From positions 124,001 through 188,000 of the forward strand of contig NZ_PGFH01000002.1 of the NCBI RefSeq assembly GCF_002797685.1: DNA of 64,000 bases, written 5' to 3'. A program made the translations under genes and the position numbers. How positions within the stretch are numbered: the first letter of the stretch is position 1; every line of letters starts with the position of its first letter. Below the pieces are notes generated by a model that was not told the origin of the DNA, did no database searches, and worked only from the letters and a program-made list of their open reading frames with translations. Source of the stretch: Salinibacterium amurskyense. GTDB taxonomy: Bacteria; Actinomycetota; Actinomycetes; Actinomycetales; Microbacteriaceae. Shown in pieces: positions 1 to 64,000 of this stretch.

Positions 1-155
1 CTGTGGATGCCACCCGTTTTCTCCGCTCAGCACTCCACGGCTTTGTCTCGCTCGAAACGGGCGGAGCCTTCGAATTGCCCGTCGACCGCGAACGCAGCTT
101 CAGCGCTCTCGTGGAAAGCGTCGTGACGGCGCTCGCCGCGTGGGGTGGCGAGTAG
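1..155 (+). CDS. TetR-family transcriptional regulator, C-terminal fragment (cut by window edge)
   Basis: The first 50 codons read (phase begins at base 3) encode the end of a TetR regulator, closed by TAG at 153. The run HGFVSLETGGAF followed by a short amphipathic helix resembles the WHG-type ligand-binding domain (TetR_C_33) found at the end of many actinobacterial TetR proteins. The DNA-binding half lies left of the window, so neither length nor target can be given. The next gene begins 92 bases downstream on the same strand. Assignment rests only on this short tail, so it is probable rather than certain. Confidence 0.6.
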   Translation, partial: VDATRFLRSALHGFVSLETGGAFELPVDRERSFSALVESVVTALAAWGGE

Positions 156-247
156 CTGCCAGAGCGAGACTTCGCCCTCTGCAGGGATTGCGGGCATATG
201 ATCGTGCCACTCACAATCGCGACGGCGCGGCAGTGAAGAAGGACCCA

Positions 248-733
248 ATGACTGACCCCAGCGACATGTCACCATCGACTGAATCGTGGTTGCCCGCGGG
301 CTGGCAGCATCCGACCCACGTCGCTTTGTCAACTGGGCACCACCTCCGCCCGATCCGCGCCTCCGATACCGAGCTCGATATGGATGCCGTAATGGGCTCG
401 CGGGAACGACTGTGGTCGATCTATGGCGAGGCCTGGGGTTGGCCGCCGGCGTCGATGACTGCCGAGCAAGATCGCGCCGATCTGCAGCGGCATGCCGACG
501 AGATGGAAACTAATGAGTCGTTCAACTTCGCGCTCTTCGACGCGGACGAGACCGAACTCATCGGCTGTGTGTACATCGACCCCAGCGAGGACGAGACAGC
601 GGATGCTGACATCTCCTGGTGGGTGCGGGACGAGTACGTCGGCACCGAGCTCGAAGCGGCACTCAACGAATTCGTGCCGGCATGGATCGAACGAGACTGG
701 CCGCTTGCGAACCCGCGCTTCGACCTTTTCTAG
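248..733 (+). CDS. GNAT-like N-acetyltransferase, 161 aa
   Basis: Small cytoplasmic protein with a GNAT-like layout. An N-terminal strand (HHLRPIRASDTELD) is followed by a helical part with AWGWPPASMTAEQ. The central strands ELIGCVYIDPSE and DADISWWVRDEY then match the acetyl-CoA-binding core of acetyltransferases, although the usual Q/RxxGxG/A loop is not obvious. The ATG at 248 is chosen because a GAAGAAGGA Shine-Dalgarno lies just upstream. A longer open frame back to base 140 has no such site and would overlap the preceding gene. The substrate is unknown. The degenerate P-loop means it may bind CoA weakly or have another role. Confidence 0.6.
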   Translation: MTDPSDMSPSTESWLPAGWQHPTHVALSTGHHLRPIRASDTELDMDAVMGSRERLWSIYGEAWGWPPASMTAEQDRADLQRHADEMETNESFNFALFDADETELIGCVYIDPSEDETADADISWWVRDEYVGTELEAALNEFVPAWIERDWPLANPRFDLF

Positions 734-742
734 CCTGGACCT

Positions 743-1006
743 CTAGCGCTCGATGTGAACCTGCACTTCGTCGCCGACATCTTTCTTGAGCTTCTTGCGT
801 AGTGCCGCGCTCACGGAGATGAAGTGGTTCCCTTGGCCGGTCGGCATCAGCGCCGAAGTCACGGCGATGCCGTCAACCGCGGCGGTCGCCTTGACGGATT
901 TTCCTGTTCCGAAGAAGTCTTTTGAGTCGGGAATTTCGATCACCGACCAGCTCGGCATCCACTCCGGATTGATGATGGTTCCAGTGAAGTTGAGGTTATC
1001 TGCCAT
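743..1006 (-). CDS. DUF1905 family protein, 87 aa
   Basis: An 87-residue single-domain protein. The order of segments (FTGTIINPE, the GTGKSVKATAAVDG region, TSALMPTGQGNHFISVSAALRKKL, then DVGDEVQVHIER) matches the DUF1905 family. That family has an AbrB/SpoVT-like beta fold and is often fused to YdeI-type (OmdA) domains in actinobacteria. No catalytic residues are known for the family. It is encoded tail-to-tail with the GNAT-like gene to its left and head-to-tail with the Lrp-type regulator to its right, 43 bases from the latter's stop. Function is unassigned; the family call is reliable. Confidence 0.75.
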   Translation of the reverse strand: MADNLNFTGTIINPEWMPSWSVIEIPDSKDFFGTGKSVKATAAVDGIAVTSALMPTGQGNHFISVSAALRKKLKKDVGDEVQVHIER

Positions 1007-1049
1007 TTAGCGAGCCTATGAGGGGCGTGTTCAGAATGGCAAGGATGTT

Positions 1050-1520
1050 CTAGGCAAAGTCGGTAGCTACCGCGTTGCGGTGGTATTCAAAGATCATGCT
1101 CGTATTGGTGGAGGCAACGCTGTGGCGGGCCGACAGGTGGTCGACCACGAATAGCCGAACCTTTGAGGAGTTTTCGACCGCAATGTGCACGAGAAAGTCG
1201 TCACCGCCACCCACGAAGAACAACTGAATCACTTCGGGCAGCCGACGGATTTCTTCCGTGAAGGCTTGGATGCTCTCCTGGCGGGCACCTGGGCGCAGCG
1301 AGACTCCGATGATCGCTTGCAGCCCACGCCCGAGCTTCGCTTGGTTGAGCGCGGCGTGATACCCGGTGATGAGACCGCGGTCGAAGAGTGACTTGATTCG
1401 AGTGTGAGCGGTGGATGCCGCAATGCCGACGGTGCTCGCGATTGCCGCGTTGCTCATCCGGGCGTCCCGCGAGAGAAGGGTGAGAATCTTGGTGTCGATC
1501 GGGTCTAGCTCGTCAGCCAT
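1050..1520 (-). CDS. Lrp/AsnC-family transcriptional regulator, 156 aa
   Basis: Standard-length Lrp/AsnC regulator. An N-terminal helix-turn-helix (LDPIDTKILTLLSRDARMSNAAIASTVG, about residues 5-33) is followed by a C-terminal RAM ligand-binding domain (about 65-150) with the FVGGGDDFLVHI strand typical of amino-acid-sensing members. ATG at 1520 is preferred over upstream in-frame starts because it has an AAGGA site and gives the family's usual N-terminus. It is divergent from alanine dehydrogenase. In mycobacteria an equivalent regulator, AldR, controls ald in response to amino acids, so an AldR-like role is inferred. A large inverted repeat at 1600-1631 lies between the two genes. Confidence 0.88.
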   Translation of the reverse strand: MADELDPIDTKILTLLSRDARMSNAAIASTVGIAASTAHTRIKSLFDRGLITGYHAALNQAKLGRGLQAIIGVSLRPGARQESIQAFTEEIRRLPEVIQLFFVGGGDDFLVHIAVENSSKVRLFVVDHLSARHSVASTNTSMIFEYHRNAVATDFA

Positions 1521-1599
1521 GCGAAGATCCTTCGGTTGGAAAGCAGATTCAGCGCAATTTTGGCACGGATTTGGGCTCCAGCACACTAGTTTCCGATCA

Positions 1600-1631
1600 A
1601 AATTCTGACTTTTCCACAAAAGACAGAATTT
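1600..1631. promoter_or_regulatory. Candidate Lrp/AldR operator between regulator and ald
   Basis: Two 14-base arms (1600-1613 and 1618-1631) are reverse complements except for one A-A mismatch. They are separated by CCAC and have the core ATTCTG-A-CTTTT / AAAAG-A-CAGAAT. The repeat sits in the divergent intergenic region, where an Lrp-type protein would bind to control itself and ald. The location is strong circumstantial support; binding is inference. Confidence 0.6.
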
Positions 1632-1675
1632 CTGACAGGGTTGAGCAACTCCACTCCGCTGCGAAAGGTAAGTCG

Positions 1676-2764
1676 ATGCGCATTTCTGTGCCTGCTGAAA
1701 TCAAGAACAACGAAAATCGTGTTGCGATAACCCCGGCGGGCGTCGACACCTTGGTAGCTGGCGGGCACGCGGTCACCATTCAGTCGGGTGCCGGTCTTGG
1801 CAGCGGCTTCACGGATGAGCTATACGCGGCAGCAGGCGCACAGATCGTCGCCGACGCTGACGAGGTATGGGCATCCGCCGACCTCGTTGTGAAGGTCAAA
1901 GAGCCGATCGCTTCGGAGTACGGCTATTTTCGCAAAGACCTCGTTCTTTTCACCTACTTGCACCTCGCTGCCGACCGCGCGCTGACTGAAGCCCTCGTTG
2001 CTTCGGGAACCACCGCGATCGCCTACGAGACTGTTCAGGGCGACGACCGTTCGCTTCCTCTTCTTGCCCCGATGAGTGAGGTCGCTGGTCGACTCTCCAT
2101 CGTCGCTGGCGCCCACGCTCTGCTCAAGGCCGAGGGTGGCAGTGGCCAGCTGCTCGGTGGAGTTGCCGGAACTCCCAAGGCCAAGGTCGTCGTGATCGGT
2201 GGCGGTGTTGCTGGTGAGCACGCCGCAGCGAACGCTCTCGGTCTGGGCGCCAGCGTGACGATCATCGACATCTCGCTTCCGCGTCTTCGTGCGCTCGAAG
2301 TGCGCTTCAATGGTGAGGTTCAGACCCGCGTTTCAACGCGCTACGAAATCGCCGAGCAGCTTCTCGAGGCTGACCTCGTTATCGGTTCGGTGCTGATCCC
2401 CGGCGCCGCAGCTCCCAAGCTCGTCACCGACGAAATGGTGGCATCGATGAAGCCCGGTTCCGTGCTCGTCGACATCGCGATCGACCAGGGCGGATGCTTC
2501 GAAGGCTCCCACGCCACGACCTACGACGACCCCACCTTCACCGTTCACAACTCGCTCTACTACTGCGTTGCCAACATGCCCGGCGCTGTTCCTCGCACCT
2601 CGACCCGCGCGCTCAGCAACGCCACGTTGCCGTTCGTGGTCGCCATCGCGAACCACGGCTGGGACGCAGCCGCTGCCGCCTCGCCGGCACTTGCTCGCGG
2701 ACTCAACGTCGCCAACGGCGAAATCGTCAACGAGGGCGTTCGCGCCGCAATGGCGGTTCGTTAG
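1676..2764 (+). CDS. ald: Alanine dehydrogenase
   Basis: NAD-dependent L-alanine dehydrogenase, interconverting alanine with pyruvate plus ammonium; cytoplasmic and usually hexameric. The 362-residue length is that of the family. From the ATG at 1676 the known key residues fall at their standard positions: Arg15 and Lys75 for pyruvate binding, His96 and Asp270 for catalysis. The Rossmann nucleotide loop GGGVAG is at 175-180. GAAAGGTAAG upstream supports this start. It is divergent from an Lrp regulator that probably controls it. The role is alanine catabolism, or NADH/nitrogen balance under low oxygen or starvation. Its stop overlaps the convergent lipoprotein stop by four bases. Confidence 0.97.
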   Translation: MRISVPAEIKNNENRVAITPAGVDTLVAGGHAVTIQSGAGLGSGFTDELYAAAGAQIVADADEVWASADLVVKVKEPIASEYGYFRKDLVLFTYLHLAADRALTEALVASGTTAIAYETVQGDDRSLPLLAPMSEVAGRLSIVAGAHALLKAEGGSGQLLGGVAGTPKAKVVVIGGGVAGEHAAANALGLGASVTIIDISLPRLRALEVRFNGEVQTRVSTRYEIAEQLLEADLVIGSVLIPGAAAPKLVTDEMVASMKPGSVLVDIAIDQGGCFEGSHATTYDDPTFTVHNSLYYCVANMPGAVPRTSTRALSNATLPFVVAIANHGWDAAAAASPALARGLNVANGEIVNEGVRAAMAVR

Positions 2765-3219
2765 TCCCTGATCGCTAGCTGCGGACTTACGCGCGACCAT
2801 CCGGCTTCGAGAGGTTCGTCGAAGCCGGGTGGGAGTAGGTGAGCTCCGCCGCTGCGGCCGCCCGTGCCGCTGTATGAGACCCTCGCGCCATTCTCTGCGA
2901 AGATTGCGGTCGGTCCGCAGCCGGCAGAGACGAACCAATCGCCCCCATTCCCGCCGTCGGTAGGAGGGACCACGACGACTACGCACACGTTGTCTTTGTT
3001 ATCGCGTGCGGAGTAAATGAGATCATCCCCGGCTTCTGCGATCCCCCCGCTGACAAGAGTGAGGTCGGAATATTCGTCTGCAAAGTCCTCACCCACCCAG
3101 GCCGGAAATTCGGCCGGTGACCCGCTGGGGGGCGCGAACTGAGGTTCAGCGGTCGCGGTGCAGCCCGCAAGAGTCAGCGCAGCGCCAGCGGCAAGAAGGG
3201 CGAGAGCTAGTTTGCGCAT
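2761..3219 (-). CDS. Putative lipoprotein, 152 aa
   Basis: A secreted lipoprotein: MRK followed by a hydrophobic stretch and the lipobox LAGC with the acylated Cys at residue 20. The mature part (about 130 aa) has two cysteines, one in DNKDNVCVVVVV and one in FVSAGCGP, that could form a disulfide, and a Gly-rich C-terminus. No catalytic motif or known domain is recognised. The gene is convergent with ald (four-base overlap of stops). A 7-bp tandem repeat lies just upstream of its start. Membrane anchoring is well supported; function is unknown. Confidence 0.75.
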   Translation of the reverse strand: MRKLALALLAAGAALTLAGCTATAEPQFAPPSGSPAEFPAWVGEDFADEYSDLTLVSGGIAEAGDDLIYSARDNKDNVCVVVVVPPTDGGNGGDWFVSAGCGPTAIFAENGARVSYSGTGGRSGGAHLLPPGFDEPLEAGWSRVSPQLAIRD

Positions 3220-3272
3220 GCTCTCAGGGTTGCACCCCGCGCATCCAATCGCAAGGATGCTTCAGCTTTGAG

Positions 3273-3335
3273 GCGATACGCGATACGCGATACGCGATAC
3301 GCGATACGCGATAGGCGATAGGCGATAGGCGATCT
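3273..3335. repeat. 7-bp tandem repeat array, nine units
   Basis: Five perfect copies of GCGATAC (3273-3307) are followed by three of GCGATAG (3308-3328) and a final GCGATCT (3329-3335). The array lies in the intergenic space between the lipoprotein start (3219) and the stop of the PuuD-like gene (3371). The clean switch from C to G in the last unit position suggests expansion of two sub-variants by slippage. Confidence 0.97.
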
Positions 3336-3370
3336 GCGCGAGGCTCCCCCGACGAGTTGGCGGCTGAGCG

Positions 3371-4141
3371 CTAAATGGCTACTTCGCTCTGGCGTGCGTG
3401 AAATTCACGCGCCTGCGTGGTGAGCCAGCCGAAGAGCAGTTCGCGGTCGCGTTCGCTCGCCTTGTCGTCTTCGGGATGCCACTGCACAGCAATCAAAGGA
3501 GAAGTGGGGTCGGTGCTTTCCACCGCTTCGACCACGCCGTCCGCCGCGCGACCGGTGGCGGTGAGGCCGGCGCCCACGACATCCACCGCTTGGTGATGGC
3601 CGGAACGAATCGTCATCGTGCCGTCGCCGTACAGCTCCGAGAGTTGCGAAGCGGGCTCCAGCGTCACGTCGTGGTCGACCATCGCGTCGACTCCGCCGCC
3701 GCTGTGCACGACAGCGCTCGGCTCGAGGTGCTGGATGAGCGTTCCGCCGCGCGCCACGTTCACGATGTGCATCCCGCGGCAGATGGCGAGCAGCGGGAGG
3801 CGACGTTCGGTGGCCTGGTTCACGAGTTCGATGTCGACGCGGTCGGTGGTGCGGTCGATGTTGTAGAGCTTCGGATGACGCTCGGTCGCTCCATACTCGT
3901 CGGGGTCAACGTCGCCACCGCCGAGAAGCACGACGCCGTCTGCCTGGCTGAGCGCAGCATCCACGTCAGCGGCGGTAAAGCCTTCAACGCTGATGACGCG
4001 CGCACCGGTCGCTTCGATGGCCGATTTCATGGATGCTTCGAGCCCATGAATGAGCGCCGTGAGCTCCGGCTTCTCGTGGTCGCCGCCTGCCGAAGCCTTC
4101 GACAAAACGATGGTGGGAACGTACTCAGGGGTGGTGGTCAT
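3371..4141 (-). CDS. Gamma-glutamyl-gamma-aminobutyrate hydrolase-like class I glutamine amidotransferase (peptidase C26), 256 aa
   Basis: Member of peptidase family C26, the PuuD type, which hydrolyses gamma-glutamyl amides such as gamma-Glu-GABA in putrescine catabolism. Visible family features are the strand-loop GVVLLGGGDVDPDEYG, the nucleophile elbow LAICRGMHIVNV with the catalytic Cys, the RSGHHQAV segment, and the C-terminal catalytic His in VQWHPED. Length agrees with PuuD. No other putrescine-pathway gene is adjacent, but an agmatinase-family gene and a PuuR-like XRE-cupin regulator occur about 10 kb away. The exact gamma-glutamyl substrate cannot be read from sequence. Confidence 0.85.
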   Translation of the reverse strand: MTTTPEYVPTIVLSKASAGGDHEKPELTALIHGLEASMKSAIEATGARVISVEGFTAADVDAALSQADGVVLLGGGDVDPDEYGATERHPKLYNIDRTTDRVDIELVNQATERRLPLLAICRGMHIVNVARGGTLIQHLEPSAVVHSGGGVDAMVDHDVTLEPASQLSELYGDGTMTIRSGHHQAVDVVGAGLTATGRAADGVVEAVESTDPTSPLIAVQWHPEDDKASERDRELLFGWLTTQAREFHARQSEVAI

Positions 4142-4249
4142 GGGCGGAATCCTCTTGACTGCATTCGGTCGCTCAGACCGTTGCGTTCAGCCTAAATGAC
4201 GCGGGATCGTCTGCCGGGGCAGGAACACGAAGTTGATCTGCGCGTCAGC

Positions 4250-5290
4250 TCAAGGGTGCAGAACAATCTTGCCGACGTGCGCCCGCCGAGCGAGCTCTTC
4301 CTGGGCTTCGGCAGCCTGCGCGAGCGGGAACGTCGCGGCGACGAGAGGTGTGATCTCGCCCCGTCGAGCCATGCCCATGAGTAGCTCGAAGTGCTCGGGC
4401 GTGTGCATCGTGGAGCCGATGAGTTGCAGATTGTGCAGGTACAGGTCGCGCACATCGAAGCCGATCGTGTGACCGCCGAGGGCTCCGGCAACGACCCAGC
4501 GGCCGGCCTTGCGCAACAGAGGGAGTCCGTCGTGAACGAGGTCTCCGGCGACAACATCGAGAACGACATCAATGCCATTGGGGGCGGCCGCGCGCACCTG
4601 CTCGGCGATGTCGGTCGCGCGGTCGACAGCAACGTCAGCACCGGCATCCAGAACCGCCTGAATCTTGGAACCACTGCTGATCGCGATCACGCGAGCACCG
4701 CGAGCGCGTGCGAGCTGCACGAGAGCAACACCGACACCACCGGATGCCCCGGAGACCAGCACGGTTTCGCCTGACTGCAGCCGGCCGCGTTCGATCATGC
4801 CGAGTGCGGTGCCGTACGAGATAGGAAGGGCGGCGAGCTGGTCGTCGCTGAGGGGCGACTCGGTCACGTCATGGATGCGGTCGGCCGGTGCGATCACGTA
4901 CTCGGCGTAGCCGCCATCGCGTTCGCTTCCCATGAGCCCGGTGATGTTGGCATCCGGCTGGTCCGCATCGTAGACAGCGGGGTCGATCACGACGCGCGAA
5001 CCGAGGATGCTCACGTCGACGCCGTCGCCCACGGCGGCGACATAGCCAGCGACGTCAGCGCCCTGGATGCGCGGGAAGTCGAGTGGACCACGCCACCCGG
5101 CGCGAGGGCCCGGCAGACCGTACTCGCCTTCGCGAGTCCAAAGATCGGTGTTGTTGAGGGCCGCGGCGCTCACCTTCACGAGTACTTCGCCAGCGCCGGG
5201 AGTGGGGGTTGCCACCTCGGTCACGCGCAGAACCTCGGGCCCTCCGTGCTGGGTGAGCTGTACGGCGCGCATGGTGGTGGGAACGTCCAT
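4250..5290 (-). CDS. Quinone oxidoreductase-like NADPH-dependent MDR dehydrogenase, 346 aa
   Basis: Medium-chain dehydrogenase/reductase of the zinc-free quinone oxidoreductase branch. An N-terminal GroES-like domain (VTEVATPTPGAGEVLVKV, NNTDLWTREGEYG) is followed by the Rossmann domain with the cofactor loop SGASGGVGVALVQLARARG. The cysteine cluster of structural-zinc alcohol dehydrogenases is absent. It probably reduces quinones or enones with NADPH. It is divergent from a TetR gene, and the 71-base intergenic region holds two copies of a palindromic TetR-like site, so repression by that TetR and induction by an electrophile is the natural inference. Confidence 0.88.
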   Translation of the reverse strand: MDVPTTMRAVQLTQHGGPEVLRVTEVATPTPGAGEVLVKVSAAALNNTDLWTREGEYGLPGPRAGWRGPLDFPRIQGADVAGYVAAVGDGVDVSILGSRVVIDPAVYDADQPDANITGLMGSERDGGYAEYVIAPADRIHDVTESPLSDDQLAALPISYGTALGMIERGRLQSGETVLVSGASGGVGVALVQLARARGARVIAISSGSKIQAVLDAGADVAVDRATDIAEQVRAAAPNGIDVVLDVVAGDLVHDGLPLLRKAGRWVVAGALGGHTIGFDVRDLYLHNLQLIGSTMHTPEHFELLMGMARRGEITPLVAATFPLAQAAEAQEELARRAHVGKIVLHP

Positions 5291-5307
5291 GGGTGTCTCC
5301 TCGTGGG

Positions 5308-5348
5308 TATACTGATCGGTGAACTATCCCTACAGTACACCGATCGGT
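5308..5348. promoter_or_regulatory. Divergent promoter region with paired TetR-type operators
   Basis: ACTGATCGGT (5311-5320) and ACCGATCGGT (5339-5348) are two near-identical palindromic decamers 28 bases apart, start to start. A TATACT -10-like hexamer for the rightward TetR gene (5308-5313) overlaps the first copy. The arrangement fits a TetR repressor covering both divergent promoters. The same core also occurs at 23024-23033. Confidence 0.65.
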
Positions 5349-5361
5349 AAAGGAGTGTCGA

Positions 5362-5952
5362 ATGTCGGAGACGAAACCGATGACGGCCGCAGGGCGCCGC
5401 ATCTTGGATGCCGCCGGCGAGCTCTTCTATAGCCGCGGCATTACGGCGGTCGGTGTCGATCTCATCGCCGAGCACTCGGGTGTGACCAAGCGCACCCTCT
5501 ACAACCAGTTTGGCTCCAAAGATCAGCTTGTGGTCGCCTACCTCGAGGAGCGTGAACAGCGCTGGCAGCTGCTGGTTCGCGAAACAATCGCCGCCGCCGC
5601 GTCTCCGATCGAGGCAGTGCTCGCCCCTCTCGAAGCCCAGCGCACCTGGAACCAGAACAACCCGCGCGGCTGCGCCTTCATCAACGCCCTCGCCGAACTG
5701 CCCGACCCGACTCATCCCGCTCACGTCGTCGCCACGCAAGAAAAGCAGTGGCTGATCGACCTGTTCCGCGAGCTCGCAGCGGCGGCAGGATGCTCGGCGC
5801 CCGACACGCTTGCCACTCAACTCTTGGTGCTGCACGAGGGCGCCCTCGTCACGCAGCAACTCTCGCTCGACACCCTCTCGGTGAGCATCAAGCTGGCGCG
5901 AGAACTCGTGCTCGCCGCGACCTCAACTGAGTCCCAGGCGGCGTCGGCCTGA
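5362..5952 (+). CDS. TetR/AcrR-family transcriptional regulator, 196 aa
   Basis: Complete TetR regulator. The N-terminal HTH (about residues 10-55) contains RILDAAGELFYSRGITAVGVD, the GVTKRTLYNQFGSKDQLV recognition region, then a helical ligand-binding domain. In the latter the motif NPRGCAFINALAELPDPTHP resembles TetR_C domains of regulators placed beside oxidoreductases. The start has an AAAGGAG site immediately after the second operator. It is divergent from the quinone oxidoreductase and is probably autoregulatory as well as the repressor of that gene. The effector is unknown. Confidence 0.9.
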   Translation: MSETKPMTAAGRRILDAAGELFYSRGITAVGVDLIAEHSGVTKRTLYNQFGSKDQLVVAYLEEREQRWQLLVRETIAAAASPIEAVLAPLEAQRTWNQNNPRGCAFINALAELPDPTHPAHVVATQEKQWLIDLFRELAAAAGCSAPDTLATQLLVLHEGALVTQQLSLDTLSVSIKLARELVLAATSTESQAASA

Positions 5953-5953
5953 C

Positions 5954-7303
5954 CTAACCAGCGTTGACTGGCGCGAGTTCGTGTGTCGCGCGGGTTGAGC
6001 GTGGCCGGCGAGCCATCATCACGGCGAGCACGATGGCCACGACTGGTGAAATGAACGTCGCCATGGTGATTCCTAGGATGCCGACTGTCGCGGCGATTGC
6101 CGCGCCGATTCCTGCGACGAGTAGCGCACGCAACCACCATCGCGCTGGCAACAGGGGTGTGAAGAGAAGCCCACCGGCAACCCCTGTCGCAATTCCGGAG
6201 AGTACTAACAACATCCAACCGTTGGGGTCGCCGTCACGGAGCGAATAGCTGAGCGCAACCATCACGAGGGCGGCGGTCAAGGCGGCTGCTGCCGCGACAA
6301 CGGGCGGGCCGACGCGAGCGAAGAGCGCGACCGCGCTCGCGGCAACCGTGATTGTTGATGCTAGGGAACCGGCGAGGATCCCGATGCGCATGGCTTCTGT
6401 CGCGTCGAGAGTGTTGATGCCCCACAAGCTTCCGCTGAGTGCGAAGGCGACGCAGCCGAGCCCGATGATCGCGGATGCTGCAGCCGCGACCGCAAGCTGG
6501 CGGCGGTGGCGTGGCGAGAGCGGTCTGCGCGTCTCCGGGCGGCTCGGGTGACTTCGCGGGGCGCGAGGAGTCGACGGGATGAGACGGCCTGCTACGAGGA
6601 GCGCCGCGGCGGAAATCAGAATTGACCCCGCGGGTAGCAAGCACATGATGCCCACAGCGAGAGCGCCGATGGCTCCGAGCGTTATGCCGAGCGCCCACCG
6701 AACGGAATGCGTGGACAAGTGACGGAAGGCTGCCAAGGTGAGGGGCAGGAGCGCGAGGATTCCGAAGAACCACGCGAGGCATGCGAACAGTAAGGTGGCG
6801 CTGCCGAACCATGACATGCCAGTTCCCGCATCCGCTTCGTCGAACCCGACGCTCCAGGACGCTGCCATGAGCGCGCCGAAGGTCCAGGCGGGGACGGCGG
6901 CGGTTGCCGCATACAGGGCATGCTCGGCCAGGATGAGGCTGGTACGCAGCAGCAGGGCGCCGGCGGCGATTGAGGCGACAAGAGCGCCACTGTACTGGGC
7001 GCCTAACGTGAGCGCGAGCAACCAAGGTGATGAATTGAAACCGCCGGCCCACAATGCCACCATGGGGACCGCGCTGAGGGCGAGGGCTAGTCCGGCGATC
7101 ACTGCGATGGTGGCGGGAGTCGCGCGTTCAACGAGACCGTGAGCGCGGATCGACCACGCTTCGCTGAGCGATGGCAGGGCGCGTTCGTGGGCATCCGCCG
7201 CCTGCTCGAGAGTGTCGAGCATCAGTTGGCCATTGGCGCGCCGCCACGCTGCGGGGTACCACCGTAGTAGTCGTTGGTAGCGGCTGCGGCGAAGAGTGTT
7301 CAC
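5954..7303 (-). CDS. Multi-spanning membrane protein encoded with PadR regulator, 449 aa
   Basis: An N-terminal cytoplasmic segment (SRYQRLLRWYPAAWRRANGQ and following, about residues 1-60) resembles the helical prefix of permease-prefix proteins. It is followed by roughly ten hydrophobic segments in two blocks, split by a basic Pro/Arg-rich loop (RPETRRPLSPRHRRQL). No transporter signature is recognised. Its ATG overlaps the PadR stop codon region (four bases), so the two are translationally coupled. Such PadR-membrane protein pairs are common in actinobacteria and often respond to envelope or drug stress. Actual function is unknown. Confidence 0.7.
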   Translation of the reverse strand: MNTLRRSRYQRLLRWYPAAWRRANGQLMLDTLEQAADAHERALPSLSEAWSIRAHGLVERATPATIAVIAGLALALSAVPMVALWAGGFNSSPWLLALTLGAQYSGALVASIAAGALLLRTSLILAEHALYAATAAVPAWTFGALMAASWSVGFDEADAGTGMSWFGSATLLFACLAWFFGILALLPLTLAAFRHLSTHSVRWALGITLGAIGALAVGIMCLLPAGSILISAAALLVAGRLIPSTPRAPRSHPSRPETRRPLSPRHRRQLAVAAAASAIIGLGCVAFALSGSLWGINTLDATEAMRIGILAGSLASTITVAASAVALFARVGPPVVAAAAALTAALVMVALSYSLRDGDPNGWMLLVLSGIATGVAGGLLFTPLLPARWWLRALLVAGIGAAIAATVGILGITMATFISPVVAIVLAVMMARRPRSTRATHELAPVNAG

Positions 7304-7692
7304 GCCGGGGCCGCCGTATTGGCCATAGGCGAGAACGCCGTCCCTGGTGTGGAGGCGGGGCGCGCTGCTACGGGGCGCGCGGGGGTGGTTTGTGCCGCGA
7401 TCCGCGCCTGGGCAACGGCCGCGCGTTGAGCGAGGCGCTCGGCTTCAGCCTCCAGCTGGGCTCGACCATCATCGGTGATCTCGTAGTAGCGACGGGCGCG
7501 GCCCTCAACGATCTCGTCACCGGTAACTCGAACGTGAGACTGCCGTTCGAGTCTTTCAAGCGAGGCGTAGAGGGTCGTCACCCGCAGCTTTATCGCGCCT
7601 TCGCTGAGCTCGGCCACCTCGTTCAGGATGGCGTAGCCGTGGCGCGCTCCGGCGGAGAGGGCGGTGAGAATCCAAAACGAAGTTTCAGTCAT
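7300..7692 (-). CDS. PadR-family transcriptional regulator, 130 aa
   Basis: PadR-type winged-helix regulator. SFWILTALSAGARHGYAILNEV and the wing segment TTLYASLERLERQ followed by RARRYYEITDDGRAQLEAE are typical. The C-terminal 35 residues are Ala/Pro-rich and probably disordered, in place of the coiled-coil dimerisation helix of longer PadR proteins. The ATG lies exactly where transcription should begin from a well-formed promoter (7699-7727), so the mRNA is predicted to be leaderless. A palindrome overlapping the -10 and start codon suggests autorepression. It is co-transcribed with the downstream membrane protein. Confidence 0.9.
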   Translation of the reverse strand: MTETSFWILTALSAGARHGYAILNEVAELSEGAIKLRVTTLYASLERLERQSHVRVTGDEIVEGRARRYYEITDDGRAQLEAEAERLAQRAAVAQARIAAQTTPARPVAARPASTPGTAFSPMANTAAPA

Positions 7693-7727
7693 ATTGGAAA
7701 TATACCCAGAGTGGGAAGGTGGGTCAA
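7691..7727 (-). promoter_or_regulatory. Sigma-A-type promoter of padR with overlapping operator; predicted leaderless start
   Basis: On the minus strand: TTGACC (-35, 7727-7722), 17-base spacer, TATATT (-10, 7704-7699), six bases, then the ATG of padR (7692-7690). The palindrome ATATT-GGA-AATAT (7691-7703) covers the -10 and the start codon. There is no Shine-Dalgarno, consistent with transcription starting at or next to the A of ATG. Confidence 0.7.
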
Positions 7728-7797
7728 GAGGCGCAACTAGTGATCGTCATCCGCTCGATAGACTGGACTGAGAAAACTTCAGTCTGATGGGGGCGTC

Positions 7798-8829
7798 ATG
7801 GCAGCGGAACCGGTAGCGGCACAACCAGCGACAGAAGCGCCAGCAACACATTCAAGCGCAGCGCAGCCCATCGCGGTAATCGCCGGAGCCAGCGGCTTCG
7901 TCGGGCCAGCGATCGCCGACGCCTTTCGCGAAGACGGCTACGACGTGCGGTTTATTGGCCGCAGCGCCGCCGTCACGTGGGACGACCCCGCAGCTATCGC
8001 CCGGCTCATCGATGGCTCGGCGATCGTCGTGAACCTCGCCGGCAAATCCGTGAACTGCCGCTACAACGACAAGAACCGCAACGAGATCCTGCGCTCGCGA
8101 GTGGAAACAACGCGGGCACTGCGCGAGGCGGTCGCCGCGGCATCCGCCCCGCCCGCCATCTGGATGAACGCCTCAACCGCCACGATCTACCGTCACTCGA
8201 CTGACCGCCCCAACAGCGACGACAACGGCGAACTCGGCAAAGGGTTTTCGGTGGATGTTGCCCGCAACTGGGAGAACGAATTCTTCGAAGGCGACCTGCC
8301 GCACACGCGCCGCGTTGCCCTCCGCATGGCGATCGTGCTCGGTGATGGCCCGGCCACAAACCTGTTGCTCCGGCTTGCGCGGATCGGACTCGGCGGCCCC
8401 CAAATCGACGGTTGGTGGTTCGGCCACAACCGTTACCGCGGCATCGGCCCGACACCTACCGGCAGCGGCCGCGCCGAAGGTCATAAGACCGGCGGGCGCC
8501 AAAAGTTCAGCTGGATTCACCTCGACGATGTGGTCAGCGCGATCCGATTCCTGCGCGACACCGACACGATTGCCGGGCCCGTCAACCTCGCGAGCCCCCA
8601 CCCCTCCGACAACCGCACGCTCATGGGCATCCTGCGTAAAGCGGTCGGTGCACCGTTTGGCTTGCCTGCCTGGCGATGGATGCTCGAGCCTGCCATGGGG
8701 GTGCTCGGAACCGAACCCGAACTCATCCTCAAGAGCCGCTGGGTCGTGCCCGGAACTCTCACCGAGGCGGGCTTCACGTTCGAGCATCCGGATCTCGCGG
8801 ACGCCATCGCAGACATCTCCGGCCGCTAG
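7798..8829 (+). CDS. TIGR01777-family NAD(P)-binding epimerase/reductase, 343 aa
   Basis: Short-chain extended (SDR) protein of the TIGR01777/YfcH type. After an Ala-rich leader of about 25 residues comes the nucleotide loop VIAGASGFVGPAIADAF, the SAIVVNLAGKSVNCRY segment and the family's C-terminal part (WRWMLEPAMGVLGTEPELILKSRWVVP, the DUF1731 region). Substrates of the family are poorly known; some members are linked to cell division or sugar nucleotide metabolism. The insert around GHNRYRGIGPTPTGSGRAEG is longer and more basic than usual. The gene stands alone. The ATG is preceded by a GGGGG run acting as a weak Shine-Dalgarno. Confidence 0.85.
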   Translation: MAAEPVAAQPATEAPATHSSAAQPIAVIAGASGFVGPAIADAFREDGYDVRFIGRSAAVTWDDPAAIARLIDGSAIVVNLAGKSVNCRYNDKNRNEILRSRVETTRALREAVAAASAPPAIWMNASTATIYRHSTDRPNSDDNGELGKGFSVDVARNWENEFFEGDLPHTRRVALRMAIVLGDGPATNLLLRLARIGLGGPQIDGWWFGHNRYRGIGPTPTGSGRAEGHKTGGRQKFSWIHLDDVVSAIRFLRDTDTIAGPVNLASPHPSDNRTLMGILRKAVGAPFGLPAWRWMLEPAMGVLGTEPELILKSRWVVPGTLTEAGFTFEHPDLADAIADISGR

Positions 8830-8864
8830 CGCGTAGCCTTGCTGCTTCGCACGAGCACGGACGC

Positions 8865-8928
8865 TTAGTTGTTGAGCGTCTCAGCCGTCGAGTCTCTTAG
8901 TCGCTGAGCAGCTCAGTCATTGAGCGGC
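8865..8928. repeat. 16-bp degenerate tandem repeat, four units, running into a stop codon
   Basis: Four consecutive 16-base units (8865-8880, 8881-8896, 8897-8912, 8913-8928) share the consensus TYAGTCGYTGAGCGKC. The last unit contains the stop codon and final codons of the minus-strand GNAT gene, so the array has grown from, or into, a gene 3' end. Confidence 0.8.
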
Positions 8929-9623
8929 ACAACATCCCACTGCCCGAACAGGGTGAAGCCAGCAGCGAGCGCCACCGCCGACGACCCATCGTTGCCGAGC
9001 TGGCAGCGGTATTGCGGTTCGTAGCCGTCCGCGAGAGCACGTGCGCTGATGGCGCGCACGGTCTGGGTCGCGAATCCCTGACCTCGGTACTCGGGCAAGG
9101 TGATGATGCCGAGATCGGCCAGCTGCGAGCCGCGCCACGGGTACATGCTCGAAGCGGCGACGAGCCGATCATCCGCGAAGGTTCCGTACACAAGCCAGTG
9201 ATCAAGTTCCACAAACGCTTCGTCGAGCTCGTTCTCGGGGATCGCCGCCGTGAACTGTTCAAACGCTGCGGCATCCGCCTCGGTCAGCGGACGTGTTGAC
9301 TCCGGGGTGACCTCGGCGCGCAGCGACTCTTGGGCATGCCGCGGGAGGTAGAAAAGTCGATCGGTGCCATTGAGCGCGACGCCGGCGGCGTCAAGTTCGG
9401 AGCGCAGCTGGTCGCTCGTAATCCGTTGCCCGTCGGTGAAATCAAGACGCTCGGCAAATGACGTCACGAGGCTCACGATGCTCGGCCCCACTGCAACATC
9501 GAGCAGAGTAACGGCGGTGTTTGTGGGCAGCGAATCAGCGACCCGCACCACGTACAGGGCGTCGAAAGCGGGCTCGCGTTCGTACGACGGCAACCAGTAG
9601 TCGAACACAATCGGTGAATACAT
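8913..9623 (-). CDS. GNAT-family N-acetyltransferase, 236 aa
   Basis: Two-part acetyltransferase. The N-terminal 110 residues are a variable domain (FYLPRHAQESLRAE). The C-terminal 120 form a GNAT fold with the acetyl-CoA loop LGIITLPEYRGQGFATQTVRA, then YRCQLGNDGSSAVALAAGF, typical of the FR47-like branch. ATG at 9623 is preceded by GAGAGG. The substrate is unknown. The 3' end lies inside a 16-bp tandem repeat, so the last few residues may vary between strains. Confidence 0.85.
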   Translation of the reverse strand: MYSPIVFDYWLPSYEREPAFDALYVVRVADSLPTNTAVTLLDVAVGPSIVSLVTSFAERLDFTDGQRITSDQLRSELDAAGVALNGTDRLFYLPRHAQESLRAEVTPESTRPLTEADAAAFEQFTAAIPENELDEAFVELDHWLVYGTFADDRLVAASSMYPWRGSQLADLGIITLPEYRGQGFATQTVRAISARALADGYEPQYRCQLGNDGSSAVALAAGFTLFGQWDVVPLND

Positions 9624-9709
9624 TCGAACCCTCTCGGATGCCGTAGCGAGACTGCAGCACTGCCCCAGTGGCAGAGTCGCAGACTAGCAAATGGCGCTCC
9701 GAACCGGTG

Positions 9710-10651
9710 CTACAGGCGAATCGCAGCGGGTTCGAGCAGCTCGACCCAACGAGCCTCGGGTCGCGCTGCGTCGGTGGCAGCCTCAACGGGAGTGAGCGCA
9801 TCCGCGCCGATGAGGGCGCCGAGATCGAGCCCGGTGACCTCGGCGATATCCGCAATGGGAACTTGGAAGGTGCGGAAGGGGCCGAGCGGCGGGGGAGCGT
9901 CGTTGGCGAGAGCCAGGGCACGGGCCTCATCGAGGTCGATGTCGGAGAGTTGCGGTCGTTGGTCGAGGAGGAACCCGGCGGCTCGAAGCTCAATACGGGC
10001 GTCAGTAGCTTCGTCAGCGTCATCAGCTTGGCCAGTGTCGCTCGCCGTTGTCCACGCCGCGATCTTCCAGAACAGTTGCGGGATGCCGACGCCCCGATAG
10101 AGCGGATCGTCGTCCCCCAGCACGGGTGCTGTGAAGACGCTGATGCGGTTCCGGTTCGCTCGCGCGTACTCCAGCACGTGATCTTCGAGCCCCAACCACA
10201 GTTCCTTCGATTGGTTGAATCCAGCGGCCTGAGGTGCAGCGTTTGTAAAGGCAAAGGTGTCGTAGTTGGCGCGAGCCGCCGTTGCCCCATCGCCCCACAC
10301 CGGGTCGCGGCGGCGCACGAGGTGCCCGCGATCAAGGTCGTTGCGGGCGTAGACGGCTTCGCCGGTTTGTTCGTGTTCCGGGATGCGCGGATCAAGGTGC
10401 CAGTCATTGCCCCGACCAACGTTCACCAGCTGGGCACCATCGATGTTCACGCCGGTTGCGGTAGCGAGCCCGCGTGACGGATTCAAGCTCACCGAGAAGT
10501 GGGTGTACGCGAGTTCGCGATTCGCTACAGCGGGCGCGGCGGCCGTCGCAGCCGCAGCCGCAAGCGAAGGGAACGGAACAGCTACGCCTAGGAAGTCTGA
10601 GTCGTAGCCGTCAGTGTCATACCCGTCAGTGTCGAACGCTGCGTCATCCAT
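9710..10651 (-). CDS. DNA/RNA non-specific endonuclease, 313 aa
   Basis: Nuclease of the NucA/Serratia beta-beta-alpha-metal family. The catalytic DRGH motif is visible in RNDLDRGHLVRRRDPVWG, followed by the Asn-containing helix FAFTNAAPQAAGFNQ and LEDHVLEYAR. It would cleave DNA and RNA with a divalent metal. There is no secretion signal: the N-terminus is acidic (TDGYDTDGYDSDFLG), unlike exported family members. The ATG at 10651 avoids overlap with the upstream cyclase gene (37-base gap) but has no good Shine-Dalgarno, so the start is uncertain. It is last in a run of five minus-strand genes and may be read through from them. Confidence 0.85.
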   Translation of the reverse strand: MDDAAFDTDGYDTDGYDSDFLGVAVPFPSLAAAAATAAAPAVANRELAYTHFSVSLNPSRGLATATGVNIDGAQLVNVGRGNDWHLDPRIPEHEQTGEAVYARNDLDRGHLVRRRDPVWGDGATAARANYDTFAFTNAAPQAAGFNQSKELWLGLEDHVLEYARANRNRISVFTAPVLGDDDPLYRGVGIPQLFWKIAAWTTASDTGQADDADEATDARIELRAAGFLLDQRPQLSDIDLDEARALALANDAPPPLGPFRTFQVPIADIAEVTGLDLGALIGADALTPVEAATDAARPEARWVELLEPAAIRL

Positions 10652-10688
10652 GTGGGTAGTGAAGCAGTCGCGCCTGACAATTGAGGCG

Positions 10689-11327
10689 CTAGTCGTCGAG
10701 AACGACCGCGCGCACGGGGGCACCATCGGCATCGATCGCCAACGGGAAGAAGCCAATGCGCACTCGCTCAGGCAGCCCTTCAAGCCCAGTGATGTTCTCG
10801 ACGATCAGGCCGTCGTCTCCCAAGACAATTTCGTGAACAGGAAAATCGGTGGAGCCTTCGCCAGTGGGGTCGGGGCTGAGAGTGTCGACGGCGAGCAATC
10901 GCATGCCACGACTCCAGAGCTCGGCCGCGGCATCCGGAGCTAGTGAAGGATGGTTCAAGGCTTCGTCGGAGCCGAAGTGCTGCGCCCAACCGGTGTTGAT
11001 GATGACGATCGCGGGCACGGCGGCGGGAATCTCGCCCAATGCTTCCGTGATCTCGGCGAGGCCATAGTTCGCGTGAGCGCGTTGCTCGGCGAGGTGCACG
11101 ATAAGCGCATCGCCCACAAGTTCGTCGAGACTGATGGCTGCGGTCGTGCGGCCACCTGCGACGGTGTGCGAGGGGGCATCGAGGTGGGTGCCCGTGTGTG
11201 ATCCCAGGTGGAGCAGGCTGACGTCGACGCCATCCTGCTCCACGCTGAGTGCGCTTTCGATTGAGACCGCAGGGTCACCGGGGTAAACCTGCATTCCACT
11301 GGTGATGGGGTGGCTCAATTCGCGCAT
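10689..11327 (-). CDS. Cyclase-family protein (metal-dependent amidohydrolase, kynurenine formamidase-like), 212 aa
   Basis: Member of the Cyclase/KynB superfamily. The signature metal-binding motif HxGTHxDxPxH is present as HTGTHLDAPSH. The N-terminal ELSHPITSGMQVYPGDP is also characteristic. Relatives hydrolyse formamides, cyclic amides or carbamates with zinc. In this cluster (ureohydrolase, NTF2-like, NCS1 permease) it probably acts on a product or imported precursor of the same nitrogenous compound, which is inference. The ATG follows a CAGGAATCAGG site. It lies 34 bases after the permease gene. Confidence 0.85.
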   Translation of the reverse strand: MRELSHPITSGMQVYPGDPAVSIESALSVEQDGVDVSLLHLGSHTGTHLDAPSHTVAGGRTTAAISLDELVGDALIVHLAEQRAHANYGLAEITEALGEIPAAVPAIVIINTGWAQHFGSDEALNHPSLAPDAAAELWSRGMRLLAVDTLSPDPTGEGSTDFPVHEIVLGDDGLIVENITGLEGLPERVRIGFFPLAIDADGAPVRAVVLDD

Positions 11328-11361
11328 GGGGTACCTGATTCCTGGTGAGGCTTAGGCCGAG

Positions 11362-12768
11362 TTAGGCGACGGTGCTGGCGGCGGCATCCGCAGCATCGGC
11401 ATCCGTAGTGTCGGCAAGGTGCTGGCTGCGAACGGCTTCGTGACGCTTTCGTTCGGGAAGCATGACTGCAAGATAAAGCACGAAGGTGAGAACGAACGCG
11501 GGGATCGTGGCACCGATCGGCAGCGGCCACACGTAAGCCCAGACGTACGACATGACGGCACCGATGACCCAGATGGCGACAGCGAACCAGTTGATGCCGG
11601 CCTTGTACCAGTAGCGACCGCCGCGAGCTTCGAGGATGTCCTTTGTGTAGGCGCCGCGCTTCACGATGTAGTAATCGACAATCATGATCGCGAACACCGG
11701 AACGAAGAACGCACCGATGACGACAAGGAAGTCGGTGAACTGGTTGAGCAACTGCAGCCACGTTGAGCCGATGATCGAGATGCCACCCAGGATGAGCGCG
11801 GTCGGCAAGAATTTCGCCTTGCTGTTGACCTTGGCGTTGACGACCGAAGTCACCATTCCGTAGACGACCATCGTGTTCGTGGCCATCACCGAGAGGAAGA
11901 TGATGATTGCGAGCGGTGCACCGAAGGCGCCGACAATCGTGGTGGGGTCGAACGCGGCCGCTTCGTCGCCCTTGAGGACCACGTAGACGAAAGCGGTGAG
12001 ACCAAGCGTCATCGCGACAACGGTCGAGACGGTGTAGCCGATGCCCGAGCCGATCACGCCAGCCTTGGTGGTGCGAGCGAAACGGTTGAAGTCGGCCGAC
12101 AGCACCGTCCACGAGATGGCGGTGGCGATCACGATATCGAGCACAATGATCGGCGTGAAGCCGAGGCTCTCGTCGGGGGCGACGGCCTGGAAGTCATTGA
12201 GGTCGAATGCGGTGAACGCGGTAATGAAGACCCACGCGATGATGCCGAGGATGAGCACAGCGAACCACGGCTCAATCTTGGAGATGCCTTCGTGGCCCAG
12301 GATCGCGAGGATCACGACGATGCTTTGGCAGAGCACGGAGAACAGGATGGGGTTCGAGTACCCCGTCGCGTTCTCCACCAAGAAGTTGACGGTGACGCCT
12401 GCCAGCATCGCCTGAACCCAGCTCCAACCCATAAGCACGATCACGTTGGCGGTGACGGGTAGCAGGCTGCCGCGCGTTCCGAACGCGCCGCGAGTAATGG
12501 CCATGGTCGGTAGCCCGGTGCGAGTTCCGATAGCGCCGATGGCGGTGAGCACGATGGCTCCGCCGAGGGTTCCCAGCACGATCATGAGGAACGCGGTCGC
12601 GAAGTCGACGCCAGGAACGAAGAGAGTTCCCGTGAGCAGCGTCGTGACGACGAGGTTGGCTGCGAGCCAGATCATTCCGATACGCAGCAGTGAGTAGGTG
12701 CCCTTGACGGGCTTGCCGCCATCGGACTGATCTTGGGTGTGTTTGCTTAGACGGGAATAGAGCGACAT
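11362..12768 (-). CDS. NCS1-family cytosine/purine permease-like transporter, 468 aa
   Basis: Integral membrane transporter of the nucleobase-cation-symport-1 family (CodB-like). About twelve hydrophobic segments are visible. Family-typical stretches include GALGGAIVLTAIGAIGTRTG-type loops in the first third, AFGTRGSLLPVTANV, and MGWSWVQAMLAG near helix 3. Known substrates are cytosine, purines, allantoin, hydantoins or thiamine precursors; neighbours suggest a guanidino or amide compound here. ATG has an excellent GAGGAGA site. It is the third gene of the cluster led by the ureohydrolase. Confidence 0.88.
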   Translation of the reverse strand: MSLYSRLSKHTQDQSDGGKPVKGTYSLLRIGMIWLAANLVVTTLLTGTLFVPGVDFATAFLMIVLGTLGGAIVLTAIGAIGTRTGLPTMAITRGAFGTRGSLLPVTANVIVLMGWSWVQAMLAGVTVNFLVENATGYSNPILFSVLCQSIVVILAILGHEGISKIEPWFAVLILGIIAWVFITAFTAFDLNDFQAVAPDESLGFTPIIVLDIVIATAISWTVLSADFNRFARTTKAGVIGSGIGYTVSTVVAMTLGLTAFVYVVLKGDEAAAFDPTTIVGAFGAPLAIIIFLSVMATNTMVVYGMVTSVVNAKVNSKAKFLPTALILGGISIIGSTWLQLLNQFTDFLVVIGAFFVPVFAIMIVDYYIVKRGAYTKDILEARGGRYWYKAGINWFAVAIWVIGAVMSYVWAYVWPLPIGATIPAFVLTFVLYLAVMLPERKRHEAVRSQHLADTTDADAADAAASTVA

Positions 12769-12825
12769 TGCTGCAGTCTCCTCAGTAGGGTGCGGTTTGG
12801 GGTGAGTGATCGGGTAGTGAGTGAG

Positions 12826-13245
12826 CTATTCCGCGGCAGAGGCGGCGTCGTCGGGCACGGGCGACAAGTGCTCGTGCACGGCCACTAGCTGGTCGTTGTC
12901 GAGGCGGAACACGATGGTTTCGCGCTCGCGGTACGCATCTTCGCCATCGCCGGTGTCGACGCGAGTGAAAACGTTGTGGCTGAAGACAGCGCCGCCGGGG
13001 AACGACTGCACTGCGGCATCCGATGACTCGCACTCGAGTACTTTCCAGCCGCCCTCAACCCAGCTGGCCCACAGGCGCTCGTATTCGGCGCGGTCGTTCA
13101 GGCGAGCGGGTTCGGTGTGAAAGATGAAGGTCGCTTCGGGCGCGAAGCCGCGAAAATAGCGGTCGCCGTCGGTGGCTGCAAAGGCATCGACGATGGCGGA
13201 TGCTGCGCTGAGCACGTCATCCTCGTGCGGTGTTGTCGTGCTCAT
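12826..13245 (-). CDS. NTF2-like (SnoaL/DUF4440) protein, 139 aa
   Basis: Small alpha-plus-beta barrel protein of the NTF2-like superfamily. A first helix (SAASAIVDAFAATDGDRYFRGF) is followed by PEATFIFHTEPARLNDRAEYERLWASW and the strands AVFSHNVFTRVD and RETIVFRLDNDQLVAVHEHLS. Proteins of this fold act as small-molecule isomerases, hydrolases or binding modules; the closing HEHLS pattern is typical of DUF4440/SnoaL-like members. It starts 11 bases after the ureohydrolase stop with an AGAGGAG site, so co-translation is expected. It may assist turnover of the compound handled by the cluster. Confidence 0.75.
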   Translation of the reverse strand: MSTTTPHEDDVLSAASAIVDAFAATDGDRYFRGFAPEATFIFHTEPARLNDRAEYERLWASWVEGGWKVLECESSDAAVQSFPGGAVFSHNVFTRVDTGDGEDAYRERETIVFRLDNDQLVAVHEHLSPVPDDAASAAE

Positions 13246-13256
13246 GGTGTGCTCCT

Positions 13257-14231
13257 CTAGCTCTCGGGCTGTTCGGTCGAGTTCTTGGTATCGCGGGGAG
13301 CCATCGCGCTCAGCAGTTCGTAGGCGACGTGGCTCGCGGCCACGGCCGTGAGTTGCGCGTGGTCGTAGGCGGGGGCGACTTCGACAACGTCGGCGCCCAC
13401 AATGTTCTTGTCGGCGAGGGCGCGAAGAATGCGCAGCAATTCGCGGCTTGTGAGTCCGCCGGCTTCGGGGGTTCCGGTGCCGGGCGCGTGGGCTGGGTCG
13501 AGCACGTCGATGTCAATGGAGATGTAGAGCGGCTTGTCGCCGATGCGCTCGCGGATGCGTTCGATCGCGACGGCTACTCCGTCTTCTTCGATGTTCTCGC
13601 TCGTGACGACCGCGAAGCCGAGGCGGCTGTCGTCGGTGAGGTCTTCGGCGCTGTAGAGCGGGCCGCGGGTGCCGACGTGCATGCTCGCGGTCAGGTCGAT
13701 GAGACCTTCTTCGGATGCGCGGCGGAACGGTGTGCCGTGAGTGACCGGCGCCCCGAAGTAGGTGTCCCACGTGTCAAGGTGAGCGTCGAAGTGGAGCACG
13801 GCGACGGGGCCGTGCTTCTTGGTGACGGCACGCAAGAGGGGCAGTGCGATGGTGTGGTCGCCCCCGATCGTGAGGATGCGGTCAGCGCGGGTTGCGAGGT
13901 CGAGGGCAGCCGCCTCGATTTCGAGGATGGCGTCGTCGATGCTGAAGGGGTTCGCGGCAATGTCGCCGGCATCCGACACTTGCTGAGCGGCGAAGGGCGA
14001 GACATCTTGCGCGGGGTTGTAGGGGCGCAGCAGTCGTGATGCTTCACGCACGTGGGCCGGGCCGAAGCGGGCGCCGGGGCGGTAGCTCACTCCGCTATCG
14101 AAAGGGATTCCGACGATCGCGATGTCGGTGTGTTCAACATCTTCGATGCGCGGCAGACGAGCGAATGTGGCGATACCGGCAAAGCGAGGGACAATACTTG
14201 CATCGACCGGGCCAACAATAGGTTTCGTCAT
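13257..14231 (-). CDS. Agmatinase-family ureohydrolase, 324 aa
   Basis: Binuclear manganese ureohydrolase (agmatinase/arginase/guanidinobutyrase superfamily) releasing urea from a guanidino compound. All metal-binding motifs are intact: GGDHT at 123-127, HFDAHLDT at 147-154, and [17 protein letters not shown] ending near 256. The last pattern is characteristic of agmatinase and guanidinobutyrase/guanidinopropionase rather than arginase. True agmatine would give putrescine, but pairing with an NCS1 permease and a cyclase-family hydrolase makes another guanidino substrate plausible. It is first in its operon, divergent from an XRE-cupin regulator, with three AGTAAAC repeats just upstream. Only a weak GAAAG precedes the ATG. 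Confidence 0.92.
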
Positions 14232-14276
14232 AGTAAACTTTCGATAATCAGCAGTAAACGTGAACTCACAGTAAAC
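14232..14276. promoter_or_regulatory. Three AGTAAAC repeats between ureohydrolase operon and XRE-cupin regulator
   Basis: The heptamer AGTAAAC occurs at 14232-14238, 14253-14259 and 14270-14276 in the 90-base divergent intergenic region, with spacings of 21 and 17 bases. Position and repetition suggest a binding site for the adjacent XRE-cupin protein. No classical promoter could be fixed with confidence. Confidence 0.45.
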
Positions 14277-14321
14277 CCCGAGGTGCGCGTCGTCAACCCT
14301 GATCAGTGATGGAGTAGAGCC

Positions 14322-14903
14322 ATGAGACCGTTGTCGCCCTCACCCAGTGCCGAAGCGCTCGCCATCGGAGCGCGCATCCGCAGTGCCCGCAAAGCGCAAG
14401 GCTTCACTCTCGAGCAGATCGCCACTTCTGCGGGGCTAACTAAGGGTTTTTTGAGCCGCCTCGAGCGCGACGAGACCTCGCCCAGCGTCGCCACTCTCGT
14501 GCAGCTCTGCCAAGTTCTGTCGCTCGAAATCGGGTCACTTTTCGCTGAGCCTGAAGCGGTAAAAATTTCTTTAGCGGATGCCCCACACATCAATCTCGGC
14601 GGCCAAGGAGTGGATGAGCGGCTCATCTCGCCGCGCAACGAATCTCGTGTTCAAGTCATTCGCACCCACATGCAGCCCGGTGCCAACGGTGGCGATGCCT
14701 TCTACACAATCAGTTGCGAAGTAGAAGTGCTGCACGTGATCTCAGGTGCCGTCACCGCGCGTTTCGTGGATCGAGAGATTCCCCTCGCCGCGGGTGACTC
14801 GCTCACGTTCCCCGGCCGCGAACCTCACAACTGGGAAGCGGATGCCGAACTCGGCGCCGAAGTGATCTGGACAATCGTGCCGGCAACCTGGCGCGGGGAG
14901 TAG
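14322..14903 (+). CDS. XRE-family regulator with C-terminal cupin domain, 193 aa
   Basis: Two-domain regulator. The XRE helix-turn-helix at about residues 12-66 ([40 protein letters not shown]) is followed by a cupin-2 beta-barrel at about 105-185 ([38 protein letters not shown]). This architecture is that of PuuR and related sensors of polyamines and other nitrogen compounds, where the cupin binds the effector. It is divergent from the ureohydrolase operon and most likely represses it. The AGTAAAC repeats in the shared promoter region are the candidate operator. Confidence 0.9.
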
Positions 14904-14922
14904 TCGCGCAGGCTCTGTGGCG

Positions 14923-14986
14923 TTGAACGGCTGAAGCTCTGAAGCTCTGGAGCTCTGGAGCTCTGAAGCGCTGAACCGCTGACTCG
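14923..14986. repeat. 8-bp degenerate tandem repeat, eight units
   Basis: Eight consecutive octamers from 14923 to 14986 vary around CTGAAGCT: two perfect copies at 14931-14946, two of CTGGAGCT at 14947-14962, then CTGAAGCG, CTGAACCG and CTGACTCG, with a divergent TTGAACGG first. The array starts 19 bases after the XRE-cupin stop codon and lies before the next gene. Confidence 0.85.
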
Positions 14987-15051
14987 CCGGTGAGCCCAGC
15001 CCTTTTGGGGGGCGCACGTGCTCTGGATGAGCATCACTAGCACAGCAATAA

Positions 15052-15897
15052 TTGAGTGTGACGTTTCCTTTTCTTTCGAGCCGCCTCAACACCGACGACC
15101 TGAGCAGTCTGGAGTGGAAGACGCTCTGGCAGTGCTCAATCAATCGCGCGGTGTTGCGGGAGAATGACGAGGGGCACTCCCTTTCTTTCGTCGATACCCC
15201 TTTGGGAACCGGCAACCACAGTGCCGCAATCAGGCTGATCGCAGAGGGCTTTCTTATAACATCCCCGGGCACGCCAACAGGACGGTTCGTGGATCAGCAC
15301 CTTCCTTTGGGAAAGATTCTCTCGCCGTCGCGCACCGGATGGCGCGCGCTCAGGTCGCCCGAAGCGGCGGCTTTCAAGCCCACGACTCGCACCGAACTGC
15401 AAGGGCTGAGAAACGATCTCGACAGGGAAGACCAAGACCTGCGGGCGCTGTGGCTGCTGCAACTCCGAGCGCCCGTCAGATTCACACCAGACGGGCTGTT
15501 AGAAGGAAGAGGGTGGTGGGGTGATGAGAGTAAATGTCGCGAAGGCATCGTCGCGCTGCTCGATAAAGGTTTCGCCGAGAAGCACGGTCAGGAACTCGTG
15601 ATTACCCCGAGTGGAGTGGATGCGCTCGCGCAACGTCCCCAACTCACGTCCGGGTTCGAAGCGCTCAGACGTGTGTACGCAGAGCACCACATCGATGTAG
15701 GAACGCCGGAACACTACGAACAGTTCAATGTCGCCAAGAATCAGGGACTCTACGTATGTAGTTGCGGCTGGTACACGATTTATGACGACCCGCTGTCCTA
15801 TCGTTGGGCAGGCGAATACCCTGCGGGAGCCCACCCCGCTCAGCTGTATGACCAGCAATACCTTGCCGTCACCCGCGAGGTCGAGGGCAAGGCCTAG
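15052..15897 (+). CDS. Uncharacterised protein with C-terminal cysteine pair, 281 aa
   Basis: No family is recognised. The frame is long and its composition is that of a cytoplasmic globular protein. A mid-region (FKPTTRTELQGLRNDLDREDQDLRALW) is helical and charged, then a winged-helix-like stretch (GIVALLDKGFAEKHGQELVITPSGVDAL) occurs around residues 160-205. The C-terminus contains YVCSCGWYTIYDDPLSYRW, with a CxC pair in a short aromatic-rich segment. There is no ATG: TTG 15052 or GTG 15058 are the first starts and neither has a good Shine-Dalgarno, so the beginning is uncertain. It is preceded by an 8-bp tandem array. It may be a recently acquired or poorly expressed gene. Confidence 0.5.
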   Translation: MSVTFPFLSSRLNTDDLSSLEWKTLWQCSINRAVLRENDEGHSLSFVDTPLGTGNHSAAIRLIAEGFLITSPGTPTGRFVDQHLPLGKILSPSRTGWRALRSPEAAAFKPTTRTELQGLRNDLDREDQDLRALWLLQLRAPVRFTPDGLLEGRGWWGDESKCREGIVALLDKGFAEKHGQELVITPSGVDALAQRPQLTSGFEALRRVYAEHHIDVGTPEHYEQFNVAKNQGLYVCSCGWYTIYDDPLSYRWAGEYPAGAHPAQLYDQQYLAVTREVEGKA

Positions 15898-15927
15898 CTG
15901 ACCTAGTGCGTGGCGGGTTGCTATCGC

Positions 15928-16101
15928 CTATTTCACTACGTGCTCGCGATCGGTGAAGAAAGTGTGCAGCGGCGCTTCGACATTGCCGTTCCAGAGTTCT
16001 TCGCGTCGTACAGCGCGACGAATCGTGCGGCGGATGACGCGCGGAAGTGTAGTTCGAAAGAACGGCAGATCGAGCCACACGAGGTCGTCGGGGGCCAGCA
16101 T
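15928..16101 (-). pseudogene. Remnant of a P-loop (adenylate kinase-like) AAA protein
   Basis: A 57-codon minus-strand frame encodes only the middle of a common actinobacterial P-loop kinase family: DDLVWLDLPFFRTTLPRVIRRTIRRAV, REELWNGNV, and LHTFFTDREHVV. In intact relatives these segments lie after an N-terminal Walker A loop and before a C-terminal WxxxxRxK helix. Both ends are missing here: an in-frame TAG sits three codons upstream of the ATG, and TAG follows directly after the DREHVV segment. Without a nucleotide-binding loop it cannot be a working kinase. It is best read as a deletion-decayed gene. Confidence 0.65.
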
Positions 16102-16152
16102 GGCATCAGTCTAGAGACGTGCGATCCGCAGGCGGAGCACGATTCTTGTGAA

Positions 16153-16725
16153 CTATGTCGTGAGCGGCAACAAGAGCACAGGCACCTCATCGTCGGTGCG
16201 CAACCGAGCGTGTAATTCCACGTCGAAGCGCTCACCGCCGTAGCGCAGCTTCAGTCGTTGGACGCCCTCTGGGGCGAAGCCTGCTCGAGTGGCGACGACG
16301 CACGACGCAGGGTTGTTGACTCGGTGACCTAACTCGAGGCGGAATAACCCCTCATCGAAAGCCCACTCGGCGGCCGTAGCGAGAGCGCGAGTGGCCAACC
16401 CTCTCCCGCGACCAGAAGCAGCGAGCCAGTAGTACAGCCACGCAGTGTCGTGTCGTCGGTCGATGCTCGAAATCCCCATGTTGCCGACAGCACAAGCGCC
16501 ATCCACGATCGCCCAATTGAGGTGCGTATTACCGCGTCCGAGATCGGCAGCGATGAAGTCTCGAGCACGCGCTTCTGAGAACAAAGTGGGCGAACCCAAT
16601 TGGATGCCTAAATCAGGCGTCGACCGGTAGGCGTCGAGCAGCGCGCCAGCATCAGTGGGTTGCCATGGCCGGAGGTGGGGTTCGCTCTGCGGCGCAGCGG
16701 CGGACGCGGTGAACGAATCCATCAC
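16153..16725 (-). CDS. GNAT-family N-acetyltransferase (RimJ/RimL-like), 190 aa
   Basis: Acetyltransferase of the GNAT_3 (RimJ/L) type. HLRPWQPTDAGALLDAYRS forms the first strand and helix. NWAIVDGACAVGNMGISSID precedes the cofactor loop YYWLAASGRGRGLATRALATAAEWAF. The final strands are RLELGHRVNNPASCVVATRAGFAPEG and the terminal substrate segment. Members acetylate ribosomal protein N-termini or small amines. Length and motif order are normal. It is unpaired with its neighbours. Confidence 0.88.
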   Translation of the reverse strand: MMDSFTASAAAPQSEPHLRPWQPTDAGALLDAYRSTPDLGIQLGSPTLFSEARARDFIAADLGRGNTHLNWAIVDGACAVGNMGISSIDRRHDTAWLYYWLAASGRGRGLATRALATAAEWAFDEGLFRLELGHRVNNPASCVVATRAGFAPEGVQRLKLRYGGERFDVELHARLRTDDEVPVLLLPLTT

Positions 16726-16749
16726 ATTGCCGGAGCGGTATCTTGTGCC

Positions 16750-16968
16750 CTAGTCAACGATCTCAGTTTGAGTCGCGATGTAATCCCGCTCGTCGTCGCC
16801 GAGGCGTTGGGGTGCGTTTGCTGCATCGGTGTTCGTCAGCGTCGCGATCTCTTGGAGTACCGAGTCGTTGATCTCGCCGTGGAGATCTTCTTTCAGCGAA
16901 TGCTTGGCTTCGATGCTCAGTTCTGGCCACCAGCGCTCAATGGGGGGAAGGGTGTTGGTCGAATCCAT
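16750..16968 (-). CDS. Small conserved-looking acidic protein, 72 aa
   Basis: A 72-residue acidic protein with the segments LPPIERWWPELSIEAKHSLKEDLHGEI and LGDDERDYIATQTEIVD. No domain is recognised; the Trp-Trp-Pro motif and compact charged helices suggest a small folded or helical adaptor. ATG at 16968 is chosen over an upstream start (16998) because a GAAAGG site lies seven bases before it. Similar small proteins exist in Microbacteriaceae as far as I recall, but no role is known to me. Confidence 0.6.
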   Translation of the reverse strand: MDSTNTLPPIERWWPELSIEAKHSLKEDLHGEINDSVLQEIATLTNTDAANAPQRLGDDERDYIATQTEIVD

Positions 16969-17125
16969 GAGGTGCCTTTCCGCGATTGGTTGACCCATTG
17001 TGCACTACGCTGTTGAGTTTTTCATCGGTATCGGAAGGCTCGGCCGGTGTGCTCTGGCGCAGAAATGTCAGTGGCTGCGGGTAGTTTTAAAAAAAGTTAG
17101 CCGACACGCCGAGACACTACATCTG

Positions 17126-17160
17126 GGGTAATGACATGGGTGTCATTACCCATATATAGT
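17126..17160 (+). promoter_or_regulatory. Promoter with large palindromic operator ahead of a 27-aa peptide gene
   Basis: Two perfect 11-base arms, GGGTAATGACA (17126-17136) and TGTCATTACCC (17141-17151), flank TGGG. The left arm supplies a -35-like ATGACA (17131-17136), and 18 bases on lies TATAGT (17155-17160), a good -10. The palindrome therefore straddles the -35 element and spacer, the classic position for a repressor. The expected 5' leader (about 45 bases) contains a small CCGAC/GTCGG hairpin (17168-17182). Confidence 0.65.
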
Positions 17161-17213
17161 GAAATCTCCGACAAACCGTCGGCAAACTTCGAGAAGACTT
17201 TAAGGAGGATCGA

Positions 17214-17297
17214 ATGGATAACGAAAACGACACTGTTGGCGGATACGCAATTCCCGTCGACCCAATGGATCTTCTGCAGTGCGACAGCTGCCAGTAA
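17214..17297 (+). CDS. 27-residue peptide with C-terminal CxxC motif
   Basis: ATG at 17214 is preceded by the strongest Shine-Dalgarno in the vicinity (AAGGAGG, 17202-17208). It opens a 27-codon frame, MDNENDTVGGYAIP followed by VDPMDLLQCDSCQ, ending in TAA. The N-terminal half is acidic and ends in Gly-Gly; the C-terminus carries two cysteines two residues apart, the penultimate residue being Cys. The unit has its own promoter, operator-like palindrome and terminator. No modifying enzyme, exporter or receptor is adjacent. Possibilities are a RiPP-like precursor, a metal- or redox-binding micro-protein, or a signalling peptide. None is proven; that the peptide is translated is well supported by the site layout. 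Confidence 0.6.
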   Translation: MDNENDTVGGYAIPVDPMDLLQCDSCQ

Positions 17298-17330
17298 AAA
17301 CTTACTGAGCTAACGCCTCACAAGATTCCT

Positions 17331-17373
17331 GAAGCCCCGGCAGACCTCACGGTCTCCCGGGGCTTCACTCTTT
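17331..17373 (+). terminator. Rho-independent terminator of the 27-aa peptide cistron
   Basis: GAAGCCCCGG (17331-17340) pairs perfectly with CCGGGGCTTC (17357-17366), and inside it AGACC pairs with GGTCT around a TCAC loop. A short CTCTTT tail follows. It cleanly separates the peptide gene from the MaoC gene that starts at 17412. Confidence 0.8.
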
Positions 17374-17411
17374 AACGTGCAGAACCCTCAACACTGCCTA
17401 AACTGGTAACC

Positions 17412-17858
17412 GTGCCAGTGAATCCAGAACTAGAAGGCCGGGTCTTCCCGCCCACCACCCCGTATCTTGTCGGGCGCGAAAAAGTACGCGAGTTTGCTCG
17501 CGCCGTCTTCGCCCAAAGCCCCCTCAACCACGACGCTGAAGCAGCGAAAGCAGCAGGCTATGCGGATGTCGTAGCACCGCCCACCTTCGCCGTCGTCATC
17601 CAAGAAGCAGGCCTCGCCCTTCTCCTGGCCGCCCCCGACACCGGCATCGACTTCTCCCGCATCGTGCACGGAGAACAAAAGTTCCGCTACACGCGACCCA
17701 TCGTCGCCGGCGACGAACTCACCGCCATCCTCACTGTCACGAGCATCAAGTCCCTCGGTGGCAACGACATGATCACCGCCGAAACCGCGATCAGCGATGC
17801 CGATGGCAACCACGTCGTCACCGCAACCTCCGTACTCGTCATGAGAGGCACAGAATGA
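17412..17858 (+). CDS. MaoC-like (FAS1-type) dehydratase subunit, HadA-like, 148 aa
   Basis: Hot-dog-fold protein resembling HadA/HadC of actinobacteria. PELEGRVFPPTTPYLVGREKVREFA is the family opening, followed by the AAGYADVVAPPTFAVVI hot-dog loop and GEQKFRYTRPIVAGDELTAILTV. HadA-type subunits lack the catalytic Asp/His and pair with a HadB-type partner to dehydrate 3-hydroxyacyl chains. The partner follows with a four-base overlap. In mycobacteria HadAB acts in FAS-II; in a Microbacteriaceae host without mycolates the role is probably in ordinary or branched fatty-acid elongation, which is inference. Start is GTG. Confidence 0.85.
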   Translation: MPVNPELEGRVFPPTTPYLVGREKVREFARAVFAQSPLNHDAEAAKAAGYADVVAPPTFAVVIQEAGLALLLAAPDTGIDFSRIVHGEQKFRYTRPIVAGDELTAILTVTSIKSLGGNDMITAETAISDADGNHVVTATSVLVMRGTE

Positions 17859-18262
17859 GCGACCTCACCGTCGGGCAAGAACTCATCACCGGCAAAGTCA
17901 CCCTCACCCGCTTCTCCCTCGTGCGTTACGCCGGAGCATCCGGAGACTTCAACCCCATTCACTACCGTGACGACGTCGCCAAGTCGGTAGGCCTGCCCGG
18001 CGTACTCGCCCACGGCATGCTCACGATGGGCCTCGCCGTTCAGCCCGTCATTGACTGGATGGATGGCCGCGGCGAAGTCGTCGAATACGGCGTGCGCTTC
18101 ACGCGCCCCGTCGTCGTCGACGGCAACGGCGGAATCACCGTCAGCGTCAGCGCCAAAGTTGGCGCGATCGAAGACGACGTGACGCGTATCGACCTCACGG
18201 TCAGCGCCGCGAACCAGACCGTGCTCGGCAAGTCACAAGTGAGGGTCAAACTCAACAAATGA
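17855..18262 (+). CDS. MaoC-family dehydratase catalytic subunit, HadB-like, 135 aa
   Basis: R-specific enoyl-hydratase/dehydratase fold. The catalytic hydratase motif is visible: YAGASGDFNPIHYRDDVAKSVGLPGVLAHGMLTMG contains the Asp (GDFN) and His (PIH) dyad. It pairs with the preceding HadA-like subunit, with ATG overlapping that gene's TGA, to form a heterodimer acting on 3-hydroxyacyl thioesters. Its own stop overlaps the start of murB, so the three genes form one translationally coupled unit. The same HadAB-like/murB order occurs near secE in other actinobacteria. Confidence 0.88.
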   Translation: MSDLTVGQELITGKVTLTRFSLVRYAGASGDFNPIHYRDDVAKSVGLPGVLAHGMLTMGLAVQPVIDWMDGRGEVVEYGVRFTRPVVVDGNGGITVSVSAKVGAIEDDVTRIDLTVSAANQTVLGKSQVRVKLNK

Positions 18263-19392
18263 CCGACACCGCCCCCAGCGAAAGCACAGCGCCGCAACAT
18301 GACGCGCTGCTCGCCGACCTCACCACCATTCGGGTAGGCGGGCCAGCACACACGCTGCTGCGCCCCGCCACCGAACAAGAACTGATCGTAACCATGCGAG
18401 ACGTGTGGCAACGAGGCGACGAATGGCTGCTCATTGGGGGCGGCTCCAACATGGTCATCAGCGATGAAGGATTCGACGGCACCGTCATCCACATCGCGAC
18501 CCGCGGCATCCAACTCGTCTCCCAAACCGACACCACCCTCAGCCTGCGTGTGCAAGCTGGCGAATCGTGGGATGGACTCGTCGCAAAGCTTGTCTCACGC
18601 GGCTGGGCCGGGCTCGAAGCTCTCAGCGGCATCCCCGGTTCAGTGGGCGCAGCCCCCATCCAGAACATCGGAGCGTACGGGCAAGAAGTCGCCAGCGTGC
18701 TCGACGGCATCGACTTTCTCGACTACGACAACAGCGAATTCGTGCACCTAACGACCGCCGAACTCGAACTGGGCTACCGCAACTCAGTGATCAAAGAGGG
18801 TCGCGCCGGCGTTGTTCTCGCCGTCTATTTCACGCTCACCGCCTCGCCCGAGAGCACCGTGCAGTACCAGCAACTCGCGACCGCGCTGGGTGTGAACATC
18901 GGAGACGGCGTACCCGTGCAGCAGGTGCGCGACACCGTACTCGCGCTGCGGGCATCCAAAGCAATGGTTCTCGACCCCAACGAACCCGACTCGGCCAGTT
19001 GCGGCTCGTTCTTCACCAACCCAATCGTGCCCGAACACATCGCCCGAGCCCTTCCCGCGGATGCCCCACGCTGGGTCGTCGACGATGAGCCCGTTGCCGA
19101 CGTTGTGGTTCCACTCGGCGAAACTCCCGCACCGCCACCACCGCCCAAGCCTCGACTGGTGAAGCTCAGCGCTGCCTGGCTCATCGAGAATTCGGGAGTG
19201 AACAAAGGCTTCCGCCTTCCCGGATCGCGCGCTGCCGTCTCCACCAAGCACAGCCTGGCAATCGTCAACCGCACGGGAGCCGACGCCGCCGAGATTGCCG
19301 AACTCGCGCGTTATATCGGGGCGTGCGTGCTCAGCCGGTATGGCATCCACTTGCAGCCCGAGCCTGTAGCTGTCGGCGTCGAGCTGGCCTAG
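18259..19392 (+). CDS. murB: UDP-N-acetylenolpyruvoylglucosamine reductase
   Basis: MurB reduces UDP-GlcNAc-enolpyruvate to UDP-MurNAc with NADPH and FAD, the second committed step of peptidoglycan synthesis in the cytoplasm. FAD-binding motifs are present: IGGGSNMVISDEGFDG near residues 59-74 and GIPGSVGAAPIQNIGAYGQE around 127-146. The catalytic segment CGSFFTNP and the end GFRLPGSRAAVSTKH also match. At 377 residues it is type I with a Pro-rich insert (GETPAPPPPPKPR) before the last domain. It is translationally coupled to the HadB-like gene. Confidence 0.96.
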   Translation: MTDTAPSESTAPQHDALLADLTTIRVGGPAHTLLRPATEQELIVTMRDVWQRGDEWLLIGGGSNMVISDEGFDGTVIHIATRGIQLVSQTDTTLSLRVQAGESWDGLVAKLVSRGWAGLEALSGIPGSVGAAPIQNIGAYGQEVASVLDGIDFLDYDNSEFVHLTTAELELGYRNSVIKEGRAGVVLAVYFTLTASPESTVQYQQLATALGVNIGDGVPVQQVRDTVLALRASKAMVLDPNEPDSASCGSFFTNPIVPEHIARALPADAPRWVVDDEPVADVVVPLGETPAPPPPPKPRLVKLSAAWLIENSGVNKGFRLPGSRAAVSTKHSLAIVNRTGADAAEIAELARYIGACVLSRYGIHLQPEPVAVGVELA

Positions 19393-19410
19393 CGTCGCCG
19401 CTGATCCAGC

Positions 19411-19448
19411 GTCGCCAACCGGCCACGTCGCTAACCGGCCACGTCGTC
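19411..19448. repeat. 16-bp tandem duplication between convergent genes
   Basis: GTCGCCAACCGGCCAC (19411-19426) is followed directly by GTCGCTAACCGGCCAC (19427-19442), one base different, and by a partial GTCGTC. It lies in the 63 bases between the stop of murB and the stop of the convergent response regulator. Confidence 0.85.
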
Positions 19449-19455
19449 AGTCAGC

Positions 19456-20085
19456 CTAGGTGGTGCGGGGCAGCAGCCCCAGCTCCATCGCCTTCGTCAC
19501 CGCACGAGTGCGGTCTTTCACGTCGAGCTTTTCGAACACGTGGATGAGGTGCGTCTTCACCGTTGCTTCGCTCACGAATAGGGCGGCGGCAATCTTTCGG
19601 TTGCTATTGCCCGCTGCAACGAGAGCCAGCACTTGAGTTTCGCGATCGCTCAGCGTCACCTTCGCAGGTTCACGCATGCGGTTCACGAGCAGCGCCGCAA
19701 TTGACGGCGCCAGGGCGACCTCGCCTCGAGCCACCGAACGCAGCCCCGCCAGAATCTCCTCTTGGGGTGCAGCCTTCAGCAGGTAGCCGCTTGCGCCTGC
19801 CTCAATCGCGGTCAGAATGTTTTCGTCGGACTCGTAGGTCGTCAGAATGAGCACGCGCACGTCGGGGCGCGCAGCCACGAGCTGCGCGGTGGCCTCGGCG
19901 CCTCCGAGGCCGGGCATGCGCAAATCCATGAGCACAACGTCGGGGGAGAGCTGGGTGGCCAGGGCGACCGCCTCGGTGCCGTCGCTGGCTTCGCCGACGA
20001 CTTCGATGTCATCCGCCGAACTCAGCAGGCCAACGATTCCACTGCGGACGATCGGATGATCGTCGGCAACGACAACACGAATCAT
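19456..20085 (-). CDS. NarL/FixJ-family response regulator, 209 aa
   Basis: Receiver domain at the N-terminus (VVVADDHPIVRSGIVGLL, phospho-acceptor Asp in DVVLMDLRMPGLGG near residue 54, Lys in YLLKAAP). A LuxR-type HTH follows at the C-terminus (LSDRETQVLALVAAGNSNRKIA, EATVKTHLIHVFEKL). It is the last gene of a four-gene operon with its kinase and an ABC exporter and probably activates that operon when phosphorylated. Its ATG overlaps the kinase stop by four bases. Confidence 0.95.
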   Translation of the reverse strand: MIRVVVADDHPIVRSGIVGLLSSADDIEVVGEASDGTEAVALATQLSPDVVLMDLRMPGLGGAEATAQLVAARPDVRVLILTTYESDENILTAIEAGASGYLLKAAPQEEILAGLRSVARGEVALAPSIAALLVNRMREPAKVTLSDRETQVLALVAAGNSNRKIAAALFVSEATVKTHLIHVFEKLDVKDRTRAVTKAMELGLLPRTT

Positions 20086-21236
20086 GCGAATACTTCTTTC
20101 GGGATCGTGGCGCGCACCGTGGTGCCGGCGGCCGAACTTTCGACATCGAGACGGCCGTTCACCAGGGCCAGCCGTTCGCTCATTCCTTCGAGCCCGAAGC
20201 CGGTGTGGGTGGTCGCGGGGTCGAAGCCGGTGCCATCGTCAGCCACTGCAATCGTCAGCCCGTCGTCGCCGACAGTCACGGTGATCGTGGCGCGAGTAGC
20301 GTTCGCGTGCTTGCGCACATTGGCTAGGGCTTCTTGAGCGCAGCGCAGAACCACCACCTCAGTTTCGCGGGCGATCGCAGGCAGGTGCGCGGCATCCACC
20401 GTCACCGTCAATTGGGTTTCGCGGCTGTACCGCTCGGCCAGTCGGGTCAGAGCGCTCGTGATTCCGTCGCCTGTGAGCCCCACGGGAGCGGATGCCGTAA
20501 CCAGTGCGCGCGCTTCCGCAAGTGCTGCGCGGGCACTGTCTTCAATCAGCTCAAGCTGTTCGGCTGCGGCGGCAGCGTTGTTGTTATCCAGTTCGCGCTT
20601 CGCCCGTTGGGCAACAAGTACTAGCCCGGTGAGGTCTTGCGCGATGGTGTCGTGGATTTCGCGGGCGAGCCGCTCTCGTTCGCTGGAGACTCCGGCATCC
20701 CGGCTGATGGCGGCGAGTTCGTCGCGCGTGGATTGCAGCTCGAGCACGAGGTCGTGGCGTTGGTCGCTGAGCCGAGAGATCTGGGTTATCCAGAGGCCGA
20801 GGGCGAGGCTGAAGATCAGCGACAGGGCAACGATCGTGGTCGTGTACAGCACAGCATCCGCGCTGAGGCCCATGTTGAGGAGAAAGCCGACACCCACGGA
20901 GAGGGCGAGCGCGACGTTGCCGATGATGGCGTTGCGGGTGCGTTCGGCGAGCACCCACACGAGCGGGTAGGCGAGGGATTGCAGAGTGGCCATCACGGGC
21001 ATGAACGCGACGGCGGCGCCAACGGTGATCACGAGCACGCTCACGTAGGCGATGGCCATGACGGAGTTGTCGCGGGCGCGGATGCCGAGAGCGAACCAGG
21101 CGAGCGCGAAGGCCGCGAGTGCAACCCCGGCACCGATCTTGCTTCCGGAGCCGTAGCCGCCGGAACCGACGATGAGCACTGCCATGACCGCCGTAGTGAC
21201 GGTCACAGCAATGCTCATCCAGCGAACAAAACCCAT
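20082..21236 (-). CDS. Sensor histidine kinase (HisKA_3 type), 384 aa
   Basis: Membrane kinase with five or six N-terminal hydrophobic segments (residues about 5-155). The dimerisation/phospho-acceptor helix follows, with His in LAREIHDTIAQDLTG, and the HATPase domain has AQEALANVRKHANA (N box) and VADDGTGFD (G1 box). No large extracellular domain is present, so it probably senses signals in or at the membrane, as DesK/LiaS-like intramembrane-sensing kinases do. TAA of the permease gene directly abuts its ATG. It partners the NarL-type regulator downstream and the ABC-2 exporter upstream. Confidence 0.93.
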   Translation of the reverse strand: MGFVRWMSIAVTVTTAVMAVLIVGSGGYGSGSKIGAGVALAAFALAWFALGIRARDNSVMAIAYVSVLVITVGAAVAFMPVMATLQSLAYPLVWVLAERTRNAIIGNVALALSVGVGFLLNMGLSADAVLYTTTIVALSLIFSLALGLWITQISRLSDQRHDLVLELQSTRDELAAISRDAGVSSERERLAREIHDTIAQDLTGLVLVAQRAKRELDNNNAAAAAEQLELIEDSARAALAEARALVTASAPVGLTGDGITSALTRLAERYSRETQLTVTVDAAHLPAIARETEVVVLRCAQEALANVRKHANATRATITVTVGDDGLTIAVADDGTGFDPATTHTGFGLEGMSERLALVNGRLDVESSAAGTTVRATIPKEVFA

Positions 21237-22091
21237 TTAGCTATCCTTGCGGATCCAGCGGAAGGTGATGCGCGTCACGATGAGGCCGATAACCAACCAG
21301 AGGCCGGTGGCGATGGCCACTCCGGGCAGGTTCCAGCTTTCGGATTGCTCCATTACTTCGAAGCTGGCGGGTAGGAACACTTCGCGCATTCCCTGCGCCA
21401 TCCACTTGAGCGGGAAGATGCTGGCAAAGTTTTGCAACCACTCGGGCAGCATCGAGAAGCCGAGGTACACGCCGGAGATGAACTGCAATACGAGGGCGAC
21501 AGGGATCACAACAGCAGTGGCGCTCTTGCCGCTGCGGGGGAGGCCACTCAGGGCAATACCGAGCACGGCGGATGTCGTGACACCGAGCACGAAGACCCAC
21601 GCGAAGGTCACCCATTTGCTGGGTTCGCTCGGTAGCTCCACGTCGAAGGCGAGGCTTGCGACCAGAATCACGAGAGTGGCTTGCAGCACACCGGTCGTAA
21701 AGACTTGCCCGATCTTGCCGATGAAATAGCTCATCACCGGCAGGGGCGTTCCGGCCAGACGTTTGAGCGTTCCGTCGCTGCGTTCCATCGCAATGTCGAT
21801 AGCCATATTCTGCAGACCGCTCAGCAGCAGTCCCGCGGCGATCATCCCGGGCAGGTAGAAGGCGGCTGCGGTGAGCGGCTCTTCTTCGGTGCCGAAGTTC
21901 TGTTCGCTGAAGGCAACCGCGAAGATCGTGAGCATGACAACGGGGAACAAGAAGGTGAAGAAGACCGAGTCGCCCTGGCGAAAGTAACTGCGCACTTCGA
22001 GCTTGATGCGGCTGAAACCGAGTCGCACACTGCGGCCGATTCCGAGGCCGAAGCTGGGGGCAGTCTCGGCGGTAGGTGTTGTGGTGCTCAT
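21237..22091 (-). CDS. ABC-2-type transporter permease, 284 aa
   Basis: ABC-2 family permease with six hydrophobic segments. The opening KLEVRSYFRQGDSVFFTFLFPVVMLTIFA is typical, as is the central MERSDGTLKRLAGTPLPVMSYFIGKI coupling region. It forms an exporter with the ATPase encoded just upstream (start overlaps the ATPase stop by four bases). DrrB/NatB-like transporters of this type export drugs, lipids or peptides. Association with a two-component system points to detoxification or envelope homeostasis. Confidence 0.92.
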   Translation of the reverse strand: MSTTTPTAETAPSFGLGIGRSVRLGFSRIKLEVRSYFRQGDSVFFTFLFPVVMLTIFAVAFSEQNFGTEEEPLTAAAFYLPGMIAAGLLLSGLQNMAIDIAMERSDGTLKRLAGTPLPVMSYFIGKIGQVFTTGVLQATLVILVASLAFDVELPSEPSKWVTFAWVFVLGVTTSAVLGIALSGLPRSGKSATAVVIPVALVLQFISGVYLGFSMLPEWLQNFASIFPLKWMAQGMREVFLPASFEVMEQSESWNLPGVAIATGLWLVIGLIVTRITFRWIRKDS

Positions 22092-22963
22092 CGGGCGTTC
22101 TCCACTTCGCGTGCGTGTGCATGGTCGGAGACCAACTGCAGGTAAATGTCTTCGAGGCTGGGGCGAACGATCTCAAGTCCGGCTGGTTCTGCACCGGCAG
22201 CCATGAGGGATGCCACGACAGCGCCAGGAGTGTGCGTGCGCTCTTCGTGCTTGCCGTTGGCATCGCGCCAGCGCACGAGCGGTATGCGCGCCTCTTCTCC
22301 ACCGATCTCATCGATGGCACCGATGTCGATCATTTTTCCGCCCGCAATCACACCCGCTCGGTCGCCCAGTTGGGCTGCCTCATCGAGGTAGTGGGTAGTG
22401 AGAAGGATGGTCGTTCCGTCCGCCTTGAGCGAGCGAATCAGTTGCCAGAACTGTTGGCGTGCCTCGGGGTCGAAGCCCGTAGTGGGCTCGTCGAGAAAGA
22501 GCAGCTCGGGGCTTCCGATGATGCCGAGCGCGACATCCACTCGCCGGCGTTGGCCGCCCGAAAGTTTGCGGATCAAGGTGCCCGCTTTTGCCTCAAGCCC
22601 TACGGATGCGATCACTTCGTCGACATTGCGCGGGTTGGGGTAGTAACCAGCAAAGTGGGTCAGCTGTTCGCGCACGGACACATTGCCGCTCTCGCCCGAC
22701 GACTGCAACACGATGCCGAGACGGGCCTTCCAGTTGAGGCCGCCTTTACCCGGATCGACGCCCAGCACCTTCACCGAGCCACCGGTTCGGTCACGGTATC
22801 CCTCGAGGATCTCGATCGTGGTCGACTTGCCGGCGCCATTCGGGCCGAGCAGCGCGAAGGTTTCGCCGCGCTGAATCTCGAAACTGACCGAGTCGACAGC
22901 GGCGAAAGAGCCGTAGGTTTTGCGCAGATTCTCGACCTGCACGACGGGAGCGGTGGTGTTCAT
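22088..22963 (-). CDS. ABC transporter ATP-binding protein (DrrA/CcmA-like), 291 aa
   Basis: Nucleotide-binding subunit of the ABC-2 exporter. Walker A GPNGAGKST, signature LSGGQRRRVDVA, Walker B LLFLDEPTTGFD and the switch His in LLTTHYLDEAAQLG are all intact. The 70-residue C-terminal extension resembles DrrA-type proteins. First gene of a four-gene operon (ATPase, permease, histidine kinase, response regulator). An 18-bp perfect palindrome at 23020-23037, upstream of its start, shares a core with the TetR operators at 5311-5348. Confidence 0.95.
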   Translation of the reverse strand: MNTTAPVVQVENLRKTYGSFAAVDSVSFEIQRGETFALLGPNGAGKSTTIEILEGYRDRTGGSVKVLGVDPGKGGLNWKARLGIVLQSSGESGNVSVREQLTHFAGYYPNPRNVDEVIASVGLEAKAGTLIRKLSGGQRRRVDVALGIIGSPELLFLDEPTTGFDPEARQQFWQLIRSLKADGTTILLTTHYLDEAAQLGDRAGVIAGGKMIDIGAIDEIGGEEARIPLVRWRDANGKHEERTHTPGAVVASLMAAGAEPAGLEIVRPSLEDIYLQLVSDHAHAREVENAR

Positions 22964-23019
22964 GCTTCTATCGTCGCTTGTCTGGGCCGGGCGCGACAGG
23001 TGCAGTCGGTTAGAGGTCT

Positions 23020-23037
23020 ATCAACCGATCGGTTGAT
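23020..23037. promoter_or_regulatory. Perfect 18-bp palindrome (TetR-like operator) upstream of ABC operon and lipoprotein gene
   Basis: ATCAACCGA (23020-23028) is directly followed by its reverse complement TCGGTTGAT (23029-23037). It sits between the divergent ABC ATPase (start 22963) and lipoprotein (start 23085) genes. The inner ACCGATCGGT is identical to the site at 5339-5348. Confidence 0.65.
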
Positions 23038-23084
23038 GCGGCGGCGTTGCGCGAGTATTCAGCCAGCGTCGCTACGGTCAGACC

Positions 23085-23549
23085 ATGATCTCGTCGGCCT
23101 GCACTCGAACCACCGCTCTTGCCGCGCTCGCGCTCGCCGTTGCCTGTGCGGTTACCGGATGCTCGTCGCCGAGCACCTCGAACAACACGTCTGAACTCAG
23201 CACAACACCGCCAGCCAGCTCAAGCCCCGACGCGGCCACGTTCTTCCCCGATGTGGAGGAGGTGGGAGTCACCCCTTCTGGCACCAACCTCTTCGACTTC
23301 GCGGTCACCATCAGCTCTCCTTATGACACCCCCGAGCAGTATGCCGATGGCTGGCGGGTAGTCGCTCCCGATGGCACGGTTTTGGGGGAGCACACGCTTT
23401 CGCATGATCATGCGAATGAGCAGCCGTTCACGCGCACGCAGGCGGGGGTCGAAATCCCTGAGGGCATCACGGAGGTCACCATCGAGGGCCGCGATCAGGC
23501 CAATGGCTACGGCGGAACGACGGTGTCTGTCGAGTTGCCCGGTCGCTAA
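23085..23549 (+). CDS. Putative lipoprotein, 154 aa
   Basis: Signal peptide with hydrophobic LAALALAVACAV and lipobox VTGC (acyl-Cys at residue 26). A Ser/Thr-rich linker follows, then a small beta-rich domain: LFDFAVTISSPYDTPEQYADGWRVV, GTVLGEHTLSHDHANEQPFTR and VTIEGRDQANGYGG. The domain looks like a conserved secreted fold of about 100 residues, but I cannot name it. The His/Asp-rich HTLSHDHANEQPF could bind metal (speculative). Divergent from the ABC exporter operon with a shared palindrome; convergent overlap of stops with the HEAT-repeat gene. Confidence 0.75.
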   Translation: MISSACTRTTALAALALAVACAVTGCSSPSTSNNTSELSTTPPASSSPDAATFFPDVEEVGVTPSGTNLFDFAVTISSPYDTPEQYADGWRVVAPDGTVLGEHTLSHDHANEQPFTRTQAGVEIPEGITEVTIEGRDQANGYGGTTVSVELPGR

Positions 23550-24226
23550 GTCTGCGTGCTGTCGTCGGGCTCTCCGCTTTCGCCTGCTGCGGCATCCGCG
23601 AGCAGGAGGCGTAGCTCTGCGTCGAAGAGCGCGGCTTCGTAGCCGTCGTCGGGGGATTCCCGCAGCAGCACCGTTGTCATGGCGTGTAGTCGTGCATCCG
23701 CGCTGCCGTTCTCAACAATCTCGTCGAGCAGCGTCGCGGCGTGATCGCCGAGCGTCACGAGTGACCGGCTGAGGCTCATCTTGGCGTCGCGCTCGCCGTG
23801 GCCGAGATGGGGCACGAGCAGTGCGGCCAATTCGGTTTCGCGTCCCTCGGGAACGAGAACTGTTGCCACTCGCCAAGCGGTGCGCGCCACGGTCTCATTA
23901 GAGTCGTTCAGCACCTCGGGCGTGATCGCTTCCCATCCGGCGGGGTCGCCGATCTTCGACAGTGTGTGCAGCGCTTGGCTTCGGGCCTGCGCGGTTCCCG
24001 AGCGCGTCTCGGCCACCAGCAGCGGTACCGTTACCGCCACCGGATGCCGCATCAACGCCCACGTGAGAGTCTCACGAACGTTGAGGTCAGGCTCGATCGC
24101 GCACCGCTCGAGTAGCACGCGCACGAATTCGTCACGTGGGTGGGTGCCGGCCGACATCGCGGCTTGGAGCCGCTGTGACGGCAGGGCAGCCGTAAGTGCC
24201 GTGCTCAATCGGTCAGCGGCATCCAT
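23546..24226 (-). CDS. HEAT-repeat protein, 226 aa
   Basis: All-helical repeat protein. About four or five HEAT-like helix pairs are visible, e.g. RETLTWALMRHPVAVTVPLLVAE, ARSQALHTLSKIGDPAGWEAI and ETVARTAWRVATVLVPEG. The C-terminus is acidic. HEAT proteins are scaffolds; some relatives serve lyase or phycobilin systems, but no partner enzyme is nearby. It lies 33 bases upstream of the aminotransferase stop on the same strand, so co-transcription with that gene's mRNA is possible. Cellular role unknown. Confidence 0.75.
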   Translation of the reverse strand: MDAADRLSTALTAALPSQRLQAAMSAGTHPRDEFVRVLLERCAIEPDLNVRETLTWALMRHPVAVTVPLLVAETRSGTAQARSQALHTLSKIGDPAGWEAITPEVLNDSNETVARTAWRVATVLVPEGRETELAALLVPHLGHGERDAKMSLSRSLVTLGDHAATLLDEIVENGSADARLHAMTTVLLRESPDDGYEAALFDAELRLLLADAAAGESGEPDDSTQT

Positions 24227-24259
24227 AATTCCTCCACCGCACGGGTGGCGGTTGTTGTC

Positions 24260-25456
24260 TTAGCTAAAGAGCTTCTGTAGGCGCTGCACGCCTTCGAGAA
24301 GGGCGTCGTCGCCGAGGGCGTACGAGAGGCGCAGGTAGCCGCTGGGGCCGAATGCTTCACCGGGTACGACGGCAACTTCGGCCTGGTCGAGAATGAGGTC
24401 GGCGAGCTCGAGGCTCGTGGTCGGAGTGACTCCGCCCCATTCGCGGTTCAGCAGGCCCGTGACATCCGGGTACACGTAGAACGCACCCTGGGGAGTCGGA
24501 CAGTTCAGTCCCTCGATCTTGTTGAGTTCCGAGACGATGAGCTTGCGGCGGCGGTCGAAGGCCAGGCGCATTTCTTCCACGGCATCCTGCGGGCCGGTGA
24601 GCGCTTCGATCGCGGCACGCTGGGAGATGTTGGAGACGTTGCTCGTGAGGTGCGACTGCAGGTTCGCAGCGCCCTTCATGGCGTCGACCGGGCCAACCAT
24701 CCAGCCGAGGCGCCAGCCGGTCATCGAGTAGCTCTTGGCGACACCGTTCACGAGGATGGTGGTGTCGGCGAGCGCCGGAACAGCCTCCACGATCGAGACA
24801 GCACGCACTCCGTCGTAGACCAAGTTTTGGTAGATGTCATCGCTGATCACCCAGATGCCGTGCTCGAGAGCCCACTCGCCGATGGCCTTGGTCTGCTCGG
24901 GCGAGTAGACAGCTCCGGTGGGGTTGGAGGGCGACACGAAGAGCAGAACCTTGGTGTTCTCGGTGCGAGCGGCTTCAAGCTGCTCGACCGTGACGAGGTA
25001 ACCCTGATCGGCGCCGGCGAAGACCTCAACGGTGTTGCCGCCCGCAAGCTTGATGGCTTCGGGGTACGTGGTCCAGTACGGGGTGGGAACGATGACGTCG
25101 TCGCCCTCGTCAACGAGAGTTGCAAAGGCTTGGTAAACGGCTTGCTTGCCACCGTTGGTGACGACGACCTGGTTGATGCCCACTTCGAGGCCGCTGTCGC
25201 GCAGCGTCTTGGCGGCGATCGCTTCGCGCAGCTCAGGGAGTCCGGCTGCAGGCGTGTAGCGGTGGTTCTTGGGGTCGAGCACAGCCTTGGATGCCGCCTC
25301 CACGATGTTCGCGGGAGTCGCGAAGTCGGGCTCGCCCGCCGCATAGCTGATGATGGGCCGCCCGGCCGCAAGAAGCGACTTGGCTTTGGCATCCACCTTG
25401 AGGGTGGCTGACTCGGCGATGGCGGAAATTCTGGCTGAGAGGCGAGGTGAGGTCAC
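24260..25456 (-). CDS. aspC: Class I pyridoxal-phosphate aminotransferase (aspartate aminotransferase), 398 aa
   Basis: Fold-type I aminotransferase of subgroup I-gamma, moving an amino group between aspartate and 2-oxoglutarate. Key features are [11 protein letters not shown] at the N-terminus, [12 protein letters not shown], the [14 protein letters not shown] loop, [11 protein letters not shown] and the PLP-binding Lys in [17 protein letters not shown]. The substrate-carboxylate Arg in YLRLSYAL closes the active site. Full length is 398 residues, as expected. In many actinobacteria this gene neighbours secE/nusG, as here. The symbol is given by synteny; alternative amino-acceptor preference cannot be excluded. 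Confidence 0.92.
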
Positions 25457-25530
25457 CCCATAAGTCTATGGCTTCGGATGCGCGGATGCCCAGAGATTGC
25501 TGGCGGCGCACAGGCGCGCACACAGAAGAC

Positions 25531-25612
25531 TGGCCCTACCGCGAGAACGCGGTAGGGCCAGAGAGAAGCGGCCGGAGCTGTGATCCTGGGGGGACGATAA
25601 GCTCCGGCCGCT
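25531..25612 (-). terminator. Two strong stem-loops after the choice-of-anchor G gene
   Basis: Read on the minus strand, a 13-bp stem (25567-25579 with 25600-25612, 20-base loop) comes first, then a second perfect 13-bp stem with an AGAA loop (25531-25560). Both follow the stop at 25632. T-runs are short, so they may act as a combined terminator and RNA stabiliser. Confidence 0.75.
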
Positions 25613-25631
25613 AGGGGTTACTTACGCAGTC

Positions 25632-27674
25632 CTAGAGCTCGGACTTGGGGTGTGTACGTAGGTAACCCTGACGCGCGAAGTAGGCACCCGCTGCCAACAA
25701 CGCGACGATGAGGGCGATGAGAGTCGCAACACCGGCACCGGTGTACGCGAGCTGCCCATCGAGGGCATAGGTCGGAAGATCCAGGAGGCAGATTCCGACA
25801 CAGGGGTCAGTGACTGGGCCACAGTTTTCGGTGCAGTTGGGATCTTCAGGATCCGTCGGACCGCAGTTCTCCGTGCATCCGGGGTCAACCACGGTCTGAA
25901 CGTTGGGGCCGACTACGGCGCGAGCCACGTTGAGGGTTGCGATGTCTCCGCTGCCGACGGCTACCCGCACCGCGGTCTCGCTGAACATGTCGCCCTTGAC
26001 GGCGCCCGTGGAGGTCAACTGTTCTTGCACGTTGACCTTGATCGAGACCAGGTCGTGGAGCACCGTTGCGACGCTGGAGTCTCCGAGGAGGCCGGTTACT
26101 GCCGGGTTCACAAGGCCGGTGTTCAGGCTCTTGACGAGCGAGGTGACCACGCCGTCGTTGGAGAAGAGCGAGCTGTTGAGGCTCTTGCCGAGGCTGCCGA
26201 TCAGGGTGTCGACGTTGAGGCCGGTTTTGACCGTTCCGCCAAGAAGCGAGATGTTCGCCTTCGCCGAGATCGCAGTTCCGTCGATCAGGTCATCCACGTT
26301 TCCTACGATGCTGACGTCAACGGTGCTGCGCAGGTCGGGGAGAACCGAACCAACCAGTTCACACACGGTGTCTGTCGTGTAGCCGATGATGCCTTGCGTT
26401 ACGCCCTGAGTAACTCCTTCGGTGAGACCGCCGGTCAGGCCGCCGAGCAGGCCACCAACGAGGCCACCGCTGGAGGAGCCGCCGCCGAGAACCTCACCAT
26501 TGAGAATGTCGCCGATGATCGGAACTTGGATGTCGCGGCACACCGTCTTCTGGGTGGACTTCTGTGCGGTCAGCAGGTTGAGCTTGGCGGAGACTTCGAC
26601 GCGAGCATCCCGCAGCGACAGCTCGACGCGTTCGACGATGTCGTCAGCGAGGTCGGCCACTGTTTCGGTGATGCCGTTGAGGATCTGGTTGACCACCGCA
26701 TCCGTGAGCAGTTCGGTGTTCGGAGCCAGATTGTTGAGTTCGCCGCCTAAGAGAGCCTCGAGGTCAACCACTACGGCGCCCGTTTCGAGGTTGAAGCTCA
26801 CGGCACCGTTTCCATACTTACCGTCGAGCAGGGTGCTCACTGCCTTCTGCAGGTCGGCGTCAACGATGACCTTCACGTCAGCGGAGGAACCTACGACACC
26901 GAGAACGGGGTCGAGGATGCCATCGATCGAGTTGCCGAGAGCACCGTTGTCGCCGCCCAGGCTGATGAGCTGGCCGTCGACGCCGTCGAGCGCCTTCGTG
27001 ACCTTGCTCGTCAGCTTGCTGATGGCGGGGCTGGAGAAGCTCAGTGTTGCGTCAGCGAGCGTGTAGTCGCCGGATGCCGATGTCATGTTTCCGTCGGCGC
27101 GAGCGGCCACGGCGTCCAAGTCGAGCTTCAGGTCGGTGAGTACCGAAGCGAACTCGTTGCTGAGGAGGCTGTCGAGGTCGAGCGTGAGGTCACCCGCGGG
27201 GCCAGAGGCCAGCTCGCCGATGCCGATTCCGCCATCATCCTGAATCGCTCCAGTGGAGGCGAAGGATTCACCGTCTTTGTCGGCCTGAGCGTATTGGTTG
27301 ACGACGCCGGCATCCACAACATCGAGCAGGGGAAGCTGCAAGCCGCCCGGTTGGTTGAGTACGGTCGCGCCAAGTACCTCGACGGTGAGCGGATCGCGGT
27401 GAACTTGTCGTGCCTGGTTGCCGTTGTTGCTGGCGACTACTTGGCCGAGGCCGGCGACGTTGCCGAGGTCGGTTCCGAGCACATCCCCTGAAAGGAATTC
27501 TGCGTAGGCGTACGAGGCTCCGTTAGTCTCTTCTGCGCTAGCAGCAGCGGGTGCAATGAAGATGAAGCCCGATACGAGGGCCATGGTTCCGAGGGCCGCT
27601 CCGAAACGGACTCCTGCGGTGTGGTTGCTTTTCCCGACTGGCTTCCCAGTGCGCGGGATGTGTTGTGTAAACAC
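25632..27674 (-). CDS. Choice-of-anchor G family surface protein with LAYTG sorting signal, 680 aa
   Basis: Secreted, cell-wall-anchored protein. The signal peptide ends near AAASA-EET. The first domain has AEFLSGDVLGTDLGNVAGL, typical of the choice-of-anchor G family. A long hydrophobic-helix/beta region is rich in Leu/Val/Gly, and one segment carries a Cys pair (VCRDIQVPI, CELVGSVLPDL). A Pro/Cys-rich stalk (TENCGPTDPEDPNCTENC) precedes LAYTG at 642-646, a membrane helix and a short basic tail. LAXTG is the signal of class E sortases. GTG at 27674 is chosen because of an AGGAAGG site; an ATG at 27731 is an alternative. Function unknown; probably surface adhesion or structure. Confidence 0.85.
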   Translation of the reverse strand: MFTQHIPRTGKPVGKSNHTAGVRFGAALGTMALVSGFIFIAPAAASAEETNGASYAYAEFLSGDVLGTDLGNVAGLGQVVASNNGNQARQVHRDPLTVEVLGATVLNQPGGLQLPLLDVVDAGVVNQYAQADKDGESFASTGAIQDDGGIGIGELASGPAGDLTLDLDSLLSNEFASVLTDLKLDLDAVAARADGNMTSASGDYTLADATLSFSSPAISKLTSKVTKALDGVDGQLISLGGDNGALGNSIDGILDPVLGVVGSSADVKVIVDADLQKAVSTLLDGKYGNGAVSFNLETGAVVVDLEALLGGELNNLAPNTELLTDAVVNQILNGITETVADLADDIVERVELSLRDARVEVSAKLNLLTAQKSTQKTVCRDIQVPIIGDILNGEVLGGGSSSGGLVGGLLGGLTGGLTEGVTQGVTQGIIGYTTDTVCELVGSVLPDLRSTVDVSIVGNVDDLIDGTAISAKANISLLGGTVKTGLNVDTLIGSLGKSLNSSLFSNDGVVTSLVKSLNTGLVNPAVTGLLGDSSVATVLHDLVSIKVNVQEQLTSTGAVKGDMFSETAVRVAVGSGDIATLNVARAVVGPNVQTVVDPGCTENCGPTDPEDPNCTENCGPVTDPCVGICLLDLPTYALDGQLAYTGAGVATLIALIVALLAAGAYFARQGYLRTHPKSEL

Positions 27675-28179
27675 GACTGGTACCTTCCTGATCCTGTGCG
27701 GAAAAGGAAGCTGGTTCGACAATGAGGCCAACTTGAGGGTTGTGCCACGAACTACTGCCTGATCTCAGCTTCGCTTGCCCATTTGGTGGTTGTGCTTTTT
27801 GAGTTGTGCAACGAGATGGTTAGGTCTCGCGTGGTCTTGCCCGAATGGTGTTACTGGTTGTGCTGGTGGTGCCCGAAATAAGAAGGGTTGGTTTGCCCTG
27901 CTTACATAGAGAGACTGCAACCCCCTTCGGTTATGACGCGGGTTTTCAAACTTTCTTGAAAACTTTTTTGAGGGGGTCGATGAACAGCCGTTTTCTGCGG
28001 GTTTTCTGTATTGATCGCTCTAGAGGGGAGCGCGAACTGCGCGACGGCTCAGGATGACGTACACTTGTTCAGGTAGTTGATAACTGCCATACTTTCGCGC
28101 GCCTGCTCCTCACTTCTCAATGTGGATGTCGCGGTGTGTTTGTGCGAAGGTGTGAGTAAGAGATTTAGGTCTCTTGCAG
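27675..28179. other. Gene-free stretch between the anchor G gene and tRNA-Trp
   Basis: No coding frame with a credible start is seen. It must carry the promoter of the minus-strand anchor G gene and, near its right end, that of tRNA-Trp. A weak AT-rich hairpin, TTTTCAA/TTGAAAA (27943-27962), is followed by a T-run. Confidence 0.6.
28065..28093 (+). promoter_or_regulatory. Candidate promoter for tRNA-Trp-secE-nusG
   Basis: TTGTTC (28065-28070), a 17-base spacer and CATACT (28088-28093) make an acceptable vegetative promoter 87 bases before tRNA-Trp. No other candidate of similar quality was seen in the stretch. Confidence 0.5.
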
Positions 28180-28252
28180 AGGGTGGTGGCTCAATTGGTA
28201 GAGCAGCGGTCTCCAAAACCGCAGGTTGCAGGTTCGAGTCCTGTCCGCCCTG
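28180..28252 (+). tRNA. tRNA-Trp (CCA anticodon)
   Basis: A 73-base cloverleaf. Acceptor AGGGTGG pairs with CCGCCCT (one G-U), the D arm contains GGCTCAATTGGTAGAGC, the anticodon loop is CTCCAAA with CCA for tryptophan, and the T arm has GGTTCGAGTCC. The discriminator is G, and CCA is not fully encoded. Placement immediately before secE is the usual actinobacterial arrangement. Confidence 0.97.
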
Positions 28253-28316
28253 CAAGTCCCGGTCCGTCTAACGCGGAATGGGTCGAGCAAGCCGAAGTAT
28301 CGGAAGGTATCTAAGA

Positions 28317-28598
28317 GTGGCCAAGAAAGTCGTAGACGAGCCCAGCGAGGACGTCGTCGCCAAAGCGAAGAAGGAAAGCGCGCAACGTCGTGGACCCTTC
28401 GGTCGTATGGCACTCTTCATCCGCCAAGTAATCAACGAACTCAAGAAGGTTGTGACCCCGACCCGCCGCGAGCTGGTCAGCTTCACTCTCGTCGTTCTTG
28501 TCTTCGTGATCATCATGATGGGTATCGTTTCCGGCCTCGACTTTGGGTTCAGCGCCTTGGTGAACTTCTTGTTCGGCGATCCCAACCTCGTGGTCTAG
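28317..28598 (+). CDS. secE: Preprotein translocase subunit SecE
   Basis: Small translocon subunit clamping SecY. A basic/acidic cytoplasmic N-terminus is followed by FIRQVINELKKVVTPTRRELVSFT, the conserved amphipathic helix of SecE, and a single membrane helix (LVVLVFVIIMMGIVSGLDFGF). GTG at 28317, preceded by GGAAGG, gives 93 residues. An ATG at 28278 would add 13 residues but has no clear Shine-Dalgarno and lies close to the tRNA. It is followed by nusG, the universal pairing. Confidence 0.95.
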   Translation: MAKKVVDEPSEDVVAKAKKESAQRRGPFGRMALFIRQVINELKKVVTPTRRELVSFTLVVLVFVIIMMGIVSGLDFGFSALVNFLFGDPNLVV

Positions 28599-28655
28599 GC
28601 CCTTCACAAACCGCAGCGGCTACGGCCGCATTGCAGAGTAACGAAAAGAGATTTA

Positions 28656-29636
28656 GTGTCCGAGAACCACCGCGAAGACTCCGAGCTCGCTACGGCAGCA
28701 GAGCAGTCCTCCGAGGAGGATGAGGCGCAGACGGGTAACACCCTGGCTGAGGCAGAGCGTTCAGAAGACTCCGCCGAGCACCAGGCAATGCACGTCGAAG
28801 ATGGTTCGACTGATGTTGACGCCGATCTTGCTGGGCTTCTTGAAGCTCTGGATGCTGCTGTCGACCCCGAAGCTGATGCTGAAGTGAACGACGCACTCGA
28901 CATCGATAACGCTGCGGAGGCTGACGCTTCTGTAGCTGCGACAGATGACGAAGCTGCCGACAAGGCTGAAAGCGCCGAAGCAACCGACGCTGCTGCTGCA
29001 TCCGAAGATGAGGCAGAGGTCGACCCCTACGCCGAGTTCCGCATGGACCTGCGTCTTCAGCCTGGCAAGTGGTACGTCATCCACTCCTACGCCGGCTTCG
29101 AAAAGCGCGTCAAGCAAAACATCGAAAACCGCAAGGTTTCCATGGCGATGGAAGATTACGTCTTCCAGGTCGAGGTTCCGATGGAAGATGTTGTCGAGAT
29201 CAAGAACGGCCAGCGCAAGCTCGTCAACCGTGTTCGTATCCCTGGTTACGTGTTGGTTCGCATGGACCTCAACGAAGACAGCTGGTCGGTCGTTCGTCAC
29301 ACTCCCGGTGTTACTGGCTTCGTGGGCAACGCCCACAACCCGGTACCCCTGCGGTTCGAAGAAGCATTCAACATGCTCAAGAGCCTCGTAGAAATCGTTG
29401 AAGCTCCTGTTGCTAAGGGTGCATCGCAGAAGAGCAAGACCGCTGCACGCGCCATTCCCGCAGAGATCGACTTCGAAATCGGCGAGACGATCACCATCAA
29501 GGAAGGCTCGTTCGCGGGTCTGCCCGGTTCGATCAGCGAGATCAAGCCCGAGAGCGGCAAGCTCATCGTTCTGGTTTCGCTCTTCGAGCGCGAGACCCCG
29601 GTCGAGCTCAGCTTCGATCAGGTCACCAAGCTTTAA
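28656..29636 (+). CDS. nusG: Transcription termination/antitermination protein NusG
   Basis: NusG couples RNA polymerase to Rho and ribosomes. The NGN domain starts near residue 135 (KWYVIHSYAGFEKRVKQNI, VPGYVLVRMDLN-like IPGYVLVRMDLN, VVRHTPGVTGFVG). The KOW domain (EGSFAGLPGSISEI, LVSLFERETPVELSF) ends the protein. The first 130 residues are an Asp/Glu/Ala-rich disordered extension, longer than in E. coli but normal for actinobacteria. Start is GTG with an AAAAGAG site. It lies 57 bases after secE and about 90 before rplK. Confidence 0.97.
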   Translation: MSENHREDSELATAAEQSSEEDEAQTGNTLAEAERSEDSAEHQAMHVEDGSTDVDADLAGLLEALDAAVDPEADAEVNDALDIDNAAEADASVAATDDEAADKAESAEATDAAAASEDEAEVDPYAEFRMDLRLQPGKWYVIHSYAGFEKRVKQNIENRKVSMAMEDYVFQVEVPMEDVVEIKNGQRKLVNRVRIPGYVLVRMDLNEDSWSVVRHTPGVTGFVGNAHNPVPLRFEEAFNMLKSLVEIVEAPVAKGASQKSKTAARAIPAEIDFEIGETITIKEGSFAGLPGSISEIKPESGKLIVLVSLFERETPVELSFDQVTKL

Positions 29637-29724
29637 GGGCTCACGCCCCTAAAAAACCACCGCGCCCCGTTGGGGTGCGGGAGAGCTGGCCACACGGGTC
29701 AGTTCGTACCGAAAAGGAAACACA
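29637..29724 (+). promoter_or_regulatory. nusG-rplK leader with small hairpin
   Basis: A 9-bp stem (29660-29668 with 29672-29680, GTT loop) sits between nusG and rplK. In other bacteria L1 binds the rplK leader to repress translation; whether this hairpin is that target is unproven. Confidence 0.35.
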
Positions 29725-30156
29725 ATGGCACCGAAAAAGAAGGTTACAGGTCTGATCAAGCTTCAGATCCAAGCCGGCGCCGCTAACCCCGCACCGCCCA
29801 TCGGGCCTGCGCTGGGACAGCACGGCGTTAACATCATGGAGTTCTGCAAGGCGTACAACGCCGCAACCGAGGCACAGCGTGGAAACGTTATCCCGGTTGA
29901 GATCACCGTGTACGAGGACCGTTCGTTCACGTTCATCCTCAAGACCCCGCCTGCAGCAGAGCTCATCAAGAAGGCTGCTGGAGTTGCAAAGGGTTCGGGC
30001 ACGCCGCACACCGTCAAGGTTGCGCAGCTCACTAAAGACCAGGTTCGTACGATCGCCGAGCAGAAGATGGCTGACCTCAACGCCAACGACATCGACGGCG
30101 CAATGAAGATCATCGCGGGCACTGCTCGCTCGATGGGAATCACGGTGGAGGCATAA
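29725..30156 (+). CDS. rplK: 50S ribosomal protein L11
   Basis: L11 binds the GTPase-associated region of 23S rRNA. The N-terminal [37 protein letters not shown] carries the Pro-rich thiostrepton-interaction helix, and the C-terminal domain ends [19 protein letters not shown]. At 143 residues it is full length. AAAAGGAAA precedes the ATG. Its last base overlaps the first base of rplA, giving tight coupling. Confidence 0.98.
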
Positions 30157-30845
30157 TGTCCAAGAATTCCAAGGCATACAAGGCCGCCGCTGAAAAGATC
30201 GAAGAGGGCAAGTTCTACACGCCCACCGAGGCTGTATCAGTTGCTCGCGAGACGGCTTCGAAGAAGTTCGACTCCACCGTTGAGGTTGCTCTTCGCTTGG
30301 GTGTAGACCCTCGCAAGGCCGACCAGATGGTTCGTGGCACCGTTATCCTGCCTCACGGTACGGGTAAGACTGCTCGCGTTATCGTTTTCGCAACCGGTCC
30401 CGCAGCAGATGCAGCTATCGCTGCTGGCGCTGACGAGGTCGGTGGCTCGGAGCTCATCGAGAAGGTAGCCGCTGGTTACACCAACTTCGACGCTGCAGTT
30501 TCGACCCCGGAGCTCATGGGCCAGGTTGGTCGTTTGGGTAAGGTTCTTGGTCCCCGTGGCCTCATGCCTAACCCGAAGACCGGAACGGTGACTCCTGACA
30601 CCGCTAAGGCTGTTTCGGAGATCAAGGGCGGAAAGATTGAATTCCGCGTTGACAAGCACTCCAACGTTCACTTCATTGTGGGCAAGGCTGGCTTCACCGC
30701 TGAGCAGCTCGACGAGAACATCAAGGCAGCGCTCGAAGAGGTTCTTCGCGCCAAGCCCAGTTCCTCGAAGGGTCGCTACATCACGAAGGCTACGGTTTCG
30801 ACCACCTTCGGTCCCGGCATTCCGGTCGACGTAAACTCGATCTAA
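30156..30845 (+). CDS. rplA: 50S ribosomal protein L1
   Basis: L1 forms the mobile L1 stalk near the ribosomal E site and in several bacteria represses its own operon. Family segments are [50 protein letters not shown], the [25 protein letters not shown] motif and [21 protein letters not shown]. Full length is 229 residues. Coupled to rplK; a terminator follows at 30859. In this genome rplJL is not directly downstream but about 10 kb away. Confidence 0.98.
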
Positions 30846-30858
30846 TACTGCTTCTCTC

Positions 30859-30890
30859 AACGGGGGTCGGCTTATGCCGGCCCCCGTTTT
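30859..30890 (+). terminator. Rho-independent terminator after rplA
   Basis: AACGGGGGTCGGC and GCCGGCCCCCGTT pair around a TTAT loop (one G-U) and are followed by TTTG. It ends the secE-nusG-rplK-rplA transcript. Confidence 0.85.
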
Positions 30891-30964
30891 GCATTCCCCG
30901 GCGGTTAAATAGTCGGGGTAGCGTGAGAGTTCCACCGCTGTTGCATTCCGCTGAAGGAGATTCC

Positions 30965-31516
30965 GTGTCCACCACAGTTCGCCGCGCTGGTGAGTCGGAT
31001 GCCGCGCTTCTTCACGATCTCGCTCGTCAGACTTTTCCGCTCGCGTGTCCGCCAGCGACAACTCAGGAGGCAATCGCCGCCTTCATCGGGGAGCACCTGT
31101 CGGTCGAATCCTTCGAGCGATACCTTGCCGATTCGACTCGCGAGATCCTCATTGCCGAAATCGAGGACGAGGCGGCTGGCTACGTGATGTTCTGCGCAGA
31201 AGACCCCGCCGATCCGGATGTCGCTGCGGCGGTAATCGAGCGCCCTACGGTCGAACTCAGCAAGTGTTACGTTCTCGGCAGATTCCACGGAGCCGGCGTT
31301 GCGTCCACGCTTGTGAGCACGGGCATCCATTGGGCTCGCACTCAGAATTTTGCCTCTGTGTGGCTCGGCGTGAACGAAGAAAACGCGCGCGCCAATCGCT
31401 TCTACGAGAAGATGGGTTTCGAGTTTCGGGGGACTAAGAAGTTCCTGGTTGGGCAGAAGTGGGAAGACGACTTCGTCCGCGAACTTTCGCTCAGCCGAGA
31501 GGCCGCATCGGCCTAG
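30965..31516 (+). CDS. GNAT-family N-acetyltransferase, 183 aa
   Basis: GNAT protein: TVRRAGESDAALLHDLARQTFPLACPP opens the fold. Central strands ILIAEIEDEAAGYVMFCAE follow, then a modified cofactor loop LSKCYVLGRFHGAGVASTLVSTG, and SVWLGVNEENARANRFYEKMGFEFRG is the classic final strand-helix. GTG at 30965 with AAGGAG is preferred to a longer ATG start at 30923, which lacks a site. The substrate is unknown; MarR-like or spermidine acetyltransferases share this layout. Confidence 0.88.
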   Translation: MSTTVRRAGESDAALLHDLARQTFPLACPPATTQEAIAAFIGEHLSVESFERYLADSTREILIAEIEDEAAGYVMFCAEDPADPDVAAAVIERPTVELSKCYVLGRFHGAGVASTLVSTGIHWARTQNFASVWLGVNEENARANRFYEKMGFEFRGTKKFLVGQKWEDDFVRELSLSREAASA

Positions 31517-31588
31517 CTTCGGAGCGAGACCGGTGCTCTAAACTGTGGGGATGCCCGCACCATTGCCCTCGCCTTTCCCGACGATCGC

Positions 31589-32260
31589 GTGATGACGGCT
31601 ATTGCGCGGCCGCGCGTATCGACACGAGCTGCAGAAGGCGTCGCCGCAGTAGGTGGCAGTGTGGCGGTGGGGATCGCGCTGATCCTGATCTGGGGATCAC
31701 GCTTGATGGTTCCGCGCGAGCTCTACGTGAGCGAGTTGGGCGCCGAGGGCGAACCGACGGCCGCGGCTTTCGAGATCTCTCTTCTGCTCATCGTTGCTGG
31801 TGGCTCAGCTGTCGCGTGGGCAGCCCGACGCGTGCGTGCTTGGCCTCGAGTGTTGTCGTGGGGATCGCCTTCAATTTCGCTCTGGGTGGGCTGCGGATTC
31901 TTTTTGATCGCGTCGCAAGTGACCTGCACCTCCGGATGCCCGTTGCCGTACGGCCCGAGCTTCACGTGGCAAGACTTCACGCACACGCTTGCGGCAGTGC
32001 TCGCGTTTGCCGCTGCGTGCTGGGCAATGATCCAGACCTCCTTCGCTCGAGAGCACCGCGTACTCGCGCGCATGTCGATCGTGACCGCCATCGCTGTGGC
32101 AGTGATTGCGGGAACGGGCGGGCTCTTCTCGCTCTTCCGTTTTCAGGTCGTGCTGGGAAGCCGGCTTGAATTCGTGGCGACGACGATCGCCATTGCGTGG
32201 CTCATGATGCTCGGCACCGTGATTGCCGTGCGCGCACTGAGGCGGCCGCTGCCCGCGTAG
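31589..32260 (+). CDS. DUF998 family membrane protein, 223 aa
   Basis: Six hydrophobic segments in the DUF998 arrangement: GGSVAVGIALILIWGS, FEISLLLIVAGGSAVAWAA, the loop TCTSGCPLPYGPSFTWQDFTHTLAA, and three further helices. The loop with the Cys pair and the Asp/His of WQDFTH is characteristic of the family. The start is GTG 31589 or ATG 31592. A 13-codon frame from ATG 31551 (MPAPLPSPFPTIA) ends in TGA overlapping this start, so it may be a translated leader. Biochemical function of the family is unknown. Confidence 0.75.
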   Translation: MMTAIARPRVSTRAAEGVAAVGGSVAVGIALILIWGSRLMVPRELYVSELGAEGEPTAAAFEISLLLIVAGGSAVAWAARRVRAWPRVLSWGSPSISLWVGCGFFLIASQVTCTSGCPLPYGPSFTWQDFTHTLAAVLAFAAACWAMIQTSFAREHRVLARMSIVTAIAVAVIAGTGGLFSLFRFQVVLGSRLEFVATTIAIAWLMMLGTVIAVRALRRPLPA

Positions 32261-32292
32261 CCGAGAACGGACCGCGCTAATTCGAGTGCTCG

Positions 32293-32913
32293 TTAGTTGG
32301 AGTGCTGTGTGTGGGGCGCACGCATGAGGTCGAGTAGCCGATCCGCTAATCCCACCAGTGCATGGATCTGATCTTCGTCGCGCTCGACCCATTGGCACTT
32401 CGGTACCGAATGAGTGGGCACAAAATCGGTGTGCTGCTCCCAGACCACGAGGGTGCGGTCAGCACCCAATACGTACTGCTGCCACCAGACCTGACGTAAA
32501 TAGGACCGCGGGATGCTCCGCCAGGCCTTCGCCGTGGTCTTGATCTCCGACAGCACGAGCGAGCCGTCGATCATCGATACCCCATCGGGCGTCGCCAAAT
32601 GGAGTGGCTGGTCGTGCGCGTGATAGAGCGCCGAACTCGACTGGATGCCGTGCTCACCCAGTACCCAGCGTGCGATTTCCGGTTCCCGCGCGCGACCGTG
32701 GTCGGTGAACGCGTTACCCGAGAAGCCGGAGCCGAGAAGCTTGCTTTCCACGACGGCACGCAACGATTGCGCAGTGGCGAGTCGGGCGGCATCCGTAGCG
32801 GTGACTCCGCGGCTGCGGGCGCGCAACCAAGCGACGCGATCTTCGGAGTGGGCAACGATGCGGTCGCGATGATTGGGCGCGACCGGTTCCCAAAGATCGA
32901 GTTCGGGTTGCAT
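32293..32913 (-). CDS. YqaJ-type exonuclease-like protein, 206 aa
   Basis: PD-(D/E)XK nuclease-fold protein of the YqaJ viral recombinase family. Motifs are SRGVTATDAARL (N-terminal helix), GRAREPEIARWVL (catalytic Glu), DGSLVLSEIKTTAKAW (metal-binding Asp and E-x-K) and the Gln motif RQVWWQQYVLG. Phage members degrade DNA ends for recombination; chromosomal actinobacterial copies like this one are free-standing and of unknown role. No RecT or other phage gene is near, so this is not clearly a prophage remnant. ATG at 32913 has an AGAGG site and excludes a long antisense frame upstream. Confidence 0.8.
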   Translation of the reverse strand: MQPELDLWEPVAPNHRDRIVAHSEDRVAWLRARSRGVTATDAARLATAQSLRAVVESKLLGSGFSGNAFTDHGRAREPEIARWVLGEHGIQSSSALYHAHDQPLHLATPDGVSMIDGSLVLSEIKTTAKAWRSIPRSYLRQVWWQQYVLGADRTLVVWEQHTDFVPTHSVPKCQWVERDEDQIHALVGLADRLLDLMRAPHTQHSN

Positions 32914-33049
32914 GGTCACACCTCTATTCTCCCTCTTTACTCGGGAGGTGCGGGCGCCCTGTGCGCTGCGTCGGCTATTCGCTGCCGCTAAGTGACTGTG
33001 CATGACTCCGACGGCGGGAATTGCCGGTGCGAACTGGCAGACTAGGCTC

Positions 33050-34732
33050 ATGCGAGCCCTGCCCTCTTCATCAGCGTCTTCTCTCCGTCTCCGTCGCCGA
33101 GCGGCCGGAGTAGCTGCCGCGACTATTGTGGCGTTGATGACGCTCGCACCTTCCGCGGCTGCGGTCGCGTCCACGGGCTCCGTCCCGCCCGACGTCAGCG
33201 CTTTTGCAGCGGACGATGACGGGCTGCTGTTGGAGCTTGAAGAATTCTTCGGTGTCGACCAGCGCGGCACCGGGCTCGACTTCAGGGACGGCATTGAACT
33301 CGGTGAAATCGACCGCGTATTCCTCTGGTCGAACGACTTCCACTCCGGAGTTCCGACAGACACTCCTGTGCAGTACGTGAACCGGTGGAAAGTGCCTGTT
33401 CTCATCGGCGAAGAGCCCGTCGGCGTAGCGCTCATCGGGTTCGACCCCGCAACCGTTGAGCCTGAGATGATCGACTTTATCCGCAGCCCCGGCACGGCAC
33501 TGGCGCTTGACGATGTCGACAACGACGCGACTCTGGTGCACGAGCCTGAGACGGGTGCGTGGTTCGCCCTGATTGACGATGAACTTACCCCACTCGTCCG
33601 CGGCTCGAGTGACGTCGCGGGGGACACCACGCTGGCGGCCTACCAGCCGATTGTGGCGACGCGATCGATTGAAGTCGTTGAAGAGACCCCGCAACCAGAT
33701 CAGGGCTCGGTGCAGTCGGTCGTGCTGATCGTTGCGACGATCGGTGTCGTGTTGCTCGCACTGCTCATCCCCACAGTTCTGGGCAAGGTGCGCGAGCGTC
33801 GTGAACGTCGTGCAGGCGACGCGGTTGCTGCCGACAGTGATGTGGCCGACACGGACACTGACACCGATATCGAGCCGATCGATGGGGAGGCACACGCTGA
33901 CGCTTCTCCTGATGCGTTGGCACCGTTGACTGCGGATGCCGGTGACCCAGTTTCGCCATCGAATGACACGAAGCTCGCCGATGCTGATACAGATACAGAT
34001 GCCGATACAGATGCGGATGCCGGTGCGGACGCTGGTATCAATGCCGAGGAGTCGCCCGCGGCTGTGCCGCCCGTGCCGACCGCTGCCAAGCGCCCATCGC
34101 GCAGCAGCTCGTCTAGTGCGAAGACCTCGAAATCCGCGCCCGCGAAGACAGGCACTTCTCGCAAGGCTCCAGCGGCTAAGGCGCCCGCCTCGAAGACTGC
34201 ACCCGCGAAAAAGTCAGCATCGAAGTCGACGGCGGCACAATCAACCGCCGCCAAGATTCCAGCACGCAAAGCTCCGGCTGGCACGGCAAACACGGCGGCA
34301 GCCAAGAAGTCGCCCGCAGTAGCGTCGGACTCTCAGTCGCGCGCGTCAACGTCGACCGCAGCCAAAAAACCAGCGGCCAAGAAGCCAGCGGCGAAGAAAC
34401 CAGCCGCCAAGACAGCAGCGCCTAAAGCAACGACGGCAAAGAGTTCAGCCGCCGAGAAACCCGACGCCAAAACACCGGCGGCCAAGAAGCCAGCGCCTAA
34501 GACAGCAGCGCCTAAGACAGCAGCGCCTAAGACAACAGCGCCTAAAACAACAGCGCCTAAGACAACGGCGGCGAAGAGGCCCGCGACCGCGAAGTCTGCG
34601 ACCGCGAAGCCCGCGGCCAAGGCACCTGCCGCCAAGAAGCCGGCAGCCAAGAAACCGGCCGCCAAGAAGCCCGCGACCAAGACGCCTTCATCGCCGGCAG
34701 CTGGCGCGACCGATGATTCGGCACCTCAGTAG
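33050..34732 (+). CDS. Single-span membrane protein with histone H1-like Lys/Ala/Pro tail, 560 aa
   Basis: Four regions are visible. Residues 1-42 are a signal-peptide-like segment (RLRRRAAGVAAATIVALMTLAPS). About 43-220 is an extracytoplasmic domain with no known match to me. A membrane helix (VVLIVATIGVVLLALLIPTVLG) runs at about 222-246, followed by VRERRERR. The cytoplasmic part comprises an acidic Asp/Thr/Ala repeat tract (about 264-335) and a 215-residue tail of AAKKPA and TAAPK repeats like eukaryotic H1 and bacterial HupB/Lsr2-type tails. The tail should bind DNA or other polyanions. Start is ATG 33050; GTG or ATG further up is possible. MATE gene follows by three bases. Confidence 0.75.
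   Translation: MRALPSSSASSLRLRRRAAGVAAATIVALMTLAPSAAAVASTGSVPPDVSAFAADDDGLLLELEEFFGVDQRGTGLDFRDGIELGEIDRVFLWSNDFHSGVPTDTPVQYVNRWKVPVLIGEEPVGVALIGFDPATVEPEMIDFIRSPGTALALDDVDNDATLVHEPETGAWFALIDDELTPLVRGSSDVAGDTTLAAYQPIVATRSIEVVEETPQPDQGSVQSVVLIVATIGVVLLALLIPTVLGKVRERRERRAGDAVAADSDVADTDTDTDIEPIDGEAHADASPDALAPLTADAGDPVSPSNDTKLADADTDTDADTDADAGADAGINAEESPAAVPPVPTAAKRPSRSSSSSAKTSKSAPAKTGTSRKAPAAKAPASKTAPAKKSASKSTAAQSTAAKIPARKAPAGTANTAAAKKSPAVASDSQSRASTSTAAKKPAAKKPAAKKPAAKTAAPKATTAKSSAAEKPDAKTPAAKKPAPKTAAPKTAAPKTTAPKTTAPKTTAAKRPATAKSATAKPAAKAPAAKKPAAKKPAAKKPATKTPSSPAAGATDDSAPQ
34493..34567 (+). repeat. 15-bp coding repeat, five units (APKTA/T)
   Basis: Five consecutive 15-base units starting GCGCCTAAGACAGCA (34493) encode APKTA or APKTT. 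It lies inside the H1-like tail and is flanked by further, more degenerate AKKPA repeats. Length variation between strains is likely. Confidence 0.9.
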
Positions 34733-34735
34733 GCC

Positions 34736-36067
34736 GTGGCACTCTTCCGTTCACCGCTCGATCGCGACATCCGCCGCCTCGCTGTTCCCGCACTCGGTGC
34801 GCTCGTCGCCGAGCCGATCTTTCTCCTCACCGACACCGCCCTCGTCGGGCACCTCGGTAGCGCACAACTGGGCGGGCTGAGCGTCGCGAGCGCCGTGCTG
34901 CAAACCGCAGTGGGGCTGCTCATCTTTTTGGCCTACTCCACCACACCTGCCGTAGCGCGCTGGTTGGGCGTGGGCAATCGCGCGCGTGCTGTCGCTGCCG
35001 GCGTCGACGGAGTCTGGCTCGCCGTGGCGCTCGGCATCATCCTTGTCGCCGTGGGGATTCCGGCCACGCCCTGGTTGGTCAGTCTGTTCAACCCCGACGC
35101 CAGCATTGTCGGTTACGCCACCGAGTACCTAGCGATTTCGATGCTGGGCTTGCCGGCGATGCTCATTACCTTCGCCGCCTCGGGCCTACTGCGCGGGCTG
35201 CAAGACACAAGAACTCCGCTGATCGTCGCGGTCGCTGGGTTCATCTCCAACGCTCTCCTCAACACCCTGTTCATCTACGGCTTCGGTTGGGGTGTCGCGG
35301 GTTCCGCCATCGGCACGGTCGTCGCGAGCTGGGGGATGGCCGCCGCCTACCTCGTGATGCTCGTTACCCTCGCGCGCCGTGAAGGTGCACGCTTACGACC
35401 ACACGGCAGCGGGATGTTGCTAGCCGGACATGCCGGCGCGTGGCTGCTGCTGCGTACAGCTTCGTTGCGGGCGGCGATGCTCGCGACGATCGCGGTCGCC
35501 ACCAGCATCGGTGTTCCCGAGCTCGCGACCGTGCAGGTCACCTTGACCATTTTTGCGACGCTCGCTTTTGTCTTGGATGCGTTGGCAATCGCCGGTCAGG
35601 CCATGATCGGTAAAGAGCTGGGCGCGAGCGACCTCGTCAAGGCCCGCGCGATCACTCGCCGACTTGTTGAACTCGGTATCGGCAGCGGTGTGGTGCTCGG
35701 CCTACTCATGCTCCTGGTGTCCCCGTGGGCCGGGATCGTGTTCAGCTCCGACCCTGTCGTTCGCAGCGGCTTGGCCGCACTGCTGCCGGTACTGGCGCTC
35801 GGCATCCCGATCGCAGGTTTCGTTTTCGTTCTTGACGGTGTGCTGATCGGCGCGGGGGACGCGCGCTACCTCGCTCTGACCGGGCTGATAAACCTTGCGG
35901 TGTATGCGCCGCTGCTGTGGTGGGTTTACTCCTCGAACCTCACCGGCACCGCCGCGATTGTTGCCCTCTGGTTCGCTTTCGGCCTCGGCTACATCGGGGC
36001 CCGTGCGGTCACTTTGGGCATTCGAGCCCGCGGTGACCAGTGGCTCATCCCGGGGGCGACGCGCTAA
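34736..36067 (+). CDS. MATE-family efflux transporter (DinF-like), 443 aa
   Basis: Twelve-helix multidrug and toxic-compound extrusion protein. The DinF-type opening DIRRLAVPALGALVAEPIFLLTDTALVGHLG is diagnostic, followed by YLAISMLGLPAMLITFAASGLLRGLQDTRTP, a second marker. The protein exchanges cations for drugs or toxic metabolites. Start is GTG, three bases after the stop of the membrane/H1-like gene, so the two are probably co-transcribed. There is no nearby dedicated regulator. Confidence 0.93.
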   Translation: MALFRSPLDRDIRRLAVPALGALVAEPIFLLTDTALVGHLGSAQLGGLSVASAVLQTAVGLLIFLAYSTTPAVARWLGVGNRARAVAAGVDGVWLAVALGIILVAVGIPATPWLVSLFNPDASIVGYATEYLAISMLGLPAMLITFAASGLLRGLQDTRTPLIVAVAGFISNALLNTLFIYGFGWGVAGSAIGTVVASWGMAAAYLVMLVTLARREGARLRPHGSGMLLAGHAGAWLLLRTASLRAAMLATIAVATSIGVPELATVQVTLTIFATLAFVLDALAIAGQAMIGKELGASDLVKARAITRRLVELGIGSGVVLGLLMLLVSPWAGIVFSSDPVVRSGLAALLPVLALGIPIAGFVFVLDGVLIGAGDARYLALTGLINLAVYAPLLWWVYSSNLTGTAAIVALWFAFGLGYIGARAVTLGIRARGDQWLIPGATR

Positions 36068-36102
36068 ACCATACGCGCCGCCCGCAGCGGGATGCCGTCG
36101 CG

Positions 36103-36774
36103 CTACTTCTTTTCGGTGACGGAACCGTGCTTCAAGTGCAACCGTCGCTCGGCACGCTTCGCGACCGCGGAGTCGTGGGTCACGATGATGAGCGTCAGAC
36201 CCTCATCCCGCCACAGCCCTTCGAGAAGCTCCATGATCTCGTCGCGAGTTTGCTCGTCAAGGTTTCCGGTCGGCTCGTCCGCCAACAGAACCTTGGGTTC
36301 CTTCACGAGTGCTCGCGCGATCGCGACACGCTGCTGTTGCCCGCCCGAAAGCTCGGCGGGGTGGTGAGTTAGCCGTTCACCCAATCCCACCTTTTCTAGA
36401 GCCGCGCGAGCACGAAGGCGACGGTCGGAATTCGACAGTCCGAGAGGCGCGAGCGCAGTCTCCACATTCTCCTGCGCCGTGAGCGTCGGGATGAGGTTGA
36501 AGCCTTGGAAGACAAACCCAATGGTGCGGGCGCGAATTTCTGCCAGTCGTGAGTCTGGCATTGCGGAGAGCTCTTCGCCGCCAAGGGTGACGGTGCCGCT
36601 CGTGGGGCGCTCGAGAGCTCCGAGCATTTGCAGCAGGGTCGACTTGCCGCCTCCGGTTGGACCCTGAATGGCGACCATTTGCCCGGTGGGGATGCTCAAG
36701 CTCACCTTGTTCAGGGCGCTAATCGGGCCGCGTTTTGTTTCGTATTTTTTGGTGAGTTCGCTGAGTTCATACAT
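36103..36774 (-). CDS. ABC transporter ATP-binding protein (MacB/LolD-like), 223 aa
   Basis: ATPase of the MacB/LolD type: YETKRGPISALNKVSLSIP, Walker A GPTGGGKST, signature LSGGQQQRVAIARAL, Walker B VLLADEPTGNLD and switch His THDSAVAKRAERR. The A-loop Tyr is in place. It pairs with the FtsX-like permease upstream (34-base gap). Such pairs perform mechanotransmission, moving peptides, lipids or antibiotics rather than classical substrates. The locus is divergent from an OmpR-type two-component system. Confidence 0.94.
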   Translation of the reverse strand: MYELSELTKKYETKRGPISALNKVSLSIPTGQMVAIQGPTGGGKSTLLQMLGALERPTSGTVTLGGEELSAMPDSRLAEIRARTIGFVFQGFNLIPTLTAQENVETALAPLGLSNSDRRLRARAALEKVGLGERLTHHPAELSGGQQQRVAIARALVKEPKVLLADEPTGNLDEQTRDEIMELLEGLWRDEGLTLIIVTHDSAVAKRAERRLHLKHGSVTEKK

Positions 36775-36808
36775 AGAAAATCTCCTTGAGGTCTACGGGG
36801 TTCAGGGG

Positions 36809-38290
36809 TTAGGCGACGCTGCGGAGAGCTTCAGCGGGGCGAAGTCGTGCTGCACGCCAGCCTCCGAACGCGCCGGCGATGAGTCCGCCGAGAATGGCGA
36901 GAGCGACGGCGATGCCGATGATGCTGAAAGTCACGGGAATCTGGAGCGCGATGTCGGTCGTCGCTGCAGCGGTAGTGGCAGCATCGCCAAAGCGGTTGCC
37001 TCCACCGCCTGCGCCCTGGCCAGCTACTGCAGTTGCGGCAGCGCTCGCGCTGAGCACGGGAGCTGCAATATTGATGGCGAGGATGCCGAGCAGTCCGATC
37101 GCGACACCGACCACACCGCCGATGGCGCCTTGCACGAGCGATTCTCCAGCGACCTGACGTACGACAGCGCCGTTACTCCAGCCGATGGCCTTCAGCGTTC
37201 CGAACTCGCGGGTGCGGCGGGCAACACCAGAGGTGGTGAGCAGTACCGAGATGAGGAAGGCGGCAGCCAACACGATGATCGAGAGCCACGTACCGAGCTT
37301 TCCGACGAGGTCAGACGCGGTAGAAAGCGAACCCGAGACGCTCGAGGCGAGATCTTCCTGGGTCTTCACCCAAGCATCCGGCAGTTCCGTTTGCAGCGCC
37401 GTTTGAACGGCGGCGATGTCAGTGGAGCTTGCCGCCTGCACGTACACGGTCGAAATCTGGTTCTCCAAGTCGGCAACGCGCTGGGCGGTGTCGAGCGGAA
37501 TGTAGGTGTTGGATGCCGTAGTCGCGTCAGCGGAGGTCGAAGTGACGGTTCCGATTACTTCGAACTCTTCGCCACCGATCTCCAGGCTGTCGCCGACGGT
37601 GAGTGAGCTCGTGGTGGCGTAGCTCGTGTCGAGGATCACGACGTTGGTGTCGCTGTCGCTCGACTCGAAGGCGCGGCCGTCGACGAGCTCGACGGAGGTG
37701 AGTGGGCCGACGCTTTCGCCCGCTACGTCGATGCCGGTCACGGTGAAGGTGTCGACGTTGAAGGCGCTTCCGCCAGCTCCATCGGGACCGCCGCGGCCGC
37801 CCTGTTGGGCTCCTTCGCCGGGTGCGGTTTCGCCGGTGTCCGTTGTGGTGGGCGCAGCGACTTCACCACTGAAACTCACGTTGGTGAGCGCGAGGGTGGC
37901 GGTGGCTGCGGCAACGGAGTCGAGGCTGAGGGCAGTGGTGAGAGCATCCGCGTCGAAAGTGGTGCTGGCGATGCCGCTCGTGAGACGTGACTGGCTGAGT
38001 GCTGTCGTGCCATCGGTGGTTTCGCCGTCTTCGGCTCCGAACTCAAAGCGTGGACGTTCTTGCTGCGCACCCTCTTCGCCCTCGGCGGGCTGAACGGGTT
38101 CCTGCGAAATGGTGATGTCAGTGCCGACACCGTATACCGAAGCGAGCACGGTCGCTTGGGCGTCGCGCACTCCGGCGGCGACGCCGTTGACGATCATGAC
38201 GAGCGCAATCGCCAACGCCATTCCAGCGGCGATGATTGCTGTTTGTTTGCGTCGATTGCTGAGCTCTCGATACAGATACGTTCCGAACAT
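36809..38290 (-). CDS. FtsX/MacB-like ABC permease, 493 aa
   Basis: Type VII ABC permease with four membrane helices: one N-terminal (RKQTAIIAAGMALAIALVMIV), then a large extracytoplasmic domain (about residues 45-330), then three C-terminal helices. In the latter the FtsX motif TREFGTLKAIGWSNGAVVRQV is clear. A Gly/Gln-rich insert (GEGAQQGGRGGPDGAGG) sits in the extracytoplasmic domain. ATG 38290 has an AGGAG site; an upstream in-frame extension is not supported. With the ATPase below it probably resists an envelope-active compound sensed by the divergent two-component system. Confidence 0.93.
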   Translation of the reverse strand: MFGTYLYRELSNRRKQTAIIAAGMALAIALVMIVNGVAAGVRDAQATVLASVYGVGTDITISQEPVQPAEGEEGAQQERPRFEFGAEDGETTDGTTALSQSRLTSGIASTTFDADALTTALSLDSVAAATATLALTNVSFSGEVAAPTTTDTGETAPGEGAQQGGRGGPDGAGGSAFNVDTFTVTGIDVAGESVGPLTSVELVDGRAFESSDSDTNVVILDTSYATTSSLTVGDSLEIGGEEFEVIGTVTSTSADATTASNTYIPLDTAQRVADLENQISTVYVQAASSTDIAAVQTALQTELPDAWVKTQEDLASSVSGSLSTASDLVGKLGTWLSIIVLAAAFLISVLLTTSGVARRTREFGTLKAIGWSNGAVVRQVAGESLVQGAIGGVVGVAIGLLGILAINIAAPVLSASAAATAVAGQGAGGGGNRFGDAATTAAATTDIALQIPVTFSIIGIAVALAILGGLIAGAFGGWRAARLRPAEALRSVA

Positions 38291-38335
38291 GGGTCTCCTC
38301 GGGTGATGCGCGGTGGTGCAGGTGGTCGAGGTAAA

Positions 38336-38354
38336 GATAGGAACGGTGCCTATC
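38336..38354. promoter_or_regulatory. Inverted repeat in the divergent ABC/two-component intergenic region
   Basis: GATAGG (38336-38341) and CCTATC (38349-38354) flank AACGGTG, 46 bases upstream of the permease start. It is a candidate site for the adjacent OmpR-type regulator, although such regulators more often use direct repeats. Confidence 0.35.
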
Positions 38355-38467
38355 AGCGCACTATGGCGATCCTGTGAGTCCTCCTCGAGGCTCCAATATT
38401 TGTGAGGAGCAGCACTCCAAGCATCCGCATTCAGAAATTTCATAGGAAACTCCGAATAACTAGACCC

Positions 38468-39220
38468 ATGACCCAGTCACACCACCTCCCCGCGGTTCAG
38501 GCGCAACCGCGACTTAGCCGCGCCGATGGAACCGCTATTCGTGCGGTCGTGGTCGACGATGAGGATTCGCTCACCGACCTTCTCTCCATGGCGTTGCGCT
38601 ACGAGGGGTGGGATGTCCGGCTCGCCTCCGACGGCCCCTCCGCTCTCTCGACCATCCGCGAGTTCAAGCCAGACATCGTCGTGCTCGACATCATGTTGCC
38701 GGGGCTCGATGGGCTATCGGTGTTGTCGCGTTTGCGGGCAGACGGCATCCAAACCCCCATTCTTTTCTTGACCGCCAAAGACTCAGTAGACGACCGGATC
38801 GCGGGCCTCACCGTGGGCGGCGACGACTACGTCACGAAGCCTTTTAGTTTGGAAGAACTCGTGGCGCGACTGCGGGCGCTCTTGCGTCGCTCAGCGCTCA
38901 CCATCGCGGGGGAGTCGAACCCGATCATCGAGGTCGGCGACCTCATGCTCGACGAGAGCACCTACGAAGTGAGCCGTGCCGGCACTCCGGTTGAGCTCAC
39001 CGCCACCGAGTTCGAACTCTTGCGCTACCTCATGCGTAACCCGCGCCGCGTTCTCAGTCGCGCCCAAATTCTTGACCGCGTATGGAGCTACGACTTCGGC
39101 GGCAAGGCCAGTGTTGTAGAGATTTACATCTCCTACCTGCGCAAAAAGGTGGATGTTCTTGGCCCGCCCATGATCCAAACCGTGCGCGGTGTGGGTTACA
39201 TGTTGCGAGCGCCCGAATGA
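38468..39220 (+). CDS. OmpR/PhoB-family response regulator, 250 aa
   Basis: Receiver domain (RAVVVDDEDSLTDLLSMALRYEGW; phospho-Asp in DIVVLDIMLPGLDGL; Thr/Lys in LTAKDS and YVTKPFS) joined to a winged-helix domain (LTATEFELLRYLMRNPRRVLSRAQILDRVW, then VVEIYISYLRKKVD and the final RGVGYMLRAPE). A 22-residue N-terminal tail precedes the receiver. ATG 38468 has no visible Shine-Dalgarno. Stop overlaps the kinase start (ATGA). Divergent from the MacB-like ABC pair, which is its most likely target. Confidence 0.94.
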   Translation: MTQSHHLPAVQAQPRLSRADGTAIRAVVVDDEDSLTDLLSMALRYEGWDVRLASDGPSALSTIREFKPDIVVLDIMLPGLDGLSVLSRLRADGIQTPILFLTAKDSVDDRIAGLTVGGDDYVTKPFSLEELVARLRALLRRSALTIAGESNPIIEVGDLMLDESTYEVSRAGTPVELTATEFELLRYLMRNPRRVLSRAQILDRVWSYDFGGKASVVEIYISYLRKKVDVLGPPMIQTVRGVGYMLRAPE

Positions 39221-40707
39221 TTCGCCCGCGCGAAGTGAAGGCACCCGGCACCGGGCGGCCTCCCCTGAGCTTGCGCAAACGACTCGTTCTGGGCAGTGCT
39301 GCGCTCATTGCGCTTGCCGCAATTCTTATCGGTGTCGTGAGCGTGCTCTCGTTGCAGGGCTTTCTCGTTGGTCGTCTCGACAACCAGCTGTTGTCGGCAT
39401 CGAGTCGTTCGCAAGGCGCCCTCGAAGGCCGCCAATTCGACAGTGGCCAGCGCCCGCCCGCCCGCGACTTCTTGGCACTTCCTGGCCAGAGTGCAGGAAC
39501 TATTGCTGGGCTGGCGAGCAGTTCGGGGGAGATTGTCGCGGGAGTTCTGGGCGTCAAGGGTGGCGCATCGTCGCTCACCAGCGAACAGCTCGACACCCTT
39601 GCCGGCCTCGATCAGATCAACGAACCCATCACCGTCTCTCTAGGCGGTGACCTCGGCGACTATCGAATGATCGTGTCGAGCGATCCCGTGACGGGCGACT
39701 CTCTCATCGTGGGCCTCCCGCTCTCGGATGTTCAAGCGACTGTTCTCCAACTGACCATTCTCGTTGCGGGAATTGGTGTTCTCGCGATCGCTGTAGCGGC
39801 TATTGCCGGAGCGATCGCCGTCCGCTTCGCCCTGCGACCGCTTGAGCGCGTGGCGAGCACCGCAACACGGGTGTCTGAGCTCCAACTTGACCGGGGAGCC
39901 GTGGCGCTCGCTGAGCGAGTCTCGCTCGATGACGCCGACCCGCGCACGGAGGTCGGCCAGATGGGCTCGGCCCTCAACCGCTTGCTCGAGCACGTGGCAT
40001 CCGCTCTCACCGCTCGTCAAGCAAGTGAAGACAAAGTGCGCTCCTTTGTTGCCGATGCCAGTCATGAACTTCGAACGCCCCTCGCCTCGATTCGTGGTTA
40101 TGCCGAGCTGACAAGGCGCGGCGGGCATGAAATTCCTACCGACGTCGCGCACGCTATTGGGCGCATCGAGGCTGAATCCGTGCGGATGACGGGGTTGGTT
40201 GAGAGCCTTCTTCTTCTGGCGCGACTCGATGAGTCAGCTCCGTTCGAACACCGTGCCGTAGATGTCTCCCAGCTCCTCATTGAGGCAGTGGGGGATGCTG
40301 CCGTCGCCGGCCCCGACCATGAGTGGGAGTTACAGTTTCCGGATGACGCGGTCGTCGTCACTGGCGATAGCGCCCGGCTTCACCAAGTGGTTGCTAACCT
40401 GCTCGCCAATGCGCGCATCCACACTCCCGCGGGCACGAGTGTGACCGCGAGCCTCTCCACGGAGGGCAGCCGCGCCATTATCGAGGTGCGAGACACGGGC
40501 CCCGGTATTGCGGCTGAGTTGCAAGCGAAAGTCTTCGAGCGCTTCGTGCGGGGAGACAGTTCTCGCTCGCGCGCCGCCGGTAGTACCGGGCTGGGGCTAG
40601 CCATTGTCGCGGCGGTTGTCGAGTCGCTGGGGGGAACGAGTTCCGTCTCGAGCGAGCCGGGTAACACCGTGTTCCGCGTCGAGCTTCCGACAGCAGCAAC
40701 AGCTTAA
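39217..40707 (+). CDS. EnvZ/TcrY-like sensor histidine kinase, 496 aa
   Basis: Two membrane helices (about residues 24-46 and 165-190) bracket an extracytoplasmic sensor of about 115 residues. A HAMP linker follows (RFALRPLERVASTATRVSEL), then HisKA with the phospho-His in FVADASHELRTPLASIRGYAEL, and HATPase with NLLANARIHTPAG (N box), VRDTGPGI (G1) and GSTGLGLAIV (G2). The sensor contains the basic Gln/Arg region SRSQGALEGRQFDSGQRPPA; its ligand is unknown. Translationally coupled to the response regulator. Confidence 0.95.
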   Translation: MIRPREVKAPGTGRPPLSLRKRLVLGSAALIALAAILIGVVSVLSLQGFLVGRLDNQLLSASSRSQGALEGRQFDSGQRPPARDFLALPGQSAGTIAGLASSSGEIVAGVLGVKGGASSLTSEQLDTLAGLDQINEPITVSLGGDLGDYRMIVSSDPVTGDSLIVGLPLSDVQATVLQLTILVAGIGVLAIAVAAIAGAIAVRFALRPLERVASTATRVSELQLDRGAVALAERVSLDDADPRTEVGQMGSALNRLLEHVASALTARQASEDKVRSFVADASHELRTPLASIRGYAELTRRGGHEIPTDVAHAIGRIEAESVRMTGLVESLLLLARLDESAPFEHRAVDVSQLLIEAVGDAAVAGPDHEWELQFPDDAVVVTGDSARLHQVVANLLANARIHTPAGTSVTASLSTEGSRAIIEVRDTGPGIAAELQAKVFERFVRGDSSRSRAAGSTGLGLAIVAAVVESLGGTSSVSSEPGNTVFRVELPTAATA

Positions 40708-40769
40708 GCGGATGCAGCGGGGCGGTCGCAGGAGCGCCCCGGCAGCCGAGTTGCAGCCTGGCCTTCGAT

Positions 40770-40944
40770 CACGTACTCTTACGGGAGCCAAAGACCGCAG
40801 GTCGTTTGCGTGCATGAAAGTGTGCGCGATCGAAGTTCGTGAAAACGAAGGCCAGCGCAGGTGTATGAAGTAGTTTTCCGATCAGCTCTGGTCGCAACTC
40901 AGCTCCGTGCCTCTGCGTTAGTGCAGAAGGGCCGGAGCTTTTTC
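40770..40944 (+). ncRNA. Ribosomal protein L10 leader with attenuator hairpin
   Basis: Upstream of rplJ the transcript contains GGGAGCCAAAGACCGCAGG and, about 60 bases later, GCGCAGGTGTATGAAG, elements I recognise from actinobacterial L10 leaders, where L10(L12)4 binds to control rplJL. It ends in an attenuator: AGCTCCG (40901-40907) pairs with CGGAGCT (40933-40939), followed by TTTTT. The leader boundaries are approximate. Confidence 0.7.
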
Positions 40945-41019
40945 GTTTAAGAGCCCCGCGCTCCTCCGATATCTTTACGCGGTTCTGAGGCAGACACACA
41001 TCAATCATTAGGGAGCACC

Positions 41020-41535
41020 ATGGCGAACAAGGAAGCATCGGTCGCCGAGCTTACGGATCTTTTCCGCAACTCGACCGCCGTTCTGCTAACCGAGTATCGC
41101 GGACTCACTGTTGCCCAGCTCAAGACGCTGCGCAAGTCAATCAGTGAGCACGCAACATACGCCGTGGTGAAGAACACGCTGACAAAGATTGCAGCTAACG
41201 CCGCTGGCATTTCGTCGTTCGACGAAGAGCTCGTTGGTCCGTCTGCAATCGCATTCGTACACGGAGACCCTGTCACCGTTGCGAAGGCTATGCGTGACTT
41301 TGCCAAGGCAAACCCTCTTCTCGTAGTGAAGGGCGGTTACTTCGACGGTAACGCGCTCACTGCAGACGAGGTCAAGAAGCTGGCCGATCTGGAAAGCCGG
41401 GAGGTGCTCCTTGCGAAGTTTGCAGGAGCAGCCAAGGCTTCACTGTTCGGCGCCGCGTATCTGTTCAACGCACCGCTCGCTCAGGCCGTTCGCACGGTCG
41501 ACGCGCTGCGCGAGAAGCAGGATTCCGCGCAGTAA
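41020..41535 (+). CDS. rplJ: 50S ribosomal protein L10
   Basis: L10 anchors L7/L12 dimers at the ribosomal stalk. [37 protein letters not shown] is the rRNA-binding domain start, and [16 protein letters not shown] and [24 protein letters not shown] continue the fold. The C-terminal helix binding L12 follows [20 protein letters not shown]. Full length is 171 residues, with a GGGAG site. It follows an L10 leader and attenuator and is followed by rplL after 40 bases. Confidence 0.98.
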
Positions 41536-41575
41536 CGCGCGGGCTAGCTAGTTCAAGAAATATTAGGAGAAAATC

Positions 41576-41959
41576 ATGGCGAAAATGTCAAGCGACGACC
41601 TCATCGAGGCGTTCAAGGAACTGACCCTTATCGAGCTCAGCGACTTCGTTAAGAAGTTCGAAGAGGTCTTCGAAGTTACCGCTGCTGCCCCGGTTGCTGT
41701 TGCAGCTGCTGGCGCGCCTGCTGGTGCCGCTGAGGAAGTTGAAGAGAAGGACTCCTTCGACGTCATCCTCGAAGCTGCTGGCGACAAGAAGATCCAGGTC
41801 ATCAAGGAGGTGCGCGCACTCACGAGCCTCGGTCTCGGAGAGGCGAAGGCAGTCGTTGACGGCGCTCCCAAGGCTGTGCTCGAGGGCGCAAACAAGGAGA
41901 CCGCGGAGAAGGCAAAGGCTGCTCTCGAAGAAGCCGGCGCAACCGTAACCCTTAAGTAG
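41576..41959 (+). CDS. rplL: 50S ribosomal protein L7/L12
   Basis: Stalk protein that recruits translational GTPases. The N-terminal dimerisation helices ([30 protein letters not shown]) lead to the flexible Ala/Gly/Pro hinge. The globular domain carries [31 protein letters not shown], with conserved Lys and Gly residues, and ends [11 protein letters not shown]. Length 127 residues; AGGAGA site. A strong terminator follows at 42007. Confidence 0.99.
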
Positions 41960-42006
41960 TCGATTCCTCTCACGAGGATCACGCCTCTCCGGAGGCATGC
42001 TTAGCC

Positions 42007-42040
42007 AGAAAGGCGTCACCCTTCGGGGTGGCGCCTTTCT
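42007..42040 (+). terminator. Terminator after rplL
   Basis: AGAAAGGCGTCACC pairs with GGTGGCGCCTTTCT around a CTTCGG-containing loop (one G-U). The U-run is inside the descending arm (CCTTTCT). It closes the rplJL transcript. Confidence 0.85.
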
Positions 42041-42463
42041 GCGTTAACTGCCGTACGCACTCGGCGGGCGGCAGCGCGTTGACTCTGTCCCACGCTAGCG
42101 CGCGGTGGTGTGGCCGTCGCGGGGAAAGTGCTCTGGGAGCGCTCACGGGCGGTCTGAGGCGCGAGAGAAACGACTGGCGCGTTGCGTAGCGGGGATGCTT
42201 AAAAGCCCGCGTACAGAGCCCGCTGTGCAAACCGGGGGAAGTGTCTCGGGGGAGAGCCGGTGAGAGAGGGGGTGGGGCGCTTGGTAACCAGCCGAGCGCC
42301 CCACCAGCGTGCCGAATCCGTTGACACCAGGGATCAGGTTCCGGAGGCGGATATTTCGGCACGAGACCGCTAGGCGCGCAAGAATGCGGGGCTAGCGGAA
42401 GTAGTCCCACTAATGTATCGAGGCGACACCGGCGCAGCAACAGCCTCGAGGGTGAATGGAGGG
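42041..42463. other. Gene-free 420-base stretch with one long stem-loop
   Basis: No convincing coding frame on either strand. An 11-bp perfect stem (GGTGGGGCGCT 42271-42281 with AGCGCCCCACC 42295-42305, 13-base loop) stands in the middle with no T-run. A weak minus-strand promoter-like pair lies at 42412-42440. An unannotated small RNA is possible but unproven. Confidence 0.45.
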
Positions 42464-44062
42464 TTAGTCGTGGGTGATATCCACTTGGAGCCCTAACTCG
42501 CGGGATTTATGGATGGCTTCTACGCGGGAGGTCACCCCAAGTTTGCGATAAATGCTCTTGAGGTGAGACTTCACGGTGTTCACCGAAATGAACAATGTTT
42601 CCGCAATCTCGGCGGAATTACTTCCACGCACCAGTTCGCGAGCGATTGCACGCTCGCGATCACTGAGGGCTTGTGAGTCTCGCGTGGGAAGGAGAACGGT
42701 GAGGCCGTCGAGCCGTTTGATGAGCGCGCCGACTTCGAGCGGCTGGCTGCGACCCGATGCGCGCGTGAGCATGTCTTGAACGACCTCGCTGGGTACCAAT
42801 CGGAACGGGCTGTGCATTCGATTGCGCGCGGCCAAGCGTAGTGCGCGGTCGAAAGCGACGTCGGATTGTTCTTCGCTGCCCAGCGAGAGGTGGGCTGCGC
42901 CCTTGATGAGGAAGATATCGGCCAGATTGCGGCTCGAGTGGGCGTCGCCCAATACTTCGCAGTCGCGGATGGCATCGAGGGCTCCGCGGGCGTCTCCCGT
43001 GACAAAACGCAGGTGGGCTACCAGTCGGCCGGGGCACACGGTGTGATGCTGCGTCGGTGTGAAGTCGGCGAGGATGTCCCAGGCAGCGCCGCTATCTCCC
43101 AGTTGAAGGAAAGCGGCGGCTCTCAAGCCGCGAATCTCGGCATCCACGAATCCGGCCGGCTGCCAGCCATCGAGGGCAAGCAGTGCGTGCCGCAAATGCT
43201 CGAGCCCCTCGTGAGGGCGGGCGTCGAAGAGTTCCACGAACGCGTGGGCGTAGAGGCCGAGGGGCTCCCAGTCGCTGTTCGCTGTCGCGTCGCGCATCCG
43301 GGTGGCCAAAGGCCCAAGCCCGTCACCGCCCCGCTGCATGATCGTGACGATGAGTTCGGTGATGAGCGCCGGGCTGTTGAATCGGCTGTTGCGCAGGGCG
43401 GGGCTCGCTCCGGTTGATTCCGCGCGCGCTACATAACTCAGTGCGTGCTCGAAGTCACCCATAAGCAATTGGATGAGCGCGAGACATCCGAAGACCTCAA
43501 GCTGATTGGCAACGCTGAGGTTCGTTTCGGCCAGGGAGCCGGCAAGGCGGAAGTCAGCCTTGGCTCGATCGAAGTCTCCGCCGTGAAGTGCAATGGCGCC
43601 GCGGTGAAGCGCGATTTCTGCAGTGAGCGGGATGCGGCGCGCGAGCGGGATAACGTCGTGACTGTCGGCGATGGAACTCGCCACCGAAATGGCGGCGAGA
43701 GCATCGTTCAGTCGACCCAGTGAACGCAGTGCCGCGGCATATCGAACGTGGAGAGTGGCGCGCACGAAAGCGGGCGTTTCTGGCGTGATGAGCGCGAGAG
43801 CTGCCTCGAAGTAGGGGAGGGAGGCGGTGCGGCTATCAGTATCCGCCGAGCGAAAACTTGAGGCGTAACACGTGATCAACCACGGGTCGTTGTGCCAGAG
43901 CTCAGCGGGGGTGGAATCGAGCATCGTGCGAAGAGACGCGCCGAAAGCACTGACGAGAAGGGGCCACCCTTCGCGAAGTTCGTCGACGGCGAGAGTGAAG
44001 TCTCCGGATGAGCGGGCAGCGTCGAAGGCGCGTTGCAGCGTACTCACGTCGGCTATCGCCAT
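42464..44062 (-). CDS. Large LuxR-type transcriptional regulator, 532 aa
   Basis: The C-terminal 65 residues are a LuxR/GerE helix-turn-helix (ALSDRERAIARELVRGSNSAEIAETLFISVNTVKSHLKSIYRKLGVTSR). The preceding 460 residues are helical and TPR-like (LRSLGRLNDALAAISVASSIADSH, IALHRGAIALHGGDFDRAKADFRLAG, GDSGAAWDIL), resembling the C-terminal half of MalT/LAL regulators, but the ATP-binding N-terminal domain of those proteins is absent. It is divergent from the repeat-built surface protein (274-base gap), which it may control. The ligand is unknown. Confidence 0.88.
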   Translation of the reverse strand: MAIADVSTLQRAFDAARSSGDFTLAVDELREGWPLLVSAFGASLRTMLDSTPAELWHNDPWLITCYASSFRSADTDSRTASLPYFEAALALITPETPAFVRATLHVRYAAALRSLGRLNDALAAISVASSIADSHDVIPLARRIPLTAEIALHRGAIALHGGDFDRAKADFRLAGSLAETNLSVANQLEVFGCLALIQLLMGDFEHALSYVARAESTGASPALRNSRFNSPALITELIVTIMQRGGDGLGPLATRMRDATANSDWEPLGLYAHAFVELFDARPHEGLEHLRHALLALDGWQPAGFVDAEIRGLRAAAFLQLGDSGAAWDILADFTPTQHHTVCPGRLVAHLRFVTGDARGALDAIRDCEVLGDAHSSRNLADIFLIKGAAHLSLGSEEQSDVAFDRALRLAARNRMHSPFRLVPSEVVQDMLTRASGRSQPLEVGALIKRLDGLTVLLPTRDSQALSDRERAIARELVRGSNSAEIAETLFISVNTVKSHLKSIYRKLGVTSRVEAIHKSRELGLQVDITHD

Positions 44063-44336
44063 TGTTGGATTCCCCCCTTCGAAACGAATGTTTCGATGAG
44101 TTCGAAGTTCTCGCCTAGTCGGGTGGGTGACGCGAGAGTCATAGACTACTCCCTCCGCGCGTCGGGCTTGCGTTCATTTGCCGAGACCCCCCATAATAGG
44201 CACGTCGCATTCTTGACCCCCGAACGTGTGACAAAACCCGATAGAGCTACCCGGAATCCCCCGCCGGGCTAACGCGCCCCCAGCGTTTTAGTTCGTACTG
44301 TTCTAGGTTGCTCGTTACCCGAGAGCGAAACCCGAA

Positions 44337-46484
44337 GTGAATAACTTTTTGGTGCGTTGGCGCGCCGCAAATCGAAGCCCCCGATTCGATAACTCCACTG
44401 GCCAGCAGAACAAGCGTTGGTCGCTAAAGAACCTGCGCGGCGTTTCCGCCCTGGTCGCACTCGCGCTGGTCGTCGGCTCCGGACTTGCCGTTGTTTCGGT
44501 GTCCTCCGCAGCTGAGGCACACACGCCGAGCATCGAAGTCTCGTGCGAAGGCGTTACGGTCACCGGCCGCTACTACGAGGCGAGTGGTTCGGGTGAAGGT
44601 CAGCAGAACCTCATCAAGTTCCAGCTTGAAGGCGGCGAAGAGCAGGTAATCCCGTTCAGCAAGAACGGTTCGCACTACTTCGCGTTCCCCAACTCCACCG
44701 AGGCTCACACGTTCACTGCGTCGGTAACTGCGTGGAACAACCCCACGCACTCAAGTTGGAACCGCACGTGGACGAAGACCTCGACCCCGTGTGCCACTCC
44801 CGTCATCACCGATGTCACTGCGACGAGTTGCGAAGTGCCTGGCGGATCGACAGATGTATCCGCGACTTTCAAGGGCCTTGTTGCGGACCGAAAGTACGAG
44901 TTGACACTCGAGGGTGGCGGAATGGCTCCTCAGACCGTGATCTACACCCCCAAGCAGAGCACGGGAAGCTACACGTGGAGCGACCTCGCTGCTGGTTCGA
45001 CCTACAAAGTGACAATTACCGACACGACGAATCGTGATCTGAGCGCGTGCAAAAGCGTCATCACGATTGCGTGCCCCGATGTCGTAGGAATTGCAATTCT
45101 TGCGAACGAGTGCACCGTTCCTGGCGAAGGCGCTTCGATCAAAGTGAAGGTGAGTGACCTCGCCGTAGGTCGCACTTACCGCATCGACATCGTCAACGCG
45201 AGCTCGAACGCAGTAGTCGATAGCCACACGTTCACGGCCAACTCGGCGACTGGCACGTACAACTCCCCGGCGACGCCGTCCGCTACCTACTACGCGACCG
45301 TCGTAGACACGAGCCAACCCAGCATAGAACCGCTGAAGAGCAGCACCCACACCTTCCTCCCGTGCCCTGGCGTCATTCCGGAGCCCGTATTGATGGCAAC
45401 GCAGTGTGACGCAGTTTCATCAGACGCTGAAGGTGAAATTACCGTAGCTATCGAGGGCTTGGTTCCGGGCCGTACCTACAACATTGTCGTCATCGGTGCA
45501 GACAAGAAGCCTGTTCTTTCGGAGAACAACTACCTCGCCACCGCTGATCGCTTCGATGCGAACCTGACAGGCATGGCGCCGGGTAAGTACACCGCGACGG
45601 TTGCCGACGCGTCTCAGCCGGAGTACGCGAACAGCACCTCCGTAGTGCTGATCCCGTGTGCCACGAGCGACACCACGGTGGAATTGACCGCTGAGCAGTG
45701 CACCGCTCCTGGCGAAGAGGGTTCGATCACTGCTGTGATCTCCAACTACGCTGTCGGTCGCGACTACAGCGTCGCTTTGATGCTCGACAACGTCGTTGTC
45801 GGTGAGGCTAAGAAGTTCAATTCGGCGCAGGGCGACGCTCAGAAGTTCACCTTCAAGGGCCTCGAGGTCGACAAGAACTACCGCGTAGTGGTTACCGATA
45901 CCAAGTCCACGCCAACGGTGACAGCGGCGGCCGACATCTACCTCGCGCCGTGCCCTGAGCAGCCAATCTTGATGATCGCCCAAGCCGAGTGCAACGTGCT
46001 GGGAGCATCCGAAGTCGCTGTATCGGCTAAGGAACTCGCCGTAGGCCAGACCTACACGGTGAGCATCGTTGACAAGGCAACAGGTGCATCGCTCGACGCT
46101 GTTGCGCCGATCAGCTTCGAAGCTGAGCTGCCGACTCATGCTCTGACCTTCACTGAGGTGCCCAACGGGTCTACCTACACGGTTTCCATCGTGAACGCCG
46201 CGAAGACGCTGAGCGCGGAAGGAGATGTCACGCTCGAAGAGTGCGACCTCCCGACCTTCCCGCTTCCTCCCGAGGAGCCCCCCACAGAGGTTCCCCCGGT
46301 GACTACTCCTCCCACAGTTGACCTGCCGACCCTCGGCTTGCCAACTCCTGAGCTGCCTACGTTGGCATACACAGGCTCGAGCACAATCGCTCCGACACTC
46401 GCTGGACTCGGGTTCCTGCAGCTCGGATTGGTGCTCGTAGGGTTCAGCGTTGCGCGACGACGTTCGGTAGTTCGCGGCAGCTGA
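44337..46484 (+). CDS. LAYTG-anchored surface protein with five Cys-flanked repeats, 715 aa
   Basis: Signal peptide (hydrophobic about 38-58, cut near AAEA-HTP). An N-terminal module follows (65-155, one Cys at each end), then five modules of about 95 residues beginning near residues 158, 253, 351, 449 and 546. Each module opens with a Cys in a pattern like NECTVPG, has a core like LAVGRTYRIDIV, and closes with a Cys in PCP-like ends. They look like Ig-like beta domains closed by a disulfide. A Pro/Thr stalk, LAYTG at about 676-680, a membrane helix and RRRSVVRGS finish the protein. GTG 44337 is the likely start. Wall anchoring by a class E sortase is inferred; function may be adhesion. Confidence 0.85.
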   Translation: MNNFLVRWRAANRSPRFDNSTGQQNKRWSLKNLRGVSALVALALVVGSGLAVVSVSSAAEAHTPSIEVSCEGVTVTGRYYEASGSGEGQQNLIKFQLEGGEEQVIPFSKNGSHYFAFPNSTEAHTFTASVTAWNNPTHSSWNRTWTKTSTPCATPVITDVTATSCEVPGGSTDVSATFKGLVADRKYELTLEGGGMAPQTVIYTPKQSTGSYTWSDLAAGSTYKVTITDTTNRDLSACKSVITIACPDVVGIAILANECTVPGEGASIKVKVSDLAVGRTYRIDIVNASSNAVVDSHTFTANSATGTYNSPATPSATYYATVVDTSQPSIEPLKSSTHTFLPCPGVIPEPVLMATQCDAVSSDAEGEITVAIEGLVPGRTYNIVVIGADKKPVLSENNYLATADRFDANLTGMAPGKYTATVADASQPEYANSTSVVLIPCATSDTTVELTAEQCTAPGEEGSITAVISNYAVGRDYSVALMLDNVVVGEAKKFNSAQGDAQKFTFKGLEVDKNYRVVVTDTKSTPTVTAAADIYLAPCPEQPILMIAQAECNVLGASEVAVSAKELAVGQTYTVSIVDKATGASLDAVAPISFEAELPTHALTFTEVPNGSTYTVSIVNAAKTLSAEGDVTLEECDLPTFPLPPEEPPTEVPPVTTPPTVDLPTLGLPTPELPTLAYTGSSTIAPTLAGLGFLQLGLVLVGFSVARRRSVVRGS

Positions 46485-46492
46485 TCCTGACT

Positions 46493-46568
46493 GTTCGGTG
46501 GGTAACCCTAGTTGCCCACCGAACTCCCTTCTAAGGTTTCTCGCACAGCGCACTCGGGCGCTGTGCGA
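46493..46568 (+). terminator. Two hairpins after the repeat surface protein
   Basis: GTTCGGTGGG (46493-46502) pairs with CCCACCGAAC (46515-46524), with a TAAC/GTTG inner pairing. Then TCGCACAGCGC (46541-46551) pairs with GCGCTGTGCGA (46558-46568). Both lie just after the stop at 46484; tails are only partly T-rich. Confidence 0.7.
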
Positions 46569-46607
46569 TTGGCCGTTAAGGGCAGTTCGGCAAACTAGTC
46601 TCGAAGA

Positions 46608-48464
46608 ATGAGCACAGCAGGTGGCGGCCCCCGACGCGGTGGCCGAGTGAGTGGCGGAGACTACTCCGCACAGAAGGCGGAGAACGCAGCCGCTCCCAAG
46701 ATCCCCAACCTCCTTCGACGCATCGCGACTCTCTTCGAACCGCATCGAGCGACGCTAACTCTCACCATCACGCTCGTACTTATCGGTGCCGCAATCAGCG
46801 TTCTACCGCCCCTGCTGACTAAGCAAGCGTTCGACGAAGGTCTGTTCCCCGCATCCGGAACCCCCAATATCCCGGTGCTCACCCAACTCGTGCTCATCAT
46901 GGTGGGCCTCTGGGTCGCCTCGGCGGCTCTCGGCGTCTGGCAGACCTACCTCACAGCGACGGTCGGCAATAAGGTCATGGGCGCGCTGCGCGTTCGACTC
47001 TTTGACCAACTGCAGCGCATGGAACTTGCCTTCTTCACGCGAACTAAAACGGGCGTCATCCAATCCCGCTTGCAGAACGACGTCGGTGGCGTAGCCGGCG
47101 TTCTCAATAACACGGTGTCGAGCGTCATCGGCAATACAGTGACCGTTATCGCCGCCTTCATCAGCATGCTCGTGTTGAGCTGGCAACTCACGATCGTGGC
47201 GATCATCGTGCTGCCGGGCATCGTGATCGCTCAGCGTCGCGTAGGCCAGATCCGCGCTCGCATTGCGACGAAGACGCAAGAGTCGCTGAGCAACATGACC
47301 GCGATCACCCAAGAATCACTGAGTGTGTCTGGCATCCTGCTGTCGAAGAGCTTCAACCAGCAAGAGGTCGAGACTCAGCGATACTCCGACGAGAACGAAC
47401 AGCAGATCGATCTGCAGGTTCGCCAGCAGATGAGTGGCCAGTGGTTCTTCGCCACCGTCAACATCTTCCTTTCGGTCATCCCCGCGATCGTGTACATGGT
47501 CGCTGCGTACCTTATTACTGGGGGCGTCGATGTGACCGCCGGAACGATCGTGGCATTCACCACAGTTCAAGCGCGGCTGATGTTCCCGCTGCTCGGCCTG
47601 ATGCGCGTGGCACTCGATCTTCAAACTTCATCGGCGCTCTTCGCGCGCATCTTCGAGTACCTCGACCTCACACCTGCGATCACCGATAAGCCCGACGCGC
47701 ACACGGTACGGGAGGATGCGCTGGGGGCGGTCGAGTTCGACAACGTCACCTTCCGCTATCCGGATGCTGATGCATCCACCAAGGCGACGTTGGACTCCGT
47801 GAGCTTCAGCATCGAGCCAGGGCAGTACGCCGCGTTCGTGGGGCCGTCGGGAGCCGGCAAGACTACGGTCTCCTACCTGATCCCGAGGTTGCACGAGGCG
47901 AGCGGCGGCCGTGTGCTCTTCGCTGGCGACGACGTGCGGGATCTCACGCAGGACTCGCTGATTCGCAACATCGGCATCGTGAGTCAAGAGACCTACCTCT
48001 TTCACGCCACCATCGCCGAGAACCTGTCGTATGCGCGACCGGATGCCACGACAGAGCAAGTGGAAGCCGCGGCCCGTGCCGCCAACATCCACGACACCAT
48101 CATGTCGTTCCCCGCGGGCTACGACACCGTCGTGGGGGAGCGCGGTTACCGGCTCTCGGGCGGCGAAAAGCAGCGCATCGCGATCGCGCGCGTGCTGCTC
48201 AAAGACCCCAGCGTTCTGATCCTTGACGAGGCGACGAGCGCGTTGGATTCCATTTCGGAACGCACCGTTCAAGGAGCGCTCGACACGGCATCCCGCGGCC
48301 GGACGACGATCGCGGTCGCGCACCGCTTGTCGACCGTGCGTTCGGCCGACGTGATTTTCGTGGTGGAGGGCGGCTCCATCGTGGAGCGGGGATCCCACAG
48401 CGAGCTCATTGCGAGCGGCGGCGTGTATTCGCGGCTGTATGCGGAGCAAAACCGCACCGACTAG
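46608..48464 (+). CDS. Fused ABC exporter (permease plus ATPase), 618 aa
   Basis: Half-transporter of the MsbA/LmrA class. Residues about 40-330 hold six membrane helices ([28 protein letters not shown] starts the domain). The ATPase domain follows from about 370, with Walker [10 protein letters not shown], signature [16 protein letters not shown], Walker [12 protein letters not shown] and the H-loop VAHRLSTV. The N-terminus is Gly-rich and cytoplasmic. It would work as a homodimer exporting lipids or drugs. No partner gene is adjacent. Start ATG 46608. Confidence 0.94.
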
Positions 48465-48641
48465 CGCAGTGTCGGCGAGCGTTCGGCGGTCTCGTCGGCG
48501 CCCCGTCAGCGCGTCGAGACCACTCGCCGCCCGCGACACAGCGCAGGCCATGCAGGGGCTTAGGCTGGGGGAGTCCTCGGCGTTGCGGGCACTCTCTCTT
48601 TACCGCGCCCGCACAGGGCCTCTCTTATAGCTAGGAATCGC

Positions 48642-49871
48642 TTGACTACCGTTGTTCATCCGGGTGACTCTCTTTCTGCGCGCCAGCGTCTCGTCTACGT
48701 TCTGGTGCTCGGAGCGCTGACCGCGCTCGGGCCGTTCACCGTTGACCTCTATCTGCCGGCGTTCCCGCTGATCGAAGCTGATCTCGATACGACGGCGGCG
48801 ATTGTTCAGCTCACGCTCACCGCGACCACACTGGGCTTCGCGCTCGGCCAGCTCATCGTCGGCCCGCTCAGCGACCGCCTCGGTCGTCGACTGCCGCTTA
48901 TTGTCGCCACCTCGGTGCACCTCGTCGCAAGCCTCGGCGTAGCTGTCGCCGCCAACATCGAACTGCTCTTTGTCTTCCGCTTGATTCAGGGCATGGGCGC
49001 CGCGGCCGGTGCAGTCGTGGCGATGGCTGTCGTGCGCGACCTCTTTGGTGGTCTTCCTCTGGTGCGGATGCTCTCGAGGCTCGCCCTCGTGCAGGGGCTT
49101 GCCCCGATCCTCGCGCCGCTGATCGGTTCGCAGCTACTTCTTATAACGCCGTGGCGCGGAATGTTTGTCTTCCTCGCTATCTATGGCGGCCTTGTGCTGC
49201 TCGCCGCCTGGTTCTTCATCGTGGAGACGCTGCCGCCCGCTCGCCGTCGTGATCTTGGTCATGCCACCGCGGGGCAGCGCTACAAGGCGCTCTTCACCGA
49301 CCGCGTCTTCGTGGGTACCGCGGTGATCGCCGGTATGACGTTCTCGGGCCTCTTCGCGTACCTCGCATCATCCCCGTTCCTGCTGCAGAACGTCTACGGG
49401 CTCGACCCGCAAGCCTTCGGGCTCGTTTTCGCGGTCAACTCAATCGGCGTTGTGATCGGCGTGCAAACGAGTGCGTTCCTCATGCGCTTTATCGGGCCGC
49501 AGTGGATCCTTGCTGGCTCCGGCGTCATGTTGCTGCTCTCGGCATCCACCATTGTTTTCTTGGACATCGTGAACGGCGATCTGATTACCGTGCTTATTCC
49601 GCTCTTCGTCTTCGTGATGTCGTGTGGTTTCTCATTCCCCTGCACGCAGGTGCTCGCGCTTGCTAACCACGGGGGAGAGGCTGCCACAGCTGCCTCTGTC
49701 TTGGGCGCCGTGAACTTTGGTCTTGCCGGCCTCACCTCGCCGATCGTCGGTGCGTTCGGAATCACTAACGCGATCCCCATGGGCATCGTGATGGGTTCGA
49801 CGGCGATTGTCTCCATCATCGTCATGTGGACCGTGGTGCGTCCGCGCACCGTACCGGCGCTCTCACGCTAA
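48642..49871 (+). CDS. Bcr/CflA-family MFS multidrug transporter, 409 aa
   Basis: Major facilitator with twelve hydrophobic segments. The drug/proton antiporter-1 opening FTVDLYLPAFPLIEADLDTTAAIVQLTLTA and motif A GPLSDRLGRRLPLI are diagnostic of Bcr/CflA, as is RLIQGMGAAAGAVVAMAVVRD. It exports bicyclomycin, chloramphenicol-like drugs or small peptides by proton exchange. The start is TTG at 48642 with AGGA; no ATG is available near the N-terminus. Stand-alone gene. Confidence 0.92.
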   Translation: MTTVVHPGDSLSARQRLVYVLVLGALTALGPFTVDLYLPAFPLIEADLDTTAAIVQLTLTATTLGFALGQLIVGPLSDRLGRRLPLIVATSVHLVASLGVAVAANIELLFVFRLIQGMGAAAGAVVAMAVVRDLFGGLPLVRMLSRLALVQGLAPILAPLIGSQLLLITPWRGMFVFLAIYGGLVLLAAWFFIVETLPPARRRDLGHATAGQRYKALFTDRVFVGTAVIAGMTFSGLFAYLASSPFLLQNVYGLDPQAFGLVFAVNSIGVVIGVQTSAFLMRFIGPQWILAGSGVMLLLSASTIVFLDIVNGDLITVLIPLFVFVMSCGFSFPCTQVLALANHGGEAATAASVLGAVNFGLAGLTSPIVGAFGITNAIPMGIVMGSTAIVSIIVMWTVVRPRTVPALSR

Positions 49872-49980
49872 ACGTGGCGAGCGGGCGCGCAGTGTCCGGG
49901 GACTGGACAAGCAGTGCCCGAGAGCGGCCGACTCTCCGCGTTCTCGGCAGTCGCTGAGGTCGAGCGACTAACGTGATGTT

Positions 49981-50625
49981 GTGAAAACTGAGATCTCGCA
50001 GGCGGAGGCGCGCCGCATCACCACCCGCTGGCCCCTCATTAGCGGGATCGGCGCAGTCGTCTTAGCAGTAACGCTCGGGCTACTCATCGGTACGCGCAGC
50101 ACGCCGTTCAGCCTCGACCAGCTCGTTCTCGACGACTTTCTCAGCATCCGTGCCGACGTGTTTACCGTGCCAGCGCTCGCCATGAATTTCTTGGGCGGTG
50201 GCTGGTTTGGGGTGTTCGTCGTTCCGCTGGGGGGAGCGCTCGCGTTCTTCCTGCTGAAGCGGCGCTGGGCTGCGCTGTACTTCCTACTGGCCTCTGCCGT
50301 GAGCGCGGGAGTCGTTCAGCTTCTGAAATCACTCTTTAGTCGAGCGCGCCCCGACGAGATTCTTGTCACCGCAGACTTCGGTTCATTCCCCTCGGGGCAT
50401 GTAGCAAATGCCGCCACTCTCACGGTGGTGCTCATCCTGTTGCTGCAACGCCGGTGGATCATCATCGTCGGTGTCATATACACAATTCTGATGGTCCTCA
50501 GCCGCACCTATCTTGGAGCGCACTGGCTCAGCGACACGATCGGTGGGGTACTGGTGGGCATCGGGGTTGCCGTCATTCTGTGGGCCCCGTTCGCGCGCAA
50601 GCTCGAGGCGGAGAAACCTCAGTAG
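49981..50625 (+). CDS. PAP2-family membrane phosphatase, 214 aa
   Basis: Phosphatidic-acid phosphatase type 2 protein with five or six membrane helices. The tripartite active site is intact: KSLFSRARP (K-x6-RP) near residue 117, FPSGH near 138, and SRTYLGAHWLSD (SR-x5-H) near 173. Such enzymes remove phosphate from undecaprenyl diphosphate, phosphatidic acid or related lipids at the outer face of the membrane. Start is GTG. No operon partner is evident. Undecaprenyl-diphosphate recycling is the most useful guess. Confidence 0.92.
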   Translation: MKTEISQAEARRITTRWPLISGIGAVVLAVTLGLLIGTRSTPFSLDQLVLDDFLSIRADVFTVPALAMNFLGGGWFGVFVVPLGGALAFFLLKRRWAALYFLLASAVSAGVVQLLKSLFSRARPDEILVTADFGSFPSGHVANAATLTVVLILLLQRRWIIIVGVIYTILMVLSRTYLGAHWLSDTIGGVLVGIGVAVILWAPFARKLEAEKPQ

Positions 50626-50684
50626 TTCGCGCGCAGTTCGGTGAATCGATGGTCGTGACTGGCGCCACTCCGTAGGCTAGAAGC

Positions 50685-52586
50685 ATGACGGATGCCGCAG
50701 CCCAAGTAGAAGCAGCCAAGAAGGCCCTAGCCGAGGCTCAGGCCGCGCTCGCGGCTGCCGAACTCGCTTCGGCAGAAGCCGCGCTTGCCGCCGAGCAGGC
50801 AGCCGCTGCCGCAGACTCGGAGGCCGCTGCTGAGTCCGAGCCTGCTGCCGAGACGAGCGCGAACTCCGAGACCACCACGAGCAAGCCGAAAGCCGCTCCG
50901 GCATCCGCCCCCACGGGCGCACTAACCGAGACTGGCGACGGCCCGCTGTCCGCCGATGAAGTTGCTGCGGTTCGCGACGGCTACGCCTTTGAGGGCGAGG
51001 TGCTTGAGATGGGTGCCCTCGTGAACGGCGATGCGCTCGCCGGTGTGCCCGTACGCATCCCTGTTGCGATGCTCAACCGTCACGGTCTCGTGGCCGGCGC
51101 TACGGGTACCGGTAAGACGAAGACTTTGCAGGTGCTCGCCGAGCAGCTTTCCGCTGCGGGAGTTCCGGTGTTTGCGGCCGACATCAAAGGTGACCTTTCG
51201 GGCATCGCGACGGCAGGAACCTCGAGTGAGAAACTGCTGGAGCGCACCGACTCGATCGGTCAAGACTGGCAGCCCGCGGCATCCCCCACCGAGTACTTCA
51301 CGCTGGGCGGGATGGGCACGGGGGTTCCGATTAGGGCCACCGTATCGAGCTTTGGGCCACTGTTGTTGTCGAAGGTGTTAGGGCTCAACGACACTCAAGA
51401 ATCAAGCCTGGGCCTGATCTTCCACTACGCCGATCAGGCCGGGCTTCCGCTGGTTGACCTGAGCGATCTGCGTGCCGTGGTGCAGTGGCTGCTGAGCGAC
51501 GAGGGCAAGGCTGAGTTGAAGAACCTCGGTGGGCTTTCGTCGGCGACTGCTGGCGTGATCCTGCGTGAGCTGATCGGGTTCGCCAATGAGGGTGCCGATG
51601 ATTTCTTCGGTGAGCCTGAGATCGACACCTCGTTGTTCTTGCGCACGAACGCCGGTGGAGCGGGAATCGTGAGCTTGCTCGAAATCCCGGGCGTCAGCGA
51701 TAAGCCGGCGCTGTTCTCGACGTTCCTCATGTGGTTGCTGGCCGACCTCTTCAATGACCTGCCCGAAGTCGGCGATATCGATAAGCCCAAGCTCGTGTTC
51801 TTCTTCGACGAAGCTCACTTGCTGTTCAAGGATGCGTCGAAGGACTTCATTGCCTCGATTACGCAGACGGTGCGCTTGATCCGTTCGAAGGGTGTTGGTG
51901 TGGTCTTCGTCACGCAGACTCCCAAGGACGTTCCCAGTGATGTTCTGGCGCAGATCGGTTCACGATTCCAGCACCAGTTGCGAGCCCACACCCCGGATTC
52001 GGCTAAGGCTCTCAAGGCGACAGTCTCGACCTATCCCACCTCGGGTTACGACCTCGGCGAAGTGCTGACAACGCTCGCGACCGGTGAAGCGATCATCACG
52101 GTGATGAACGAGAAGGGTGCGCCAACGCCAGTGGCGTGGACTCGGCTTCGCGCGCCTCAAGGTTCGATGTCTCCGACCGACGCCGCGGTCATGGAAGCGG
52201 CTGTTGCGGCATCCCCGCTCATGGCGACGTACGGCACCGCTGTTGACCGCGAATCGGCCCGAGAGATTCTGGCCGTGAAGATGAACGCGGCGGCAGAAGC
52301 GGATGCCGCTGCCGAAGCGGCGGAGGCAGCGGAAGACGCTGCGAAGGAAGCCGAGAAGCTCGCCAAGGCCAAGGCCAAAGAGCAAGCGAAGGTGCAGGCT
52401 GAGTACGAACGCGCGCTGAAAGACATGAACAAAAAGTCGTCATCGTCGAGCTCTAGCCGCACCACCACGCGCACCTCGACGCGTAAGGATACGAACGTTT
52501 TGGGTGACGTCCTGGGTTCACGAACTGGACAAACTGTCGTTCGTGAAGTGCTGCGCGGAATTTTCTCCACGCTCAAACGGCGCTAA
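50685..52586 (+). CDS. HerA-like (DUF853) ATPase, 633 aa
   Basis: FtsK/HerA-superfamily P-loop ATPase of the DUF853 family. An Ala/Glu-rich coiled-coil N-terminus (1-75) leads to the core, with Walker A GATGTGKT at 138-145, TPVFAADIKGDLSG-like VFAADIKGDLSGI, and Walker B LVFFFDEAHLLF near 368-378. The arginine-rich GVGVVFVTQTPKDVPSDVLAQIGSRFQHQLRAHT segment is typical. A second coiled-coil/Lys-rich C-terminus follows. HerA proteins translocate DNA with a nuclease (NurA); no nurA is adjacent. The family is widespread and its role is unclear. Confidence 0.85.
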   Translation: MTDAAAQVEAAKKALAEAQAALAAAELASAEAALAAEQAAAAADSEAAAESEPAAETSANSETTTSKPKAAPASAPTGALTETGDGPLSADEVAAVRDGYAFEGEVLEMGALVNGDALAGVPVRIPVAMLNRHGLVAGATGTGKTKTLQVLAEQLSAAGVPVFAADIKGDLSGIATAGTSSEKLLERTDSIGQDWQPAASPTEYFTLGGMGTGVPIRATVSSFGPLLLSKVLGLNDTQESSLGLIFHYADQAGLPLVDLSDLRAVVQWLLSDEGKAELKNLGGLSSATAGVILRELIGFANEGADDFFGEPEIDTSLFLRTNAGGAGIVSLLEIPGVSDKPALFSTFLMWLLADLFNDLPEVGDIDKPKLVFFFDEAHLLFKDASKDFIASITQTVRLIRSKGVGVVFVTQTPKDVPSDVLAQIGSRFQHQLRAHTPDSAKALKATVSTYPTSGYDLGEVLTTLATGEAIITVMNEKGAPTPVAWTRLRAPQGSMSPTDAAVMEAAVAASPLMATYGTAVDRESAREILAVKMNAAAEADAAAEAAEAAEDAAKEAEKLAKAKAKEQAKVQAEYERALKDMNKKSSSSSSSRTTTRTSTRKDTNVLGDVLGSRTGQTVVREVLRGIFSTLKRR

Positions 52587-52767
52587 CGGGGCGGGCATTC
52601 CAGGTGGCCTAGGCGCGAGAGAAACTGCGACGCAGGCCGTTACTTCCCAGTATTCATGGGCTTTTTACGTGCCTCACCTCGGGTAGGGGCATCGGGGACA
52701 GCGGCGCTATAGCGTCGCTGTTGCCAAATCGTAACCAACAAATTCTGAAGAAATCTGCTGCGTTCAC

Positions 52768-52797
52768 TTGTCAAACCCAAGGGTGAGGCACTTTACT
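52768..52797 (+). promoter_or_regulatory. Candidate promoter of the sugar transporter operon
   Basis: TTGTCA (52768-52773) and TTTACT (52792-52797) with an 18-base spacer lie 62 bases before the binding-protein start. It is the best promoter-like pair in the 273-base region after the HerA-like gene. Confidence 0.45.
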
Positions 52798-52859
52798 GAT
52801 GTACGTCCGATTCACTTCTTGAACGGAACAGCACTCACTTTCCAATGGAGGAACACAGA

Positions 52860-54131
52860 ATGCGTAAGCCACTTTCCATGATCGCAGGGGCGGTGGCCTT
52901 AGGCCTCGTTCTTGCAGGCTGCTCGAGCACCCCAAGCTCAGACCCCGACAACGCTGACCAGGTTGAGGTATTCACCTGGTGGGCTTCAGGTTCAGAGAAG
53001 GTCGGTCTCGATGCTCTCGTCGGCGTTTTCAACGAGCAGAACCCCGACATCGAGTTCATCAATGCGTCAGTAGCTGGCGGCGCCGGCTCCAACGCCAAGG
53101 CAGCTCTTGCGTCACGCCTCGAGTCGAATGACCCGCCGGACACGTTCCAGGCTCACGCCGGAGCAGAACTCACTGACTACATCAACGCCGGTCAGCTGCA
53201 GGACCTCAGCTCGTTCTACCAAGAGAACGGCCTCACCGATGTCTTCCCCGAGAGCCTGATCGAGCGCATCACTGTTGATGGCGCCATCTACTCCGTGCCC
53301 AGCAACATCCACCGTGCCAACGTCGTCTGGGCCAACACCCAGGTGCTCGAGGATGCCGGAATCGACCCGATGGCCGCTCCCGCTGACATCGACGCTTGGC
53401 TCGTTGACCTGAAGAAGCTCAAGGATGCCGGAGTCGAGACTCCTCTCGCGCTCGGTACTGAGTGGACTCAGATGCAGCTCTTCGAAAACGTTCTCATCGC
53501 TGACCTTGGCGCTGAGGGCTACTCGGGCCTCTGGACCGGCGACACCTCGTGGGACGACGCTGGCGTAGAGACCGCAATCGGCCACTACGGCGAGCTGCTC
53601 GAATACACCAACAGCGACTTCGCCGGCCTCGACTGGGATGCTGCAACGCAGATCGTTCTCGATGGCAACGCTGCGTACAACGTCATGGGTGACTGGGCCG
53701 AGTCTGCATTCCAGCAGGCTGGTTGGACCTACGACAACGAGTACACCACCTGGGCAACCCCCGGCACCGACGGAGTCTTCGACTTCCTCGCTGACTCGTT
53801 CACTCTCTCGGTAGGCGCTCCTCACGAAGCAGCTGCCATTGACTGGCTGACGACCATCAGCTCGGCTGAAGGCCAGAAGGCATTCAACCTCGCCAAGGGT
53901 TCGATCCCGGCTCGCACCGACACGGTTGCCGCTGACTACCCCGCGTACCAGCAGACCGCCATCACCTCCTTCGGTGAAGACACCGTAGTGAGCTCGCTTG
54001 CTCACGGCGCAGCAGCCAGCATCGCCTGGTCGGGAGACATCTCCTCGGCTATCGGTAAGTTCGGCGCAGACCGCGATGCAGCCTCGTTGCTCTCCGGCCT
54101 CGTTGCCGCAGCTGACAAGGCTCAGGGCTAA
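52860..54131 (+). CDS. Carbohydrate ABC transporter substrate-binding lipoprotein, 423 aa
   Basis: CUT1-type binding protein (SBP_bac_1). Lipobox LAGC follows a hydrophobic signal; mature EVFTWWASGSEKVGLDALVGVFNEQNPDIEF is a family opening. Aromatic residues (GLDWDAATQIV, WDDAGVETAIGHYGELL) suit sugar stacking. The sequence resembles glucose/mannose-binding proteins of GtsA type, but the ligand is not certain. ATG 52860 has GGAGGAA; it starts a three-gene operon with two permeases. A strong hairpin after the stop probably keeps its mRNA more abundant than that of the permeases. Confidence 0.93.
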   Translation: MRKPLSMIAGAVALGLVLAGCSSTPSSDPDNADQVEVFTWWASGSEKVGLDALVGVFNEQNPDIEFINASVAGGAGSNAKAALASRLESNDPPDTFQAHAGAELTDYINAGQLQDLSSFYQENGLTDVFPESLIERITVDGAIYSVPSNIHRANVVWANTQVLEDAGIDPMAAPADIDAWLVDLKKLKDAGVETPLALGTEWTQMQLFENVLIADLGAEGYSGLWTGDTSWDDAGVETAIGHYGELLEYTNSDFAGLDWDAATQIVLDGNAAYNVMGDWAESAFQQAGWTYDNEYTTWATPGTDGVFDFLADSFTLSVGAPHEAAAIDWLTTISSAEGQKAFNLAKGSIPARTDTVAADYPAYQQTAITSFGEDTVVSSLAHGAAASIAWSGDISSAIGKFGADRDAASLLSGLVAAADKAQG

Positions 54132-54150
54132 CTAGCACCACGAGATAACG

Positions 54151-54178
54151 GTGGGTGGGGGCACGCGCCCCCACCCAC
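54151..54178 (+). terminator. Attenuating stem-loop between binding protein and permease
   Basis: GTGGGTGGGGGC (54151-54162) pairs perfectly with GCCCCCACCCAC (54167-54178) around ACGC. With no T-run it is likely to stabilise the upstream mRNA and damp transcription into the permease genes, as in many binding-protein operons. Confidence 0.75.
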
Positions 54179-54204
54179 TACCGTGCAAACCGAGGAGCTC
54201 GCGC

Positions 54205-55095
54205 GTGAAAAAAGGATACAAAAACTGGGGGCCGCCGCTCCTACTGATTGCCCCGACGATCGTCGTTCTCGGCATCTTTGTGTACGGCCTGATTGGCGCC
54301 AACATTTCGGTGTCGCTCAGCAACCGGAACAGCCTGGTTCCGGCAACCGAGTTCGTTGGACTCGATAACTACTTCGCGCTCTTCGCTGAAGAGCGCTTCA
54401 TCCACTCGCTGCAGAACCTCGGTGTCTTCACCGTCTTCTTCATCGGTGGCACCATGATCTTCGGATTCTTGTGGGCATGGATGCTCGACAAGGGCGTCAC
54501 CGCAGAGGGCGTCTTCCGCTCGGTGTTCCTGTTCCCCATGGCGATCTCGTTCGTGGCCTCCGGTGTCGTGTGGCGCTGGTTGCTCAACAGCGCTGAGGGT
54601 GATCGTGCATCCGGACTCAACCGAGTCTTCGAAAACCTGGGGCTGGACTTTCTCCAGAACTCCTGGTGGAACGAACCCGGTTGGGGCATGGCCGCCATCG
54701 CACTGCCCGCCATTTGGCAGCTCGCCGGTTACGTTATGGCACTGTTCCTCTCGGGCTTCCGTGGCATCCCTGAAGAGCTGCGTGAAGCAGCCCGCATGGA
54801 TGGCGCTACCGAGTGGAAGCTCTACCGCTACGTGATCTTCCCGCAGTTGAGCCCCGTAGCCCTCTCCGCCCTCATCATCGTGGGCCACATGTCGCTCAAG
54901 GTCTTCGACCTCATCATGGCGATCACGAAGTCGATCTACCAGACCGAGGTTCCCGCAACCTACCTGTGGGTTGCCTTGACCTCGAACGACTACGCCAAAT
55001 CAGCCACGATCGCGACCATTCTGTTGCTCTTCGTTGCCGTCGTGATCGTTCCCTACCTGATCTACACCGCTCGCGCAGAGAAGAGGCAAGGATGA
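54205..55095 (+). CDS. Sugar ABC transporter permease (MalF-like), 296 aa
   Basis: First membrane subunit of the CUT1 transporter, six helices. The EAA loop ELREAARMDGATEWKLYRYVIFPQLSP, which docks to the ATPase, is perfectly recognisable. GTG 54205 with GAGGAG is the start; the upstream ATG lies inside the hairpin. Overlaps the next permease start (ATGA). Partner ATPase is not encoded here; in actinobacteria a shared MsiK-type ATPase often serves such systems. Confidence 0.93.
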   Translation: MKKGYKNWGPPLLLIAPTIVVLGIFVYGLIGANISVSLSNRNSLVPATEFVGLDNYFALFAEERFIHSLQNLGVFTVFFIGGTMIFGFLWAWMLDKGVTAEGVFRSVFLFPMAISFVASGVVWRWLLNSAEGDRASGLNRVFENLGLDFLQNSWWNEPGWGMAAIALPAIWQLAGYVMALFLSGFRGIPEELREAARMDGATEWKLYRYVIFPQLSPVALSALIIVGHMSLKVFDLIMAITKSIYQTEVPATYLWVALTSNDYAKSATIATILLLFVAVVIVPYLIYTARAEKRQG

Positions 55096-56033
55096 GTGTC
55101 AGCACTGGACTCGAAAAGAAGCCCGGCTCGACTGAAACCTCACGCACGTCGGGAATGCCGCAACAGTCGTCGATCCGCGTTCGCGCTGGATTGAGTCGCA
55201 CCGCCAAGTACGTCTTGCTCGTACTGTTCCTGATCATCGTGTTGATGCCCGTGTACGTGCTCATCGTCACGAGCCTCAAGCCGCCGCAGGACGTCAACCC
55301 CGCTACCTCGTGGGGGCTGCCGGTTCGCTGGCCATGGGAACCCGCCTTTGAGGGTGGACCCACCGGCTTCGATAACTGGGCACTCGCGTGGAACGCGCTC
55401 TCGGCATCCATCGGTCGCACGTTCTTGCTCGCTATTCCCGCCGCACTGATCGCGTCGTTCCTCGGAGCAATGAACGGTTTCGTTCTCGCCCGCTGGCGCT
55501 TCCCGTACGCCGATGTCGTGTTCACCTTCATCCTGTTCGGAATGTTCATTCCGTACCAGGCGATCATGACGCCGCTCGTGCAGATGAAGACGAGCCTCGG
55601 GTTGCCGAGCGATGTCTCCACCCTGTTGGTCGTGCACGTGATCTACGGTTTGCCGATCTGTACGTTGATTTTCCGCAACTACTACGCCGGCATCCCTCAC
55701 GAGCTCATGGAAGCTGCTCGCATGGATGGTTCGGGGATGCTGCGCACGTTCCGCAGCATCGTCTTGCCGCTGTCGCTTCCCGGCTTTGTGGTCACGATCA
55801 TCTGGCAGTTCACGTCGGCCTGGAACGACTTCCTGTTCGCACTGTTCCTCTCGAACCAGAACGAGGGGCCGGTGTCGCTCGCGCTCAACAACCTCGCTCA
55901 GGGCGCGCAATTGGCCAACTACGGTGCCGCGATGGCGGGAGCGCTGCTTGCCTCGCTGCCGACCCTCGTCGTGTACATCGTGCTCGGCAAGTACTTCATC
56001 GGCGGGCTGATGAGCGGTTCGGTCAAGAGCTAA
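55092..56033 (+). CDS. Sugar ABC transporter permease (MalG-like), 313 aa
   Basis: Second CUT1 permease. A 35-residue Ser/Thr/Pro-rich cytoplasmic N-terminus leads to six helices. The family segments are YVLLVLFLIIVLMPVYVLIVTSLK, FIPYQAIMTPLVQM, and the EAA loop ELMEAARMDGSGMLRTFRSIVLPLSLP. ATG 55092 overlaps the previous stop. A terminator follows at 56051. With the binding protein and MalF-like partner it imports a sugar, probably a glucose-type mono- or disaccharide. Confidence 0.94.
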   Translation: MSVSTGLEKKPGSTETSRTSGMPQQSSIRVRAGLSRTAKYVLLVLFLIIVLMPVYVLIVTSLKPPQDVNPATSWGLPVRWPWEPAFEGGPTGFDNWALAWNALSASIGRTFLLAIPAALIASFLGAMNGFVLARWRFPYADVVFTFILFGMFIPYQAIMTPLVQMKTSLGLPSDVSTLLVVHVIYGLPICTLIFRNYYAGIPHELMEAARMDGSGMLRTFRSIVLPLSLPGFVVTIIWQFTSAWNDFLFALFLSNQNEGPVSLALNNLAQGAQLANYGAAMAGALLASLPTLVVYIVLGKYFIGGLMSGSVKS

Positions 56034-56050
56034 GTACCCCGTACGGCAGT

Positions 56051-56099
56051 AAGCCGCGTCATCCTGTTCCGCTTCGGCGGGTGGGGTGGCGCGGCTTTT
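56051..56099 (+). terminator. Terminator after the sugar transporter operon
   Basis: AAGCCGCG near 56051 pairs with CGCGGCTT near 56090, enclosing a second stem with GCTTCGGC, and is followed by TTTG. It closes the three-gene operon. Confidence 0.8.
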
Positions 56100-56116
56100 G
56101 TCGTTGGCGCAGGGGG

Positions 56117-56770
56117 CTAAGCGCCGAGCGAGCGCAGGTACGTTAGCGCGACCATCAAGATCGCCGCGGTGGCTGCAGTAGCGCCAATCGCGACTGCGAT
56201 AAAGGCGGTCGGATGCCGTTCAAAGAAATACAGCGAGGCAGGGTAATCTTCGCGAACTTCGCCCGTCGACACGGTGCCCGGAATCCGCGTAGTGGGCACG
56301 GAGAACGCGGCGGCAACCTGATCGAAGTGTTCGGGAGACCAGTACTGGCCGCGCATCCGGAGCAGGCGGCGATCGTCGGCTCCCATGACGGCGAGCGTGG
56401 GCCGCGACTCTAGGCCGTCGCTCGTATAGACCTCGGCAAGAAGCATGTATTTGGCATCCGCTTTCGCGAAGTGCACGGTGCGGCCGAAGAAACCGCGTTC
56501 GCTGACGATGGGGGCGTCGGGGGAGAACCAGATGCCAATGCGAAAGTAGGCGATGATCGCGCCGACCGCCACAAGGATGGCCACGATCTGGGTGATCACG
56601 ACCGCAAGCCAAGGCCCATCGGGGAGAACGATGATGTAGAGCACGCCGAAAACGGGCCCGAGGAACGCGAGACCCGCAATAACTCCGCGGTGAAACAGGC
56701 TACGCGGCGGGGTAATGCGCTGACGAGGATCGCGCGCTGAAAGATCGTAGGGGGTGCTGTTCCGTGACAA
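56117..56770 (-). CDS. Uncharacterised membrane protein, 217 aa
   Basis: Two hydrophobic helices near the N-terminus (AGLAFLGPVFGVLYIIVLP and AVVITQIVAILVAVGAIIAYF) and one at the C-terminus (AFIAVAIGATAATAAILMVAL) flank a 110-residue beta-rich region. That region (GIWFSPDAPIVSERGFFGRTVHFAKADAKYMLLAEVYTSDG, RRLLRMRGQYWSPEHFDQVA) resembles PH-like YdbS domains of actinobacterial membrane proteins. No specific function. Stand-alone on the minus strand, tail-to-tail with the sugar operon. Confidence 0.7.
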   Translation of the reverse strand: MSRNSTPYDLSARDPRQRITPPRSLFHRGVIAGLAFLGPVFGVLYIIVLPDGPWLAVVITQIVAILVAVGAIIAYFRIGIWFSPDAPIVSERGFFGRTVHFAKADAKYMLLAEVYTSDGLESRPTLAVMGADDRRLLRMRGQYWSPEHFDQVAAAFSVPTTRIPGTVSTGEVREDYPASLYFFERHPTAFIAVAIGATAATAAILMVALTYLRSLGA

Positions 56771-56819
56771 CGGCAGTCCCTTTCGTCAGTTCGCGCCGTG
56801 CGACATCAGCCTTCAAATG

Positions 56820-56904
56820 CGGAGAATGGGGGATTCGAACCCCCGAGGGCTTGCACCCAACACGCTTTCCAAGCGTGCGCCATAGGCCACTAGGCGAATT
56901 CTCC
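56820..56904 (-). tRNA. tRNA-Ser (GGA anticodon)
   Basis: Minus-strand class II tRNA. Acceptor GGAGAAT pairs with ATTCTCC, the anticodon loop contains GGA (loop CTTGGAAAG region), a long variable arm with GTTGGGTGCAAGCCC follows, and the T loop is GGTTCGAATCC. It reads serine UCC/UCU codons. Confidence 0.96.
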
Positions 56905-57046
56905 TGGCAAGTTGAACACGCGTTAGCGCAAACAACCTCAAGTGATCATAACGGGGTCGGGGGTTCAGCGGTAATCGGCGCGGCAATCGCTGTGAATTAG
57001 GCCAGTGACGAGGGCGCGCAACAGCGTTCTAATTTTGGGTAGACTG

Positions 57047-57142
57047 GAGGTGGCTCCTCGCGTGGCGCCATCCAGGCCAACTCCCCCAGGACGGAAACGT
57101 AGCAAGGGTAACCGGGCTCTGGCGGGTGCGCGAGGGGTCTTT
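57047..57142 (+). ncRNA. ffs: Signal recognition particle RNA (4.5S, small bacterial type)
   Basis: The invariant SRP domain IV loop is visible as CAGGACGGAAACGTAGCAAG, with GGTAACCGGGCTCTGG closing it. The outer helix is formed by GGCTCCTCGCG (from 57052) with CGCGAGGGGTC (to about 57139), followed by TCTTTTC, a natural terminator. The RNA binds Ffh for co-translational targeting. Ends are approximate. Confidence 0.9.
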
Positions 57143-57184
57143 TCTTTTGTGCTGATCAGCATGTTCGACGCGTAGGCTGAAGCT

Positions 57185-59293
57185 GTGACGCGGAACATTT
57201 ACATCACTTCCATCGAGGGTCACGCTGGCAAGTCCACGATCGCCCTCGGTCTGCTCGACACGCTCAGCCGTGAAGCAAAACGGTTGGGGGTGTTCCGTCC
57301 GGTTGCTCGCACCAGTGATGAGCGCGACTACGTCTTAGAGATGTTGCTGGGTCACGAAGCCGTCAACCTCAGCTATGACGACGCCGTTGGTGTTGGCTAC
57401 GACGATGTTCACGCTGATCCCGATCTCGCGCTCAGCCGCATCATCGAACGTTTCAAGGCCGTCGAGGCGCAGTGCGATGTTGTTGTCATTGTTGGCTCTG
57501 ACTACACGGATGTCGGCAGCCCCACTGAGCTGTCGTACAACGCGCGCGTCGCCGCGAACCTCGGTGCGCCGGTGCTCCTAGTCTTGGGCGGTCAGTCGGA
57601 GGATGGCGAGAGCCGCAGCCCCGCCGACATGGCTCAGGTCTATTCGATCGCTCATCAAGAGTTGGATGCCGCTCACGCCCAATTGGTCGGCGTTGTAGTT
57701 AATAGGTCAGACCCCGATCATCTCGACGACATCATCGGGGGAGTGAGCGCTGCGGTCGGCGACGATACTCCGGTCTGGGCTATCCCCGAAGACCCCTTCC
57801 TTATTGCTCCGAGCCTTGGCTCGCTATTGGCCGCTGTCGATGGCGAATTGCTGCGCGGTGACGCTGACCTGCTGCAGCGTGAAGCACTCGGCGTCGTTGT
57901 GGCCGGCATGACGATGGAGAACGTGCTGCTGCGTCTCATCGAGGGCTCGGTCGTGGTGGTCGCCGGCGACCGCTCGGATGTGTTGCTCGCGACACTGATG
58001 GCCCACGCCTCCGAGACGTTCCCGTCACTGGCGGGCATCATCCTGAACGGTGGTTTCGACCTGTTGCCGCAGATCGAGCGCCTCATGGACGGTTTGGATG
58101 TGGCGCTGCCGGTCATCCGCACCTCCTTCGGCACGTATGACACGGCCCGCATCATCACGAAGACCCGAGGTCGTTTGGCTGCGGAGTCGCCGCGAAAGTT
58201 CGACACTGCGCTCGCGCTCTTTGAACAGCACGTGGATGCCGCCGAGCTCATGCGCCGCCTCGACTTGCATCCGCCCACGGTCGTGACGCCGCTCATGTTT
58301 GAGTACGGCCTGCTTGATCGTGCCCGCCAACGCCCGCAGCACATTGTGTTGCCCGAGGGCAGCGACGACCGCATCCTTCGCGCCTCGAGCACGCTGCTGC
58401 GTCGAGGCGTGGCCAAGCTCACGATTCTCGGGGACGAGGGCGAAGTGCGGGGGCGTGCGGCTGAGCTCGGTCTCGATATCTCGGGCGCGAGCATCCTGAG
58501 CCCCTTTGATGAAGAACTACGCGACCGTTTCGCTACCGAATACGTGAAGCTGCGAGCCCACAAGGGAATGACGATGGATGTCGCCCGCGAGACCGTGACC
58601 GATGTGTCGTATTTCGGCACGATGATGGTGCATTTGGGCCTCGCCGACGGCATGGTGTCGGGCGCTGCGCACACCACGGCGCATACGATTCGCCCCAGCT
58701 TCGAGATCATCAAGACGAAGCCCGATGTGTCGATCGTGTCGAGCGTGTTCCTTATGTGTCTCGAAGACCGCGTGCTGGTTTACGGCGACTGTGCTGTGAA
58801 CCCCGACCCGGATGCCGCCCAGCTCGCCGACATCGCAATATCGTCCGCCGCCACGGCAGCCCAATTCGGAATCGACCAGCGCATCGCGATGCTCTCGTAC
58901 TCCACCGGAACCTCGGGCAGCGGCGCGGATGTCGACAAGGTACGCGCTGCGACCGCTCTGGTGAGCGAACGTCGCCCCGACCTCGCAGTCGACGGCCCCA
59001 TCCAATACGACGCCGCCGTGGACGCCGCGGTCGGCAAGTCAAAGATGCCCGATTCTGAAGTGGCTGGCCGCGCCACGGTCTTCGTGTTCCCCGATCTCAA
59101 CACCGGAAACAACACGTACAAGGCTGTGCAGCGCAGTGCGGGCGCCGTCGCAATCGGGCCTGTGCTTCAGGGCCTGCGCAAGCCCATCAACGACCTCTCG
59201 CGAGGAGCGCTCGTGCAAGACATCGTGAACACCGTGGCGATCACCGCTATCCAGGCACAGGCCGTCGCGGCTGAGAAGCAGGAGCAAGCATGA
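57185..59293 (+). CDS. pta: Phosphate acetyltransferase
   Basis: Long-form Pta (702 aa) converting acetyl-CoA and phosphate to acetyl phosphate. The N-terminal P-loop-type domain (ITSIEGHAGKSTIALGLLDTL), a central DRTGG domain, and the C-terminal catalytic domain (RPQHIVLPEGSDDRILRASSTLL; GTMMVHLGLADGMVSGAAHTTAHTIRP; STGTSGSGADVDKVRAAT) are all present. GTG start. It is followed with a four-base overlap by ackA, so the pair forms the overflow/acetate activation pathway. Confidence 0.97.
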   Translation: MTRNIYITSIEGHAGKSTIALGLLDTLSREAKRLGVFRPVARTSDERDYVLEMLLGHEAVNLSYDDAVGVGYDDVHADPDLALSRIIERFKAVEAQCDVVVIVGSDYTDVGSPTELSYNARVAANLGAPVLLVLGGQSEDGESRSPADMAQVYSIAHQELDAAHAQLVGVVVNRSDPDHLDDIIGGVSAAVGDDTPVWAIPEDPFLIAPSLGSLLAAVDGELLRGDADLLQREALGVVVAGMTMENVLLRLIEGSVVVVAGDRSDVLLATLMAHASETFPSLAGIILNGGFDLLPQIERLMDGLDVALPVIRTSFGTYDTARIITKTRGRLAAESPRKFDTALALFEQHVDAAELMRRLDLHPPTVVTPLMFEYGLLDRARQRPQHIVLPEGSDDRILRASSTLLRRGVAKLTILGDEGEVRGRAAELGLDISGASILSPFDEELRDRFATEYVKLRAHKGMTMDVARETVTDVSYFGTMMVHLGLADGMVSGAAHTTAHTIRPSFEIIKTKPDVSIVSSVFLMCLEDRVLVYGDCAVNPDPDAAQLADIAISSAATAAQFGIDQRIAMLSYSTGTSGSGADVDKVRAATALVSERRPDLAVDGPIQYDAAVDAAVGKSKMPDSEVAGRATVFVFPDLNTGNNTYKAVQRSAGAVAIGPVLQGLRKPINDLSRGALVQDIVNTVAITAIQAQAVAAEKQEQA

Positions 59294-60411
59294 CCACCGT
59301 CTTCGTCGTGAACTCTGGTTCGTCATCCATCAAGTGGGAGCTGCTGGATGCCGAGTCCGGTTCCGTCTACAGCGGCGGCATCGTGGAACGCATCGGGGAA
59401 CCCGGCGGAGGCGCAGCGGACCACGACGACGGCATGCGTCAAATTTTGGCGGAGCTGGGGGACGAGCATCCGGCCGTAGTCGGCCACCGTGTAGTTCACG
59501 GGGGAGCGGAATTCACCGCCGCAACCGTCATTACTGACGAGATCGAGGATCGTCTCGAGGAGATTTCGGTGCTGGCGCCGCTGCACAACCCGGCCAACCT
59601 CAAAGGCATTCGAGCTGCGCGCGCCACGTTCGCCACGGTGCCTCACGTCGCGATTTTCGATACCGCGTTCCACGGCACGTTGCCGGCCAAGGCGTACACC
59701 TACGCGATCGACACCGAGCTGGCTCGCACGCACGGCATCCGACGTTACGGCTTTCACGGCACCTCGTACCGCTACGTCGCGGAACGGGCCGCTGCCGTTC
59801 TGGGCAAGGATCTCGCTGATCTCAAGCTGATCGTGTTCCACCTCGGTAACGGTGCTTCGGTCTGTGCCATCGACGGCGGGCGCAGTGTCGAAACGTCAAT
59901 GGGAATGACCCCGTTGGAAGGCCTCGTGATGGGCACGCGTTCGGGCGATATCGACCCCGGCGCACTCTTTCACTTGGGCCGCTCGGGCATGGATCTCCCC
60001 GGGCTCGACCACCTTCTCAATCGCGAAAGCGGCCTGCTCGGCATGACCGGCACGGGCGATATGCGTGACGTGCAATCGAAGGCGGATGCTGGCGACGAGC
60101 GTGCGCAGGCGGCGCTCGCGGTCTACTACCACCGGCTTCGTCACTACCTCGGGGCGTACCTCGTGGCGCTGGGTGGAGCAGACGCAATCGTCTTCACCGC
60201 CGGCGTCGGCGAGAACAATGCGAACACTCGCTTGGCCACCGTCGAAGGGCTTGAGTCGTTCGGCATCGTGATGGATGCCGCAGCCAACTCTGAAGCGCGA
60301 CGAGACGAACGTGTGGTGTCGGCATCCGCTTCACCCGTGAAGGTTCTCGTGATCCCCACCAATGAAGAACTACAGATAGCACGAGAATCGGTCGAAGCTG
60401 TAGCGCTGTAG
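59290..60411 (+). CDS. ackA: Acetate kinase
   Basis: ASKHA-fold kinase exchanging acetyl phosphate with ADP. VFVVNSGSSSIKWELLD is the phosphate-1 loop. VVGHRVVHGG, IFDTAFHGTLP (catalytic Asp), RRYGFHGTSYRYV (His) and FHLGNGASVCAIDGG follow, with METSMGMTPLEGLVMGTRSGDIDP-like SVETSMGMTPLEGLVM and IVFTAGVGENN near the end. At 373 residues it is slightly shorter than the E. coli enzyme. Coupled to pta. Confidence 0.97.
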   Translation: MTTVFVVNSGSSSIKWELLDAESGSVYSGGIVERIGEPGGGAADHDDGMRQILAELGDEHPAVVGHRVVHGGAEFTAATVITDEIEDRLEEISVLAPLHNPANLKGIRAARATFATVPHVAIFDTAFHGTLPAKAYTYAIDTELARTHGIRRYGFHGTSYRYVAERAAAVLGKDLADLKLIVFHLGNGASVCAIDGGRSVETSMGMTPLEGLVMGTRSGDIDPGALFHLGRSGMDLPGLDHLLNRESGLLGMTGTGDMRDVQSKADAGDERAQAALAVYYHRLRHYLGAYLVALGGADAIVFTAGVGENNANTRLATVEGLESFGIVMDAAANSEARRDERVVSASASPVKVLVIPTNEELQIARESVEAVAL

Positions 60412-60515
60412 CGAGGCGTCGGCTGGGGCTTGCAGAGCATCGCTCGGTCTAGCTGCATCGTGTTCAACTGATAGTCTGCCGTCGGTCCGGGCAGTCCGGT
60501 CGTGTCAGGGGAACC

Positions 60516-62519
60516 GTGTCGAAAGTTCAGAACAGTAAGGCGCCAACGCGTCTCGCTTCATGGTTCCGCGGAGATATCAACGGGCTCAGAGTTCTGGCAA
60601 TCGTTCCTGTTGTAGCGTTCCATGCGGGTTTCCCCGGCTTTGGTGGCGGGTTCATCGGCGTTGACGTCTTTTACGTGATATCCGGATTCCTGATCACTAC
60701 AAACTTGCTGCGCGAAGTTGAAAATACCGGCCGGATCAACATTGGGCAGTTTTGGGCCAAACGTGTGCGCCGGCTTGTGCCTGCTTCCGTGCTCATGGTG
60801 CTCGTGACGCTACCTCTAGCGGCCTGGCTCCTTTCACCACTTCAATGGGCCGATCTGGGGCGAGCCGCCGCAAGCAGCCTGCTGTACGTGTCTAACTTTC
60901 TGTTCTCTCAACAAGCGACAGACTATTTCACGGTCGACCTCGGCGATCCGAGCCCCTTCCTTCACACGTGGTCTCTTGGTGTCGAAGAACAGTTCTATGT
61001 CCTCTGGCCGCTATTGGTGATTGTCGCTGCCGTTATCGCCCATCGCCAGGGGGTTGCGATCCGCAGAGTGCTGTTCATCGCTTTCTCCGCCACAATTCTG
61101 CTCTCATTCGTACTCGCGCTCATCTGGACTCAGGCGGCACCATCGGCCGCTTTCTATCTTCTGCCCGCACGGGCGTGGGAATTCGCAGCGGCAGGCCTGC
61201 TTGCGCTGCTTCCCGGCCGCTATCTCGGCGCGAGAATGCTCCGCTCCCTGATGACCGTGATCGGTGCGGCCGTTTTGTTGGCGACCGTCGTCTTGCTCCC
61301 TGAAACCACGCCGTTTCCCGGCTTCGCAGCGCTTCTTCCCGTCGTGGCGACGATGCTGATCATTCTCGGCGGCCGTCGCGCAGATGACGAGGTTCCTGCT
61401 TTGCCGGCGCGTGTGCTCGCGGTCGCACCGATGCAGTGGGTCGGCAACTTGTCGTACTCTTGGTACCTCTGGCACTGGCCATTCATAGTGCTAGCAGGGG
61501 TGGCGTTCGAGTCAGAACGCCTTCGAGTCACCGTAGGAGCTGCCGCTGCGTCCTTCGTGGCGGCTGCCATCACCTACTACTTGGTTGAGAACCCCATTCG
61601 CTTCAACCCGGCACTCGTCCGTTCTCTTCGGCGCACCTTCATCTCAGCCGCAGCCGTAACCGTCGTCGGGCTCCTTTTAGCCGGTGGCGCCGTGGTGCAG
61701 GGAAACCTTGCGGTTCAGGAATACCAGCTGATCGAGCAAGCTCGGGCTGATAAACCTGCACCGGAGTGCGACCGAGAAACCACTGTCGTAAGCGGCGTCA
61801 ATCTCTGTGAGATGGGCGACGTGGATAGCCCGGTGACCGTTGTGCTGGTGGGCGATTCTCATGCGGGGCAATGGAAAGATGCCTTAGCTGAAGCAGCGAA
61901 ACAAGAGAATATTCGGCTGGTTGTTCGGTGGCTCACCGCCTGCGCGGCGATTGGTGTGGATACTTTGGACTCTAAGGGTAAGTTCACTGAAGGGTGCCAA
62001 GGTTTCGTCCAAGACACCGAAAACATCATCGAGGAAATCGAACCTGATGCAGTTCTCATCTCCCAAGCTGAGGCCTACGACGGGCGAATCGTTGAACCCG
62101 ACGGGGGAGCCCTTGTGTTGTCCGAACAACTCGACCTGTGGCGTGCTTCCTACGACAACACGATCACTCTTTTTGAGACACTGGGTGCTCGGGTGGGCGT
62201 GATTCAAGACAACCCGCGCGTCGGCTACGATCCCAGTACCTGCCTAGTGCGCTCAGGCGGAGACGCTGAGGGCTGTGCGTCGCCCAGAGACGAGGCTCTG
62301 GAAATGACCGCCGTGCTTCAGACAGTGGCGAAAGAAGCCATCGCTGGTCATGATCTTGCGGTGTTCTACACGACTAATGACACGCTGTGCGACGAGGAAG
62401 TGTGCAAGGTGATGGATGGTGATGTGCCCGTCTACCGCGACTACAACCATCTCTCGCGGCAGTGGACCATGACTCAAGTTCCCTCGCTTCGAAATATGCT
62501 CGTCGAGCTTGTTGGCTAG
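60516..62519 (+). CDS. OafA/YrhL-type acyltransferase with C-terminal SGNH domain, 667 aa
   Basis: Acyltransferase-3 membrane domain (residues about 15-390, ten or eleven helices). The opening is FRGDINGLRVLAIVPVVAFHAGFPGFGGGFIGVDVFYVISGFLI with the family His/Arg, and HTWSLGVEEQFYVLWPLLVI follows. The extracytoplasmic SGNH esterase-like domain has GDSH in VVLVGDSHAGQW near 445 and the closing His in YNHLS near 640. Such proteins O-acetylate peptidoglycan, teichoic or capsular polymers and lipids. Start GTG 60516 with AGGGGAA. The adjacent surface-protein gene suggests envelope decoration. Confidence 0.92.
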   Translation: MSKVQNSKAPTRLASWFRGDINGLRVLAIVPVVAFHAGFPGFGGGFIGVDVFYVISGFLITTNLLREVENTGRINIGQFWAKRVRRLVPASVLMVLVTLPLAAWLLSPLQWADLGRAAASSLLYVSNFLFSQQATDYFTVDLGDPSPFLHTWSLGVEEQFYVLWPLLVIVAAVIAHRQGVAIRRVLFIAFSATILLSFVLALIWTQAAPSAAFYLLPARAWEFAAAGLLALLPGRYLGARMLRSLMTVIGAAVLLATVVLLPETTPFPGFAALLPVVATMLIILGGRRADDEVPALPARVLAVAPMQWVGNLSYSWYLWHWPFIVLAGVAFESERLRVTVGAAAASFVAAAITYYLVENPIRFNPALVRSLRRTFISAAAVTVVGLLLAGGAVVQGNLAVQEYQLIEQARADKPAPECDRETTVVSGVNLCEMGDVDSPVTVVLVGDSHAGQWKDALAEAAKQENIRLVVRWLTACAAIGVDTLDSKGKFTEGCQGFVQDTENIIEEIEPDAVLISQAEAYDGRIVEPDGGALVLSEQLDLWRASYDNTITLFETLGARVGVIQDNPRVGYDPSTCLVRSGGDAEGCASPRDEALEMTAVLQTVAKEAIAGHDLAVFYTTNDTLCDEEVCKVMDGDVPVYRDYNHLSRQWTMTQVPSLRNMLVELVG

Positions 62520-62742
62520 CTATTTCGTAGCACGAGGGTCAGTTGAAGCTGTAACCCGATAGACCAATTTTGTTGTCCCCCGTTGTGGACTCTTGTTATG
62601 CCGTGGCGTGAGCTTTTATTATGGATTCGAGACCGAATTCGGGCGGCCTCAGCGTTGGGCTCACCACCCTGCGAGTAGCTCACCACTACTCGAGTTGAGA
62701 CTGTGTGCACACTGCACAGCGGTCTCGCGATCAGGGGGCATT

Positions 62743-64000
62743 GTGGTTTTCGGGAAACCAATTTTTAGTACACATAATCGGGCGAGCGGTCAGGCGCGCA
62801 CCATTCGCGCGAGTGTTGCTACATTCGCCGCTGCGGGGCTTGTCGCGCTCTCAGTATTCTCTGCCGGTGCTCCGGCGCACGCGGTCGCGGGTGATGACTC
62901 CACCGCGGATGCGACCTTCTTGTCTGGCACGCTTCTTGCGGGCCTCCTTCCCGCGCAAATTGAACTTCTCGGAGCATCAGCAGCAAGCAACGATGGAACG
63001 CAGGCGCTTCAGACCGAAACCTCGGGGGTCGGCGTGCTCGCCGCAGTAACCGCCACTGCCGGTGGAATCGGTGTGCCTATCGCCCTTGCCGATGCTGGGG
63101 TTCTTGGCACGTTCGCTCAAGCTGCGGATGACGGCAGCTCTATCGCCGCTACAGGATTGGCTGATCTCTCGGGAGACATCGGGGCTTCCCTCTTCGATCT
63201 GACAGACCAACCGTCGTCTCTTTCCTTAGGTCTCGCCGAGGCTTTGGGAACCGATCTTGCGACCGAGCTGACGGCGCTCTCCCTCGAGGTTGGAGCAGCT
63301 AGCTCTCGGGCAGCTGTCGAAGCTCCCGCCGCGCCGACAGGCTCCTACGAGATCGTGGGCGCCGAACTTCGACTCACCAGCGACACTGTTGCCGGAGTAA
63401 GCGCCACAGTGGACGGCCTTGCTTCAACTCTGTCCGGCGCTGTTGATGCCGTAGCTGGGCCCAGCGGTTCGCTAGTGAGCGGTGTCTCCGGTATCGCTCT
63501 CAGCACCCTCAGCAGCTTGGGGGTACTCTCTGTCGGGAATACCTCAGCAAGTGTGACGCTCGACCTGCCGGCTGCGTTGGCTCCTGTGTACACGCCGCTC
63601 ACCTCCGACGCCGTCACGATTGATTTCGGCACGGGTGAGATCATCGTGGACTTGGCGGAGCTCAAAGGTGGTTCACTGTCGGGGCTGCCGGCGGACACCT
63701 CTGTTCTTACTTCCGCCGAGCTCGCTGCCATTACAGCGTCGGTAACAACGTTGGTCGGGCAATTTGCTGACAATGTCGAAGATGCCGTCACGGCGGCGCT
63801 CACGGCCGCCGAAGTGAGCATCACCGTCGAGTTGGGTCTCGACCTTGGAGCCGTCCTTGGCGTCGTATCGATCGTCGAGGTCACCGTTGATGGCACGCTC
63901 GGCGAAATTGCCACCTCCACGGCGACTATCGGAATTTCAGCGCTCTCTGGTCTCGTAGACATCTCTGCGCTCACGACCGCGATCGTTGGCGCAGCCATTG
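62743..64000 (+). CDS. Choice-of-anchor G family surface protein, N-terminal part (cut by window edge)
   Basis: Open frame of at least 419 codons running off the window. GTG 62743 follows a GGGGG site. The signal peptide (VATFAAAGLVALSVFSAGAPAHA) is followed by DATFLSGTLLAGLLPAQIELLG, which matches the opening of the choice-of-anchor G domain also seen in the protein at 25632-27674. Both contain the pattern FAQAADDGSSIAATGL-like (here) or YAQADKDGESFASTG (there). The anchor at its C-terminus is not visible. It lies 223 bases after the SGNH acyltransferase. Confidence 0.8.
   Translation, partial: MVFGKPIFSTHNRASGQARTIRASVATFAAAGLVALSVFSAGAPAHAVAGDDSTADATFLSGTLLAGLLPAQIELLGASAASNDGTQALQTETSGVGVLAAVTATAGGIGVPIALADAGVLGTFAQAADDGSSIAATGLADLSGDIGASLFDLTDQPSSLSLGLAEALGTDLATELTALSLEVGAASSRAAVEAPAAPTGSYEIVGAELRLTSDTVAGVSATVDGLASTLSGAVDAVAGPSGSLVSGVSGIALSTLSSLGVLSVGNTSASVTLDLPAALAPVYTPLTSDAVTIDFGTGEIIVDLAELKGGSLSGLPADTSVLTSAELAAITASVTTLVGQFADNVEDAVTAALTAAEVSITVELGLDLGAVLGVVSIVEVTVDGTLGEIATSTATIGISALSGLVDISALTTAIVGAAI

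Follow-up and report, generated by a model that had tools for sequence, protein, structure and literature searches.

A 27-codon gene predicted to encode a free redox tail of class I ribonucleotide reductase, with copies on phages and plasmids

The 27-codon gene at 17214..17297 on the forward strand of the window (the whole 64,000-nucleotide stretch of Salinibacterium amurskyense DNA that was analysed) very probably specifies, as a separate peptide that would act in trans, the C-terminal redox tail of this cell's class I ribonucleotide reductase (RNR), a reading to which we assign a probability of about 0.88 and which rests on homology and genomic logic. RNR makes the building blocks of DNA. 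The catalytic subunit NrdA of an ordinary class I enzyme has a flexible tail with a cysteine pair, which moves into the active site once a turnover is complete and reduces the disulfide there; it then moves away again, and thioredoxin or glutaredoxin restores its thiols. Much of one bacterial family appears to rely on a free micro-peptide for the working of its class I RNR.

The 27-codon gene and its conservation

The gene encodes MDNENDTVGGYAIPVDPMDLLQCDSCQ from an ATG at 17214 to a stop codon at 17295-17297, and the ATG lies five bases beyond a Shine-Dalgarno sequence, AAGGAGG (17202..17208, forward strand). Upstream and on the same strand, a -35-like hexamer ATGACA (17131..17136) and a -10-like hexamer TATAGT (17155..17160) are separated by a spacer of 18 and reach 10 of 12 matches in the promoter scan; this is the only promoter-like site between 16700 and 17700, where shuffled sequences gave a mean of 0.3. 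Around the -35-like hexamer lies a perfect 26-bp palindrome (17126..17151, unstranded), GGGTAATGACA-TGGG-TGTCATTACCC, made of two 11-bp arms without mismatch. Downstream, a forward-strand hairpin (17330..17367) is a probable terminator: the stretch that holds it folds far better than its own shuffles (z -5.1), it has one internal mismatch and a weak T tract, and the terminator scan did not list it. Palindrome, promoter, Shine-Dalgarno sequence, reading frame and hairpin all lie where the first-pass annotation had placed them, although its "long perfect terminator" is too strong a description because of the mismatch and the weak T tract. The next gene on the same strand, at 17412..17858, gives the context of the tail gene and is presumably MaoC/HadA-like; the solitary tail gene is also near murB and about 160 kb from nrdA. 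An Rfam search of the whole window returned two tRNAs and the SRP RNA, none of them at the tail-gene locus, and family scans found no Pfam or NCBIfam model matching the 27-residue peptide.

A similarity search recovered the peptide in 26 of 27 genomes of the same genus, each of which holds one solitary copy and, from a comparison of coordinates, one copy within about 300 bp of the RNR alpha match. For several loci, L041-L044, L055, L064 and L065 among them, linkage was established by coordinates only. The 45 copies found by similarity alone all keep both cysteines and the DPM motif, are free of stops and end in CDSCQ or CESCQ, so that the conserved C-terminal CxxCQ that had been proposed as a check is indeed present. 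Among 19 solitary copies of the genus, pS was 0.314 and pN 0.048 (pN/pS 0.15), and the gene is under purifying selection; since the pattern defining these 19 demanded the proline and both cysteines, residue conservation was taken from the 45-copy set. A chance frame is thus not the explanation, given its presence in 26 of 27 genomes and the pN/pS of 0.15, and the proposal of a dedicated, regulated gene with a real short product holds. Family-wide, the peptide was found in 136 of 299 genomes and in 42 of the 85 sampled genera. A class-level search matched 36 of 394 genomes at E up to 0.1, and the counts of fused forms given below leave these out. Linked and solitary peptides span some 22-36 residues, their starts having been chosen by hand.

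NrdA with and without a terminal cysteine pair

The genome of the window has a single PF02867 match, an NrdA of 812 residues with an ATP cone, an all-alpha domain and a barrel. Its only cysteines are at positions 227, 305, 441 and 456, none of them terminal; all four align with cysteines of the NrdA of 5im3, and C227, C441 and C456 are presumably the catalytic three. The protein ends ...ARRGFGGFAKKAE, a cysteine-free linker that carries an RRGFG-type motif. Two bases past the nrdA stop starts a 26-residue ORF, MNRENTVEDYFVPVDPMDDLQCDSCQ, followed by nrdB. The beta subunit finds its best match in 1syy, the class Ic R2 of Chlamydia trachomatis, and has a Phe in the place of the radical Tyr, with HCMSF versus HTHTF. 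The partner RNR is class Ic-like by this Phe.

Across the family, we compared the end of the alpha subunit with the occurrence of the peptide in 86 genomes from 84 genera, of which 84 genomes had an alpha; 90 of 94 alpha matches were read, the four others being contig-end or double pieces. Class I alpha without terminal cysteines occurs in 42 genomes, all of which have the peptide, versus none of the 42 genomes whose alpha ends in its own CxxC (CVSCML and similar) at E up to 0.01. The association is strong (Fisher p about 1e-24, kinship uncorrected) and partly phylogenetic. The one genome of the genus without the peptide (G006) fits the same division: its alpha (L062), presumably class Ib-like, ends in its own CVSCML, neither tail gene was found, and no similarity to the window was seen in the 1.5 kb that precede the MaoC relative. 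A single weak profile match in G006 (E 0.51, ten positions, within a 740-residue frame) is taken for chance. Three of the 42 genomes with tail-less alpha, G090 (L171), G101 (L172) and G095 (L174), have in addition to the split class I enzyme a second alpha that looks class II-like by its Cys-rich end.

In 39 of the 42 genomes with tail-less alpha, a tail ORF lies directly 3' of nrdA. In G035 the alpha frame extends beyond the usual stop, and a tail ORF is present. In G041 and G079 no CxxC frame was found behind nrdA in the stretch examined, and each has a single tail gene, solitary and away from nrdA: both genes lie within about 1.2 kb of the MaoC relative, the one in G079 on its upstream side (1.1 kb) and the one in G041 downstream of it. 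With a solitary tail gene only, these two genomes suggest that the tail peptide should act in trans.

The origin of the peptide is indicated by relatives in which the same sequence is part of NrdA. An order-wide search matched 38 of 396 genomes, 36 of them outside the family, and in 32 of these 36 the match falls within a frame of 869-1108 residues. The 19 such loci that were read belong to a single genus, in another family of the order, and in every one of them an NrdA frame ends ...ACPVDPMExLQCESCQ, has RKGFG-type linker motifs and is followed by nrdB. Furthermore, among loci from named genomes (80 examined of at least 118 found), ten are fused to alpha, including loci of Demequina, Actinotalea, Nocardioides and an Aeromicrobium MAG; the remaining 70 have no alpha in the same frame. 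Because the same sequence is fused there in relatives, the free peptide is homologous to the NrdA end, and its detachment from NrdA would be the simplest reading. In one genome (G669, L538) of the genus with fused NrdA, the tail is out of frame with alpha, probably a sequencing error or a fresh split. For one naturally fused NrdA (L414), the AlphaFold model built from a 20-row alignment was too poor for use (mean pLDDT 50, pTM 0.46). Of the three guesses made in the first-pass annotation, a redox-active micro-protein is the one that agrees with this homology to the RNR CxxC tail, and its statement that known families do not explain the peptide gives way to an RNR tail, even though no family model covers it.

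We considered that the linked tail might instead be joined to NrdA by programmed frameshifting or a similar process, in which case the solitary gene would have another task, such as regulation of the covalent tail or competition with it. That 30 of 39 linked tails stand in one frame relation to nrdA and that most genomes keep both copies would agree with this; however, the other nine fall in the remaining two frames (5 and 4), and since all three frame relations occur, a single frameshift does not explain the linked tail. Linked tails moreover have possible start codons of their own and variable N-termini, and G079 and G041 have a solitary tail and no linked one, so that we regard such joining as improbable.

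Promoter architecture and mobile copies

Among the 90 copies labelled non-linked, the promoters of 67, referred to here as solitary promoters, align without gaps as.AaaCACtAcAT.TaGtGgAATGACA...gTGTcATTcc.gtTATATAGTg, their selection having demanded box 1 and the -10 and not the middle. The other 23 comprise mobile copies, five that are truly nrdA-linked and four chromosomal ones (L090, L200, L210, L215). The outer parts of the 67 promoters are NrdR-type boxes, 33 bp apart from centre to centre. In the window, box 1 is ACACTACATCTGGGGT (17114..17129, forward strand; several relatives have ACACTACATGTAGTGG), and box 2 (17147..17162, forward strand) overlaps the -10, with its centre 33 bp from that of box 1; in many relatives the symmetry of box 2 is weaker. 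A pair of the same type, 1 bp closer (32 bp), was found at 48 of 53 nrdA loci. The exact double-box pattern occurs twice in the genome, before the tail gene and before nrdA, the pattern having been drawn from those two sites, and NrdR is present in the genome. The tail gene carries a double box of the same NrdR type as nrdA, and is a predicted member of the NrdR regulon. The arrangement resembles the NrdR regulon in having two boxes about three helical turns apart before a gene, and differs from it in spacing: at S. coelicolor nrdRJ, a distance of 31 bp is given between the boxes' conserved GC pairs (PMC9110341), versus 33 bp at the tail gene and 32 bp at nrdA.

The palindrome lies between the two boxes, a setting absent from the first-pass annotation. 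With up to 3 mismatches allowed, its full form has a single occurrence in the window, and 100 shuffled sequences gave none. Its core, AATGACA-N4-TGTCATT, is found within 3 mismatches in all 67 solitary promoters, so that the upstream conservation asked of it is there, and in none of the 48 nrdA promoters, all of which show at least 6 mismatches. One pair of arm positions is G-C in 51 of the 67 promoters and T-A in 8, the window copy among the latter, an exchange that favours a true dyad though the copies are related; another pair is complementary in 42 of 67 only. The core occurs exactly once in the genome, on which ground an operator of many genes was rejected; five more sites have 2 mismatches, versus one for the reversed control pattern, and a small regulon may exist around the core. 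The SigR promoter consensus GGAAT-N18-GTT (PMC2375139) is found in 50 of 67 solitary promoters and in none of the 48 nrdA promoters; the window copy lacks it, reading GTAAT-N18-CAT. The palindrome is a candidate operator or a candidate part of an alternative-sigma promoter.

Detached tails are also found on mobile elements. The phages phiPsal1, CMP1, CN1A and Pan2 carry them at E values of 0.02 to 2, weak matches that were counted because the frames end in the motif; three of these genes are unannotated and one is a hypothetical protein. Nineteen plasmid records match at E up to 10, and some of the plasmids with a tail gene are conjugative. One 33-residue plasmid tail (WP_223361114.1; NZ_CP065038.1 49231-49332, L270) bears the label "ribonucleotide-diphosphate reductase subunit beta", which seems to be mistaken. 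In IMG/VR, a pattern running from DPM to the end found at least 120 stretches, of which 80 were examined and 73 tails read. In 62 of the 73 the frame is shorter than 80 residues with no RNR signature nearby, ten have longer frames without RNR signature, one is near a beta gene and none is fused. Positions outside the pattern are conserved as well, with P at -14 in 72 of 72 readable tails and Y at -17 in 55 of 72, and in 29 of 73 the stop is preceded, at a distance of 20-41 codons, by a start with a Shine-Dalgarno-like site. Of five viral contigs sampled, four have proteins that match terminase, head, tail or integrase families.

A PF02867 alpha is absent from 49 of 50 records (46 viral contigs, often fragments, and the four phages), and the only one present ends without cysteines. 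On a 95-kb viral contig (G1072), an NrdA frame of about 1136 residues (L532) is some 310 residues longer than that of the host, which suggests an intein; it has no tail cysteines, and a separate tail gene (L322) is on the same contig. A sequence around CGCGGCATATCCTCGC...CGGTATTCCACG recurs, in variants, upstream of the mobile tails L022, L023, L024, L025, L029, L033 and L206, which are on plasmids or islands, and is perhaps an RNA or translation element of these mobile elements. Phages need dNTPs. We lean towards the view that the RNR tail is an exchangeable minigene of some 22-36 codons, controlled separately by the host and carried on phages and plasmids, and that phages, mostly without an alpha of their own, plug extra tails into the tail-less host enzyme and so raise dNTP supply during infection. 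If this is true, the minigene would in our judgement rank among the smallest auxiliary metabolic genes.

These copies bear on a second alternative, in which the solitary peptide acts as a decoy or brake: by competing for thioredoxin or the active site of NrdA, it would reduce the activity of RNR. Such competition by a tail-like peptide is conceivable, and a non-reducible complex with yeast Rnr1p is described for a fungal RNR C-terminal domain in trans (PMC3618301). On the other hand, a brake is hard to reconcile with carriage by phages in need of dNTPs, with the presence of both cysteines in all 45 copies of the set that was found by similarity alone, with its being the sole tail in G079 and G041, and with NrdR-type boxes common to the tail gene and nrdA; we consider it as unlikely as the joining by frameshift.

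A role as leader peptide or attenuator of the MaoC-murB genes that follow, to which a short ORF, a hairpin and then a same-strand gene would lend themselves, is very improbable, as the tail gene of G079 is 1.1 kb away from the MaoC relative on the upstream side and that of G041 is downstream of it, amino acids rather than codons are conserved, and nrdA-linked and phage copies precede other genes. A RiPP precursor with a Gly-Gly leader, a metal-binding peptide or a secreted signal, ideas drawn from the short length, the GG pair and the CxxC, is likewise very improbable, because GG is absent from the aligned nrdA-linked copies, the conserved part is the C-terminal tail, which is the end of fused NrdA elsewhere, no Pfam or NCBIfam family was matched, and a sequence that is part of an enzyme as cytoplasmic as RNR leaves a secreted signal unsupported.

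Proposed function and known split reductases

Returning to the free redox tail as the preferred reading, the cysteine pair lacking in tail-less NrdA would be supplied by separate peptides, linked and solitary. The peptide would dock on NrdA, its CxxC would reduce the active-site disulfide, and thioredoxin or an NrdH-type protein would recycle it. A candidate docking site is the [RK][RK]GFG motif of NrdA. The motif was found in 18 of 20 NrdA tails, the other two having RRGFA and RTGFAGFG, and it is common to fused and tail-less NrdA, so that the fused forms have it too. One or more motifs of this type are seen in the NrdA linkers of the clade (e.g. L054, L091-L118, L409, L414). The solitary gene would provide an independently controlled supply of tails when dNTPs are short or thiols oxidised, and under NrdR-type control it would provide more tails per enzyme at low dNTP levels. 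As a counterpoint, an untethered 27-mer must find NrdA. Since most genomes hold a linked tail too, the solitary copy could also have a second role.

To our knowledge, class I RNRs are taken to carry the re-reducing tail in cis. The peptide shares with the CxxC tail of class I NrdA/NrdE the same sequence element and, presumably, the thiol relay, and differs from it in lying outside the NrdA chain. Open-licence PMC papers, as far as their text was available, gave no detached class I tail, either as a gene of its own or as a phage or plasmid gene. In one survey, CxxC is reported in 1737 of 2022 class I sequences (PMC9531940), a figure that implies tail-less sequences in that set, for which the portion of the survey consulted offers no explanation. 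With the present reading, a phage and plasmid gene that often goes without annotation acquires an identity. The reading would also make long-standing questions of tail function testable by adding or withholding a short peptide, namely which subunit the tail serves (its own or its neighbour), how thioredoxin recognises it and what sets the limit on turnover; in yeast, the tail is described as entering the site of the adjacent subunit (PMC3618301).

Two known systems offer comparison. The NrdA of Aeromonas phage Aeh1 is a class I alpha in two chains that is reported to be fully functional (PMC2988022, PMC3653736) and, on the evidence of these sources, shows that class I can be split; there, however, the split results from a homing endonuclease insertion within the gene (an intein according to PMC3653736), and no mobile redox-tail minigene figures in what these papers describe. 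Closer is NrdJa/NrdJb of Pseudomonas aeruginosa, in which the redox C-terminal cysteines are on a separate chain, disulfide exchange takes place in trans and both chains are needed in vivo (PMC4520616). This is a class II, B12-dependent enzyme and not a class I one, and the account consulted tells of neither a second, separately controlled locus nor phage-borne copies (PMC4520616). With a predicted catalytic chain lacking tail cysteines and a separate chain carrying them in 42 of 42 genomes, the class I enzyme described here would likewise be a split RNR, and the split class II NrdJa/NrdJb is, by analogy, its nearest working parallel.
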